From: Novosphingobium sp. Chol11
GTDB taxonomy: Bacteria; Pseudomonadota; Alphaproteobacteria; Sphingomonadales; Sphingomonadaceae
Assembly (NCBI RefSeq): GCF_900218065.1
Contig: NZ_OBMU01000001.1
Location: 1,555,940-1,594,237, forward strand
Length of the DNA: 38,298 nt
Reading direction: 5' to 3'
Position 1 is the stretch's first letter. Each line of letters begins with the position of its first letter. This document shows positions 1 through 38,298 of the stretch, piece by piece. The translations under genes were made by a program, and so were the position numbers. The notes under the pieces were generated by a model. That model saw only the letters and a list, made by a program, of their open reading frames with translations. It was not told where the DNA came from and did not search any database.

Positions 1-407
1 CCGCCAGCGCCTACAGTTTGGGCTCGCTCGGCAAAAGCGGCGCCGGCGCAGTCGCGGGCGGCATGAGCGCGGTCGGCCAAGCGGCTGCCGGAAGCGCCGC
101 CGACGCCATCCTTTCCCCCTTGCGCAAGGCGGCCGCCAAGGGCGGCGAGACGATGAAGGCCAGTTTCCGCTCAGGCGCGCGCGCGGGCTTCGCCGCCACG
201 GGCGGCACCATCACCGGCGGACCCGCGACCGCTGCCGCCGCGACCGGCGACACTTCCGCCACGTCCACGTCCGGCCCGCCCGCATGGGCGGCCGCGATGA
301 AGCGCCGCCAGACCATGACTCACGGGGCGACCCTCGCCGCACACACGCTGAAGGCCGGCGACAGCCACGGCGGCGGCTCCGGCCCCGACATTCGGGAGAG
401 AGACTGA
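1..407 (+). CDS. trbL: TrbL conjugal transfer protein, C-terminal part (partial at left edge)
   Basis: The open frame enters from the left edge and ends with TGA at 405-407. About 135 residues remain, rich in Ala, Gly, Ser and Thr and without membrane segments, ending in a charged tail. This fits the low-complexity cytoplasmic or periplasmic tail that follows the membrane segments of TrbL/VirB6-type mating-pair proteins. The assignment rests mainly on position directly before trbF, with the next ATG one base after the stop. TrbL is an inner-membrane component of the P-type (trb) type IV secretion channel. Its start and membrane domain lie outside the window. Confidence 0.8.
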   Translation, partial: ASAYSLGSLGKSGAGAVAGGMSAVGQAAAGSAADAILSPLRKAAAKGGETMKASFRSGARAGFAATGGTITGGPATAAAATGDTSATSTSGPPAWAAAMKRRQTMTHGATLAAHTLKAGDSHGGGSGPDIRERD

Positions 408-408
408 G

Positions 409-1092
409 ATGTTCCGACGCCCCTCCATCCGCTACGGCCACACGCCCGCATCCGTCACGCCCTACCAGGCCGCCCAGCAGGAATGGGACAGCCGCATGGG
501 CCAGCCGGTCGTTCAGGGGAAGAACTGGCGGCTCGCCTTCTTTTGCGCAACGGCGCTGAACTTCGGGCTGACCGGCGGCCTGATCTGGCAATCGGCGCGC
601 GGTCACATCGTCCCTTGGGTGGTGCAGGTCGACCGGCTGGGCGAAGCACAGGCGGTCGCTCCGGCCGAGTCCGGCTACCTTCCGACCGATCCGCAGATCG
701 CGTTCCACCTCGCGCGCTTCATCGAGCAGGTCCGCTCGATCCCCGCCGATCCCGTCATCGTCCGCCAGAACTGGCTCAGGGCCTACGATTTCACGACCGA
801 TAAGGGCGCGCTGGCGCTCAACGACTACGCCCGCGCCAACGACCCGTTCACCCAGGTCGGCAAGGTGCAGGTCGCGGTGGACGTCTCCAGCGTCATCCGC
901 GCTTCGCCCGACAGCTTCCGCGTGGCCTGGGTGGAGCGCCGCTATCAGGACGGCAGCCTCGCCGCGACCGAACGCTGGTCTGCGATCCTCACCGTCGTCG
1001 TCCAGCCGCCCCGCACGCCCGAGAGCCTGCGCAAGAATCCGCTCGGCGTCTTCGTCAACGCCCTCAACTGGTCAAAGGAGCTGTCGCAATGA
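409..1092 (+). CDS. trbF: TrbF, conjugal transfer (VirB8-like) protein
   Basis: This 227-residue protein has a short cytoplasmic N-terminus, one membrane segment at about residues 41-61, and a periplasmic domain of VirB8/NTF2-like type with the conserved stretch HIVPWVVQVDRLG just after the membrane. VirB8 homologues nucleate assembly of the type IV secretion channel in the inner membrane. The ATG follows the trbL stop by one base, and its own stop overlaps the trbG start (ATGA), so translation is probably coupled. Length is normal for the family. Confidence 0.93.
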   Translation: MFRRPSIRYGHTPASVTPYQAAQQEWDSRMGQPVVQGKNWRLAFFCATALNFGLTGGLIWQSARGHIVPWVVQVDRLGEAQAVAPAESGYLPTDPQIAFHLARFIEQVRSIPADPVIVRQNWLRAYDFTTDKGALALNDYARANDPFTQVGKVQVAVDVSSVIRASPDSFRVAWVERRYQDGSLAATERWSAILTVVVQPPRTPESLRKNPLGVFVNALNWSKELSQ

Positions 1093-2096
1093 CGCCTTTC
1101 CGACGTTCCGCCTCGGCGGTCCTGCTCATGTCCGCTTCCGCCCTGGGCGGCTGCGCGACCACATCGGTCAAGCCGCCCGCCATCGCCTATGACAATCCGC
1201 CGCCTGAGATCGCCGCGACGCCCGCGCCGGAGCCGCCGAGACCCGTCGAGGTGGTCGCGATCCCCGAGCCGTTGCCGCTCCCCGGCCAGATGAAGCCTGT
1301 CGCCGCAACCGCTACGCCGCCCGAGCCGGCCGATCCTCGCACGCGCGTCGGCGCGGCCAACGCCGCCGCCCGCGTCCAGCCTGTGCGCGACGGCTTCCTC
1401 AACGCCATCCAGCAATATCCCTGGACCGATGGCGCGCTCTATCAGGTCTATACCGCGCCCGGCCAGGTGACGGACATCGCGCTTCAGGACGGCGAGCAAC
1501 TTGTGGGCGCAGGCCCCGTCGCGGCCGGGGACACTGTGCGCTGGATCATCGGCGACACCACCAGCGGCAGCGGGCCGACGGCGCGCGTGCATATCCTCGT
1601 GAAGCCCACCCGGCCCGACCTGTCCACGAATCTCGTCATCAACACCGACCGGCGCACCTATCATTTGGAGCTGCGCGCGACGGCGGCGACCTACATGGCG
1701 TCGGTCTCGTGGACCTATCCGCATGATGCGCTGATCGCCTTGCAGGCACGCAACGCCGCAGCGGCCTCCGCCGCCCCGGCGGCGACCGGCGTGGACGTCT
1801 CCGCGCTCAATTTCCGCTACCGCATCGAGGGCGACCGCGCGCCGTGGAAACCGCTGCGCGCCTTCGACGACGGCCGGCAGGTGTTCATCGAGTTTCCGGC
1901 CGGGATCTCTCAGGGCGAGATGCCGCCGCTGTTCGTGACCGGCGCGGCCGGCGACGCCGAGCTGGTCAACTACCGCGTCCAGGGCCGCTACATGGTTGTC
2001 GACCGGCTGTTCGCCGCCGCCGAACTGCGCCTGGGCGACAAGCGCAGCGAACAGCACGTGCGGATCGTCCGCGACGATGGGCGACGGGGGCGGTGA
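1089..2096 (+). CDS. trbG: TrbG, conjugal transfer (VirB9-like) protein
   Basis: The 335-residue product begins with a lipoprotein-type signal peptide with lipobox LGGC (Cys22), then a Pro/Ala-rich linker. A VirB9/CagX-type domain follows, with the typical stretches near YQVYTAPGQVTDI and VINTDRRTYHLELRAT. TrbG forms the periplasmic and outer-membrane part of the trb secretion core together with TrbI. The start overlaps the trbF stop (ATGA) and the stop overlaps the trbI start (TGATG), so it sits inside a tightly coupled operon. Confidence 0.93.
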   Translation: MTPFRRSASAVLLMSASALGGCATTSVKPPAIAYDNPPPEIAATPAPEPPRPVEVVAIPEPLPLPGQMKPVAATATPPEPADPRTRVGAANAAARVQPVRDGFLNAIQQYPWTDGALYQVYTAPGQVTDIALQDGEQLVGAGPVAAGDTVRWIIGDTTSGSGPTARVHILVKPTRPDLSTNLVINTDRRTYHLELRATAATYMASVSWTYPHDALIALQARNAAAASAAPAATGVDVSALNFRYRIEGDRAPWKPLRAFDDGRQVFIEFPAGISQGEMPPLFVTGAAGDAELVNYRVQGRYMVVDRLFAAAELRLGDKRSEQHVRIVRDDGRRGR

Positions 2097-3331
2097 TGGC
2101 TGATCCCGTCGACACCCCGCCCGAGCCGGCTGCGCCGCAGCCCGCACGTTCCGACCCGCGCGCGTTCCAGCTCAGGGGCGACCCACCCCGCGTCATGCGA
2201 CTGTCAAGGAAGGCGCTCGCCGTCGTGGGCGTGGCCGCGGGCCTCGGCATCGGCGGCTCGCTGATCTACGCGCTGAGGCCGGCTGGCGAGAAGCAGGCCA
2301 AGGAACTCTACAGCACCGAGAGCCGGCCAACGGCCGAGACCATCACCTCCGGCCCGAAGGACTATGCGCAGGCGCCGCGGCTTGGCCCGCCGCTCCCCGG
2401 CGACCTAGGCCGCCCGATCGTCTCGGCGCAGCAGCGTGGGCAGGATGTCCCTGTCCCGCCGATCGGGACACCGGGCGCGCAGCCTGATCCGCGCGCGCAG
2501 GCGGCCGAAGCCGCTCGCCAGCGCGCCCAGCAGGAACGCGATGCCGCGCGCACCAGTTCGGTCTTTCTCGGCAGCAATGCAGGCGGCGGGACAGGCGGCG
2601 GGACAGGCGGCGGGACCGCCGCCGCTCCGCAGGTCGCCGCGGCCGGAGAACCGCCCGCGCCGGCTGCAACGACCGCTCAGGGCGACCAGGCCGGCAAGCG
2701 CGCCTTCATGGCTCAGGCTTCAAACCAGCGCACGGTGAGCGTCGAGCGGCTTGCGGCCCCGGCATCGCCCAACATCGTGCAGGCCGGCAGCATCATCCCG
2801 GCCGCGCTCATCAACGGCGTCCGCTCCGACCTTCCGGGTCAGATCACCGCCCAGGTGACGCAGAACGTCTATGACAGCATCACCGGCCGTATCCTCCTCA
2901 TCCCGCAAGGCGCGCGGCTGATCGGCGAATATGACAGCCAGATCGCCGCAGGGCAGACCCGCGTGCTGCTCGCCTGGGACCGGCTCATCATGCCGGACGG
3001 GCGCTCGATCGTTCTCGAGCGCCAGCCCGGCGCCGACGCGGCCGGCTTTGCCGGCTTGCAGGACAAGGTGGACCAGCATTGGGGCGGCGTGCTCAAGGCC
3101 GCGATGATCTCGACCCTGCTCGGCGTCGGGACCGAACTGGCCACCGACAATGACAGCGATCTCGTGCGCGCGCTCCGGCTCGGCACGCAGGACACCATCA
3201 ACCAGGCCGGCCAGCAGATCGTCCAGCGTCAGCTCAACATCCAGCCTACGCTCACCATCCGGCCCGGCTATCCGCTGCGCGTGATCGTCACCCGCGATCT
3301 CGTGCTCGAACCTCTTGGAGCGACGCGATGA
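2096..3331 (+). CDS. trbI: TrbI, conjugal transfer (VirB10-like) protein
   Basis: I take the ATG at 2096, which overlaps the trbG stop. The frame is open further upstream, but that part is a shadow of trbG. The 411-residue product has a cytoplasmic Pro-rich N-terminus, one membrane segment at about residues 40-60, a low-complexity periplasmic linker with a three-fold 12-bp repeat, and a C-terminal VirB10 beta-barrel domain containing RILLIPQGARLIGEYDS. VirB10 homologues span both membranes and gate the secretion channel. Its stop overlaps the next gene's ATG. Confidence 0.94.
   Translation: MADPVDTPPEPAAPQPARSDPRAFQLRGDPPRVMRLSRKALAVVGVAAGLGIGGSLIYALRPAGEKQAKELYSTESRPTAETITSGPKDYAQAPRLGPPLPGDLGRPIVSAQQRGQDVPVPPIGTPGAQPDPRAQAAEAARQRAQQERDAARTSSVFLGSNAGGGTGGGTGGGTAAAPQVAAAGEPPAPAATTAQGDQAGKRAFMAQASNQRTVSVERLAAPASPNIVQAGSIIPAALINGVRSDLPGQITAQVTQNVYDSITGRILLIPQGARLIGEYDSQIAAGQTRVLLAWDRLIMPDGRSIVLERQPGADAAGFAGLQDKVDQHWGGVLKAAMISTLLGVGTELATDNDSDLVRALRLGTQDTINQAGQQIVQRQLNIQPTLTIRPGYPLRVIVTRDLVLEPLGATR
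2581..2616 (+). repeat. 12-bp tandem repeat inside trbI
   Basis: Three perfect copies of AGGCGGCGGGAC lie head to tail. They encode a Gly-Gly-Gly-Thr repeat in the linker between the membrane segment and the barrel domain of TrbI. Because the unit is 12 bp, copy-number change keeps the frame. Confidence 0.9.
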
Positions 3332-3549
3332 CGAAGTTGAAACTAGGACCGCTTGCCGACGATCGGCCGGTGAAGCTCGCCGTGGAGCTGCCCGCCGCCG
3401 TCCATCGCGATCTTGTCGCCTATGCCGCAGCCCACGCAGCCGAGACGGGCGGCCAGCCCGCCGCGCCTGAGAAACTGGTCGCGCCCATGCTCGCCCGCTT
3501 CATGGAAACCGACCGCGGCTTTCGCCGCCACCGCACGCGGGCCGACTGA
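3328..3549 (+). CDS. DUF2274 domain protein of the trb cluster
   Basis: This 73-residue protein starts with an ATG overlapping the trbI stop (ATGA). It resembles the DUF2274 family, small proteins regularly encoded directly after trbI in proteobacterial ICEs. The sequence has a short ribbon-like start, a segment VKLAVELPAAVHRDLVAYA that recalls ribbon-helix-helix DNA-binding proteins, and a basic tail. A regulatory DNA-binding role is an inference. It is the last gene of the plus-strand conjugation operon seen here. Confidence 0.8.
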   Translation: MTKLKLGPLADDRPVKLAVELPAAVHRDLVAYAAAHAAETGGQPAAPEKLVAPMLARFMETDRGFRRHRTRAD

Positions 3550-3566
3550 CCCGCGCGAGCAGCGCG

Positions 3567-3878
3567 TCAATTTCCCATGAAGCGCTTGAAGCGGTCCCGG
3601 CCTTCCGCTTCGACGACGGCCTGTTCCGCGTTCGAGCATTCGTCCCCCCTGACCGAGCCGGCCGCGCAGCCCGCTACGATCTGGCGGGCTTCGTCGAGAT
3701 GCGCCGCGAAATAGGGTTTGCCGCGCGGCTCGGTCGCGGCCTGCGGCAGCGGCCGTGGCAGGGCGGAGATCGCCGTTGGCGCGCTCGGCGCGACAATGAT
3801 GGGGCGGAGCGTGAAGCCCGCGCCGAATCCGACGACCAGCGCGACGAGCACGGCGATCCATGCCTTTCCTTGGATCAT
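3567..3878 (-). CDS. TrbK-alt/EexN-like putative entry-exclusion protein
   Basis: The start is ATG 3878, preceded by AAAGGA, and overlaps the stop of the LysR gene (ATGA). The 103-residue product has one N-terminal membrane segment (about residues 5-25), then a periplasmic part with a Pro-rich linker. Its C-terminal motif (ARQIVAGCAAG, then DECSNAEQAV, then RDRFKRFMG) has two cysteines followed by an aromatic/basic end. This pattern resembles the alternative TrbK entry-exclusion family, which blocks redundant transfer into cells already carrying the element. The call is by motif and context; the protein is short and could be another small inner-membrane protein. Confidence 0.6.
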   Translation of the reverse strand: MIQGKAWIAVLVALVVGFGAGFTLRPIIVAPSAPTAISALPRPLPQAATEPRGKPYFAAHLDEARQIVAGCAAGSVRGDECSNAEQAVVEAEGRDRFKRFMGN

Positions 3879-4819
3879 GGCGGTTCCTTTCCCGATTGTT
3901 GAGCAGGCTGTGGCCCGGAGCCCGAGGGGAGCGAATATCGAGTGGCCACGAAATCGAGGAAACGACGCAGCACCGGGTTCTCGTTGTCGTCGCGCCAATA
4001 GCCGGAATAGCCGATGCGGCTGTGGCCGTTGGCTTCATGGATCTCGCGGAACAGGACGCCTGGCACCTGAATGCCGGCGGACGATTCCGCGAAGATTGCC
4101 AGGCGACCGCCGAGCGCGATGGAACTGATGACCGTATCCCGCCCGATGTCGTCCATGTCGATCTCGGGGGTGTAACCGGGGCTGCCCAGCTTCCCGAGTA
4201 GCAGGTTGCGCGTTTCAGGACCGGGATCGCGTTTGGTCAGAAGGAAGCGCTCGCCGGCGAGGTCTTGCCAATGGATGCGTTCGCGGGACGCCAGCGGATG
4301 ACCTTCGGGCATCACCACCAGATGGCGCTCGCTCCAAAGCGGCCGACTTCCGATACCCGGATAGAGCCGTTCGCCGATCATGATCGCGATGTCGAGCAGA
4401 CCGCTCTCAATGCCGGCCAGCAGCATGTCGCGATCCCGTTCGAAGCCCTGCACTCTGACAGCGGGAAAGCGTGCGCTGAAGTCGCTCAGCGTGGCGCGCA
4501 GGTTGCCGGCTGAGAAGGAGGTGTAAAAGCCTACCGCCAGCCGCCCGGTCTCACCCTTCTGAGTGGCTCGGACCCATTCGTTCAGCTCCTCAAACTCCTT
4601 CACAATCCGCTGGGCGGTGCGCAGGTAGGTCTTGCCGTTTGGCGTTAAGGTCGCCCCGCGCGTCCTGCGGTCGAATAGCGTTATCCCGAGCCGCTTCTCG
4701 ACTTCGATGATGTGTCGGCTGAGGGTGGCCTGCTTTATGTTCATGTTGCGTGCCGCCCGACTAAAGCTGCCTGCCTGTGCTGCCGCGAGGAGGTAGCGAA
4801 GTTGGCGTAGTTCGATCAT
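3875..4819 (-). CDS. LysR-family transcriptional regulator next to trb genes
   Basis: The start is ATG 4819. A GTG at 4840 is in frame but lacks a ribosome site. The 314-residue product starts MIELRQLRYLLAAAQAG, with the LysR helix-turn-helix in residues 1-60 (SFSRAARNMNIKQATLSRHI), followed by a periplasmic-binding-like effector domain. The family senses small ligands and usually controls neighbouring genes. It is co-transcribed with the TrbK-like gene by an ATGA overlap and runs towards the end of the trb operon. I infer a role in ICE transfer or exclusion, but the ligand cannot be read from the sequence. Confidence 0.85.
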   Translation of the reverse strand: MIELRQLRYLLAAAQAGSFSRAARNMNIKQATLSRHIIEVEKRLGITLFDRRTRGATLTPNGKTYLRTAQRIVKEFEELNEWVRATQKGETGRLAVGFYTSFSAGNLRATLSDFSARFPAVRVQGFERDRDMLLAGIESGLLDIAIMIGERLYPGIGSRPLWSERHLVVMPEGHPLASRERIHWQDLAGERFLLTKRDPGPETRNLLLGKLGSPGYTPEIDMDDIGRDTVISSIALGGRLAIFAESSAGIQVPGVLFREIHEANGHSRIGYSGYWRDDNENPVLRRFLDFVATRYSLPSGSGPQPAQQSGKEPP

Positions 4820-4866
4820 CCAGTTAATGCCGCCAGGCACCGCACAGCGTTTGAGCGAGGCGATGA

Positions 4867-5490
4867 TTATCCGAGTTGGTCAGCCCTGGTCAGACCCAAC
4901 CGATCGAGGTTTAGGGCCACAAAGTCCCAATCGATCGCGTTGCGGAGGATTTTATCCGCATAGTCGGGACGCGCATTGCGATAGTCGATATAATAGGCGT
5001 GCTCCCACACATCGAGGATGAGGAGCGGTGTCGCTCCGTGAGCCACCGGCGTATCCGCATCATGATAGGAAGTGACCTCAAGCTCGCCCTCTTTCAGATT
5101 GAGCGCGGCCCAACCGCTTGCGAAATGTCCGACAGCTTCCGCTTTCAGCTTCTCGATAAGGCCGTCAAGTGAACCGAAGCTCTCATTGATGAGACGCAGC
5201 AGCTCGCCGGTCGGCTCCTTTTTCTCCGGCGACAGGCCAAGCCAATAGAAGCTGTGGTTCCAGATCTGCCCGACCTGGTTGAACAGGCCCTTGGGGCCTC
5301 TGGCGGCCGTCAGCTCGATCAGTTCGACCAGCGATTTCCCCTGAAATTCGGAGTTGGCCGCCACCAGTTCATTCGCCTTCACGACATAGGCATTGTGATG
5401 CTTGCCATGGTGGAAATCGAAGGTCTCTGCCGAGATGATGTCTCCAAAAGCATCCTTCGCATAGGGCAGTGCAGGCAGTTCGAAAGCCAT
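4867..5490 (-). CDS. sodB: Iron superoxide dismutase
   Basis: This 207-residue protein has the complete Fe/Mn superoxide dismutase fold. The metal ligands are His27 (FHHGKHH), His79 (WNHSFYW), Asp160 and His164 (DVWEHAYY). Gln75 in GQIWNH sits at the position typical of the iron enzyme; the manganese enzyme usually places its Gln in the C-terminal domain. It converts superoxide to hydrogen peroxide and oxygen in the cytoplasm. The start ATG 5490 has a good site (GAGGAG, 6 bases away). It is the last gene of the SoxR-box operon that also encodes the RND pump, which fits a response to redox-cycling compounds. The family call is very safe; the metal is inferred. Confidence 0.95.
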   Translation of the reverse strand: MAFELPALPYAKDAFGDIISAETFDFHHGKHHNAYVVKANELVAANSEFQGKSLVELIELTAARGPKGLFNQVGQIWNHSFYWLGLSPEKKEPTGELLRLINESFGSLDGLIEKLKAEAVGHFASGWAALNLKEGELEVTSYHDADTPVAHGATPLLILDVWEHAYYIDYRNARPDYADKILRNAIDWDFVALNLDRLGLTRADQLG

Positions 5491-5517
5491 TACATTCTCC
5501 TCAGAGTGCAGGGTGGT

Positions 5518-5847
5518 TCACGATGATGAAATCAGATTGGTCACGATGGCGAGCAGCAGGATGATTGCCGGCAGGATCGCCCTTCCTGGGGCACGAAGCG
5601 CGAGAGCGCTCCCGATCATGCCTGCTGTGATCGCGATGGCGAGAGCGGTGCCCAGCGTGCGCGTTGGGGCCACGACCACCAATCCTGCGGTAACAAGCGC
5701 CAGGCCCGCAAGCGCGCGGCGAAACCGCTGCGAGTAACCCCGACGCCCGTAACGATCGCGAACGGGGGCAGCAGGAATCCCGTGCTTGATCGCTCCCACG
5801 GTGAGCGCGGCTCCAAGGAGCCACGAAGGGATTTGGCCGGCGCTCAA
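5518..5847 (-). CDS. Small hydrophobic membrane protein (TTG start)
   Basis: The frame is open much further upstream, but that part is a shadow of the DoxX gene. The likely start is TTG 5847, which overlaps the DoxX stop (TTGA). This gives 109 residues with about four hydrophobic helices (for example WLLGAALTVGA and ALAGLALVTAGLVVVA) and a basic loop RDRYGRRGYSQRFRR. I do not recognise the family. Its size, overlap with the DoxX gene and membrane nature suggest a small partner of that protein. The gene lies 27 bases upstream of sodB. Confidence 0.6.
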   Translation of the reverse strand: MSAGQIPSWLLGAALTVGAIKHGIPAAPVRDRYGRRGYSQRFRRALAGLALVTAGLVVVAPTRTLGTALAIAITAGMIGSALALRAPGRAILPAIILLLAIVTNLISSS

Positions 5848-6236
5848 TCTTCCTCGCCTTCCCAGGGATTTGTCTCGCGGGAAGGCAAAATAGGCCAGCG
5901 CTGGTGCCGCAGCGTGCTTCGTCCGGTAATCACCAGAAGGACGAGAACGACGCCCGGTATAATCGCGTGGACATATTCGCCATTGCGGATCAGCGTTCCC
6001 GCGGCCGCGCACATGACGAGCACACCGAGCACGGCTCCAAGAATGCGCGACTTGCGGACGAACAGGAGCGCAGCGGTGCCGAACTCCAGACCAGCCGTCA
6101 CATAATGGAACCAGTCCGGGTAGCCCCACGTCGCATATTGCGCCTGGGTTCCTTCTGATGCCAGCAGATTGGTGACGCCGCCGATGACGAAGAACGCGCC
6201 CAGCAGCCACGCGAGGGCGGTGCGGAGGTGAGCCAT
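5844..6236 (-). CDS. DoxX-family membrane protein (MexG-like)
   Basis: The 130-residue product has four predicted membrane helices and the DoxX signature: LLGAFFVIGGVTNLL near the N-terminus, AGLEFGTAALLFV in the middle, and a third and fourth helix after it. It starts at ATG 6236, overlapping the stop of the outer-membrane efflux gene (TGATG). In Pseudomonas aeruginosa a DoxX-like protein, MexG, heads the SoxR-controlled mexGHI-opmD operon. Here the DoxX gene lies after the pump genes. Functional equivalence to MexG, reported to bind redox-active pigments, is an inference. Confidence 0.8.
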   Translation of the reverse strand: MAHLRTALAWLLGAFFVIGGVTNLLASEGTQAQYATWGYPDWFHYVTAGLEFGTAALLFVRKSRILGAVLGVLVMCAAAGTLIRNGEYVHAIIPGVVLVLLVITGRSTLRHQRWPILPSRETNPWEGEED

Positions 6237-7720
6237 CAGTTCCTCCGCTTGTCCAACGCAGGCGCTGTCAGCGCCACTGCGGTATTATCCGACTGCTGCG
6301 CGGTAAGTTGTCCGTTCTGCCAGCCGCCGCCAAGCGCCTTGAACAGATCGACCCGCGCGGAAGAAAGCCGCTGGATCGATCCGGCATAGGCACTGCGCGC
6401 GGACAGAAGATCAGCCTGCGCCACGAGCACGTCGAGATAGGCGACCGAACCGGCGCGATAGCGGAGATCCGCGAAGCGGTAGGCCTGCTCGGATCGCTCC
6501 TGCGCCTCGCGCAGCGCATCAAGCCGCTGCTGCTCGGTGGCGACCGTCGTCAACGCCTGCTCGACCTCCTTGAGCGCGGCCACGACCCGCCCATCGAAGG
6601 CCGCCAGCGATGCATCGCCCTGCGCCTCGGCCTGGCGGATCCGCGCGCGGGCAACAGCAATGTTGGGGAAGCTCCAGGAAATAAGCGGCCCCAGCGAGAA
6701 GGAGAAGGAGTCGCCGCCTCGCACGGTGTCGTTGCGGAAGAAATTGCCCGATCCGCCAAGGCTGATCCTCGGATAGAGATCGGCCGTCGCCACGCCGATC
6801 CGGGCGGTGTCGGCCGCAAGCTGCCGCTCGGCCTGCCGGATGTCCGGCCGCCGACGAAGCAGAGCCGCCCCGTCGCCGACCGGAAGTGCTGCCACAGGTT
6901 CCGGCGGCACCGAACAGGTCTGCGCGGCCTGGGGAACATCGCCGGGTGTCGTGCCGAGCAAGGCGGCCAACTCGAACAGCGCCACCTGCCGCTGCCCTTC
7001 GAGCGCCGGGATGGCCGAGCGCGCGGTAGCCGCAGCTGCGGCCGCCCGCTCGACATCGAGCTTGCCGACCGATCCGGCGCGTTCCTGTTCGGTGACGAGC
7101 CGGAGGCTGTCGCTGCTCGTCTTGTAGGATTGGCGGACCACGTCGAGCGCAAACGCAGAGGCGCAGGCGTTGAAATAGGCGCGGGTCGTCTCCGCCGCGA
7201 CGGTGACACGCACCGCGTCGCGCGCCGCCTCCACTGCGTCCGCGTCGGCACGAGCGGCGGCGATGGCCCGGCCGACGCGACCGAACAGGTCGACTTCCCA
7301 TGACAGCGACCCGCTGGCGAACTGCGACCATTGGGCATCGCCGAGATTGCTGGGGAAGCCCGTGGCGCCCGCACCCTGGACGCCGTCGCCATAGGTGACG
7401 CCACCATTGATGTTGGTCGAGGGCAGACGTCCAGCTCGGGCCTCGCCGAGCACCGCGCGTGCCTTGGCCAGATTGGCCGCGGCGACGCGCAGGTCGGTGT
7501 TGGCGGCGAACGCGCGTTCGATCAAACTATCGAGCGCGGGATCGCGGTAGAGCCGCCACCAGTCATCGGGGAGCGCCGCCGCCGGATCGAGGCCGGCTCC
7601 CTTGGTGACAAACGGCTCTGCCGACGCAACCGGGGTCGCGGGTCGCTCATAGTTGGGGCCAACGGCGCAGGCGGAGGCAAGAAGCGGCGCGAGGAGACCC
7701 AGGGGCTTGAGTTTACGCAT
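6236..7720 (-). CDS. RND efflux outer-membrane channel lipoprotein (NodT/OprM/OpmD type)
   Basis: The 494-residue product has a lipoprotein signal peptide (LLASAC, Cys18) followed by AVGPNYERP, the classical start of NodT-family outer-membrane factors. Two TolC-like repeats follow, with conserved parts such as RRPDIRQAERQLAADTARIGVA and the near-C-terminal FADLRYRAGSVAYLDVL. It forms the trimeric outer-membrane exit duct. Its start overlaps the end of the RND pump gene by 8 bases and its stop overlaps the DoxX start, so all are one operon. Length is normal. Confidence 0.93.
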   Translation of the reverse strand: MRKLKPLGLLAPLLASACAVGPNYERPATPVASAEPFVTKGAGLDPAAALPDDWWRLYRDPALDSLIERAFAANTDLRVAAANLAKARAVLGEARAGRLPSTNINGGVTYGDGVQGAGATGFPSNLGDAQWSQFASGSLSWEVDLFGRVGRAIAAARADADAVEAARDAVRVTVAAETTRAYFNACASAFALDVVRQSYKTSSDSLRLVTEQERAGSVGKLDVERAAAAAATARSAIPALEGQRQVALFELAALLGTTPGDVPQAAQTCSVPPEPVAALPVGDGAALLRRRPDIRQAERQLAADTARIGVATADLYPRISLGGSGNFFRNDTVRGGDSFSFSLGPLISWSFPNIAVARARIRQAEAQGDASLAAFDGRVVAALKEVEQALTTVATEQQRLDALREAQERSEQAYRFADLRYRAGSVAYLDVLVAQADLLSARSAYAGSIQRLSSARVDLFKALGGGWQNGQLTAQQSDNTAVALTAPALDKRRN

Positions 7721-10700
7721 GGACCAGCCCTCCTTCGGGCGCGGGCTTGTCTTGGGACGAGGCCTGACCTTCTGGGTCGACAGCGGCCTTGGGGCGGTGA
7801 TCGCCGGCTATCAGCGTGTAGATCGTCGGCAGCACGAACAGCGTGAACAACGTGCCGACCAGCATCCCCATCACGACGACGATGCCGATCGCGAAGCGGC
7901 TGTTCGCGCCTGCGCCGGCCGCGAACAGTAGTGGCACGAGGCCGGCCACCATCGCCGCAGTGGTCATCAGCACGGGACGCATACGAACGGCGGCGGCATG
8001 ACGGATCGCCTCTATCCGGCTCCACCCTTCCGAGTGCTGCATCTCGTTGGCGAAGGACACCATCAGGATACCGTGCTTGGAGATGAGCCCGATCAGCGTG
8101 ACGAGGCCGATCTGCGTGTAGATGTTGAGCGTGGTGAAGCCGAGATAGAGCGGCACCAGCGCCCCACAGACCGCCAGCGGCACGGTGACGAGGATCACCA
8201 GCGGATCGCGGAAGCTCTCGAACTGCGCGGCGAGCACGAGGAAGATCACGATCAGCGCGAAGGCGAAGGAGATGGTGAGCTGGTTGCCCTCATGCACATA
8301 TTGCCGGCTGTTGGAGAGCCAATCGACCGTCGTTCCAGGCGGCAGCGGCTGGCTATTCAGAAAATCGACCGCCTGGCCCATCGTCACGCCCGGCAGCAGC
8401 ACCGCCGAAAGCGTCGCCGAGTTCATCTGGTTGAACTGCGGCAGCCGGTTGGGCTGCGGCCGGATTTCGACATGCGCCACCGTGGAGAGCGGCACCAGCT
8501 TGCCCGAAGCCGCCTTCACATAGAACTGCCCGAGATTGTCCGGGGTCAGCCGCCGGTCCTGCGGCACCTGGGCGATCACGTCATAGGAGCGGTCGTGCCA
8601 GTTGAAGCGGTTGACGTAGTTTTCGCCGACCAGAACTGCCAGCGTATCGGCGATCTCGGACATGGTGACGCCCATCTCGCCGGCCTTCTCGCGGTCGATG
8701 GTGACATGCGCCTCGGGGCTGTCAAAGGCGAGGTCGCTGTCGACGAAGGCGAACAGGCCGCTGCCCCACGCCGCGCCCTTGATCCCTTCGAGCGTCTTGT
8801 AGATCGCCGGGAAATCATCAGCCGAACGGATGACCATCTGCACCGGCAGGCCGCCGCTGCCGGCAGGTAACGGGCTGTCCTGGAAGGCGGTCGCATAGAC
8901 CCCCGTGACGCCTGCCGTCCGACCGGCGAGTTCGGCCTGGATTTGATCGCCGTTGCGCGAACGCTCGGCCCAATCCTTCATCACGATGCCGCCGAAGCCG
9001 CCATTGGCGTTATTGTCGCCGCCGATGGCGAAGAAGCTCGCCGAAAATTCAGGGAACTGGTGGAAGATGCGCTCGACCTCGGCGCTGAACCGCGCCGTAT
9101 AGTCGACATTGGCATATTGCGGCGCCTTCGTCTGAACGAAGACATAGCCCATGTCCTCCTGCGGGGCCAGTTCGCGCTTGGCGCCGGAGAACAGCACCAC
9201 GATCACGGCGAGAACGGTGACACCGACGATCAGCACGGCCGCACGGGCGGCGAGTGTCTTGTCAAGCAGCCGCACATAGCCCTCGGTCGCCCGGTGCATG
9301 GTGCGCTCGACCGATTGCGCGAGCCTTCCTTCTCCCATTTTCGAGTGGAGCAGCTTGCCGCTCATCATCGGCGACAAGGTGAGCGCGATCACGCCTGAGA
9401 CGATCACCGATCCTGCAAGGGTGAAGGCGAACTCGCGAAACAGGGCGCCGGTAAGACCGCCCATCAGGCCGATGGGAGCGTAGACGGCCGCGAGCGTGAT
9501 CGTCATGGCGATGACCGGCCCGATGATCTCGCGAGCGCCGACCAAAGCGGCGTCCACGGGGGACAAGCCATCCTCGATATGGCGGTGGATATTCTCCACC
9601 ACGACGATGGCGTCGTCAACGACGAGGCCGATCGCCAGCACCATCGCCAGCAGAGTCAGCAGGTTGAGCGAGAAGCCGAAGGCCAGCATCAGCGCCGCCG
9701 TGCCGAGCAGCGAGAGCGGGATGGTGACGACGGGGATGATGACCGCACGGAAGGTGCCGAGGAACAGGAAGATCACGACGATCACGATGACGATCGCTTC
9801 GATCAGGGTATGCTCGACCTCCTCGATGGAGGCATCGACGAACCGCGCGACATCAAACACGCTCGTTACCTTGAGACCGGGCGGCGCGACGCGCTGAATC
9901 TCGGGAAGCAGGGCCTTGATCGCGCTCACGATCTCAAGAGGATTGCCGTCGGGTGTCGGCGAGACAGCGATCGTCACGCCGGGCCGGCCGGAGGCGAGAA
10001 AGCTGCCGTCGTAATTCTGCCCGCCCAACTCGATCGTCGCCACGTCGCGCAGGCGCACGACACTATCCTGGCCGGTCTTGAGCACCATCTGGCGGAACGC
10101 CTCGACGTCGCGCAGATCGGTTGACGCGGTGATGTTGATAGCGGTGTTCGATCCCTTGAGCTGCCCGGGTGCTGCCTGAACGTTATTGGCCCTCAACGCA
10201 TTCGCCACGTCGCTTGCCGTGAGGCCGCGCGCGGCGAGCTTCACCGGATCGACCCAGATACGCATGGCGAGCGGCGCGCCGCCGGTGATCGTCGCCGAGG
10301 CGACGCCCGGCACCGAGGTTATGAGCGGCTGTGCGACCCGCGTCGCGAAATCGGCCATCTGCGAGGCGGAAAGCGTTTCGCTCGCGAAGGCGATATACTG
10401 GATCGCCGAAGCACCATCCGTGATCTTGGCAATGACAGGATCGGTCACGCCCGCAGGCAGGCGGTATTTGACCTGCTGCACCTTGGCGAGGATCTCGGTC
10501 ATCGAGCGGTCGGCATTGGCGTTGAGCACCAGCTTCGCCCCGATGTGGCTCTTGCCCTGACTCGATGTGGAGGTGAGATATTCGATGCCGTTGGCAGTTG
10601 CGATGGCCTGGCTGATCGGCGTGGTGACGAAGCCCTGCATCACGTCCTGCGACGCACCGGGAAGGGCCGTGTCGATAGTGATCGTAGCGCTCTGCATCGA

Positions 10701-10814
10701 CGGATATTGCCGGATAGGCAGGCTGAACGTGGCGCTCAGGCCCACGAGCAGGATGAGCAGGCTGACGACGATCGACAGGATCGGGCGGCGGATGAAGATA
10801 TCGGTGAAGGCCAT
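7713..10814 (-). CDS. RND multidrug efflux pump, MexI-like inner-membrane transporter
   Basis: This is a complete 1033-residue HAE1-type RND transporter beginning MAFTDIFIRRPILSIVVS. It has 12 membrane segments and two large periplasmic loops. The proton-relay motif GLVVDDAIVVVENIHRHIE in helix 4 has the two essential aspartates. The repeat-2 segment TQIGLVTLIGLISKHGILMV is also typical. From memory of the family it is closest to MexI of the SoxR-regulated mexGHI-opmD system. It exports hydrophobic or redox-active molecules by proton antiport. It starts one base after the stop of the adaptor gene and overlaps the outer-membrane gene. The substrate cannot be determined here. Confidence 0.95.
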   Translation of the reverse strand: MAFTDIFIRRPILSIVVSLLILLVGLSATFSLPIRQYPSMQSATITIDTALPGASQDVMQGFVTTPISQAIATANGIEYLTSTSSQGKSHIGAKLVLNANADRSMTEILAKVQQVKYRLPAGVTDPVIAKITDGASAIQYIAFASETLSASQMADFATRVAQPLITSVPGVASATITGGAPLAMRIWVDPVKLAARGLTASDVANALRANNVQAAPGQLKGSNTAINITASTDLRDVEAFRQMVLKTGQDSVVRLRDVATIELGGQNYDGSFLASGRPGVTIAVSPTPDGNPLEIVSAIKALLPEIQRVAPPGLKVTSVFDVARFVDASIEEVEHTLIEAIVIVIVVIFLFLGTFRAVIIPVVTIPLSLLGTAALMLAFGFSLNLLTLLAMVLAIGLVVDDAIVVVENIHRHIEDGLSPVDAALVGAREIIGPVIAMTITLAAVYAPIGLMGGLTGALFREFAFTLAGSVIVSGVIALTLSPMMSGKLLHSKMGEGRLAQSVERTMHRATEGYVRLLDKTLAARAAVLIVGVTVLAVIVVLFSGAKRELAPQEDMGYVFVQTKAPQYANVDYTARFSAEVERIFHQFPEFSASFFAIGGDNNANGGFGGIVMKDWAERSRNGDQIQAELAGRTAGVTGVYATAFQDSPLPAGSGGLPVQMVIRSADDFPAIYKTLEGIKGAAWGSGLFAFVDSDLAFDSPEAHVTIDREKAGEMGVTMSEIADTLAVLVGENYVNRFNWHDRSYDVIAQVPQDRRLTPDNLGQFYVKAASGKLVPLSTVAHVEIRPQPNRLPQFNQMNSATLSAVLLPGVTMGQAVDFLNSQPLPPGTTVDWLSNSRQYVHEGNQLTISFAFALIVIFLVLAAQFESFRDPLVILVTVPLAVCGALVPLYLGFTTLNIYTQIGLVTLIGLISKHGILMVSFANEMQHSEGWSRIEAIRHAAAVRMRPVLMTTAAMVAGLVPLLFAAGAGANSRFAIGIVVVMGMLVGTLFTLFVLPTIYTLIAGDHRPKAAVDPEGQASSQDKPAPEGGLVHA

Positions 10815-10815
10815 G

Positions 10816-11949
10816 TCAGCGCACTCCCGCAGACACGAGCCGCGACACCTTGACCTCGGCGCCCGGCTGGACGCGAAGCTGGCCTTCCGAGACCACGACG
10901 TCGCCGGGCTTGAGGCCCTTGTCGATCACGACATCGTTGCCGATGCGCCGCCCTGTCTGGACCGGAACGATCTCGGCCTTGCCGCCCTTGCGGGCATTGC
11001 CGCCGCGGATGACGATCACGCTGTCGCCTTGCGGCGAGGTCTGGATCGCGGTCGCCGGCACGGTGAGCGCGCCTTGCTGGGGCGGCAGGACGAGCGAGGC
11101 CGTCACATACATGCCGGGTCGCAACGCGCGGTCGGGATTGGCGAGGATCGCCTGCACGGTGACGTTGCGCGTGTCCTCGCCGATCTTGGGTTCGACCGCG
11201 TTGACGCGCGCGGTGAAGGTCCGGCCCGGATAGGCGTCGCTGGTGACGGAAACGGTCGATCCCGGCTTCAGGCTCGCCAATTGCTGCTGGGGCAAGGCGA
11301 ACTCGACATAGAGCGAATCAAGCGCCGTGAGGGTGGCGATGGGATCGCCGGGATTGAGATACTGGCCGAGATTGATGCGGCGAATGCCGATCTCGCCGGA
11401 AAAGGGCGCGCGGACCTGCTTCTGGACCAGCCGCGCGTCGATCTGGCGCACGGCGGCCACAGCCTGATCGCGCTCGGCGCGGCGCTGCTGCAACAGTTCG
11501 CGCGGCTCCGCGCCGGTCGGGGCAAGCTGCTCGGAACGAGCGAGCTGGATGCCCGTAAAATTGGCTCTCGCCTGAGCGGCCTGCCGATCGGCGCGTTCGG
11601 GTCCGTCGAAAAGCTGAACCAGCAGCGCGCCGGTGCCCACCTGGGAACCGGCGGTGAAATTGATGGCCGACACCCGCCCGGCGGTTTCGGGCGAAAGCGT
11701 CACCTCGCGCACAGCCGTAAGCGTGCCGACCGCATCGAGCGTCGAGGGCACTTCGCGTGCGCTCACGAGGGTCGCAGCGACGGGCACCGCCTGCTGCTGC
11801 CAGCCTTGCCCCTGACCGCTCCGCAGCGTGCGCCAGAGGAACAAGCCGCCAAGAAGCACGACCAGGACGATGACGGTAATGATGATCGTGCGAGGCTGGG
11901 GACGCGCCGAGCGATCGCGCTCTGGGATGTCGTGAACGGAGTCGGTCAT
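10816..11949 (-). CDS. RND efflux periplasmic adaptor (membrane-fusion protein, MexH-like)
   Basis: The start is ATG 11949, with a strong site (GGGAGAGGG) and an ATGA overlap with the preceding gene's stop. The product has 377 residues: one N-terminal membrane anchor (about residues 20-38), a barrel-sandwich domain in two halves (EVTLSPETAGRVSAINF and VRAPFSGEIGIRRINLGQYL), an alpha hairpin between them, and a beta-barrel plus membrane-proximal domain (LRPGMYVTASLVLP). It links the pump to the outer-membrane duct. An upstream extension to 12006 is possible but runs over the neighbouring gene. Confidence 0.93.
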   Translation of the reverse strand: MTDSVHDIPERDRSARPQPRTIIITVIVLVVLLGGLFLWRTLRSGQGQGWQQQAVPVAATLVSAREVPSTLDAVGTLTAVREVTLSPETAGRVSAINFTAGSQVGTGALLVQLFDGPERADRQAAQARANFTGIQLARSEQLAPTGAEPRELLQQRRAERDQAVAAVRQIDARLVQKQVRAPFSGEIGIRRINLGQYLNPGDPIATLTALDSLYVEFALPQQQLASLKPGSTVSVTSDAYPGRTFTARVNAVEPKIGEDTRNVTVQAILANPDRALRPGMYVTASLVLPPQQGALTVPATAIQTSPQGDSVIVIRGGNARKGGKAEIVPVQTGRRIGNDVVIDKGLKPGDVVVSEGQLRVQPGAEVKVSRLVSAGVR

Positions 11950-12638
11950 GATACCCTCTCCCGGCTGACGAACAGCGGGGCCGAGAAGTGCATTGACTTC
12001 AGGCACCCCGTCTCGCGCAGTGGAGGGCTGGAATCGAGTAACGCGGGCAGGCGGAACAGCATATTACGGATTTCCTTCGGGGGTTTCTGTCGCTCACGGT
12101 CATGCGCGCCGAGCACATCATTGAGGGCGGCCACAGAGGCACCTATGTGGTCCGGCGCTATGTCCATTGAGCTGTCGTTCGATCGGTCGCCGCCGGGTTC
12201 CGGCCTCAATCTCACGGCGAGACCGATAGCGTCTTGAGCGTCGCTACAATCACGGCCGCTCGCGTCCGAGAAACGCTGCGCGAGCGGTTCCGAACCTTGG
12301 AGCGCTCCGGTGAGGACGGAGCTGGTTTCCGATCCAAACTCCCCGATGCCCTGTTTCGCGAGAAACAGTCGCGCAGACAGCAGCAATCGAGGGTCTAGCT
12401 CATCCCATTCGCTGTGCTCGGGCCGGGAGCCGGACCTGCCGGCACTCCACATGGCGACACAGCGCAGCGCCTCAAGCTGAGGATGAGCAAGGGGCCTTGC
12501 AACGCTGCGATCGAACAAGATCCGCAAAAGGCATCTGTTGTTTTCAGCTTTTGCGACCCGCCGACGATGGCGGGCATCGTCGACGCCGATCAGCAGCGCC
12601 GTTCGCTCAAGCTCGGTGAGAACCGGAAGGCCGTTCAT
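11946..12638 (-). CDS. Hypothetical protein, first gene of the SoxR-box efflux operon
   Basis: I take ATG 12638, with GGAGG about 10 bases upstream; the frame is open to a GTG at 12707. The 230-residue product begins MNGLPVLTELERTALLIGVD and continues with a basic helical segment (DARHRRRVAKAENNRCLLRILFDRSVARPLAHPQLEALR). It has no signal peptide or membrane helix. The middle and end look less ordered (Ser, Arg and Pro rich). I do not recognise a family. The stop overlaps the ATG of the adaptor gene (ATGA), which argues for a real, coupled gene. It could be a regulator or adaptor of the operon, or a passenger ORF. Confidence 0.6.
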   Translation of the reverse strand: MNGLPVLTELERTALLIGVDDARHRRRVAKAENNRCLLRILFDRSVARPLAHPQLEALRCVAMWSAGRSGSRPEHSEWDELDPRLLLSARLFLAKQGIGEFGSETSSVLTGALQGSEPLAQRFSDASGRDCSDAQDAIGLAVRLRPEPGGDRSNDSSMDIAPDHIGASVAALNDVLGAHDRERQKPPKEIRNMLFRLPALLDSSPPLRETGCLKSMHFSAPLFVSRERVS

Positions 12639-13000
12639 GCCGAACAAACCTCCGCCCGCGCCGCATCGCGGTGGACACGGAGCATGGAAAGTGGGCCTGC
12701 CAGCCATACCCGGTTGCGTGGGGTTTTCTCACCAGGGCGGCGCAAATGGCTGACAGGCCGGCGAAAGCCGGCAACAGCAAGGGGGCATCTACTGCCGTTG
12801 CACGGCTTCCACCAAAGACGAGACGACGGCATCCATTTGGTGCGCCTTATGCCGCGTCGGTCCCGTTTCCCGAGATCAACAGACTTGGCCTCGGAGCGGG
12901 CCGGATCGGGCAGTCTCGTCTTCGTTTCGCACAATGAGATCATGTCGGCTTCGCATTGGTGGGCTCCGCCTGTGAGGCTTGCGGAAAAGGGCCGACTCAC
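12639..13000 (-). other. Long transcribed leader with base-paired arms between the SoxR-box promoter and the first gene
   Basis: About 360 bases separate the predicted -10 element from the first likely start codon. Read as minus-strand RNA, the arms at 12696-12707 and 12746-12757 can pair over 12 positions. The single mismatch on the plus strand becomes a G-U pair on the minus strand. A nested stem (12714-12718 with 12741-12745) lies inside. A neighbouring perfect hairpin at 12757-12772 has six-base arms GCCGGC and a four-base loop. I see no convincing gene. A 102-codon frame ending on the next ATG is discussed among the rejected items. A structured leader RNA is an inference. Confidence 0.4.
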
Positions 13001-13031
13001 TTACTACAACCTCAACAATAGTTGAGGTCAA
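13001..13031 (-). promoter_or_regulatory. SoxR-box promoter for the efflux/sodB operon
   Basis: An 18-bp operator CCTCAACAATAGTTGAGG at 13010-13027 matches the form of the SoxR box (E. coli soxS: CCTCAAGTTAACTTGAGG), with perfect outer arms CCTCAA/TTGAGG. On the minus strand it sits between a -35 TTGACC (13031-13026) and a -10-like TAGTAA (13006-13001). The spacer is exactly 19 bases, the over-long spacing characteristic of SoxR/MerR-activated promoters. The arrangement is superimposable on the soxS promoter. It lies 17 bases upstream of the soxR start, so binding could also control soxR; a weak plus-strand candidate is TTGCGG (12979), 17 bases, TACTAC (13002). Confidence 0.85.
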
Positions 13032-13043
13032 GGGATTTCTGCC

Positions 13044-13514
13044 GTGAGGGATCAGCATCAGACGCTCACCGTCGGGGACGTCGCGAAGCGCAGCGGCGTG
13101 GCGATCTCCACTATCCATTTCTATGAATCGAAAGGTCTAATCGAGAGCTGGCGATCGCCCGGGAATCAAAGACGCTATCCGCGGCAGATACTGCGCAGAA
13201 TCGCAATCATTCGGATTGCGCAACGGGTGGGCCTTCCGCTTGCCCTCGTAAAGGAGCATCTTGATCGGTTTCCGACGGGGCCGATTTCAAAACGTCAATG
13301 GCACCAATTGACTCAAGACTGGCGCGCCATGCTCGATGAACGGATCACCAGCCTTACGCAGCTTCGCGATCAGTTGGGAAACTGCATTGGCGGCGGCTGT
13401 CTTTCTCTCAAGGAGTGCCCGTTGCGTAATCCCGACGATACCTTGGGGCAAGAGGGCTCAGGAGCGCGACTGCTGACTGAAGGGAAGGAGGGCAAAACTC
13501 CGCAGGCAGTATAA
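13044..13514 (+). CDS. soxR: SoxR-type MerR regulator lacking one [2Fe-2S] cysteine
   Basis: The 156-residue product starts at GTG 13044 (AAGGG, 9 bases upstream). The N-terminal MerR helix-turn-helix (TVGDVAKRSGVAISTIHFYE) is intact, followed by wing and dimer helix. The cluster-binding loop reads CIGGGCLSLKECPLRNPDD. In SoxR proteins the motif is CX2CXCX5C (CIGCGC...C). Here Cys114, Cys119 and Cys125 are present, but the second cysteine is Gly117 (codon GGC where TGC is expected). SoxR senses redox-cycling agents through oxidation of this cluster. The regulator is divergent from the RND/sodB operon and next to a perfect SoxR box. SoxR identity is secure from the surrounding sequence; whether it binds a normal cluster is doubtful. 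Confidence 0.9.
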   Translation: MRDQHQTLTVGDVAKRSGVAISTIHFYESKGLIESWRSPGNQRRYPRQILRRIAIIRIAQRVGLPLALVKEHLDRFPTGPISKRQWHQLTQDWRAMLDERITSLTQLRDQLGNCIGGGCLSLKECPLRNPDDTLGQEGSGARLLTEGKEGKTPQAV

Positions 13515-13764
13515 AGGAGCAGCTCCGAAGGCCAAGCGATCGTGCTCAAGAGAGACGACGGCAATTATCTCCCGATACACCCCCCAAATCTGCCGGACTT
13601 CCCTATTCGTTGCCGCTATTTCGCACCTGAGCTTACAAACGACACTATTGCCGGGTTGATATCTTTTCTGACCGTCCATTGATCGAGCAAAGTAGATGCC
13701 TCGACATCCGATAGGGCGACCACACGGGCCACTTTATGATGGTGCGACGCTCCCCATCGTCCGC

Positions 13765-15117
13765 TCAAGCCGCTAGAGCTTCCGTCTCTCCTGGCTGCAC
13801 CACAGGTGTCAGGAATCGGATAAGCGCCGCCTTTCGCGAACCGCGATCAAGGGCATAATGGGTATGGGACAGCACGGCCCCATTCAACAATGCCTGAATA
13901 TAGCCCGACACCGTATCGGCGGCCATAACGAGCGCCGCATCGAGCGTATGCACATAGCGGCTCGTGATCGAACCCGAGGAATGGCCGAGCAACGCCGCGA
14001 TGGTGATCTCGGTGAAGCCCAGATCGTTCGCGAGGCTGGCGAAGCTGTGCCGCAGCACATGCGCGGTGAGGTCCGCCAGTTCCGTCCCGCCGAAAATCTT
14101 CTCCCAATGCCGCGGGAAGCTGCCGAACGGCCCGTCCGCGTTCCTCTCGCCCGGAAACACATAGGGGCTGTCGCCGTCCATATCCCGTTCGTCGAAATAG
14201 TCCGCGATGGGCAAGCCCATCGGGCGAACGGATTGGCCCTCCTTCGTATCCTCGAAGCGGAAGGCGCTTCCTACTGTGTCGATCTCGGCCTTTCGCACCT
14301 CGATGATCTCGCCGCGACGGCAGCCCGACATGGCGATCAGCCGGATGATGTCGACGGTGCGCGTATAGCGTTCGTCCTCGGCCGCTTTGGCGAGGATGCG
14401 GCCGAGCGTCCGATACTCGTCCTCGTTCAGGCGACGCTTCCGCACCACGTCCTTGGGCTTGCGGACACCGTGAGCGGGATTGTTCTCGATGATACCCAAC
14501 TCGTCCCGCGCATAGGTGAAGATGCCGCCCAGCAGGCCGACCGTGCGGCTCGCCGCCCCAAGGCCACCCCGGACAATGGATTTGCCGCGCAGCTTCTTCG
14601 TCTTCTCCGTGGAGCGCGTCTTGCCAGCCATGATGTCCTTCATCATCGCCGTCACGTCCGCCTTGGTGACGTGCGTGACGCGCTTCGAGCCGAGCAGCGG
14701 AATGATGTGGCGCGTGATCCGGCCAAGATCGGTGATCTTGGTGCTGGCCTTCTTGGGCCGGCCGCCCTTGCCGAGAACCCGGCCGGCTTCCAGTTCCGCC
14801 ATATACAGTTCGCACAGTTCCTTGACCGAGATCGCCTTGCGGGCGCTATTCCGATCTTCGAGCGGATCGTTGCCTTTGGCGACGTCGGCCAACGCCTGGA
14901 TCGCCAGCGTCCGCGCCTGTTCGGCGGTGACGGTGCCGTGGCGACCGAGTTTCATCCGGCGCCGCACATTGTTGGCGTTACGGTAATCGACAAAATAGGT
15001 CCGCGTGCCGGAGGGCAGCACGAACACGCCGAAGCCCTTCAGATCGCTGCACCAAACGGTATATTGCCGGTCACGCGGATCGGCTTTGTCGACGACGGTT
15101 TTCGTCAGCTTTGGCAT
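13765..15117 (-). CDS. Tyrosine recombinase (integrase) of the ICE
   Basis: The start is ATG 15117 (GAGG upstream); a GTG two codons earlier is also possible. The 450-residue product has an N-terminal arm-binding domain of DUF4102 type (to about residue 90), a SAM-like core-binding domain and a C-terminal catalytic domain. Catalytic residues visible are Arg267 (SGCRRGE), His353 and Arg356 (HVLRH), His379 (LLGHSS) and Tyr388 (SRYVH), so it looks active. It lies at the right end of the conjugative block, about 180 bases from a tRNA-Arg 3' fragment, and presumably integrates the element there. Tandem 11-bp repeats lie directly upstream of its start. Confidence 0.93.
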   Translation of the reverse strand: MPKLTKTVVDKADPRDRQYTVWCSDLKGFGVFVLPSGTRTYFVDYRNANNVRRRMKLGRHGTVTAEQARTLAIQALADVAKGNDPLEDRNSARKAISVKELCELYMAELEAGRVLGKGGRPKKASTKITDLGRITRHIIPLLGSKRVTHVTKADVTAMMKDIMAGKTRSTEKTKKLRGKSIVRGGLGAASRTVGLLGGIFTYARDELGIIENNPAHGVRKPKDVVRKRRLNEDEYRTLGRILAKAAEDERYTRTVDIIRLIAMSGCRRGEIIEVRKAEIDTVGSAFRFEDTKEGQSVRPMGLPIADYFDERDMDGDSPYVFPGERNADGPFGSFPRHWEKIFGGTELADLTAHVLRHSFASLANDLGFTEITIAALLGHSSGSITSRYVHTLDAALVMAADTVSGYIQALLNGAVLSHTHYALDRGSRKAALIRFLTPVVQPGETEALAA

Positions 15118-15142
15118 ATGCACCTCGCTAGAGCGGGTCCAG

Positions 15143-15164
15143 AAAACTCACCAAAAACTCACCA
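15143..15164. repeat. Two tandem 11-bp repeats upstream of the ICE integrase
   Basis: AAAACTCACCA occurs twice head to tail, 26 bases from the integrase start. Such tandem direct repeats near an attachment core are typical of integrase or excisionase arm-binding sites, or of an operator for int. The two copies are identical. Confidence 0.6.
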
Positions 15165-15251
15165 GCAGATCGAAAACTGTGGGGTGTTTTTGCGTAGTCT
15201 GGAATACCCTTGTTGTCAAGAAATCTATGTAGAAACAGAGACTTAGGGTGC

Positions 15252-15280
15252 CCTAGCGTTGGATTGAAAAGCCTAGCGTA
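15252..15280. repeat. Short direct repeats CCTAGCGT beside the attachment site
   Basis: CCTAGCGTT (15252) and CCTAGCGTA (15272) are 20 bases apart, that is two helical turns, and end 16 bases before the tRNA fragment. Their phasing suggests protein-binding sites, possibly integrase arm sites of the ICE. Function is an inference. Confidence 0.4.
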
Positions 15281-15295
15281 GCGTTGTAGTTCTAG

Positions 15296-15340
15296 CTCCG
15301 AAGGCAAAGGCCGCACGTTCGAATCGTGCTGGGTGCGCCA
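15296..15340 (+). other. Attachment site: 3' fragment of a tRNA-Arg(CCG) gene (copy 1)
   Basis: The 45-base segment begins in the anticodon loop (CTCCGAA) and runs through a well-paired T arm (GCACG, TTCGAAT, CGTGC) to the acceptor 3' strand and encoded CCA. The 5' half of a tRNA (acceptor GCACCC, D arm) is absent, so this is not a functional tRNA gene. A second copy lies at 19846-19890. It differs only in the T-stem, where both strands change together. I read this copy as the junction between the ICE and the small prophage-like element. Confidence 0.8.
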
Positions 15341-15384
15341 TTTTTCAATCACTTAGCAGGTTCCTTTTTGGCTTCGGCCAAATA

Positions 15385-15405
15385 TGTGTGCGGTTATGTG
15401 TATGC
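15385..15405 (+). repeat. Left copy of a 21-bp near-terminal repeat of the small element
   Basis: The segment begins TGTGTGCGGTTATGTG and matches 19741-19761 at 18 of 21 positions in the same orientation. Both copies lie just inside the tRNA fragments that bound the 4.5-kb element, so they are good candidates for arm-type binding sites of its integrase. Confidence 0.55.
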
Positions 15406-15410
15406 TACCC

Positions 15411-16481
15411 CTAATTTCGGCGGTTGAAAGCTTCCAGAGCCTCGCCTTGAAAATCGGGATGATGATGCGCGTAAAGCTCGGTCGTGCGGCTGTCTGAGTG
15501 GTCGAGCCAGCCCCCGATCTGGAACAGCGGCACTCCCTTCTGCGCGAGCCAGGTGCCGCAGGTATGACGCAACGTGTGTGGAGTGACGCCTGACAGTTTG
15601 GCGTTCTTGCAGGCGGTGCCGAAGCTCCCGCTCTTGCCGTCGCCAATGTCGATGATGCGCCGTCCCTTGTCGTGGATCACATAGCCCAGATCACCATGCC
15701 GCCGCTTGTGCGCGAGTCGCAGGAAGGTGAGCAGCCGATTCGGAATGGGCTGGCGACCACGGCGCTTGCTGGTCTGCCCCTTCACCTTTCCTTCATCGCT
15801 GTGCTTGCGGAAGTCGATCAGCTTGTTTTTCAGATCCACTTGCGGCCAGCGCAGATCAAGGATCGCCTGCTTGCGCTTGCCGGTATAGAGGCCCAGCACA
15901 ATGAATAGCGGCAGATAGAAGCGCACATCACTGCGCCCCGTTCGCGCCGCATTCAGCAAAGCCGCCGCTTCCGCACGGGTAAGCCAGCGATCCTTGCTGT
16001 CGGGCTTGTCCGGGAGCCATACCGGAACGGGCCGGGTCAGTACTCCTTCGCTGTGGGCATAGTTGATGGCGGCGCGCATGGTGGATAGTTCCCGGCGCAC
16101 GGTGGCGACCGCCTTCCCCCTCTCCTTCTGGTAGCGCTGGCAGGTGCCTTTCGTGATGCCATCGACCATGACGCCAAGCCAGAACGGGACAAGCGCCTTG
16201 ACCGCCTGCTTGATCCGCACCGGGTCAGCCGCCGTGTCCGCGTGATGCTCGACATAATAGGCGAGTGCGTCGGTCACTAGGAGTTGGCTCGGTTCTCGCG
16301 GCCCGGAAACTCTTTGACGCTGCCGCTCTGCGATGAACTGCGCGAGGGCCTGTTCTGCGTCCCGCACATCTGCATGACCAGTCGAGCGCTTTCGTGGGCG
16401 TCCCTGCTCATACCACTGGATATAGAAGCAGCCCCTCTCCTCGATCCACTTGAGGTAGGCGCCGCGATTCGGTCTTGGCAT
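15411..16481 (-). CDS. Tyrosine recombinase (integrase) of the 4.5-kb prophage-like element
   Basis: This 356-residue phage-type integrase starts at ATG 16481 (AAAGGA upstream). Catalytic residues visible are Arg203 (YTGKRKQA), His302 and Arg305 (HTLRHT), His328 (WLDHSD) and Tyr337 (TELYAHH). The N-terminal part (residues 1-60) carries a small basic domain typical of phage integrases of the same general class. It is unrelated in detail to the 450-residue integrase next door, although both seem to use the same tRNA gene. It lies 70 bases inside the left attachment copy. The gene overlaps the upstream regulator gene by about 205 bases in another frame. Confidence 0.93.
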   Translation of the reverse strand: MPRPNRGAYLKWIEERGCFYIQWYEQGRPRKRSTGHADVRDAEQALAQFIAERQRQRVSGPREPSQLLVTDALAYYVEHHADTAADPVRIKQAVKALVPFWLGVMVDGITKGTCQRYQKERGKAVATVRRELSTMRAAINYAHSEGVLTRPVPVWLPDKPDSKDRWLTRAEAAALLNAARTGRSDVRFYLPLFIVLGLYTGKRKQAILDLRWPQVDLKNKLIDFRKHSDEGKVKGQTSKRRGRQPIPNRLLTFLRLAHKRRHGDLGYVIHDKGRRIIDIGDGKSGSFGTACKNAKLSGVTPHTLRHTCGTWLAQKGVPLFQIGGWLDHSDSRTTELYAHHHPDFQGEALEAFNRRN

Positions 16482-16651
16482 TTCGTTTCCTTTGCGCCCT
16501 GTATGAACGCGACCACATCATCATGCTCGTATAGATATGCCTTGCCCAGACGGACGGCGGGAAGCCCCCGCGCTCGCATGGTGCGGACGGTGCGAGGCGA
16601 CGGAAGCCCGAAGTCCTGCGCAATCTGCTCGGCGGTCATCAGCCTGGTCAT
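16277..16651 (-). CDS. AlpA/excisionase-type helix-turn-helix protein
   Basis: The start is ATG 16651 with a strong site (GGGAGG, 6 bases away). The 124-residue frame carries a MerR/AlpA-like winged helix in residues 1-55 (MTAEQIAQDFGLPSPRTVRTMRARGLPAVRLGKAYL broken by a wing and ending YEHDDVVAFIQ). Residues after about 58 are read out of frame through the start of the integrase gene and look like low-quality sequence. The protein may therefore have gained a long tail by loss of its stop. Excisionases often overlap int, but rarely by 205 bases. It is probably the excisionase or regulator of the element. Confidence 0.75.
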   Translation of the reverse strand: MTRLMTAEQIAQDFGLPSPRTVRTMRARGLPAVRLGKAYLYEHDDVVAFIQGAKETKCQDRIAAPTSSGSRRGAASISSGMSRDAHESARLVMQMCGTQNRPSRSSSQSGSVKEFPGRENRANS

Positions 16652-16654
16652 CCC

Positions 16655-16933
16655 CTACCTCCCCTCTGTGTCGGAGAGAGCGGCGGTGAGCATGGCTTGC
16701 CAGATTTCCATGGCATCGGTGCCGCTGATGTTGCAGCATCCAACGGGGCCTGTGTAATCCACGGCATGGCTAATCATCGCCTCTGTGGGATTGTTCAACT
16801 CGGTGAGCGCGGCGGCGGCGAGGCGCTGTGCTAATGCCCATTGCCGCGTCTGGCGCGCGAAGTCCTGATTATTCACCGGACCCTCCATCTCGTCATAGAT
16901 GGCGCGGGCGATCCTCTCCACCATGCTATCCAT
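16655..16933 (-). CDS. Small phage-type hypothetical protein
   Basis: The 92-residue product starts at ATG 16933 with a good site (AGGAG, 7 bases away), and its stop lies 3 bases before the helix-turn-helix gene. It begins MDSMVERIARAIYDEM and has a helical middle (FARQTRQWALAQRLAAAALTELN). The end, with TEAMISHAV and EIWQAMLTAAL, recalls small early-region proteins of phages that parasitise Sphingomonadales. I assign no function. It overlaps the upstream gene by 8 bases, so it is part of a minus-strand early operon. Confidence 0.7.
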   Translation of the reverse strand: MDSMVERIARAIYDEMEGPVNNQDFARQTRQWALAQRLAAAALTELNNPTEAMISHAVDYTGPVGCCNISGTDAMEIWQAMLTAALSDTEGR

Positions 16934-17345
16934 TCTGCTTCTCCTGTTCCTGGAGAAAGGCGCGAAGCCGTGCGGCAGATGGTGCTACATGCCCGTTATA
17001 TTCGCGGAATGTCTCGCCATCTTCGATGCCAGCTTCAAACTCAGCCAGTCGGTCAATTAGGAAGCGCGCCTCTGCTTCTAGCGCGGCTGCGCCTTCCCCC
17101 TCCTGCGTATCGGTCTGCGAGTGGGCGCGACAAGGCGTATACATGCAGCCCTGATGGCGCTTGCACGATCCGACATGGCAACGCTCCCATGCCTCGCCCT
17201 GCACCGGGGGCGGGGATGCTTGGGGATGGGCGGCTGCGTATTCGTTCATCCGACGCGCCCAATCTATGCAACCGGGGCAGTTATCGACATGTGCGAGCGT
17301 AAGGCTTGGATCCATGATGTGCGGCACTGGCTTATTCGATGTCAT
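16926..17345 (-). CDS. Cysteine-rich phage-type hypothetical protein
   Basis: I choose ATG 17345 because it overlaps the stop of the preceding gene (ATGA) and has GGGAG 9 bases upstream. The 139-residue product has several Cys/His residues (CPGCIDWARRM, later CHVGSCKRHQGCMYTPCRAH) that could bind zinc. A C-terminal helical part follows (ALEAEARFLIDRLAEFEAGIEDG). I do not recognise a family. It belongs to the coupled early operon 17754-16277. Confidence 0.65.
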   Translation of the reverse strand: MTSNKPVPHIMDPSLTLAHVDNCPGCIDWARRMNEYAAAHPQASPPPVQGEAWERCHVGSCKRHQGCMYTPCRAHSQTDTQEGEGAAALEAEARFLIDRLAEFEAGIEDGETFREYNGHVAPSAARLRAFLQEQEKQNG

Positions 17346-17557
17346 GGCTTGAAACTCCCGTCTGCGAGAACAAGCATCCATCCCCACGACCAAGTTTCCT
17401 CCTCACGGATCGGGCCACCGATGAGATGCCCCTCCAACTTTTTCACGAGGCTGGGCGCGGCATAGAAGCCTTTTGGGGCCACGCCATATTTCGCCTCAGC
17501 TTCGACCCACGCCTTGCGCATGGCGGCGGCTACCGTTTCGGGGTTAAAGTCGCTCAC
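17342..17557 (-). CDS. Small phage-type hypothetical protein (GTG start)
   Basis: The frame is open far upstream, but the likely start is GTG 17557. It overlaps the preceding stop (GTGA) and leaves 71 residues beginning with (V/M)SDFNPETVAAAMRKAW. A compact alpha/beta protein is suggested (YGVAPKGFYAAPSLVKKLEGHLIGG, then WSWGWMLVLADGSFKP). No family is recognised. Both ends overlap neighbours by 4 bases, strong evidence for a genuine gene in a compact phage operon. Confidence 0.65.
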   Translation of the reverse strand: MSDFNPETVAAAMRKAWVEAEAKYGVAPKGFYAAPSLVKKLEGHLIGGPIREEETWSWGWMLVLADGSFKP

Positions 17558-17754
17558 TCCCCGCTCTCCTTCGTTTCGGTGGATGGTGGAGTGGGTGCCG
17601 CTGCTAAAAGCGCCTTCCATGCGTCGCGCATCTGCCGGTCGTCGGCCTCGTCGCAACAGGTCGCGTCCAGCATTGCTTGCGTGATCTCGACAGGCACAAG
17701 CCGCCAGCCCTCCCGTGGCTGTTCGGGGAGGGGGTGGGCGTATAGCCGCGGCAT
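17554..17754 (-). CDS. Small phage-type hypothetical protein at a probable deletion junction
   Basis: The 66-residue product contains GWRLVPVEITQAMLDA and DDRQMRDAWKALLAAAP, a pattern I associate with small proteins encoded in phages and prophages of many Proteobacteria (function unknown). The start ATG 17754 has only a poor ribosome site, and the gene's first 40 bases overlap the start of the divergent spanin gene. The original 5' end may have been lost in a deletion. Confidence 0.6.
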   Translation of the reverse strand: MPRLYAHPLPEQPREGWRLVPVEITQAMLDATCCDEADDRQMRDAWKALLAAAPTPPSTETKESGE

Positions 17755-18035
17755 TCATCTTGGGGGCCCTGCTCTGCCTGCCCCTGGCTTACTGCGAGGG
17801 CAAATCGGCCGGCAAACTGGCGTCCGCCAACACTAACCTGGAAGCATCGCTGAAGGTGCAGCAGGCCGCACAGAAGGTCGAGCGCGCTGCCACACTGGCC
17901 GACATGGCTCGCCGCGCCAAAACTCGCGAGCAAATCACCGAACTCAGGGAGATCGTCCGTGAAAATGGCACTGATGCTGTTGCTGGCCCCGGCGTTACCG
18001 CTGTGCTTGACCGGCTGCGGCGAGACGCGCGTTGA
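17715..18035 (+). CDS. Rz-like inner-membrane spanin
   Basis: The 106-residue frame starts at GTG 17715, which has no ribosome site, so the true start may be lost. It has one N-terminal membrane segment (IAAAFILGALLCLPLAYCEG) followed by a long helical, coiled-coil-like periplasmic part (NTNLEASLKVQQAAQKVERA to LREIVRENG). It ends in GPGVTAVLDRLRRDAR. This is the layout of i-spanins (Rz), which fuse inner and outer membranes at the last step of phage lysis. An Rz1-like lipoprotein gene overlaps its end, which makes the pair convincing. Confidence 0.8.
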   Translation: MAVRGGGGRIAAAFILGALLCLPLAYCEGKSAGKLASANTNLEASLKVQQAAQKVERAATLADMARRAKTREQITELREIVRENGTDAVAGPGVTAVLDRLRRDAR

Positions 18036-18201
18036 GCGGATCGTTCCGCCACCTGAACGCCTGACCTGCGCTGCTCAGCCATCCCCTCCTTCGGGGAACA
18101 CTGACCGCGAGATAGCGAGCTTCATCGTGGATCTGGTTGAAGCCGGGCAGGACTGCCGGGATGCGCTGGCGTGGATCAAGGATTGGTCGAAACAGCCTTG
18201 A
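17959..18201 (+). CDS. Rz1-like outer-membrane spanin lipoprotein
   Basis: The start is GTG 17959 (AGGGAG, 7 bases upstream), in the +1 frame relative to the Rz-like gene, with 77 bases of overlap. The 80-residue product has a lipoprotein signal (LTGC, Cys20) and a Pro-rich mature start (ERIVPPPERL, then AQPSPPSG), typical of o-spanins. An Rz1 partly embedded in Rz is a known spanin architecture. The lysis pair remains intact although no holin, endolysin or capsid genes are present in the element. Confidence 0.82.
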   Translation: MKMALMLLLAPALPLCLTGCGETRVERIVPPPERLTCAAQPSPPSGNTDREIASFIVDLVEAGQDCRDALAWIKDWSKQP

Positions 18202-18221
18202 AGCCGTTAGGGAATGGGCTC

Positions 18222-18419
18222 TTAGCCTAGATCCCAATTGGCCTTCAGCCCTGCCAGATGATCGGCCTGCTGGTGATAGCCCTCCTCCACCAGTGCATCG
18301 ATAACCATCTGCACCTCTTGCGGGTGGATGGGTTGGCCCTTCTCGATCTGCTCCAACAAGGCTTGATATTCCCGGATGACGGGGTCTCTGCCATATTGGA
18401 TGATGTCTAGCTGGCTCAT
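18222..18419 (-). CDS. Small hypothetical protein
   Basis: The 65-residue product MSQLDIIQYGRDPV... is charged and helical (REYQALLEQIEKGQ, then EVQMVIDALVEEGYHQQADHLAGLKANW). It ends 21 bases after the oppositely oriented Rz1 gene. No ideal ribosome site is seen: the AAGGGG directly before the ATG is too close. Composition and amphipathic helices support a real protein. No family is recognised. Confidence 0.55.
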   Translation of the reverse strand: MSQLDIIQYGRDPVIREYQALLEQIEKGQPIHPQEVQMVIDALVEEGYHQQADHLAGLKANWDLG

Positions 18420-18420
18420 G

Positions 18421-18457
18421 CCCCTTGTTCGGGGAATGTTCTGATTCGGGCAAGGGG
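18421..18457. repeat. Inverted repeat upstream of the 65-residue gene
   Basis: CCCCTTG (18421-18427) pairs with CAAGGGG (18451-18457), with a second inner dyad GAAT/ATTC around a 6-base centre. It directly precedes the ATG at 18419 and has no T tract on either strand. An operator or a leader hairpin covering the ribosome site is more likely than a terminator. The rest of the 205-base gap to 18624 shows nothing else convincing. Confidence 0.4.
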
Positions 18458-18624
18458 TGACGGTCTTTCCCGTCTGTCAGCCTTGCGATGGATCGGCCTA
18501 GGCTGGCTGGTATACTGCTGCCATCACTCAGTGCGCTTACCAGGCGCTGCGGCCATCAGATGAAGCCTGACCCGCGTATTGTTAGAGCGCCCTTTTACCT
18601 CCCCTGTGAGAGAAAGGGAATCCC

Positions 18625-18903
18625 TTATGCGAATGGATCGCGCCAATAAAGCGCGGCAACATTGAAATACGGCCCCTGATCACGCAACCTGAAACTCTGC
18701 GATTTAGCCCATCCGGGGCGACGGAAGCGATACATCTTGTTCGGGTCAAAGCCCTCTGTATAGCCGCCTCTGAGCGAGTCCAAGACCATGTGGTATCCAG
18801 CAGGGAGGCCAAGCACCTCGCGCGTCGTTTCCAGCTTCTGGCCTTCCTCGGCAGACTGCTGCGGGCGATCGCGCCGGAGTAGCTTCTTGATTGCGAGGAT
18901 CAT
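18625..18903 (-). CDS. Small phage-type hypothetical protein
   Basis: The start is ATG 18903, overlapping the stop of the previous gene (ATGA). The 92-residue product has a basic N-terminal helix (MILAIKKLLRRDRPQQ). It then has a Gly/aromatic-rich region (GLPAGYHMVLDSLRGGYTEGFD and YRFRRPGWAKSQSF) and ends in YFNVAALYWRDPFA. I do not recognise a family. It is the last gene of the coupled chain that begins at 19702. Confidence 0.6.
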   Translation of the reverse strand: MILAIKKLLRRDRPQQSAEEGQKLETTREVLGLPAGYHMVLDSLRGGYTEGFDPNKMYRFRRPGWAKSQSFRLRDQGPYFNVAALYWRDPFA

Positions 18904-19082
18904 GCAGGCTTCTCCCTTCTCCGGGCCAATTCCTCTCGCGCCCTGTTCCCGTCCGCAATCAAGGCCCACTGATCCATGGACGGCACAGAGCCCATGAGAT
19001 TGCCAGCCTGGTTCATGGCGGGGATAGATCGCTCGACCATGGCTCTCAATTGCGCTTCTGACATTTTGTCCCATGCTGTCAT
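18900..19082 (-). CDS. Small phage-type hypothetical protein
   Basis: The 60-residue product MTAWDKMSEAQLRAMVERSI... is charged and helical, ending ARRREKPA. It overlaps both neighbours by 4 bases (ATGA at each end). A 16-bp identical sequence at its start and at its stop (19079-19094 and 18900-18915) makes the two junctions match. No family is recognised. Confidence 0.6.
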   Translation of the reverse strand: MTAWDKMSEAQLRAMVERSIPAMNQAGNLMGSVPSMDQWALIADGNRAREELARRREKPA

Positions 19083-19300
19083 GCAGGCTTCTCCGATAGA
19101 AGGGCTTCGATAGCCGATTCCGGGTAAATCTGAACACTCCCCGGCTCGTATATGCTTTCTATGGCATACCCCAGGGCGGTAATGTCAGTGCGATACCAGC
19201 CTACGATCTTGCCACGCCAGCTTGATCGGCCTTTCTTCTGGACAAGATCGCCGAAAGCATATTGCGCGTCTGTGGGCCAAGGGGTTGTCTCGTCGGTCAT
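19079..19300 (-). CDS. DfrB/R67-type (type II) dihydrofolate reductase homologue
   Basis: The 73-residue product has the SH3-like core of R67/DfrB dihydrofolate reductases: FGDLVQKKGRSSWRGKIVGWY, then GYAIES and PGSVQIYP. The catalytic VQIY motif is intact (Val56, Gln57, Ile58, Tyr59, equal to R67 66-69). Lys22 matches R67 Lys32, and Trp28 and Trp35 match Trp38 and Trp45. R67 proteins are tetramers with one central pore that reduce dihydrofolate with NADPH and are insensitive to trimethoprim. Only the disordered R67 N-terminus is replaced. The gene sits between tiny coupled phage genes, not in an integron. Activity is likely from the motif but unproven. Confidence 0.85.
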   Translation of the reverse strand: MTDETTPWPTDAQYAFGDLVQKKGRSSWRGKIVGWYRTDITALGYAIESIYEPGSVQIYPESAIEALLSEKPA

Positions 19301-19551
19301 GCTCTATCCCCCAGGCTTTCCTTCGCCGCCACTATAGCGATGACAGCGCGCTTGATCTCTTCAGCAATGGGAGCGAACATGCTTTGCCCACGTGGTCCTA
19401 GAGCCATGTCGATCCGCTCCAATTCGATCGCCAGCGTTGCTTGGATGGGTGCCACACGCTCCATGCTGTCCGTGCCTGCCCCGCGATAGGCTTCCAGGGT
19501 GAGGGCGTCTAGCGCGTCGTCCAGATGGGCTAGGGCGTCACTGATTGCCAT
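19297..19551 (-). CDS. Small phage-type hypothetical protein
   Basis: The 84-residue product MAISDALAHLDDALDALTLE... is mostly amphipathic helix, with a second helix near FAPIAEEIKRAVIAIVAAKE. Its stop overlaps the ATG of the DfrB-like gene, and its start overlaps the end of the 54-residue gene by 14 bases. No family is recognised. The tight coupling argues for a real gene. Confidence 0.6.
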   Translation of the reverse strand: MAISDALAHLDDALDALTLEAYRGAGTDSMERVAPIQATLAIELERIDMALGPRGQSMFAPIAEEIKRAVIAIVAAKESLGDRA

Positions 19552-19702
19552 TAGCGGGGTTCCTTTTGCTTATCGGCATTGGCTCACCATCGTTCAGCAG
19601 CGGGTGAATGACCATATCGACCAGATCGCTAGTGATCGGCGGATGCAGCCACATTGCCAGCCTGACAAGCTGGTAAGCTATACCGGCGCGCAGCCATCCC
19701 AT
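19538..19702 (-). CDS. Small (54-residue) hypothetical protein, first gene of the right-hand phage operon
   Basis: ATG 19702 follows a strong ribosome site (AGGAGG, 7 bases away). The product starts MGWLRAGIAYQLVRLAMWLH, a hydrophobic amphipathic segment, and continues PPITSDLVDMVIHPLLNDG. It overlaps the next gene by 14 bases. Its start codon also overlaps the stop of the extended ogt reading frame (TGATG). The length is below usual gene-finder limits, but the ribosome site and overlaps are persuasive. Function unknown. Confidence 0.55.
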   Translation of the reverse strand: MGWLRAGIAYQLVRLAMWLHPPITSDLVDMVIHPLLNDGEPMPISKRNPANGNQ

Positions 19703-20388
19703 CACTCCCCCTCCTGTGAGGCGATGGCGCGGGAGCGGCTTGTGTGCGGTAATGTGTGCGCTTCAAACGCACACGAGCGGTTTGTTCCGTCACTGTTCGC
19801 GTGAACGAATCGGCAACGGTTCAATGATACCGGCCTTCCTTGGCCCTCCGAAGGCAAAGGCCAGAGGTTCGAATCCTCTTGGGTGCGCCACTTTCCTCCA
19901 TTTTTAAGCACCGCCTGCTCATGATCCAGCAGGTATCGCTTGGCCTCCAAGCCACCAGCAAAGCCGGTCAGCGCTCCCGCCGATCCGATCACCCTATGGC
20001 ATGGCGCGATGATGGAGATGGGATTGCGTCCGTTCGCCGCCCCGACCGCACGCGATGCCGTAGGGCGGCCGATGTCCGCTGCTATCGCGCCGTAACTGCG
20101 CACTTCTCCGAACGGGATGCGAAGCAGAGCCGCCCAGACCTGTTTCTGAAAGGCGGTGCCCTGCAAATCGAGCGGGAGATCAAAGCTGGTCAGATGGCCT
20201 GAAAAATAGGCGCACAGTTGCTTGGACGTTTCGCAGAGCAGCGGATGGCCTGACGCCCTCTCTCCGCGATCAATCCGCACACGGCGCGGGTCATCATTTT
20301 CCCATAGAAGCGCGGCGAGGCCCGTGTCGCTGACGATCATGGTGAGATCGCCGACCGGCGACGGAAATATGTCAAAGGCGGATGTCAT
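19702..20388 (-). CDS. ogt: Methylated-DNA-protein cysteine methyltransferase with element-derived C-terminal extension
   Basis: The start is ATG 20388 (AAAGG upstream). Residues 1-166 are a complete O6-methylguanine methyltransferase: QKQVWAALLRIPFGEVRSYG, then the active site PCHRVIG (Cys130) and TGFAGGLEAKRYLL. It repairs alkylated guanine by suicidal transfer to Cys130. The frame does not stop there. Residues 167-181 are read antisense through the tRNA fragment (WRTQEDSNLWPLPSE), and the last 47 residues lie inside the prophage remnant. The stop overlaps the start codon of the first phage gene (TGATG). Normal family length is about 155-180, so the tail is an integration product. Confidence 0.9.
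   Translation of the reverse strand: MTSAFDIFPSPVGDLTMIVSDTGLAALLWENDDPRRVRIDRGERASGHPLLCETSKQLCAYFSGHLTSFDLPLDLQGTAFQKQVWAALLRIPFGEVRSYGAIAADIGRPTASRAVGAANGRNPISIIAPCHRVIGSAGALTGFAGGLEAKRYLLDHEQAVLKNGGKWRTQEDSNLWPLPSEGQGRPVSLNRCRFVHANSDGTNRSCAFEAHTLPHTSRSRAIASQEGE
19741..19761 (+). repeat. Right copy of the 21-bp near-terminal repeat of the small element
   Basis: It begins TGTGTGCGGTAATGTG and matches 15385-15405 at 18 of 21 positions, same orientation. It lies 85 bases inside the right tRNA fragment. See the left copy for the interpretation as an integrase arm site. Confidence 0.55.
19754..19806. promoter_or_regulatory. Two dyads upstream of the right-hand phage operon
   Basis: A perfect 7-bp inverted repeat GTGTGCG/CGCACAC with a 7-base loop lies at 19754-19774, and a near-perfect palindrome GTTCGCGTGAAC at 19795-19806. 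They precede the minus-strand operon that starts at 19702 and lie between it and the attachment site. Repressor operators or recombination sites are both possible. The remaining bases of the 19703-19845 stretch hold only the tail of the extended ogt frame. Confidence 0.4.
19846..19890 (+). other. Attachment site: 3' fragment of a tRNA-Arg(CCG) gene (copy 2)
   Basis: The segment again runs from the anticodon loop CTCCGAA through a paired T arm (AGAGG, TTCGAAT, CCTCT) to the encoded CCA. No 5' half precedes it. It starts exactly 4550 bases after copy 1 and marks the right end of the small element, where the core chromosome resumes. Its T-stem probably represents the original chromosomal allele. 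Confidence 0.8.
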
Positions 20389-20480
20389 GGCGCGGCCTTT
20401 CTGCTGATGGATGGGCCGCGGCATAATCCACTTGGTCCGGCATTGGCCTCCTGCTTCTTGCCGTCAAAGCAGCTGCCCCT

Positions 20481-23378
20481 TCAGCGCGCTTCCACGCCCT
20501 CGGGGAGGACGACGGCCGACCAGCTCTTGCCCGCGATCAGATATTTGGCAGCAAGCGCCTGCAGCTGGGCGGGCGTTACCGACAGCATGTCCTTGGCCAT
20601 GGTCTGCATGGCCTGGACATATTGCGGGTTCTGGGTCGCGCCTTCCATCTGGTTCATCCAGAAGGCGTTGCCAGTGCTCGCCCGCATCAAAAGCTGGCGC
20701 ATCGGCGCGACGGCACGCTGCAATTCATCATCGCTCACCGGATTTTTGGCGAGGTCGGCCGCCGTGTCCTTAACAACGCCGTAGAAATAGTTGACGCGGT
20801 CGGGCCGGACCTGACTGGTCACCAGAATGTAGCCGCCGCTTTCATACGAGAAAGGCCAGTTATTCTGCACGCTTGGCGAGTAGGCGGCACCTTCCGTCGA
20901 TCTCAACCGGTCGAACAGACGATCGTTGAAAATCTGAGTTAATATTTCGAGCTGCCGCGCTTCCTTCGTGAGCGTGAAGCCGCCCGCCGTCGGCCACGCC
21001 ATGACGGCGGCGGCCTGTTCCTTGTCGCCCTTGTGACGCAGGACCACGGGCTTTGAGACAGGAGCGGGGAAACGCATCTGCTTGTTCACGGCAGGAACAG
21101 GGACATCCGCCCGGGCCGGCAGGGCGCCGAAAGTTGCTGCCACTGCCTGTATCGCCTCATCCGGCTTCACCTGGCCGAATATCTGCACCTCGATCGGTCC
21201 GGACGCGAGCAGCGGTTCCCAAGTTGCACGAAATGCCTGGGGGGTCAGCGCGTCGATTTCCTCGCGCGATGGCGTGCGGAAGCGCACATCCTTGTCGTGC
21301 AGCAGCCAATTGAGATCGCGCGCCAGCACCGAATCCGGGGCGCGGCCCATGGCGTCATAGGCAACGGCGGTGCCCGTCTTGACCCGCGCGATCGGCGCCG
21401 GGTCCCAACCAGGCGCGGCCAATTTGGTCGCGAACAATTGTAGCTGGTCCCGATAATCGGCGGGGCGTGTCACGGCCTGCATTTCGAAGGCGTCGTCGTC
21501 GATGGAGAAATCCATCCCCATGCGGCGGCCGTTCGTGAGGTCGTCCAATTCACGCTGGCCAAGCTTGCCGATGCCGCTTGCCACCAGGGCATAATTGGCC
21601 GCCCAACCCGGAACCGGCTTGGTTGGGGAAAAGGCCTGCTGCCCATGCCCGAAACGGACATTGATCCGCACCTTTTCCGTTTCCGCATCATTGGCGAACA
21701 GGGTGAGTTTCACACCGTTGGCAAAAGTGATGCTTTCCATGCCGGGGAGCCCGACCTGTGTCCTGGAGACCACTTTCCCCGGCGCTCCGAGCTTCGGCAG
21801 ATCCGCCATGGTGACTGCCTTGTCCGCCAGCCGGGCGTTGGTGGCCGCCTTGACGGGCGCAGCTACGGCTGCGGCGAGTTTGGCGGCGGCTCCGGGTACA
21901 AGCTTGCCTGTGATCAAAAGCGCCCGGAACACGCCAGCCGAGAATAGGCGGCGGGTCGAATCCAGGATCTTCTGGGGCGTCATCGCCGGTTTGCCGGAGC
22001 GGAATATGTCGAGCGCGGCTTGAGGACTGACCGTGGTTTCACGAATGTCGACGGCGCTCACCAGATCGCTGGCCTGCTTGGCGCCAGCTTCGGTATCGGC
22101 ATTTTCCACCTGGATAGCCAGTGCGGTGTCGATCTGCGCATATTCGCGGTCGATTTCGAGCTGGCTGGGCGGGCTGGCCTTTGCGTCCTCGATGATGGCC
22201 CGTACGTCGCCGAGCGCCTTTTCCCAATTGTCGCCCGACGGGACGATCGTCACGAAAGTGCCGTCTGCCGATCGGCTGACATCCTGCTGATCGACGCTTG
22301 CCTGAATGAAGCTGCCCCCGCTGCGGGCAACCTGTTCAAGGCGGCGGCTGATGATCTGCAGCGCGAGCATGTCTGTCAGCTTGTCCTGATTATAGACGAT
22401 CGTGTCCGCATGCGGCTTCCACGGACGCAGCCACGCCATGGTCAGGCCCGTGGGCGCACCGGGTTCGACGGCGACGCTGGTCGCGGGAGCCTTGGGATTC
22501 GGCTCGCCGAATTCGGGCAGCGCAGCGCCTTTCCCTGGGACGGACCAGGACGCGAAATTGTCCTTGATCATCTGTTCCGCAACGGCGGGATCGATATCGC
22601 CAGCGATCGAGATCACCGCATTTTCCGGGCGATACCAACGCTGATGGAAAGCTTCCATCCGGGCTGCGGTGGCGGCATTCAGCGTTGCGACCGTTCCGAT
22701 CGGGCTGCGATCGGCAAGGGGCTGACCGGCGAAGAAATGACGGCGGCTCGCGTCGGAGATGCGCATTTGCGGCCCGTCGCCTTCGCGGCGTTCGGCGAGC
22801 ACGACCGCGCGCTCCGCCGCCACAGCGCTGTCGATGATGTTGGGGTCGGCCATCATACCGGCAAGGATCTTCATGCTCTCGCCAAGACTTGTCGGCGTCG
22901 CTTGCGGCAGGTCCAACGCATAGGTGGTGCCGGTGGGGGTCGTCTGCGCGTTGCTGTCGCTGCCAAAGGTCACGCCGAGCCGCTGCCATATCCGCTTGGA
23001 TTCGCCGTCGGGCACGTGGCGCGATCCGCGAAAGGTCAGATGCTCCATGAAATGCGCGTAGCCCTGCTCATCCGGCCGCTCCATCAAGGAGCCGACGTCC
23101 ATGCGAAGGCGCACCGAAACCTGGCCGGGCGGAACGCCGTTACGGCGGACGGCATAGCGCAGGCCGTTGGGCAACGTGCCGAACCGCCAAGCCGGGTCGA
23201 TGGGCACGTCGCTATTTTCGTAGAGCCATGGCCTGACCTGCGCCTGCGCGCTACCGGCAACAGGGGCCGCTTTCGTGATCGTCGGATCAGTTCGAGCCGA
23301 AAGGGACGCAGGCGAGCCCGACAGCAGCAGTGCGATGACGGACAGCGAAACGGCAGGACGCCGGAAGGAAAAGCTCAT
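20481..23378 (-). CDS. M16-family zinc metalloprotease, secreted
   Basis: I choose ATG 23378, which gives a clean signal peptide (VSLSVIALLLSGSPASLSA). A TTG seven codons earlier is possible. The 965-residue product is a two-repeat M16 (pitrilysin-type) peptidase with the inverted zinc motif HFMEH (His109, Glu112, His113) and the third ligand Glu189 (AAERAVV), spaced 76 residues after His113 as expected. The C-terminal half is an inactive repeat with the typical RSTEGAAYSPSV stretch. It degrades peptides in the periplasm. It stands alone on the minus strand between ogt and the helicase. Confidence 0.92.
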   Translation of the reverse strand: MSFSFRRPAVSLSVIALLLSGSPASLSARTDPTITKAAPVAGSAQAQVRPWLYENSDVPIDPAWRFGTLPNGLRYAVRRNGVPPGQVSVRLRMDVGSLMERPDEQGYAHFMEHLTFRGSRHVPDGESKRIWQRLGVTFGSDSNAQTTPTGTTYALDLPQATPTSLGESMKILAGMMADPNIIDSAVAAERAVVLAERREGDGPQMRISDASRRHFFAGQPLADRSPIGTVATLNAATAARMEAFHQRWYRPENAVISIAGDIDPAVAEQMIKDNFASWSVPGKGAALPEFGEPNPKAPATSVAVEPGAPTGLTMAWLRPWKPHADTIVYNQDKLTDMLALQIISRRLEQVARSGGSFIQASVDQQDVSRSADGTFVTIVPSGDNWEKALGDVRAIIEDAKASPPSQLEIDREYAQIDTALAIQVENADTEAGAKQASDLVSAVDIRETTVSPQAALDIFRSGKPAMTPQKILDSTRRLFSAGVFRALLITGKLVPGAAAKLAAAVAAPVKAATNARLADKAVTMADLPKLGAPGKVVSRTQVGLPGMESITFANGVKLTLFANDAETEKVRINVRFGHGQQAFSPTKPVPGWAANYALVASGIGKLGQRELDDLTNGRRMGMDFSIDDDAFEMQAVTRPADYRDQLQLFATKLAAPGWDPAPIARVKTGTAVAYDAMGRAPDSVLARDLNWLLHDKDVRFRTPSREEIDALTPQAFRATWEPLLASGPIEVQIFGQVKPDEAIQAVAATFGALPARADVPVPAVNKQMRFPAPVSKPVVLRHKGDKEQAAAVMAWPTAGGFTLTKEARQLEILTQIFNDRLFDRLRSTEGAAYSPSVQNNWPFSYESGGYILVTSQVRPDRVNYFYGVVKDTAADLAKNPVSDDELQRAVAPMRQLLMRASTGNAFWMNQMEGATQNPQYVQAMQTMAKDMLSVTPAQLQALAAKYLIAGKSWSAVVLPEGVEAR

Positions 23379-23448
23379 GGCGTCATAGCCTAGAGCCAAA
23401 ATTCTGAATGGCTACTGACAAAGAGCATCCCGGCTCTCTGCAGGATTC

Positions 23449-23474
23449 AGGACGGCGCCGCGCAGCGCCGTCCT
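23449..23474 (-). terminator. Strong hairpin after the DEAD-box helicase gene
   Basis: Perfect 10-bp arms AGGACGGCGC/GCGCCGTCCT with a 6-base loop start 9 bases after the helicase stop. There is no T tract, so it may be a transcript-end stabiliser rather than a full intrinsic terminator. Confidence 0.45.
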
Positions 23475-23482
23475 GTCGAACT

Positions 23483-24862
23483 TCAGCGGCCCCCGGTTTT
23501 CTGCACGGCACCCTTGTGCGCGCCGACGCCGCCCCGGTTGCGGCGGAAGTTCTTCTTTGCGGGCTTGGCATCGCCATCGGGACGATGGGCGCGCTCGGCG
23601 GTGCCGCGCGGCTGCTGCTTCTGCTGATCCTGATAGCGGCGCTGGCCGTCGGCGCGGCGCGCCTTCTGCTCCGGCGTCTGCTCGCGGCCCTTGCGCTGCG
23701 GCGCAGCCTTGGGGAGGTTGCGGACAGCTTCGACGAAGTTCTCCGGCAGGGGCACGATGTCAAGCTTCACCTTGGTGGTCCGCTCAATCGCTTTCAGATA
23801 GGGCCGCTCATCGTCGGCCACGAAGCTGATGGCAACGCCTTCCGCCCCTGCCCGCGCCGTACGGCCGATGCGGTGGACATATTGTTCGGGCACATTGGGA
23901 AGCTCGAAATTGATGACATGGCTGACACCTGAGACGTCGATGCCGCGCGCGGCGATGTCGGTGGCGACGAGCAGCTTCACATGACCATGACGGAATGCCT
24001 GGAGAGCCGTGGTGCGCTGCGCCTGGCTCTTGTTGCCATGGATAGCCACGGCCTGAATGCCAGCACCTTCGAGGAAGCGGACGACGCGATCGGCGCCGTG
24101 CTTGGTCCGGGTGAAGATCAGCGCACGGTCGATCGGCTCGTTGCGGATGGTGAGGTTGAGCAACGCCTGCTTTTCCGCCTGGTTGACGAAGGTCGCCTGC
24201 TGACGGACACGTTCGGCCGTGGTGGATTGCGGAGCGACGCTGACCTTGACCGGATCATGCAGGAACTGCGCGGCAAGTGCCTCGATCTCTCCAGGCATGG
24301 TGGCGGAAAAGAACAGGTTCTGCCGGTCCTTGGGCAGCAGCTTGGCGATACGCTTCAGCGGATGGATGAAGCCCATGTCCATCATCTGGTCGGCCTCATC
24401 GAGGACGAAGATTTCCGTGTCCTTGATGGTGAATGCGCGCTGGTCGATCAGGTCGAGGAGACGGCCGGGCGTGGCGACGACGATGTCGATGCCGCGGCCT
24501 AGTGCGCGGATCTGCTTGTTGATCGGTACGCCGCCAAAGACGACTTCGACCGACAGCTTCATGAAGCGGCCATAGTCGCGGAAGCTCTGCGCGATTTGGG
24601 CGGCGAGTTCGCGGGTTGGGGAAAGGACGAGCATCCGGCAACCCTGAAGCGGGGTCGGCTTGGGATTGCGGGCGAAATAGTCGAGGCTGGGAAGCGCGAA
24701 GGCAGCGGTCTTGCCGGTGCCGGTTTGCGCGATGCCGCACAGGTCCTTGCCCTGAAGCAGAACGGGGATCGCCTGCGTCTGGATGGGGGTGGGATTGGCG
24801 TATTTCTTGGCGGCGAGCGCCTTCAGGATGGGCTCGGCGAGACCAAGGTCGGTGAAATGCAT
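23483..24862 (-). CDS. rhlE: DEAD-box RNA helicase, RhlE type
   Basis: The start is ATG 24862 (GAGAG upstream). The 459-residue product begins with the RhlE-like MHFTDLGLAEPILKAL and Q motif (NPTPIQTQAIP). It shows motif I AQTGTGKT (45-52), Ia PTRELA, Ib TPGR, II DEAD (155-158), III SAT and VI HRIGRTAR. A basic, Gln/Arg-rich tail after about residue 375 fits RNA binding. Such helicases remodel RNA during ribosome assembly, mRNA decay and cold growth. It is monocistronic; its 5' side (24863-25100) shows a small dyad at 24901-24917 and nothing else clear. Confidence 0.93.
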   Translation of the reverse strand: MHFTDLGLAEPILKALAAKKYANPTPIQTQAIPVLLQGKDLCGIAQTGTGKTAAFALPSLDYFARNPKPTPLQGCRMLVLSPTRELAAQIAQSFRDYGRFMKLSVEVVFGGVPINKQIRALGRGIDIVVATPGRLLDLIDQRAFTIKDTEIFVLDEADQMMDMGFIHPLKRIAKLLPKDRQNLFFSATMPGEIEALAAQFLHDPVKVSVAPQSTTAERVRQQATFVNQAEKQALLNLTIRNEPIDRALIFTRTKHGADRVVRFLEGAGIQAVAIHGNKSQAQRTTALQAFRHGHVKLLVATDIAARGIDVSGVSHVINFELPNVPEQYVHRIGRTARAGAEGVAISFVADDERPYLKAIERTTKVKLDIVPLPENFVEAVRNLPKAAPQRKGREQTPEQKARRADGQRRYQDQQKQQPRGTAERAHRPDGDAKPAKKNFRRNRGGVGAHKGAVQKTGGR

Positions 24863-25100
24863 GAATGAACTCTCGAAATAAAAAGGCTCAGGCGCCAACG
24901 AGTTGCATATCGCAACTGGACGCAAGGCGGGTTGCGAAACGACCCGCGTGAATAGGGAAGCCTCAAAAGCTTGGCGCAGACTTTCATTGGCCGGCCCCGC
25001 AACCCCTTATGTTCAAAGGGCCGGAACGATCACGCTGCCAATCGCTGATGGGCCATGAAGGCCGCCCGCTGCGCTGCGCCGCATATGCATTCATTCATGC

Positions 25101-25134
25101 AAAAAAGCAAGGGCCCCGCGCGAACGGAGCCCTT
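25101..25134 (-). terminator. Rho-independent terminator after the FMN-binding protein gene
   Basis: On the minus strand a GC-rich stem (AAGGGC/GCCCTT with an inner CCG/CGG) is followed within two bases by a run of six T. It begins 11 bases after the stop at 25145. This is a textbook intrinsic terminator. Confidence 0.8.
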
Positions 25135-25144
25135 AGGAGACGAT

Positions 25145-25615
25145 TCAGAGCGACACTTCCACATGCTTGCCGCGCATTTCGTCACGCACATCGCCGCCGA
25201 ACAGCTGTTTGAAGACGCCGCCGAGCGACATGTCGGCGCGCCAGATTTCCGCATGGCCAAGGTCGAAGCGGAGCATGAGCAGATTGGGGTCCTGCCGCCC
25301 GCCCGGATACCAGGCCGCGACTTCGTGCGTCCAGTAGCGGTCGATTACCGCAGGGTCAGTCTCTTCCGTCAGAGTGCCGTCGATACAGGCGAAGAGATAG
25401 TGACCCTTACCCGAAAACTGCGCCATCGCGGGACCACCGGCAGCGAGACGGTTTTCCTTCGTCGTGTAGAACCAGAAGCAGTGGTTCGCGCCAGGATCAA
25501 GCTGCGCGGTCATCGGCAGACTATGTTCATGCGATCCCTGCAAGCCAATCATCAGAAAGGGGCTTTCCGACAATTCGGTCCAAAAACGATGGCGGATATC
25601 GGACTCGTTGCTCAT
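25145..25615 (-). CDS. Pyridoxamine 5'-phosphate oxidase-like general stress protein
   Basis: The start is ATG 25615, placed 7 bases after AGGAG; a longer frame to 25633 lacks such a site. The 156-residue product has the split-barrel FMN-binding fold of the general-stress/PNPOx-like family. Recognisable segments are SPFLMIGLQG, PMTAQLDPGANHCFWFYTTKENR and YLFACIDGTLTEETDPAVIDRYW. The family binds FMN, and in some members F420, but the substrate is unknown. It has its own intrinsic terminator. Confidence 0.85.
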   Translation of the reverse strand: MSNESDIRHRFWTELSESPFLMIGLQGSHEHSLPMTAQLDPGANHCFWFYTTKENRLAAGGPAMAQFSGKGHYLFACIDGTLTEETDPAVIDRYWTHEVAAWYPGGRQDPNLLMLRFDLGHAEIWRADMSLGGVFKQLFGGDVRDEMRGKHVEVSL

Positions 25616-25728
25616 CCTCATTCTCCTGTTCATCCAAACATGGGTTTAATCGACAGCAACTGGCGAAGTTCCCCCAAAAGCCCGTCTGGACGCTTGATCT
25701 TGCGCCCCCTTCTCTCCACATAGCGGCC

Positions 25729-26304
25729 ATGCTGATCGAGACCGAACCAACGCCCAATCCGGCGACCGTCAAGTTCATCCCCGGCCGGGTGGTCATGGGC
25801 ATGGGCACGCGCGATTTCGCGACGCCCGAGGAAGCCGAAGCTTCCCCCCTCGCCTCTGCGCTGTTCGGCTTGGGCGACGTAACGGGAGTCTTTTTCGGCG
25901 GCGACTTCATTTCTGTCACGATCGCGCCCGGCGCGCAGTGGAGCGACGTGAAACCGGATATCCTGTCGATCCTGCTGGAGCATTTTTCGGCGAACATGCC
26001 GCTGTTCACGCCCGGATCGGCGGGCGAAATCTTCATCCCCGAGGAAGAAGAGCAATTTGCCGACGACCCGGCCGATGCGGAGATCGTCGCGCAGATCCGC
26101 GACCTGATCGACACGCGCGTGCGGCCCGCCGTCGCCAATGACGGCGGTGACATCGTCTATCGTGGCTTCGATCGCGGGACGGTCTATCTGCGGATGCAGG
26201 GCGCCTGTTCCGGCTGCCCGTCATCGAGTGCCACGTTGAAGAACGGCATCGAGCAACTGCTTAAACATTATGTTCCCGAGGTGACGGAAGTACGCGCCGT
26301 CTGA
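25729..26304 (+). CDS. NifU/NfuA-type iron-sulfur cluster carrier
   Basis: The 191-residue product has an N-terminal Nfu domain (TEPTPNPATVKFIPGR) and a C-terminal NifU-like domain with the cluster motif CSGC (Cys160, Cys163) after RPAVANDGGDI. It receives and delivers [4Fe-4S] clusters to target enzymes in the cytoplasm; MiaB encoded nearby is one plausible client. The gene precedes tsaB-rimI by about 95 bases. The start ATG 25729 has only a weak ribosome site. Confidence 0.93.
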   Translation: MLIETEPTPNPATVKFIPGRVVMGMGTRDFATPEEAEASPLASALFGLGDVTGVFFGGDFISVTIAPGAQWSDVKPDILSILLEHFSANMPLFTPGSAGEIFIPEEEEQFADDPADAEIVAQIRDLIDTRVRPAVANDGGDIVYRGFDRGTVYLRMQGACSGCPSSSATLKNGIEQLLKHYVPEVTEVRAV

Positions 26305-26398
26305 AACAGGAGCGGCGGCGTTTGGCAAATCGATCCGGATCGACTAACCGCTTCGCATAGCCAATCACGCCCGTCCGCTTTTCTCATAGGGGATTTTC

Positions 26399-27031
26399 TT
26401 GCGCACTCTCGTCATCGACACCGCTACGCAGGCGCTGTCCGTGGCGCTGCTCGATGACGGCAAGACGATCGGTCATTTCCACGAGGTCGTTGGCCGAGGC
26501 CACGCCGAAGCGCTGGTGCCAGCCATCGCCGCCCTGCCCGATGGCGGCCGGGCCGAGGGGATCGCCGTGGACCTTGGCCCCGGAAGCTTCACGGGGGTTC
26601 GCATCGGCATCGCGGCTGCCCGAGCGCTTGCCCTGGCCTGGTCCCTGCCGCTCCATGGATATTGCGCACTGTCGCTGATTGCGGCCAAGGCGGCGCAAAG
26701 TCAGGATCAGGATGGAGGGCAGATCGCGGTCACCATCACCGGAGGGCATGGCGAACTGTTCTGGCAATGTTTCGACGCCGATGGCCTGACCGCCGTCACC
26801 CAGCCAGCGTCGACACCGATCGCGACGCTCGCCACGATGCTGGATCAGCCGGTGATTTACGGCACCGGCGCCGAAGCTTTGGTGACGGCGCGTGGCCATG
26901 GCACCGCCGTCAGCCTTTATCCCAACTCCGCCGACTTCCCGCTCATCGCAGGTCTCGCGCCGCTGCCGCCCTCCCCCATCTATTGCCGGGAAGCGGACGC
27001 GCAGCCCATGCCGCAGCAGGCCCGTCCATGA
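26399..27031 (+). CDS. tsaB: TsaB, tRNA threonylcarbamoyladenosine biosynthesis protein
   Basis: The 210-residue product starts at TTG 26399, seven bases after AGGGGA. It has the ASKHA fold with MRTLVIDTATQALSVAL at the start and the conserved GPGSFTGVRIGIAAARALA. TsaB is a non-catalytic partner of TsaD for the t6A modification of ANN-decoding tRNAs. Its stop overlaps the rimI start (ATGA), the common tsaB-rimI pair. Confidence 0.93.
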   Translation: MRTLVIDTATQALSVALLDDGKTIGHFHEVVGRGHAEALVPAIAALPDGGRAEGIAVDLGPGSFTGVRIGIAAARALALAWSLPLHGYCALSLIAAKAAQSQDQDGGQIAVTITGGHGELFWQCFDADGLTAVTQPASTPIATLATMLDQPVIYGTGAEALVTARGHGTAVSLYPNSADFPLIAGLAPLPPSPIYCREADAQPMPQQARP

Positions 27032-27507
27032 TCCCCGAACTGGTTCTGGACATGTATGAGGATGGCGAGCGCAATGCGCTGGCCGACGCGATGGACGTCA
27101 TGGCGCATGCGTTCGACCCTGCCTATGGAGAGGCGTGGACATTGCCGCAACTGTCGGGCGTCATGATGATGCCGGGCACCTGGCTCACCATCGCCCGGGT
27201 CGATGCGGCGGCGCTGGGCTTCGCCCTCGTCCGGTCGGTGCTCGACGAATGTGAATTGCTGCTGCTGGCTGTCCATCCAGCATGGCGCGGCAAAGGCATT
27301 GGCCGCGAACTGTTGATCGACAGCCTGAAGACCGCGCGACGCCGTGGTATAAAATCCATGAACCTTGAAGTCCGTTCGTCAAATACAGCCGTCAAGCTGT
27401 ACGAAAAAACGGGATTTGAATATGTGCATAGGCGCCCTGGTTATTACCGGGGAGCGGACGGTCAACTTCATGACGCCCTCAGCTTTCGTATAGAAATGCT
27501 GGGATAG
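27028..27507 (+). CDS. rimI: RimI-type GNAT N-acetyltransferase
   Basis: I take ATG 27028, which overlaps the tsaB stop; the frame is open upstream only as a shadow of tsaB. The 159-residue product has the GNAT acetyl-CoA motif AVHPAWRGKGIGRELL and the downstream LEVRSSNTAVKLYEKTGFEYVHRRPGYY signature of RimI, the acetyltransferase of ribosomal protein S18 N-terminus. Its specificity in this organism is inferred from homology and context. Confidence 0.92.
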   Translation: MIPELVLDMYEDGERNALADAMDVMAHAFDPAYGEAWTLPQLSGVMMMPGTWLTIARVDAAALGFALVRSVLDECELLLLAVHPAWRGKGIGRELLIDSLKTARRRGIKSMNLEVRSSNTAVKLYEKTGFEYVHRRPGYYRGADGQLHDALSFRIEMLG

Positions 27508-27508
27508 A

Positions 27509-27537
27509 CTGATCACCCTTGCTAAAGGGAAGATCAG
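27509..27537 (+). terminator. Stem-loop directly after rimI
   Basis: CTGATC pairs with GATCAG and, inside, CCCTT pairs with AAGGG around a GCTA loop. It begins two bases after the stop codon. There is no T tract, so it may be a weak terminator or a processing signal between rimI and mucR. Confidence 0.4.
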
Positions 27538-27618
27538 GGTATAACGCAGACATACCGCTCCTGAAACGAATTTACTTGGGCGGGTCGCATTACATTCAGC
27601 ATTCGCGGGATAAAAGAA

Positions 27619-28041
27619 ATGGAAATCGAATCAGCCCAGAGCGAGCTGCTCATTACTTTGACTTCGGATATTGTTGCAGCACATGTTTCCAACAACAGTG
27701 TCGCCGTATCTGACGTTTCGACGCTTATCCAGAACGTCCACGCCGCCCTTTCCGGGCTGGCGAAGCCTGCCGCTGCGCCGGAAGTGAAGCCGGAACCCGC
27801 CGTGTCGGTGCGTTCTTCGATCAAGCCCGACTATATTATATGCCTGGAAGACGGCAAGAAGCTGAAGATGCTGAAGCGGCACCTGATGACTCATTATCAG
27901 ATGACGCCGGAAGATTATCGCGCCAAGTGGGGCCTGCCCGCCGACTATCCGATGGTCGCGCCCAACTATGCCGAACAGCGCCGGTCGCTGGCGAAGAAGA
28001 TTGGCCTTGGCACGAAGCGCCGCCGCACGCGCGCGAAATAA
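27619..28041 (+). CDS. MucR/Ros-family zinc-finger transcriptional regulator
   Basis: The 140-residue protein has the alphaproteobacterial MucR zinc-finger domain with ligands Cys75, Asp78, His88 and His92 (YIICLEDGKKLKMLKRHLMTHY). It ends in the conserved basic LAKKIGLGTKRRRTRAK. The N-terminal helical part supports oligomerisation. Family members are H-NS-like global silencers of AT-rich promoters, affecting exopolysaccharide, motility and cell cycle. Monocistronic, with its own terminator at 28069. Confidence 0.93.
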   Translation: MEIESAQSELLITLTSDIVAAHVSNNSVAVSDVSTLIQNVHAALSGLAKPAAAPEVKPEPAVSVRSSIKPDYIICLEDGKKLKMLKRHLMTHYQMTPEDYRAKWGLPADYPMVAPNYAEQRRSLAKKIGLGTKRRRTRAK

Positions 28042-28068
28042 ACAGCGGCACGGACGATCCGTCATGAG

Positions 28069-28099
28069 AAGGGGCGCATTTGCCGTGCGCCCCTTTTAT
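28069..28099 (+). terminator. Rho-independent terminator after mucR
   Basis: A perfect 10-bp stem AAGGGGCGCA/TGCGCCCCTT with a 7-base loop is followed by TTATA. It lies 28 bases after the mucR stop and upstream of fur. Confidence 0.85.
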
Positions 28100-28161
28100 A
28101 ATGGCGTCGATGCCGCTAGATTCCGGCTGATTATTTGACACACCCCAATGAGCGAGCCCGC

Positions 28162-28584
28162 ATGAACCGCAAGATCGATGTAGAAGCCCTTTGCCATGAG
28201 AAGGGCCTGCGCATCACCGAACAGCGCCGCGTGATCGCTCAAGTGCTGAGCGATGCGTCCGACCATCCGGACGTTGAGGAACTGCACAAGCGGTCGTCCG
28301 CCATCGACCCTGGCATTTCGATCGCGACCGTTTACCGCACCGTCCGCCTGTTCGAGGAAGCAGGCATATTGGACCGGCATGATTTCGGCGATGGCCGTGC
28401 CCGTTATGAGGCCGCACCCGAAGCGCATCACGACCATCTGATCGATGTCGAAACCGGGAACGTGATCGAGTTCGTCGATCCGGAACTGGAACAGTTGCAG
28501 AAGCAGATCGCCGAGAAGCTGGGTTTCCGCCTGGTCGATCACCGCATGGAATTGTACGGCGTGTCACTGGAACGCAAGAACTGA
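28162..28584 (+). CDS. fur: Fur, ferric uptake regulator
   Basis: I take ATG 28162 (GAGCGAG upstream), giving MNRKIDVEALCHEKGLRITEQR. The 140-residue product has the winged helix (ATVYRTVRLFEEAGI) and the metal-site motif HHDHLI (residues 89-94). After it the usual CxxC is absent (DVETGNVIEF), as in other alphaproteobacterial Fur proteins. It represses iron uptake genes when loaded with Fe(II). plsC follows 5 bases after the stop. Confidence 0.92.
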   Translation: MNRKIDVEALCHEKGLRITEQRRVIAQVLSDASDHPDVEELHKRSSAIDPGISIATVYRTVRLFEEAGILDRHDFGDGRARYEAAPEAHHDHLIDVETGNVIEFVDPELEQLQKQIAEKLGFRLVDHRMELYGVSLERKN

Positions 28585-28589
28585 CAGCC

Positions 28590-29348
28590 TTGCGGCGGCT
28601 GCGCTATTTCTACCGGCTGAGCGCGCTGGCGGCGTCGCTGCTGCTTTGCCTCATCCCGCATCTGCTGTGGCGGGCCGTGGGCGCCCGGTCACCCTGGCCC
28701 CGCCGCTTCCTGGGAATGGCGGCGCGCGCGGTGGGTGCGCGGGTGCGGGTGGACGGGCATCCCTTTCACGGCGACAGCTTCGTCATCGCCAATCATGTCA
28801 GCTGGGTCGATATATTGGCGCTGGGTGGCGCGACCGGCGCTGCCTTCGTCGCGCATGACGGGATTGCCGGGTGGCCGGTGATCGGCTGGCTGGCGGCGCA
28901 GAATAATACGCTGTTCGTGGCGCGGAACCGGCGCGGTGCGCTGGGCGGGCAGATCGAGGCGTTGCGCGCCGCGCTGGCGGGGCATCAGCCGGTCGCCCTT
29001 TTTCCGGAGGGTACGACGAGCGATGGGCAGGCTTTGCTCCCGTTCAAGCCGTCTTTGCTGGCGGTGCTGCTGCCCCCGCCGCGCGCGGTGATGATCCAGC
29101 CGGCACATATCGACTATGGGGCAGCGACGGACGAGATCGCCTGGCATAGCGATGAACCGGCGGGCAGCAATGCCAAGCGGCTGCTGGAGCGGCCCGGCCG
29201 GATCGAGGTGACGCTGCGTTTTTTGGAGCCGTTCGATCCGGCGCTCTACCCGGATCGCAAGCAATTGGCGGCGGTGGCGCGGGAGCGGATCGCCACGAGC
29301 ATGGCCATGCACCTGCCGCCTTTCGCTCCGCTGTCGCCGCCTGTATAG
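28590..29348 (+). CDS. plsC: 1-acyl-sn-glycerol-3-phosphate acyltransferase
   Basis: The 252-residue product, starting at TTG 28590, has an N-terminal membrane helix (LAASLLLCLIPHLLW). It carries acyltransferase motifs NHVSWVD (His69, Asp74) and FPEGTTS (138-144). It acylates lysophosphatidic acid to phosphatidic acid at the inner membrane. It sits between fur and miaB on the same strand, with very short gaps. Confidence 0.9.
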   Translation: MRRLRYFYRLSALAASLLLCLIPHLLWRAVGARSPWPRRFLGMAARAVGARVRVDGHPFHGDSFVIANHVSWVDILALGGATGAAFVAHDGIAGWPVIGWLAAQNNTLFVARNRRGALGGQIEALRAALAGHQPVALFPEGTTSDGQALLPFKPSLLAVLLPPPRAVMIQPAHIDYGAATDEIAWHSDEPAGSNAKRLLERPGRIEVTLRFLEPFDPALYPDRKQLAAVARERIATSMAMHLPPFAPLSPPV

Positions 29349-29357
29349 CTGGACCAC

Positions 29358-30707
29358 ATGAATCGTAACGACGCCCCCAAGACTCCAGCGACATTCCACG
29401 TCAAATCCTTCGGCTGCCAGATGAACGTCTATGATGGCGAGCGCATGGCCGAGATGCTGGGCGAGCGGGGCATGACCGCTGCGGCCGACGGGGCGGAGGC
29501 TGATCTGGTCATCCTCAACACCTGCCACATCCGAGAAAAGGCGGTGGACAAGGTCTATTCCGACATCGGACGGCTGAACCGTGAAGACGGGACGCGGCCT
29601 ATGATCGCGGTCGCTGGTTGCGTGGCTCAGGCGGAAGGAAGCGAGATCAGCCGCCGCGCGAAAAGCGTCGATATCGTGGTGGGGCCGCAGGCTTATCACC
29701 GGCTGCCCGACCTGATCGAAAAAGCCGGGCGCGGCGAGGAAGCGGTGGATACCGACATGCCGCTGGCGTCGAAGTTTGGCGCGCTGCCCGCGCGGACCAA
29801 GCAGGCGCGGCCCACGGCTTTCCTCACCATCATGGAAGGGTGCGACAAATTCTGCACCTATTGCGTGGTGCCTTACACGCGCGGGGCGGAGATCAGCCGG
29901 ACTTGGGGCGCGATACTGGACGAGGCAAAGGCGCTGGTTGATGGCGGCGTGCGCGAGATCACGCTGCTTGGGCAGAATGTGAATGCCTGGGCGGGCGAGG
30001 ACGATAAGGGGCGCATGCAGGGCATGGACGGCCTGGTGCGTGAACTGGCGAAGATCGGCGGGCTGGAGCGCATCCGTTACACGACCAGCCATCCCAACGA
30101 CATGAGCGACGGGCTGATCGCGGCGCATGGCGACGAGCCCAAGCTGATGCCTTTCCTGCATCTGCCGGTGCAGTCGGGGAACAACCGCATCTTGAAGGCG
30201 ATGAACCGCAGTCATGATGCGGAAAGCTATTTGCGGATCATCGAGCGGGTGCGGGAGGCGCGGCCGGACATCGCACTGTCGGGCGACTTCATCGTCGGCT
30301 TCCCCGGCGAGACGGATGCGGAGTTCGAGGATACGCTGAAGATCGTCGAGCAGGTGCGCTATGCGCAATGCTATTCTTTCAAATACAGCCCCCGCCCCGG
30401 CACGCCCGCGGCGGACATGGACGGGCAGATCCCGGCGGCGGTTATGGATGAACGGCTGGCGAGGCTACAGGCGCTGATCAACCGGCATCAGGTCGAGTTC
30501 AACGCAGCGACCGTCGGTCGGCAGACGCAGATCCTGCTGGAGCGCAAGGGGCGTCATCCCGGCCAGCTCATCGGAAAAACGCCATGGCTGCAATCTGTCC
30601 ATGTCATGGCGCCGGAACTTTTCATCGGCGACATGGTCGAAGTGGATATCATCAGTGCCGGTCCGAACAGTCTGGCCGGCGAACTCAGCAGGAGGAAAGC
30701 CGCTTGA
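29358..30707 (+). CDS. miaB: MiaB, tRNA-2-methylthio-N6-dimethylallyladenosine synthase
   Basis: The 449-residue radical-SAM methylthiotransferase has the N-terminal domain with Cys20, Cys56 and Cys88, which bind the auxiliary cluster. The SAM cluster motif CDKFCTYC has Cys162, Cys166 and Cys169, and a C-terminal TRAM domain follows (QTQILLERKGRHPGQLIG). It thiomethylates A37 of tRNAs reading UNN codons. miaB-phoH-ybeY-corC is a common alphaproteobacterial cluster. Confidence 0.96.
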   Translation: MNRNDAPKTPATFHVKSFGCQMNVYDGERMAEMLGERGMTAAADGAEADLVILNTCHIREKAVDKVYSDIGRLNREDGTRPMIAVAGCVAQAEGSEISRRAKSVDIVVGPQAYHRLPDLIEKAGRGEEAVDTDMPLASKFGALPARTKQARPTAFLTIMEGCDKFCTYCVVPYTRGAEISRTWGAILDEAKALVDGGVREITLLGQNVNAWAGEDDKGRMQGMDGLVRELAKIGGLERIRYTTSHPNDMSDGLIAAHGDEPKLMPFLHLPVQSGNNRILKAMNRSHDAESYLRIIERVREARPDIALSGDFIVGFPGETDAEFEDTLKIVEQVRYAQCYSFKYSPRPGTPAADMDGQIPAAVMDERLARLQALINRHQVEFNAATVGRQTQILLERKGRHPGQLIGKTPWLQSVHVMAPELFIGDMVEVDIISAGPNSLAGELSRRKAA

Positions 30708-30829
30708 ACCCATTACAAGTCGTTCCCGGCGCAACGGGAGCTCATCTCCGGACCTGGCTGGCAGGATCAAGGCCCGAGAGATGGATATCCGCCCTTGCGG
30801 ATAGGACTTGTGGAAAGGGAGGCTGCTGA

Positions 30830-31834
<1,005 letters not shown>

Positions 31835-31883
31835 GCGGGACGCTGTTTCTCGACTTCGCCCGAAACGAACGGATGATTGAACG

Positions 31884-32393
31884 ATGATTGAAGTTGCGGT
31901 CCTTCAGGAAGAAGGCTGGCCGAAGGAAGATTGGGAACTGCTAGCGCAGCGAGCGGTCGTGGCGGCTATCACCCATAGCCCCTATGCCGCCTTTGCCACG
32001 GACGAGGCGCTGTATGAGGTCGCGGTCAAGCTGACCAGCGACGAGGAAGTGCACGGCCTCAACCGTGCCTATCGCGACAAGGACAAGCCGACGAACGTCC
32101 TGTCATTCCCGATGGTGCAGCATGACCTGCTGGAGGCGACCGGCAACACCGACGATGGCGAGGTGCTGCTGGGTGATATTGTGCTGGCCGAGGGGGTTTG
32201 CGCGCAGGAAGCGGCGGAAAAAGGCATCTCCGTCGCCGACCACGCCACGCACCTCATCATTCATGGCACTTTCCATTTGCTGGGATATGATCATATGGAG
32301 GACGCCGAGGCGGAAGCGATGGAAGCGTTGGAGACGCAGTCGCTGCTGAGCCTTGGCATTTCCGATCCCTATGGGGATCGCCTGACAGGATAA
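31884..32393 (+). CDS. ybeY: YbeY endoribonuclease / rRNA maturation factor
   Basis: The 169-residue product has the zinc signature HGTFHLLGYDH (His127, His131, His137) of YbeY and the conserved NRAYRDKDKPTNVLSFP. It acts in 16S rRNA 3'-end maturation and ribosome quality control. It follows phoH and precedes corC by 11 bases. Confidence 0.95.
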   Translation: MIEVAVLQEEGWPKEDWELLAQRAVVAAITHSPYAAFATDEALYEVAVKLTSDEEVHGLNRAYRDKDKPTNVLSFPMVQHDLLEATGNTDDGEVLLGDIVLAEGVCAQEAAEKGISVADHATHLIIHGTFHLLGYDHMEDAEAEAMEALETQSLLSLGISDPYGDRLTG

Positions 32394-32404
32394 TAGGAAG
32401 AACG

Positions 32405-33352
32405 ATGGCTGAAGGCAGTCCGAAGGACGGCAACGGTTCAAAGGAACCGGACAGTAGTAGTCAAGAAGGCGGTTTATGGAGCGGCCTGAAGTCGCTGCTG
32501 TTCGGCGAGGAAGAGAGCCCCAGCCTGCGGCGCGAGCTGGAAGAGGCGCTCGACGAATATGATGAGGATGAGCAGGAGGACGGCGCTCCTGCTCCCGCCA
32601 AGGGGGACCTGTCCGCGATCGAGCGGCAGATGGTCCGCAATCTCCTGCATTTTTCCGAGCATACGGTCGATGACGTGGCGGTGCCGCGCGCCGACATCAT
32701 CGCGATCGAGGAACGGGCGAGCTTTACCGAACTGGCGGCATTGTTCGCCGAAGCCGGGCATAGCCGCATCCCGGTCTATCGCGAGACGCTGGATACCATC
32801 GTGGGCATGGTCCACATCCGCGACGCCTTCGCCATCCTTGCGGGCAAATCGCCCGTGCCGGACAGCCTGGAGCCGCTGATCCGCCAGCCGCTCTATGTGC
32901 CCGAAAGCATGGGCGCGCTGGACCTGCTGGCCGAAATGCGGGCCAAGCGGACCCATCTGGCGATCGTGCTGGACGAATATTCGGGCACCGAAGGGCTGCT
33001 GACATTCGAGGATCTGGTCGAGGAAATCGTCGGCGAAGTCGAGGATGAGCATGACGACGCGCCCGAAGCGCTGATGGTGCCGCTGGAAGGCGGGCTGTGG
33101 GAGGCCGATGCGCGCGCCGAGTTGGAAGACGTCGCGAAAGAAATCGATCCGCGCCTTGCCGATGTGGAGGAAGATGTCGACACGCTGGGCGGCCTTGCCT
33201 TCGTCATTGCAGGCCGGGTGCCGGATGCGGGCGAGATACTCGACCATGAGGAAAGCGGCTGGAAGCTGGAGATTATCGGCAGCGACGGGCGGCGGGTGAC
33301 GCGGTTGCGTCTGCATCCGCCTGTCGAAAAAGAAGAACAGGAAGTCGAATGA
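32405..33352 (+). CDS. corC: CorC/HlyC-type CBS-domain protein
   Basis: The 315-residue product has an acidic N-terminus, a pair of CBS domains (from VPRADIIAIEE to LAIVLDEYSGTEGLLTFEDLVEEIVGE) and a C-terminal CorC_HlyC domain (DTLGGLAFVIAGRVPDAGE). Family members act in magnesium/cobalt homeostasis. The usual next gene in this cluster, lnt, is not present downstream; a repeat and a membrane-protein gene are there instead. Confidence 0.92.
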   Translation: MAEGSPKDGNGSKEPDSSSQEGGLWSGLKSLLFGEEESPSLRRELEEALDEYDEDEQEDGAPAPAKGDLSAIERQMVRNLLHFSEHTVDDVAVPRADIIAIEERASFTELAALFAEAGHSRIPVYRETLDTIVGMVHIRDAFAILAGKSPVPDSLEPLIRQPLYVPESMGALDLLAEMRAKRTHLAIVLDEYSGTEGLLTFEDLVEEIVGEVEDEHDDAPEALMVPLEGGLWEADARAELEDVAKEIDPRLADVEEDVDTLGGLAFVIAGRVPDAGEILDHEESGWKLEIIGSDGRRVTRLRLHPPVEKEEQEVE

Positions 33353-33506
33353 AAGCAGACGCCCGCCGCAATGATCGGGACGCGCGGGCAATGCTGGGGA
33401 AATGTTAAGAGCTGATCGTTAGGCTTCTGCTGCCTCAATGCTTTCGGTTGGGAGCAATTTGGTGAGGGTGCGGGTCCGACGAGTGTTGCGCTGCCCCCTC
33501 AACCTG

Positions 33507-33533
33507 CCCTCTCCCCGGAGGGGAGAGGGTTTT
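33507..33533. repeat. GC-rich palindrome (REP-like / possible terminator) downstream of corC
   Basis: A perfect 10-bp inverted repeat CCCTCTCCCC/GGGGAGAGGG with a 3-base loop is followed by TTTT on the plus strand. The motif resembles dispersed palindromes common in Sphingomonadales and other GC-rich genomes. It may also end corC transcription. The rest of the 33353-33552 gap shows no gene. Confidence 0.6.
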
Positions 33534-33552
33534 CTGGGGGTGGAGCAGCGTT

Positions 33553-35040
33553 TTGCGGCACGAGCGATTATCGATTTCTACGGGGCGAGCGGTTCTGTCG
33601 CCCATTGCGGTGCCGGTGACGGGATTGGAGCGCTGGCTGCTGGCGCTGGTGTGCGCCGTCACATTGGCGTTCGCGATCATCACGCCGCCCTTTCAGGCGC
33701 CCGACGAAAATCAGCATTATATGAAGGCGCTGCTGCTGGCGGACGGCCGGGTCATGACGGAGCAGCGGGGGCCGGAAATCGGGGCCGAGTTGCCGCGATC
33801 CGCGCTGGAATTGCATGGGGTGGATTTTCCAACCGAGGTCACCGGCAAGGCGCGGCGCTTTGATCCGACGATGGTGGAGCGCGCCTGGAGCGCGGACGCG
33901 GGGCGGCCCGGCACTGCCTTTGCTGACTTTCCCAATGTCGCCAACTATGCGCCTACGCTCTATGCGCCTTCTGCCGCTGGATTGATGATCGGTGATGCCG
34001 TGGGGTTGCCCCGTATCGGGAGCTTCTATGTGGGGCGGTTGGTCAATGCTGCGGGCGGGCTGATCTTGCTGACCGTGGCGTTTGGCCTGATGCCTTTTGG
34101 GCGCGCGGCCCTGCTGGCGACCGCATTGCTGCCGACATTCTGCTATCAAACGGGTTCGCTTTCGCCTGACGCGGTCATCAACGGCATGGGTTTTGCCGGT
34201 CTTGCGCTGTCGCTGCGGCTTGCCGCGATGGGAAGCAGTCCGGCCCGAAACGCGGGGCTGATGCTCGCCGCGCCGCTGCTTGCACTGGCGAAGGGTGTTT
34301 ATCTGCCGCTGATGGCAGCGGGGCTGCAATGGCCGCAGCATCGGCGGGACATGCGGCCATGGCTGCTGATCGGCGCGATGGCCGTTGGAGCGGCGGCGTT
34401 CATCCTGTGGATGAAGATGTCGGGCGGCAGCCAGGCGCTCTATCATATCGTGTCGCGCAAGACCGGTGAGGATGTCATGACCGCGCCGCTTGCCGCGCAG
34501 CTTGGCGTCATCCTGGCCGACCCGGCCGCCTATGTTCGTGCGCTAGGGTCCAGCATCGTTGAACGGTCGCCGGTATATGCGTTGCAGATCGCAGGGCGGT
34601 TCGGGTGGAACGCGATTCTGCTGCCGCTGCTCGCTTACCCGGTGGCGGCTGTCATGTTGGCGGCGGCGGTGGCGAGCGGATCAGGCGTGCGGGTCAGCTT
34701 TGGTCAAAGGCTGTGGTGGCTCGCCGTGGTAGCCGGCACCGGCCTGCTGATCGAAACGGCCATGTATCTGACGGGAACGCCGCTGGGGGCGGATTATGTG
34801 CAAGGGACGCAGGGCCGCTATTTCCTGCCGTTGCTGCCCTTGGCATTGTTGGCCCTGATGCCGGAAACGGGGTTACGCGGGGCTCGCGGCGTTTTTGCCG
34901 GATCGGCGCTGCTGTTGCTGATGATCGCGCTCGCCAGCGCTTATGACAGCTTCTGGGTGCACGGCTTCGTTACGGCGGACGGGATGCCGCCGCATGAACG
35001 GCTAAGCGACGCGCTGCTCCTGCCCTCGCCCCGCTGGTAG
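33553..35040 (+). CDS. DUF2142 polytopic membrane protein
   Basis: The frame from TTG 33553 encodes up to 495 residues; a GTG a few codons before GLERWLLAL is an alternative start. It has about 10-12 membrane helices and the DUF2142 hallmark PPFQAPDENQHYMKA just after the first helix. SLSPDAVINGMGFAGLALSL follows in the middle and QGRYFLPLLPLAL near the end. This family resembles glycosyltransferase-type (GT-C) membrane enzymes of surface polysaccharide pathways. The substrate is unknown. Its last 39 bases overlap the convergent PAP2 gene. Confidence 0.85.
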   Translation: MRHERLSISTGRAVLSPIAVPVTGLERWLLALVCAVTLAFAIITPPFQAPDENQHYMKALLLADGRVMTEQRGPEIGAELPRSALELHGVDFPTEVTGKARRFDPTMVERAWSADAGRPGTAFADFPNVANYAPTLYAPSAAGLMIGDAVGLPRIGSFYVGRLVNAAGGLILLTVAFGLMPFGRAALLATALLPTFCYQTGSLSPDAVINGMGFAGLALSLRLAAMGSSPARNAGLMLAAPLLALAKGVYLPLMAAGLQWPQHRRDMRPWLLIGAMAVGAAAFILWMKMSGGSQALYHIVSRKTGEDVMTAPLAAQLGVILADPAAYVRALGSSIVERSPVYALQIAGRFGWNAILLPLLAYPVAAVMLAAAVASGSGVRVSFGQRLWWLAVVAGTGLLIETAMYLTGTPLGADYVQGTQGRYFLPLLPLALLALMPETGLRGARGVFAGSALLLLMIALASAYDSFWVHGFVTADGMPPHERLSDALLLPSPRW

Positions 35041-35742
35041 CCAGTGGCGCCAGAGGCATAGCCAGCCCAGGCCTTCTACCCAACCGGCAAGGACATCGCT
35101 CGGCCAGTGTACGCCGAGCCAGACGCGGCTGGTGCCGATGAGGGCGATGATGAGCGCGGCGGCGAGATAGGGTAAGGCGTAAAGCCCCTTACCCCGACCC
35201 TTGGGTTCCGTTCGGGCTGAGTCCTTCGACAAGCTCAGGGCGAGCGGGGTTGGGTGGCTATGACGGGTGAGCGCATGATGCATCAGCATGGCAAGCGCGC
35301 CGAACAGGATCATGGTGCCGGCGGAATGGCCGCTGGGAAAACTGTAGCTGTGCACGATGTCGATGTGCGGCAGCAGATCGGGGCGCGGCGCGGCGAAAAT
35401 CTGCTTGAGGCCGGTGTTGAGCAAGGTGCCACCGACTACGACCAGCGCGAGCCATTGGGCGGCGTGGCGCTGCCGCCGGTAGAGCAAGCCTGAAGCCACC
35501 GCCGCCATGATGAAAAGGCGTCCTATCGTATCGCCGACAGCGGACGCTGCGACCATGACCGTGGTGATCCATGGGGCAGCGGCCCTGCCCGCTCCCGCCG
35601 CCTTCATCGCAGCGATGTTGAGCGGATCGAACCAGCCGGACCGCTGAAGCAGCGCGATGGCCAGCACGCCGAGAAGCGCGAGGACGAATATCCCCGCGCC
35701 TCTTCGCCATGAGCGGCGATCAGATATGGAGCGCGCGCCCAT
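35002..35742 (-). CDS. PAP2-family membrane phosphatase with inserted REP-like repeat
   Basis: The 246-residue product has about six membrane helices and the PAP2 motifs KQIFAAPRP (113-121), SYSFPSGHS (132-140) and SRVWLGVHWPSDVLAGW (205-221). It dephosphorylates lipid or isoprenoid pyrophosphates. Residues about 163-187 (TPLALSLSKDSARTEPKGR) are the translation of a palindromic repeat inserted in frame in a loop between motifs 2 and 3. Start ATG 35742 lies inside the end of lpd (23-base overlap), so it is the last gene of the pdhC operon. Confidence 0.88.
   Translation of the reverse strand: MGARSISDRRSWRRGAGIFVLALLGVLAIALLQRSGWFDPLNIAAMKAAGAGRAAAPWITTVMVAASAVGDTIGRLFIMAAVASGLLYRRQRHAAQWLALVVVGGTLLNTGLKQIFAAPRPDLLPHIDIVHSYSFPSGHSAGTMILFGALAMLMHHALTRHSHPTPLALSLSKDSARTEPKGRGKGLYALPYLAAALIIALIGTSRVWLGVHWPSDVLAGWVEGLGWLCLWRHWLPAGRGQEQRVA
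35190..35256. repeat. REP-like palindromic repeat inside the PAP2 gene
   Basis: The plus strand carries TTCCGTTCGGGCTGAGTCC followed by TTCGACAAGCTCAGGGCGAG. The arms CTGAG/CTCAG flank the TTCGACAAG core typical of dispersed repeats in Sphingomonadales. It is read in frame as LALSLSKDSARTEP. Confidence 0.7.
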
Positions 35743-37117
35743 AAGCGGCGAGCACGCTTTCGTGCATCGATTCCGAGATGGTCGGATGCGGGAAGACGGT
35801 GTGCATCAGTTCCGCTTCGGTCGTTTCCATAGTCTTGCCGATGGTGAAGCCCTGGATCATCTCCGTGACTTCAGCGCCGACCATGTGCGCGCCCAGAAGT
35901 TCGCCGGTCTTTGCGTCGAACACGGTCTTGGTGAAGCCTTCCGCTTCGCCGAGCGCGATCGCCTTGCCATTGCCGATGAAGGGGAACATGCCGACCTTCA
36001 CCTCATAGCCTGCTTCCTTGGCCTTGGCTTCGGTGAGGCCGACTGAGGCGATCTGCGGGTGGCAATAGGTGCAGCCCGGAATGTTGCGCGGGTCCATGGC
36101 GTGGGGATGCTTGCCCGCGATCGCTTCGGCCGCGATGACGCCTTCGTGGCTGGCCTTGTGCGCGAGCCATGGCGGGGCGGTGATGTCGCCGATCGCCCAG
36201 AGGCCGTCGATATTGGTGCGGCACATCTCGTCGGTCTTCAGGAAACCGCGATCGTCCATCGCGACGCCCAGTTCCTTCAGGCCGATATTTTCGGTGTTGG
36301 GGACGATGCCGATGGCGACGATCATGTGGCTGAACTCGGCGGCGCTTTCCTTGCCCGCCTTGTCCTTCAGCTTCGCCTTGATGCCGTTGGCGCCGACCTG
36401 AATATCGCTGACGCCAGCGCCGGTCAGGATGGTCATGCCCTGCTTCTTCAGCGCCTTTTCGAGGAAGGCGGAGACGTCCGCATCCTCTACCGGCACGACG
36501 CGATCCATCATTTCGACGACGGTGACGTCAGCGCCCATGTCGTTGTAGAAGCTCGCAAATTCGATGCCGATCGCGCCGGAGCCGATGACGAGCAGCTTTG
36601 TCGGCATTTCCGGCGGGGTCATGGCGTGGCGGTAGGTCCAGACGCGCTTGCCGTCGGCGGCAGCGCCCGGCAGGTCGCGGGCGCGGGCGCCGGTGGCCAG
36701 GATGATGTTCTTCGCGGTCAATTCTTCGGTCTTGCCGTCCTTGGTGACGGAGAGCTTGCCTTTGCCGGTCAGCTTGCCGTCGCCCATGTGGACGGCGATC
36801 TTGTTCTTCTTCATCAGGTGCGTGACACCCTGATTGAGTTGCTTGGCGACGCCGCGCGAGCGTTTGACAACGGCGGCGATGTCCGCGCTGATCTTTTCGG
36901 CGGCGAGGCCATAGTCCCCGGCATGCTGCATATAGTGGAAGATTTCCGCCGAGCGCAGCAGCGCCTTGGTCGGGATACAGCCCCAGTTGAGGCAGATGCC
37001 GCCGAGATTTTCACGCTCGACAATGGCGGTCTTGAGGCCCAGTTGGGCCGCGCGGATCGCGGCCACATAGCCGCCGGGGCCGGAGCCCAGAACGATCAGA
37101 TCGTAATTCTCAGCCAT
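35720..37117 (-). CDS. lpdA: Dihydrolipoyl dehydrogenase (E3)
   Basis: The 465-residue flavoprotein has the FAD motif GSGPGG (11-16), the redox-active disulfide GGICLNWGCIPTK (Cys42, Cys47), an NAD-binding motif GSGAIGIEFASF and the C-terminal HPTISE catalytic segment. It reoxidises lipoyl groups of the pyruvate (or related) dehydrogenase complex. It lies downstream of pdhC and a thioesterase gene in one operon. Confidence 0.96.
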   Translation of the reverse strand: MAENYDLIVLGSGPGGYVAAIRAAQLGLKTAIVERENLGGICLNWGCIPTKALLRSAEIFHYMQHAGDYGLAAEKISADIAAVVKRSRGVAKQLNQGVTHLMKKNKIAVHMGDGKLTGKGKLSVTKDGKTEELTAKNIILATGARARDLPGAAADGKRVWTYRHAMTPPEMPTKLLVIGSGAIGIEFASFYNDMGADVTVVEMMDRVVPVEDADVSAFLEKALKKQGMTILTGAGVSDIQVGANGIKAKLKDKAGKESAAEFSHMIVAIGIVPNTENIGLKELGVAMDDRGFLKTDEMCRTNIDGLWAIGDITAPPWLAHKASHEGVIAAEAIAGKHPHAMDPRNIPGCTYCHPQIASVGLTEAKAKEAGYEVKVGMFPFIGNGKAIALGEAEGFTKTVFDAKTGELLGAHMVGAEVTEMIQGFTIGKTMETTEAELMHTVFPHPTISESMHESVLAAYGRALHI

Positions 37118-37134
37118 TATCCTGGTCTCTCTTC

Positions 37135-37536
37135 TTATGCCGCGGTCATGGGCGGCACGGTGCGGGGCTGGCGATCCTCACCGATCGCCACGAAGGTGAA
37201 GGTGGCGCGGGTCACGCGATAGGATCGGTCGTCATGACGAGTGCGCCGCCAGGCCTCAACGTCGATCTTCATCGATGTGCGGCCGACCGAGACGAGCTTT
37301 GCGAAGACCGACACTTCGTCGCCAACGACGACCGGGCGGAGGAAGGTCATGCCTTCGACGGCGATGGTCACGGCGCGGCCCTTGCTGTGGCGCGCGGCGA
37401 CGGAGCCCGCCGCCGAGTCCATCAGACTCATCAGCCAGCCCCCGAAAATATCCCCATAGGGATTGGTGTCGGCGGGCATGGCGATGACGCGGACGGCGGG
37501 GCTTTCCTCCGGCGGCAGCTCGTCGGCGGCGCGCAT
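37135..37536 (-). CDS. Acyl-CoA thioesterase (YciA-like hotdog protein)
   Basis: The 133-residue product has the hotdog fold of the YciA/BACH group: MPADTNPYGDIFGGWLMSLMDSAAG with the catalytic-region Asn and Asp, and the strand segment GMTFLRPVVVGDEVSVFAKLV. It hydrolyses acyl-CoA to free CoA. The start overlaps the pdhC stop (TGATG), and lpdA follows 17 bases after its stop, so it is inserted between two subunits of the same complex. Substrate range cannot be read from sequence. Confidence 0.88.
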   Translation of the reverse strand: MRAADELPPEESPAVRVIAMPADTNPYGDIFGGWLMSLMDSAAGSVAARHSKGRAVTIAVEGMTFLRPVVVGDEVSVFAKLVSVGRTSMKIDVEAWRRTRHDDRSYRVTRATFTFVAIGEDRQPRTVPPMTAA

Positions 37537-38298
37537 CAGGCGAGCATGCCGATCGGGTTTTCGACCAGTTCGCGGAAGACCTGCATCAGGCGGGCACCGT
37601 CAGCGCCGTCGATGGCGCGGTGATCGAAGCTGCCGGTGGCGGACATGACGGTCGCGATCTGAAGCGAGTCATCGACGACGAAGGGCCGCTTTTCGCCCGC
37701 GCCGATCGCCATGATCATGGCCTGGGGCGGGTTGATGACGGCTTCGAACTGCTTGATACCGAACATGCCCATGTTGGAAAGCGACGCGGTGCCGCCCTGA
37801 TATTCTTCCGGCTTGAGCTTGCCGTCCTTCGCGCGGGCGGCAAGGTCCTTCATGGCGGTGGAAATGGCGGCGACGCCCTTGCTGTCAGCGCCGGTCACGA
37901 TCGGAGTGATGAGGCCGCCGGGGATGGATACGGCCACGCTGATGTCGGCGCGGCTGAATTGCAGCATCTGGTCGCCCGCGAACTGCACGTTGCATTCGGG
38001 CACCTGGATGAGGGCGACGCCCAGCGCCTTTATGAGGAGGTCGTTGACGGACAGCTTGACGTTGCGGCTGGCGAGACCGGCGTTGAGTTCGGCGCGCAGC
38101 TTCAACAGCTTGTCGAGCTGAACGTCGACGGTGAGATAGATGTGCGGCACCTGCTGCTTGGACTCGGTCAGGCGGCGGGCGATCGTCTTGCGCATGCCGC
38201 TCAATTTGATGACTTCGTGCGGGATGCCGAAGTCCTGCGCGGCATGGGTCGCGGCAGGCGCGGGGGCCGGGGCGGCGGCGGCGAGCGTTGGGGCGGCG
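37536..38298 (-). CDS. pdhC: Dihydrolipoamide acetyltransferase (E2), C-terminal part (partial at right edge)
   Basis: The frame continues beyond the right edge. The visible 253 residues comprise an Ala/Pro-rich linker, the start of the catalytic domain (KLSGMRKTIARRLTESKQQVPHIYL), and the active-site segment SFDHRAIDGADGARLM with His-x-x-x-Asp-Gly. It transfers acetyl groups from lipoyl to CoA in the pyruvate dehydrogenase complex. The lipoyl and peripheral-binding domains lie outside the window. The linker and catalytic domain cannot alone exclude another 2-oxoacid dehydrogenase, but the pdhC-lpd order favours pyruvate. Confidence 0.92.
   Translation of the reverse strand, partial: AAPTLAAAAPAPAPAATHAAQDFGIPHEVIKLSGMRKTIARRLTESKQQVPHIYLTVDVQLDKLLKLRAELNAGLASRNVKLSVNDLLIKALGVALIQVPECNVQFAGDQMLQFSRADISVAVSIPGGLITPIVTGADSKGVAAISTAMKDLAARAKDGKLKPEEYQGGTASLSNMGMFGIKQFEAVINPPQAMIMAIGAGEKRPFVVDDSLQIATVMSATGSFDHRAIDGADGARLMQVFRELVENPIGMLA

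What the first reader, a model, noticed from the sequence alone, without database searches (positions are those of the whole stretch)
13380..13425. SoxR homologue missing one of the four [2Fe-2S] cysteines (CIGGGC instead of CIGCGC)
The cluster loop reads Cys114-I-G-Gly117-G-Cys119 with Cys125; the canonical motif is CX2CXCX5C. The codon is GGC where TGC is expected, a single T-to-G change. All other SoxR features and a perfect SoxR box are kept. From work on E. coli SoxR, replacing a cluster cysteine abolishes normal activation. This protein may be a constitutive repressor, use another ligand, or sense something other than redox cyclers. The alternative is a recent inactivating mutation or sequencing error.
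Basis: partly seen in the sequence, partly recalled or inferred. Interest (0 to 1): 0.8.

Follow-up and report, generated by a model that had tools for sequence, protein, structure and literature searches.

The report
SoxR regulator missing a cluster cysteine
A SoxR-type gene regulator beside an efflux-pump operon, on what is likely a mobile element of a bacterium inferred to be a Sphingobium relative, lacks one of the four cysteines that hold the family's iron-sulfur sensor, so it would likely act as a redox-blind off switch; a near-identical database protein lacks a different one of the four.

Summary
The soxR gene at 13044-13514 encodes Gly117 (codon 13392-13394) where the second ligand of the CX2CXCX5C cluster motif belongs; the protein has only three cysteines. 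Of 234 database homologues retrieved (capped, best-scoring lists), 233 keep all four. The exception, P0001, matches the window's protein apart from the start residue and two positions: it has the cysteine missing here but Ser for another ligand, 119. Each of the two deviates at exactly one of 50 sites conserved in at least 95% of 218 other homologues, and that site is a ligand. This weakens the sequencing-error reading, but P0001's DNA could not be reached.

It is the genome's only SoxR over the family cut-off. A perfect SoxR box lies in a TTGACC-19-TAGTAA promoter-like arrangement pointing at an uninterrupted RND pump/DoxX-like/superoxide dismutase gene set. Published statements on E. coli say apo-SoxR binds DNA but cannot activate. 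The most likely reading is a cluster-free, DNA-bound, redox-blind repressor. Whether the loss was selected, is recent inactivation, or gave a new ligand is untested. No second Gly117 protein was seen. New variant of a known kind, moderate interest.

The parts
13044..13514 (+). soxR homologue, 156 aa, GTG start
   Evidence: TIGR01950 195.8 bits, cut-off 116.9
13383..13418 (+). cluster loop C114-I-G-G117-G-C119-LSLKE-C125; Gly117 codon at 13392-13394
   Evidence: alignment to 2ZHG
13010..13027 (.). perfect SoxR box CCTCAACAATAGTTGAGG
13005..13035 (-). leftward promoter-like arrangement TTGACC-19 bp-TAGTAA across the box
   Evidence: sequence; same layout in 21 pump-linked loci; activity not tested
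11950..13009 (.). 1060-base interval between box and adaptor start, no recognisable gene or RNA
10816..11949 (-). RND adaptor (start taken at the ATG at 11949; the longer ORF starts at 12006)
   Evidence: TIGR01730 238.5 bits, cut-off 94.9
7713..10814 (-). RND permease, 1033 aa
   Evidence: NF007133 1221 bits and NF033617 1203.5 bits, both below their cut-offs of 1763 and 1250
6236..7720 (-). outer-membrane efflux channel, NodT type
   Evidence: TIGR01845 314.2 bits, cut-off 210.05
5518..6210 (-). DoxX-like protein (weak match)
   Evidence: PF13564 22.7 bits, below the cut-off 26.3
4867..5490 (-). Fe/Mn superoxide dismutase
   Evidence: PF02777 109.7 bits and PF00081 77.8 bits
409..3331 (+). 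conjugation genes VirB8, CagX/TrbG-like, TrbI
13765..15123 (-). tyrosine integrase
   Evidence: PF00589 and PF13356

Best explanation
This is a SoxR homologue that has lost one of the four [2Fe-2S] ligands of its family and would therefore likely be a cluster-free, redox-blind repressor, predicted to stay on its box and hold the divergent efflux-pump/superoxide-dismutase promoter in the uninduced state. Shown here: the ligand loss; no other departure at 50 highly conserved sites; the perfect box in a 19-bp spacer arrangement; uninterrupted pump reading frames; no second SoxR over the family cut-off in the genome; a sibling protein with a different ligand lost. Inferred: absence of the cluster, retained DNA binding, no activation by redox cyclers, and that the pump genes 1 kb away are still served by this promoter. 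From published statements on E. coli SoxR: cysteine mutants lack a detectable cluster yet bind DNA, and apo-SoxR cannot activate. Two siblings with different ligands lost suggest, but do not show, that loss of sensing was favoured in this lineage.
For: Gly at a position that is Cys in all 219 database homologues aligned and all 104 other loci. One departure from 50 sites conserved in at least 95% of 218 homologues, and it is the ligand; P0001 likewise, at another ligand. 21 of 1003 possible single-base missense changes hit the three remaining ligands, so a second ligand loss by chance is about a 2% event. Box and 19-bp arrangement kept as in 21 of 21 pump-linked loci, 20 of them with TTGACC or TTTACC. 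PMC12818246, passages: mutation of any cysteine gives a stable DNA-binding dimer without detectable cluster; apo-SoxR cannot induce transcription. PMC4411124, passages: a soxR-divergent pump promoter with a 19-bp spacer, activated by oxidised SoxR, with auto-repression of soxR. Only SoxR over the cut-off in the genome.
Against: No spectra, binding or expression data. The published cysteine changes were in E. coli SoxR and the primary papers were not held. Reduced SoxR repressed mfsA only slightly in S. maltophilia, so the off state may differ little from having no SoxR. The 1060-base interval is longer than in 21 relatives (36-847), so the pump may no longer depend on this promoter. One departure from 50 conserved sites is not in itself rare: 150 of 218 homologues have none, mean 0.46, maximum 4. 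P0001's source and DNA are unknown. A protein that no longer binds DNA would look the same in sequence.
Confidence: 0.55

Rival explanations
1. Recent inactivation by drift: soxR is under relaxed constraint on this element, for instance because the pump is no longer driven from the SoxR promoter, and the protein is on its way to a pseudogene without any gain from the loss.
For: Unusually long interval between box and adaptor without recognisable content. soxR is accessory: 18 of 94 genomes of the genus, the window's own included, match at E <= 1e-25.
Against: No other conserved site is damaged, the frame and box are intact, and the sibling's only other change also falls on a ligand. One sibling is a small sample, and a very recent loss would also leave the rest intact.
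Confidence: 0.2
2. Changed sensing: the remaining three cysteines, alone or with another residue or water, hold a metal ion or an altered cluster, and the protein answers to a different signal or at a different redox potential.
For: Three of four ligands and the rest of the loop are kept in both the window's protein and P0001; P0001 has Ser, which can in principle bind iron (recalled). PMC12818246 notes that a Zn-bound form of SoxR is not formally excluded (passage).
Against: Gly offers no side-chain ligand and the protein has no spare cysteine. Cysteine mutants of E. coli SoxR lack a detectable cluster. No MerR-type metal family reaches its cut-off.
Confidence: 0.1
3. Sequence error: the Gly codon is an assembly or base-calling error, and the real gene is an ordinary SoxR.
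For: A one-base difference in a GGC-rich stretch; raw reads not available; P0001 has Cys at 117.
Against: P0001 lacks another ligand, so two errors on ligands in near-identical genes would be needed. The long pump frames nearby are uninterrupted.
Confidence: 0.1
4. Constitutive activator: the changed loop locks the protein in the active state, so the pump operon is always on.
For: Substitutions at I120 and G121, beside the ligands of E. coli SoxR, went with raised soxS expression and better growth in drugs (PMC7174635, passages). soxR changes recur in drug-selected mutants (PMC11047544 and PMC13231899, passages).
Against: Apo-SoxR is stated not to activate. The enriched soxR changes listed were at I120 and G121, none at a ligand (whether ligand codons were in that library is not known to me), and those lie in the DNA-binding part (R45W, R20L, R33C).
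Confidence: 0.05

Closest known systems
SoxR (TIGR01950), E. coli SoxR 2ZHG/2ZHH
   Same: Full-length family match, aligned over residues 7-146, SoxR box in a 19-bp arrangement
   Different: One of the four cluster cysteines is Gly; target is a neighbouring RND pump gene set, not soxS
soxR and RND pump locus of Novosphingobium sp. RL4 (NZ_CP141945.1)
   Same: SoxR 68% identical, permease 81% and adaptor 75% identical, box and promoter layout alike
   Different: All four ligands present; box-to-adaptor distance 217 bases instead of 1060
mfsA-soxR of Stenotrophomonas maltophilia (PMC4411124, passages)
   Same: soxR divergent from an efflux pump, one box, 19-bp spacer
   Different: Pump is of the MFS type; four cysteines conserved; induction by redox cyclers was measured
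P0001, database protein on a 3,516-base contig
   Same: Identical apart from the start residue and positions 117 and 119
   Different: Has Cys at 117 but Ser at 119, so a different ligand is missing

Membership tests
SoxR (redox-sensing [2Fe-2S] activator) | Match to the family model over its length | tested here: met
   195.8 bits, cut-off 116.9, model positions 1-141 of 142
SoxR (redox-sensing [2Fe-2S] activator) | Four cysteines CX2CXCX5C | tested here: not met
   CX2GXCX5C; only three cysteines in the protein
SoxR (redox-sensing [2Fe-2S] activator) | SoxR box between -35 and -10 of a target with a long (19-bp) spacer | tested here: met
   By sequence only:
SoxR (redox-sensing [2Fe-2S] activator) | Bound [2Fe-2S] cluster and redox-dependent activation | not testable with these tools
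   Needs purified protein and reporter assays
MerR/CueR/CadR-type metal sensors | Family-model score over the curated cut-off | tested here: not met
   MerR 40.1 of 150.85, CueR 48.7 of 147.4, CadR-PbrR 40.7 of 151.45 bits
SoxR-controlled RND/DoxX gene group (mexGHI-opmD type) | Adaptor, permease, outer-membrane channel and DoxX-like gene beside soxR | tested here: met
   the DoxX-like match and the permease are below their curated cut-offs
Integrative and conjugative element (carrier of the gene) | Integrase, relaxase, coupling protein and mating-pair genes | tested here: met
Integrative and conjugative element (carrier of the gene) | Matching attachment-site repeats at both ends | tested here: inconclusive
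   A 16-nt near-repeat flanks only the integrase; a tRNA-like 3' end at 15303-15340 has no second copy at up to 2 mismatches

The most novel reading that the evidence does not exclude
In this mobile-element lineage the SoxR iron-sulfur sensor has been removed more than once, by loss of different ligands, under selection: nature is converting a redox-activated switch into a permanent repressor while keeping its DNA binding and target operon.
Probability: 0.25. Interest if true: 0.65.

Novelty: new variant of a known kind. Interest (0 to 1): 0.45.

Why it matters
The four cluster cysteines were present in 233 of 234 SoxR homologues examined here, so a natural protein without one is a ready test of what the cluster is for. 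If it still binds and represses, a redox activator can become a plain repressor by one residue, and mobile elements can carry efflux operons with the inducer switch disabled. If it senses something else, it would be a new type of SoxR sensor. If it is only a dead gene, calling it a 'redox-sensitive activator' from the family score alone is misleading.

Tried and rejected
A scan of 84,980 species genomes for a non-cysteine codon at this place was spoiled by my own error: the pattern was one base short, so its second half was out of frame. Its three hits are not SoxR and the result says nothing. The scan could not be repeated under the cap.

A scan of viral contigs for P0001 found no relative. 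Protein searches limited to the loop gave no further Gly117 or Ser119 protein; they show cluster representatives at 90% identity, so hidden members may exist, and one search lists only the best 120 of 7881. Searches of the 1-kb interval: no repeats, no promoter-like or terminator-like site inside it, no Rfam family, no DNA relative of the interval in the plasmid set or in 396 other genomes of the family; one weak hit of its longest leftward frame to a hypothetical protein of Rhizorhabdus (39.8% over 38% of the query, E 8e-6) was not pursued. That the interval is the decayed remains of what lies there in relatives was tested against ten such intervals and not supported (best E 0.037 by translated and 0.22 by DNA comparison). 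Structure prediction was not run, because a model would not show whether a cluster assembles. Literature searches listed no paper whose title or shown abstract describes a natural SoxR lacking a ligand; the library holds open-licence papers only, I saw listings and not all texts, and one search returned crystallography.

Full report
What is there. The ORF at 13044-13514 on the + strand encodes a 156-aa SoxR homologue. It passes the NCBIfam SoxR model with 195.8 bits against a cut-off of 116.9. The alignment to E. coli SoxR 2ZHG puts Gly117 opposite the second motif cysteine, which is Cys122 in the numbering Cys119/122/124/130 given in PMC8063818 (passage). The protein has three cysteines in all, so no spare cysteine can stand in.

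How unusual it is. One search found 7881 homologues and listed the best 120; searches added loop-region matches. Of the 234 database proteins so retrieved, 233 contain the full motif and P0001 does not. In the alignment of the first 219 with the window's protein, 218 of 219 have all four cysteines in register. Of 105 genome and plasmid loci examined, 104 keep all four and the exception is the window's own locus. Ten loci were left out of that count beforehand: L001 and L032 (the window itself), L002-L006 (other MerR-type genes) and L028-L030 (random hits). The 105 are not all independent; some are the same gene fetched twice or near-identical alleles. Of the order-wide family search (186 of 396 genomes with SoxR) I read only part: the 30 loci that came with the search, the window's own among them, and 40 regions taken afterwards.

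The sibling protein. P0001 differs from the window's protein at the start residue (GTG, read as V in my script), at 117 (C for G) and at 119 (S for C) and nowhere else. It lies on a 3,516-base contig with no source given, whereas the window's contig has 2.55 Mb, so it is a different record; its DNA could not be reached. Taken at face value, each of the two proteins has lost one, but a different, ligand. Of 50 positions conserved in at least 95% of 218 other homologues, the window's protein departs at one (117) and P0001 at one (119), and both positions are invariant in those 218. For comparison, 150 of the 218 depart at none, with mean 0.46 and maximum 4, so a single departure is not in itself unusual; that it falls on a ligand, twice, is. 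In the window's gene 21 of 1003 possible single-base missense changes hit the three remaining ligands, so a chance second ligand loss has odds near 2%. This argues against sequencing error and against uniform decay, but it rests on one sibling of unknown origin.

Surroundings. A perfect dyad CCTCAACAATAGTTGAGG lies at 13010-13027, 16 bases before the soxR start. It is the only match in the window at up to 2 mismatches (0.07 expected) and the only place in the genome fitting CCTCAACWWWWGTTGAGG (looser boxes were not sought genome-wide). Read leftward it lies in TTGACC-19 bp-TAGTAA. Among the loci, 21 besides the window's own had both a box and an adaptor match; at the same fixed offsets all 21 have a TA-initial -10 and 20 of 21 have TTGACC or TTTACC (L048 has TTTTCC). 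Some of these are near-identical loci. Two further loci with a permease match only, L010 and L011, show no box at up to 3 mismatches. Leftward of the window's box lie an RND adaptor, a 1033-aa permease, an outer-membrane channel, a weakly matching DoxX-like protein and an Fe/Mn superoxide dismutase, each a single open frame. SoxR controls such genes elsewhere: mexGHI-opmD is named as its target in PMC11047544 (passage), and PMC13231899 describes a DoxX/RND group divergent from soxR (passage). The genome has one SoxR over the family cut-off; five other matches are below it. In the genus, 18 of 94 genomes, the window's own included, match this protein at E <= 1e-25, so soxR is an accessory gene there. 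The genus is inferred to be Sphingobium from one contig that matches a named record in length and match position.

Mobile context. To the left lie VirB8, CagX/TrbG-like and TrbI and, further left, a relaxase, a TraG-type coupling protein, a type II/IV secretion ATPase, the replication initiator RPA and DUF2840. To the right is a tyrosine integrase at 13765-15123. By gene content this is an integrative and conjugative element; the set resembles the Tn4371 group (recalled, not tested). Its ends were not established.

The interval. Between box and adaptor lie 1060 bases, against 36-847 in the 21 relatives. In two of those, L033 and L036, a DoxX-family frame occupies the place (PF13564 at 49.5 and 39.5 bits, cut-off 26.3); the window's weaker DoxX match lies at the far end of the operon. 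The window's interval showed no gene family in the frames scanned, no Rfam family, no repeats and no DNA relative in the plasmid set or the family genomes searched. Whether transcription from the SoxR promoter still reaches the pump is unknown.

How it most likely works. PMC12818246 (passages) states that apo-SoxR stays dimeric, binds the soxS promoter with KD about 1e-10 M and cannot induce transcription, and that mutation of any cysteine gives a stable dimer with strong DNA binding and no detectable cluster. The primary papers behind these statements were not held. PMC4411124 (passages) describes a soxR-divergent pump with a 19-bp spacer in which oxidised SoxR activates, reduced SoxR represses only slightly, and SoxR represses its own gene. 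From this I infer that the window's protein lacks the cluster, still occupies the box, represses its own gene and keeps the leftward promoter uninduced. Every functional step is inferred. A constitutive-on reading is less likely: in PMC7174635 the enriched soxR changes were at I120 and G121, beside but not at the ligands (passages; whether ligand codons were in that library is not known to me).

Why such a loss might spread. In E. coli, soxR and cluster-assembly mutants tolerated high zinc better (PMC12818246), an example of gain from a silent SoxR; it runs through soxS and cannot simply be carried over. Avoiding the cost of pump expression is another possibility. Neither was tested.

Verdict. 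The repressor interpretation is the most likely but unproven. The strongest new fact is the sibling with a different ligand lost. By descent this is a SoxR homologue; it should not be filed as a working redox-sensing SoxR, because the defining four-cysteine motif was tested and not met.

Noticed in passing
13521-13536 and 15294-15309: A 16-nt near-repeat (15 of 16 identical), one copy 6 bases after the soxR stop and one beyond the integrase; the only two places in the genome fitting AGCTCCGAAGGCMAAG. Possible attachment repeats.
   Followed up: partly
15294-15340: Looks like the 3' half of a tRNA gene (my reading), with no complete tRNA in the window and no second copy of 15303-15340 in the genome at up to 2 mismatches.
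   Followed up: partly
11950-13009: A stretch of about 1 kb between the SoxR box and the pump adaptor with no recognisable content; longer than in 21 relatives.
   Followed up: partly
15411-16481: A second tyrosine integrase next to the first, perhaps of another element.
   Followed up: no
13044-13514: soxR has 57% G+C against 65% for the adaptor-permease genes and 64% for the window, hinting at a different origin.
   Followed up: no
3875-4840: A LysR-type regulator lies beside the superoxide dismutase at the far end of the pump gene set; it could be a second controller.
   Followed up: no
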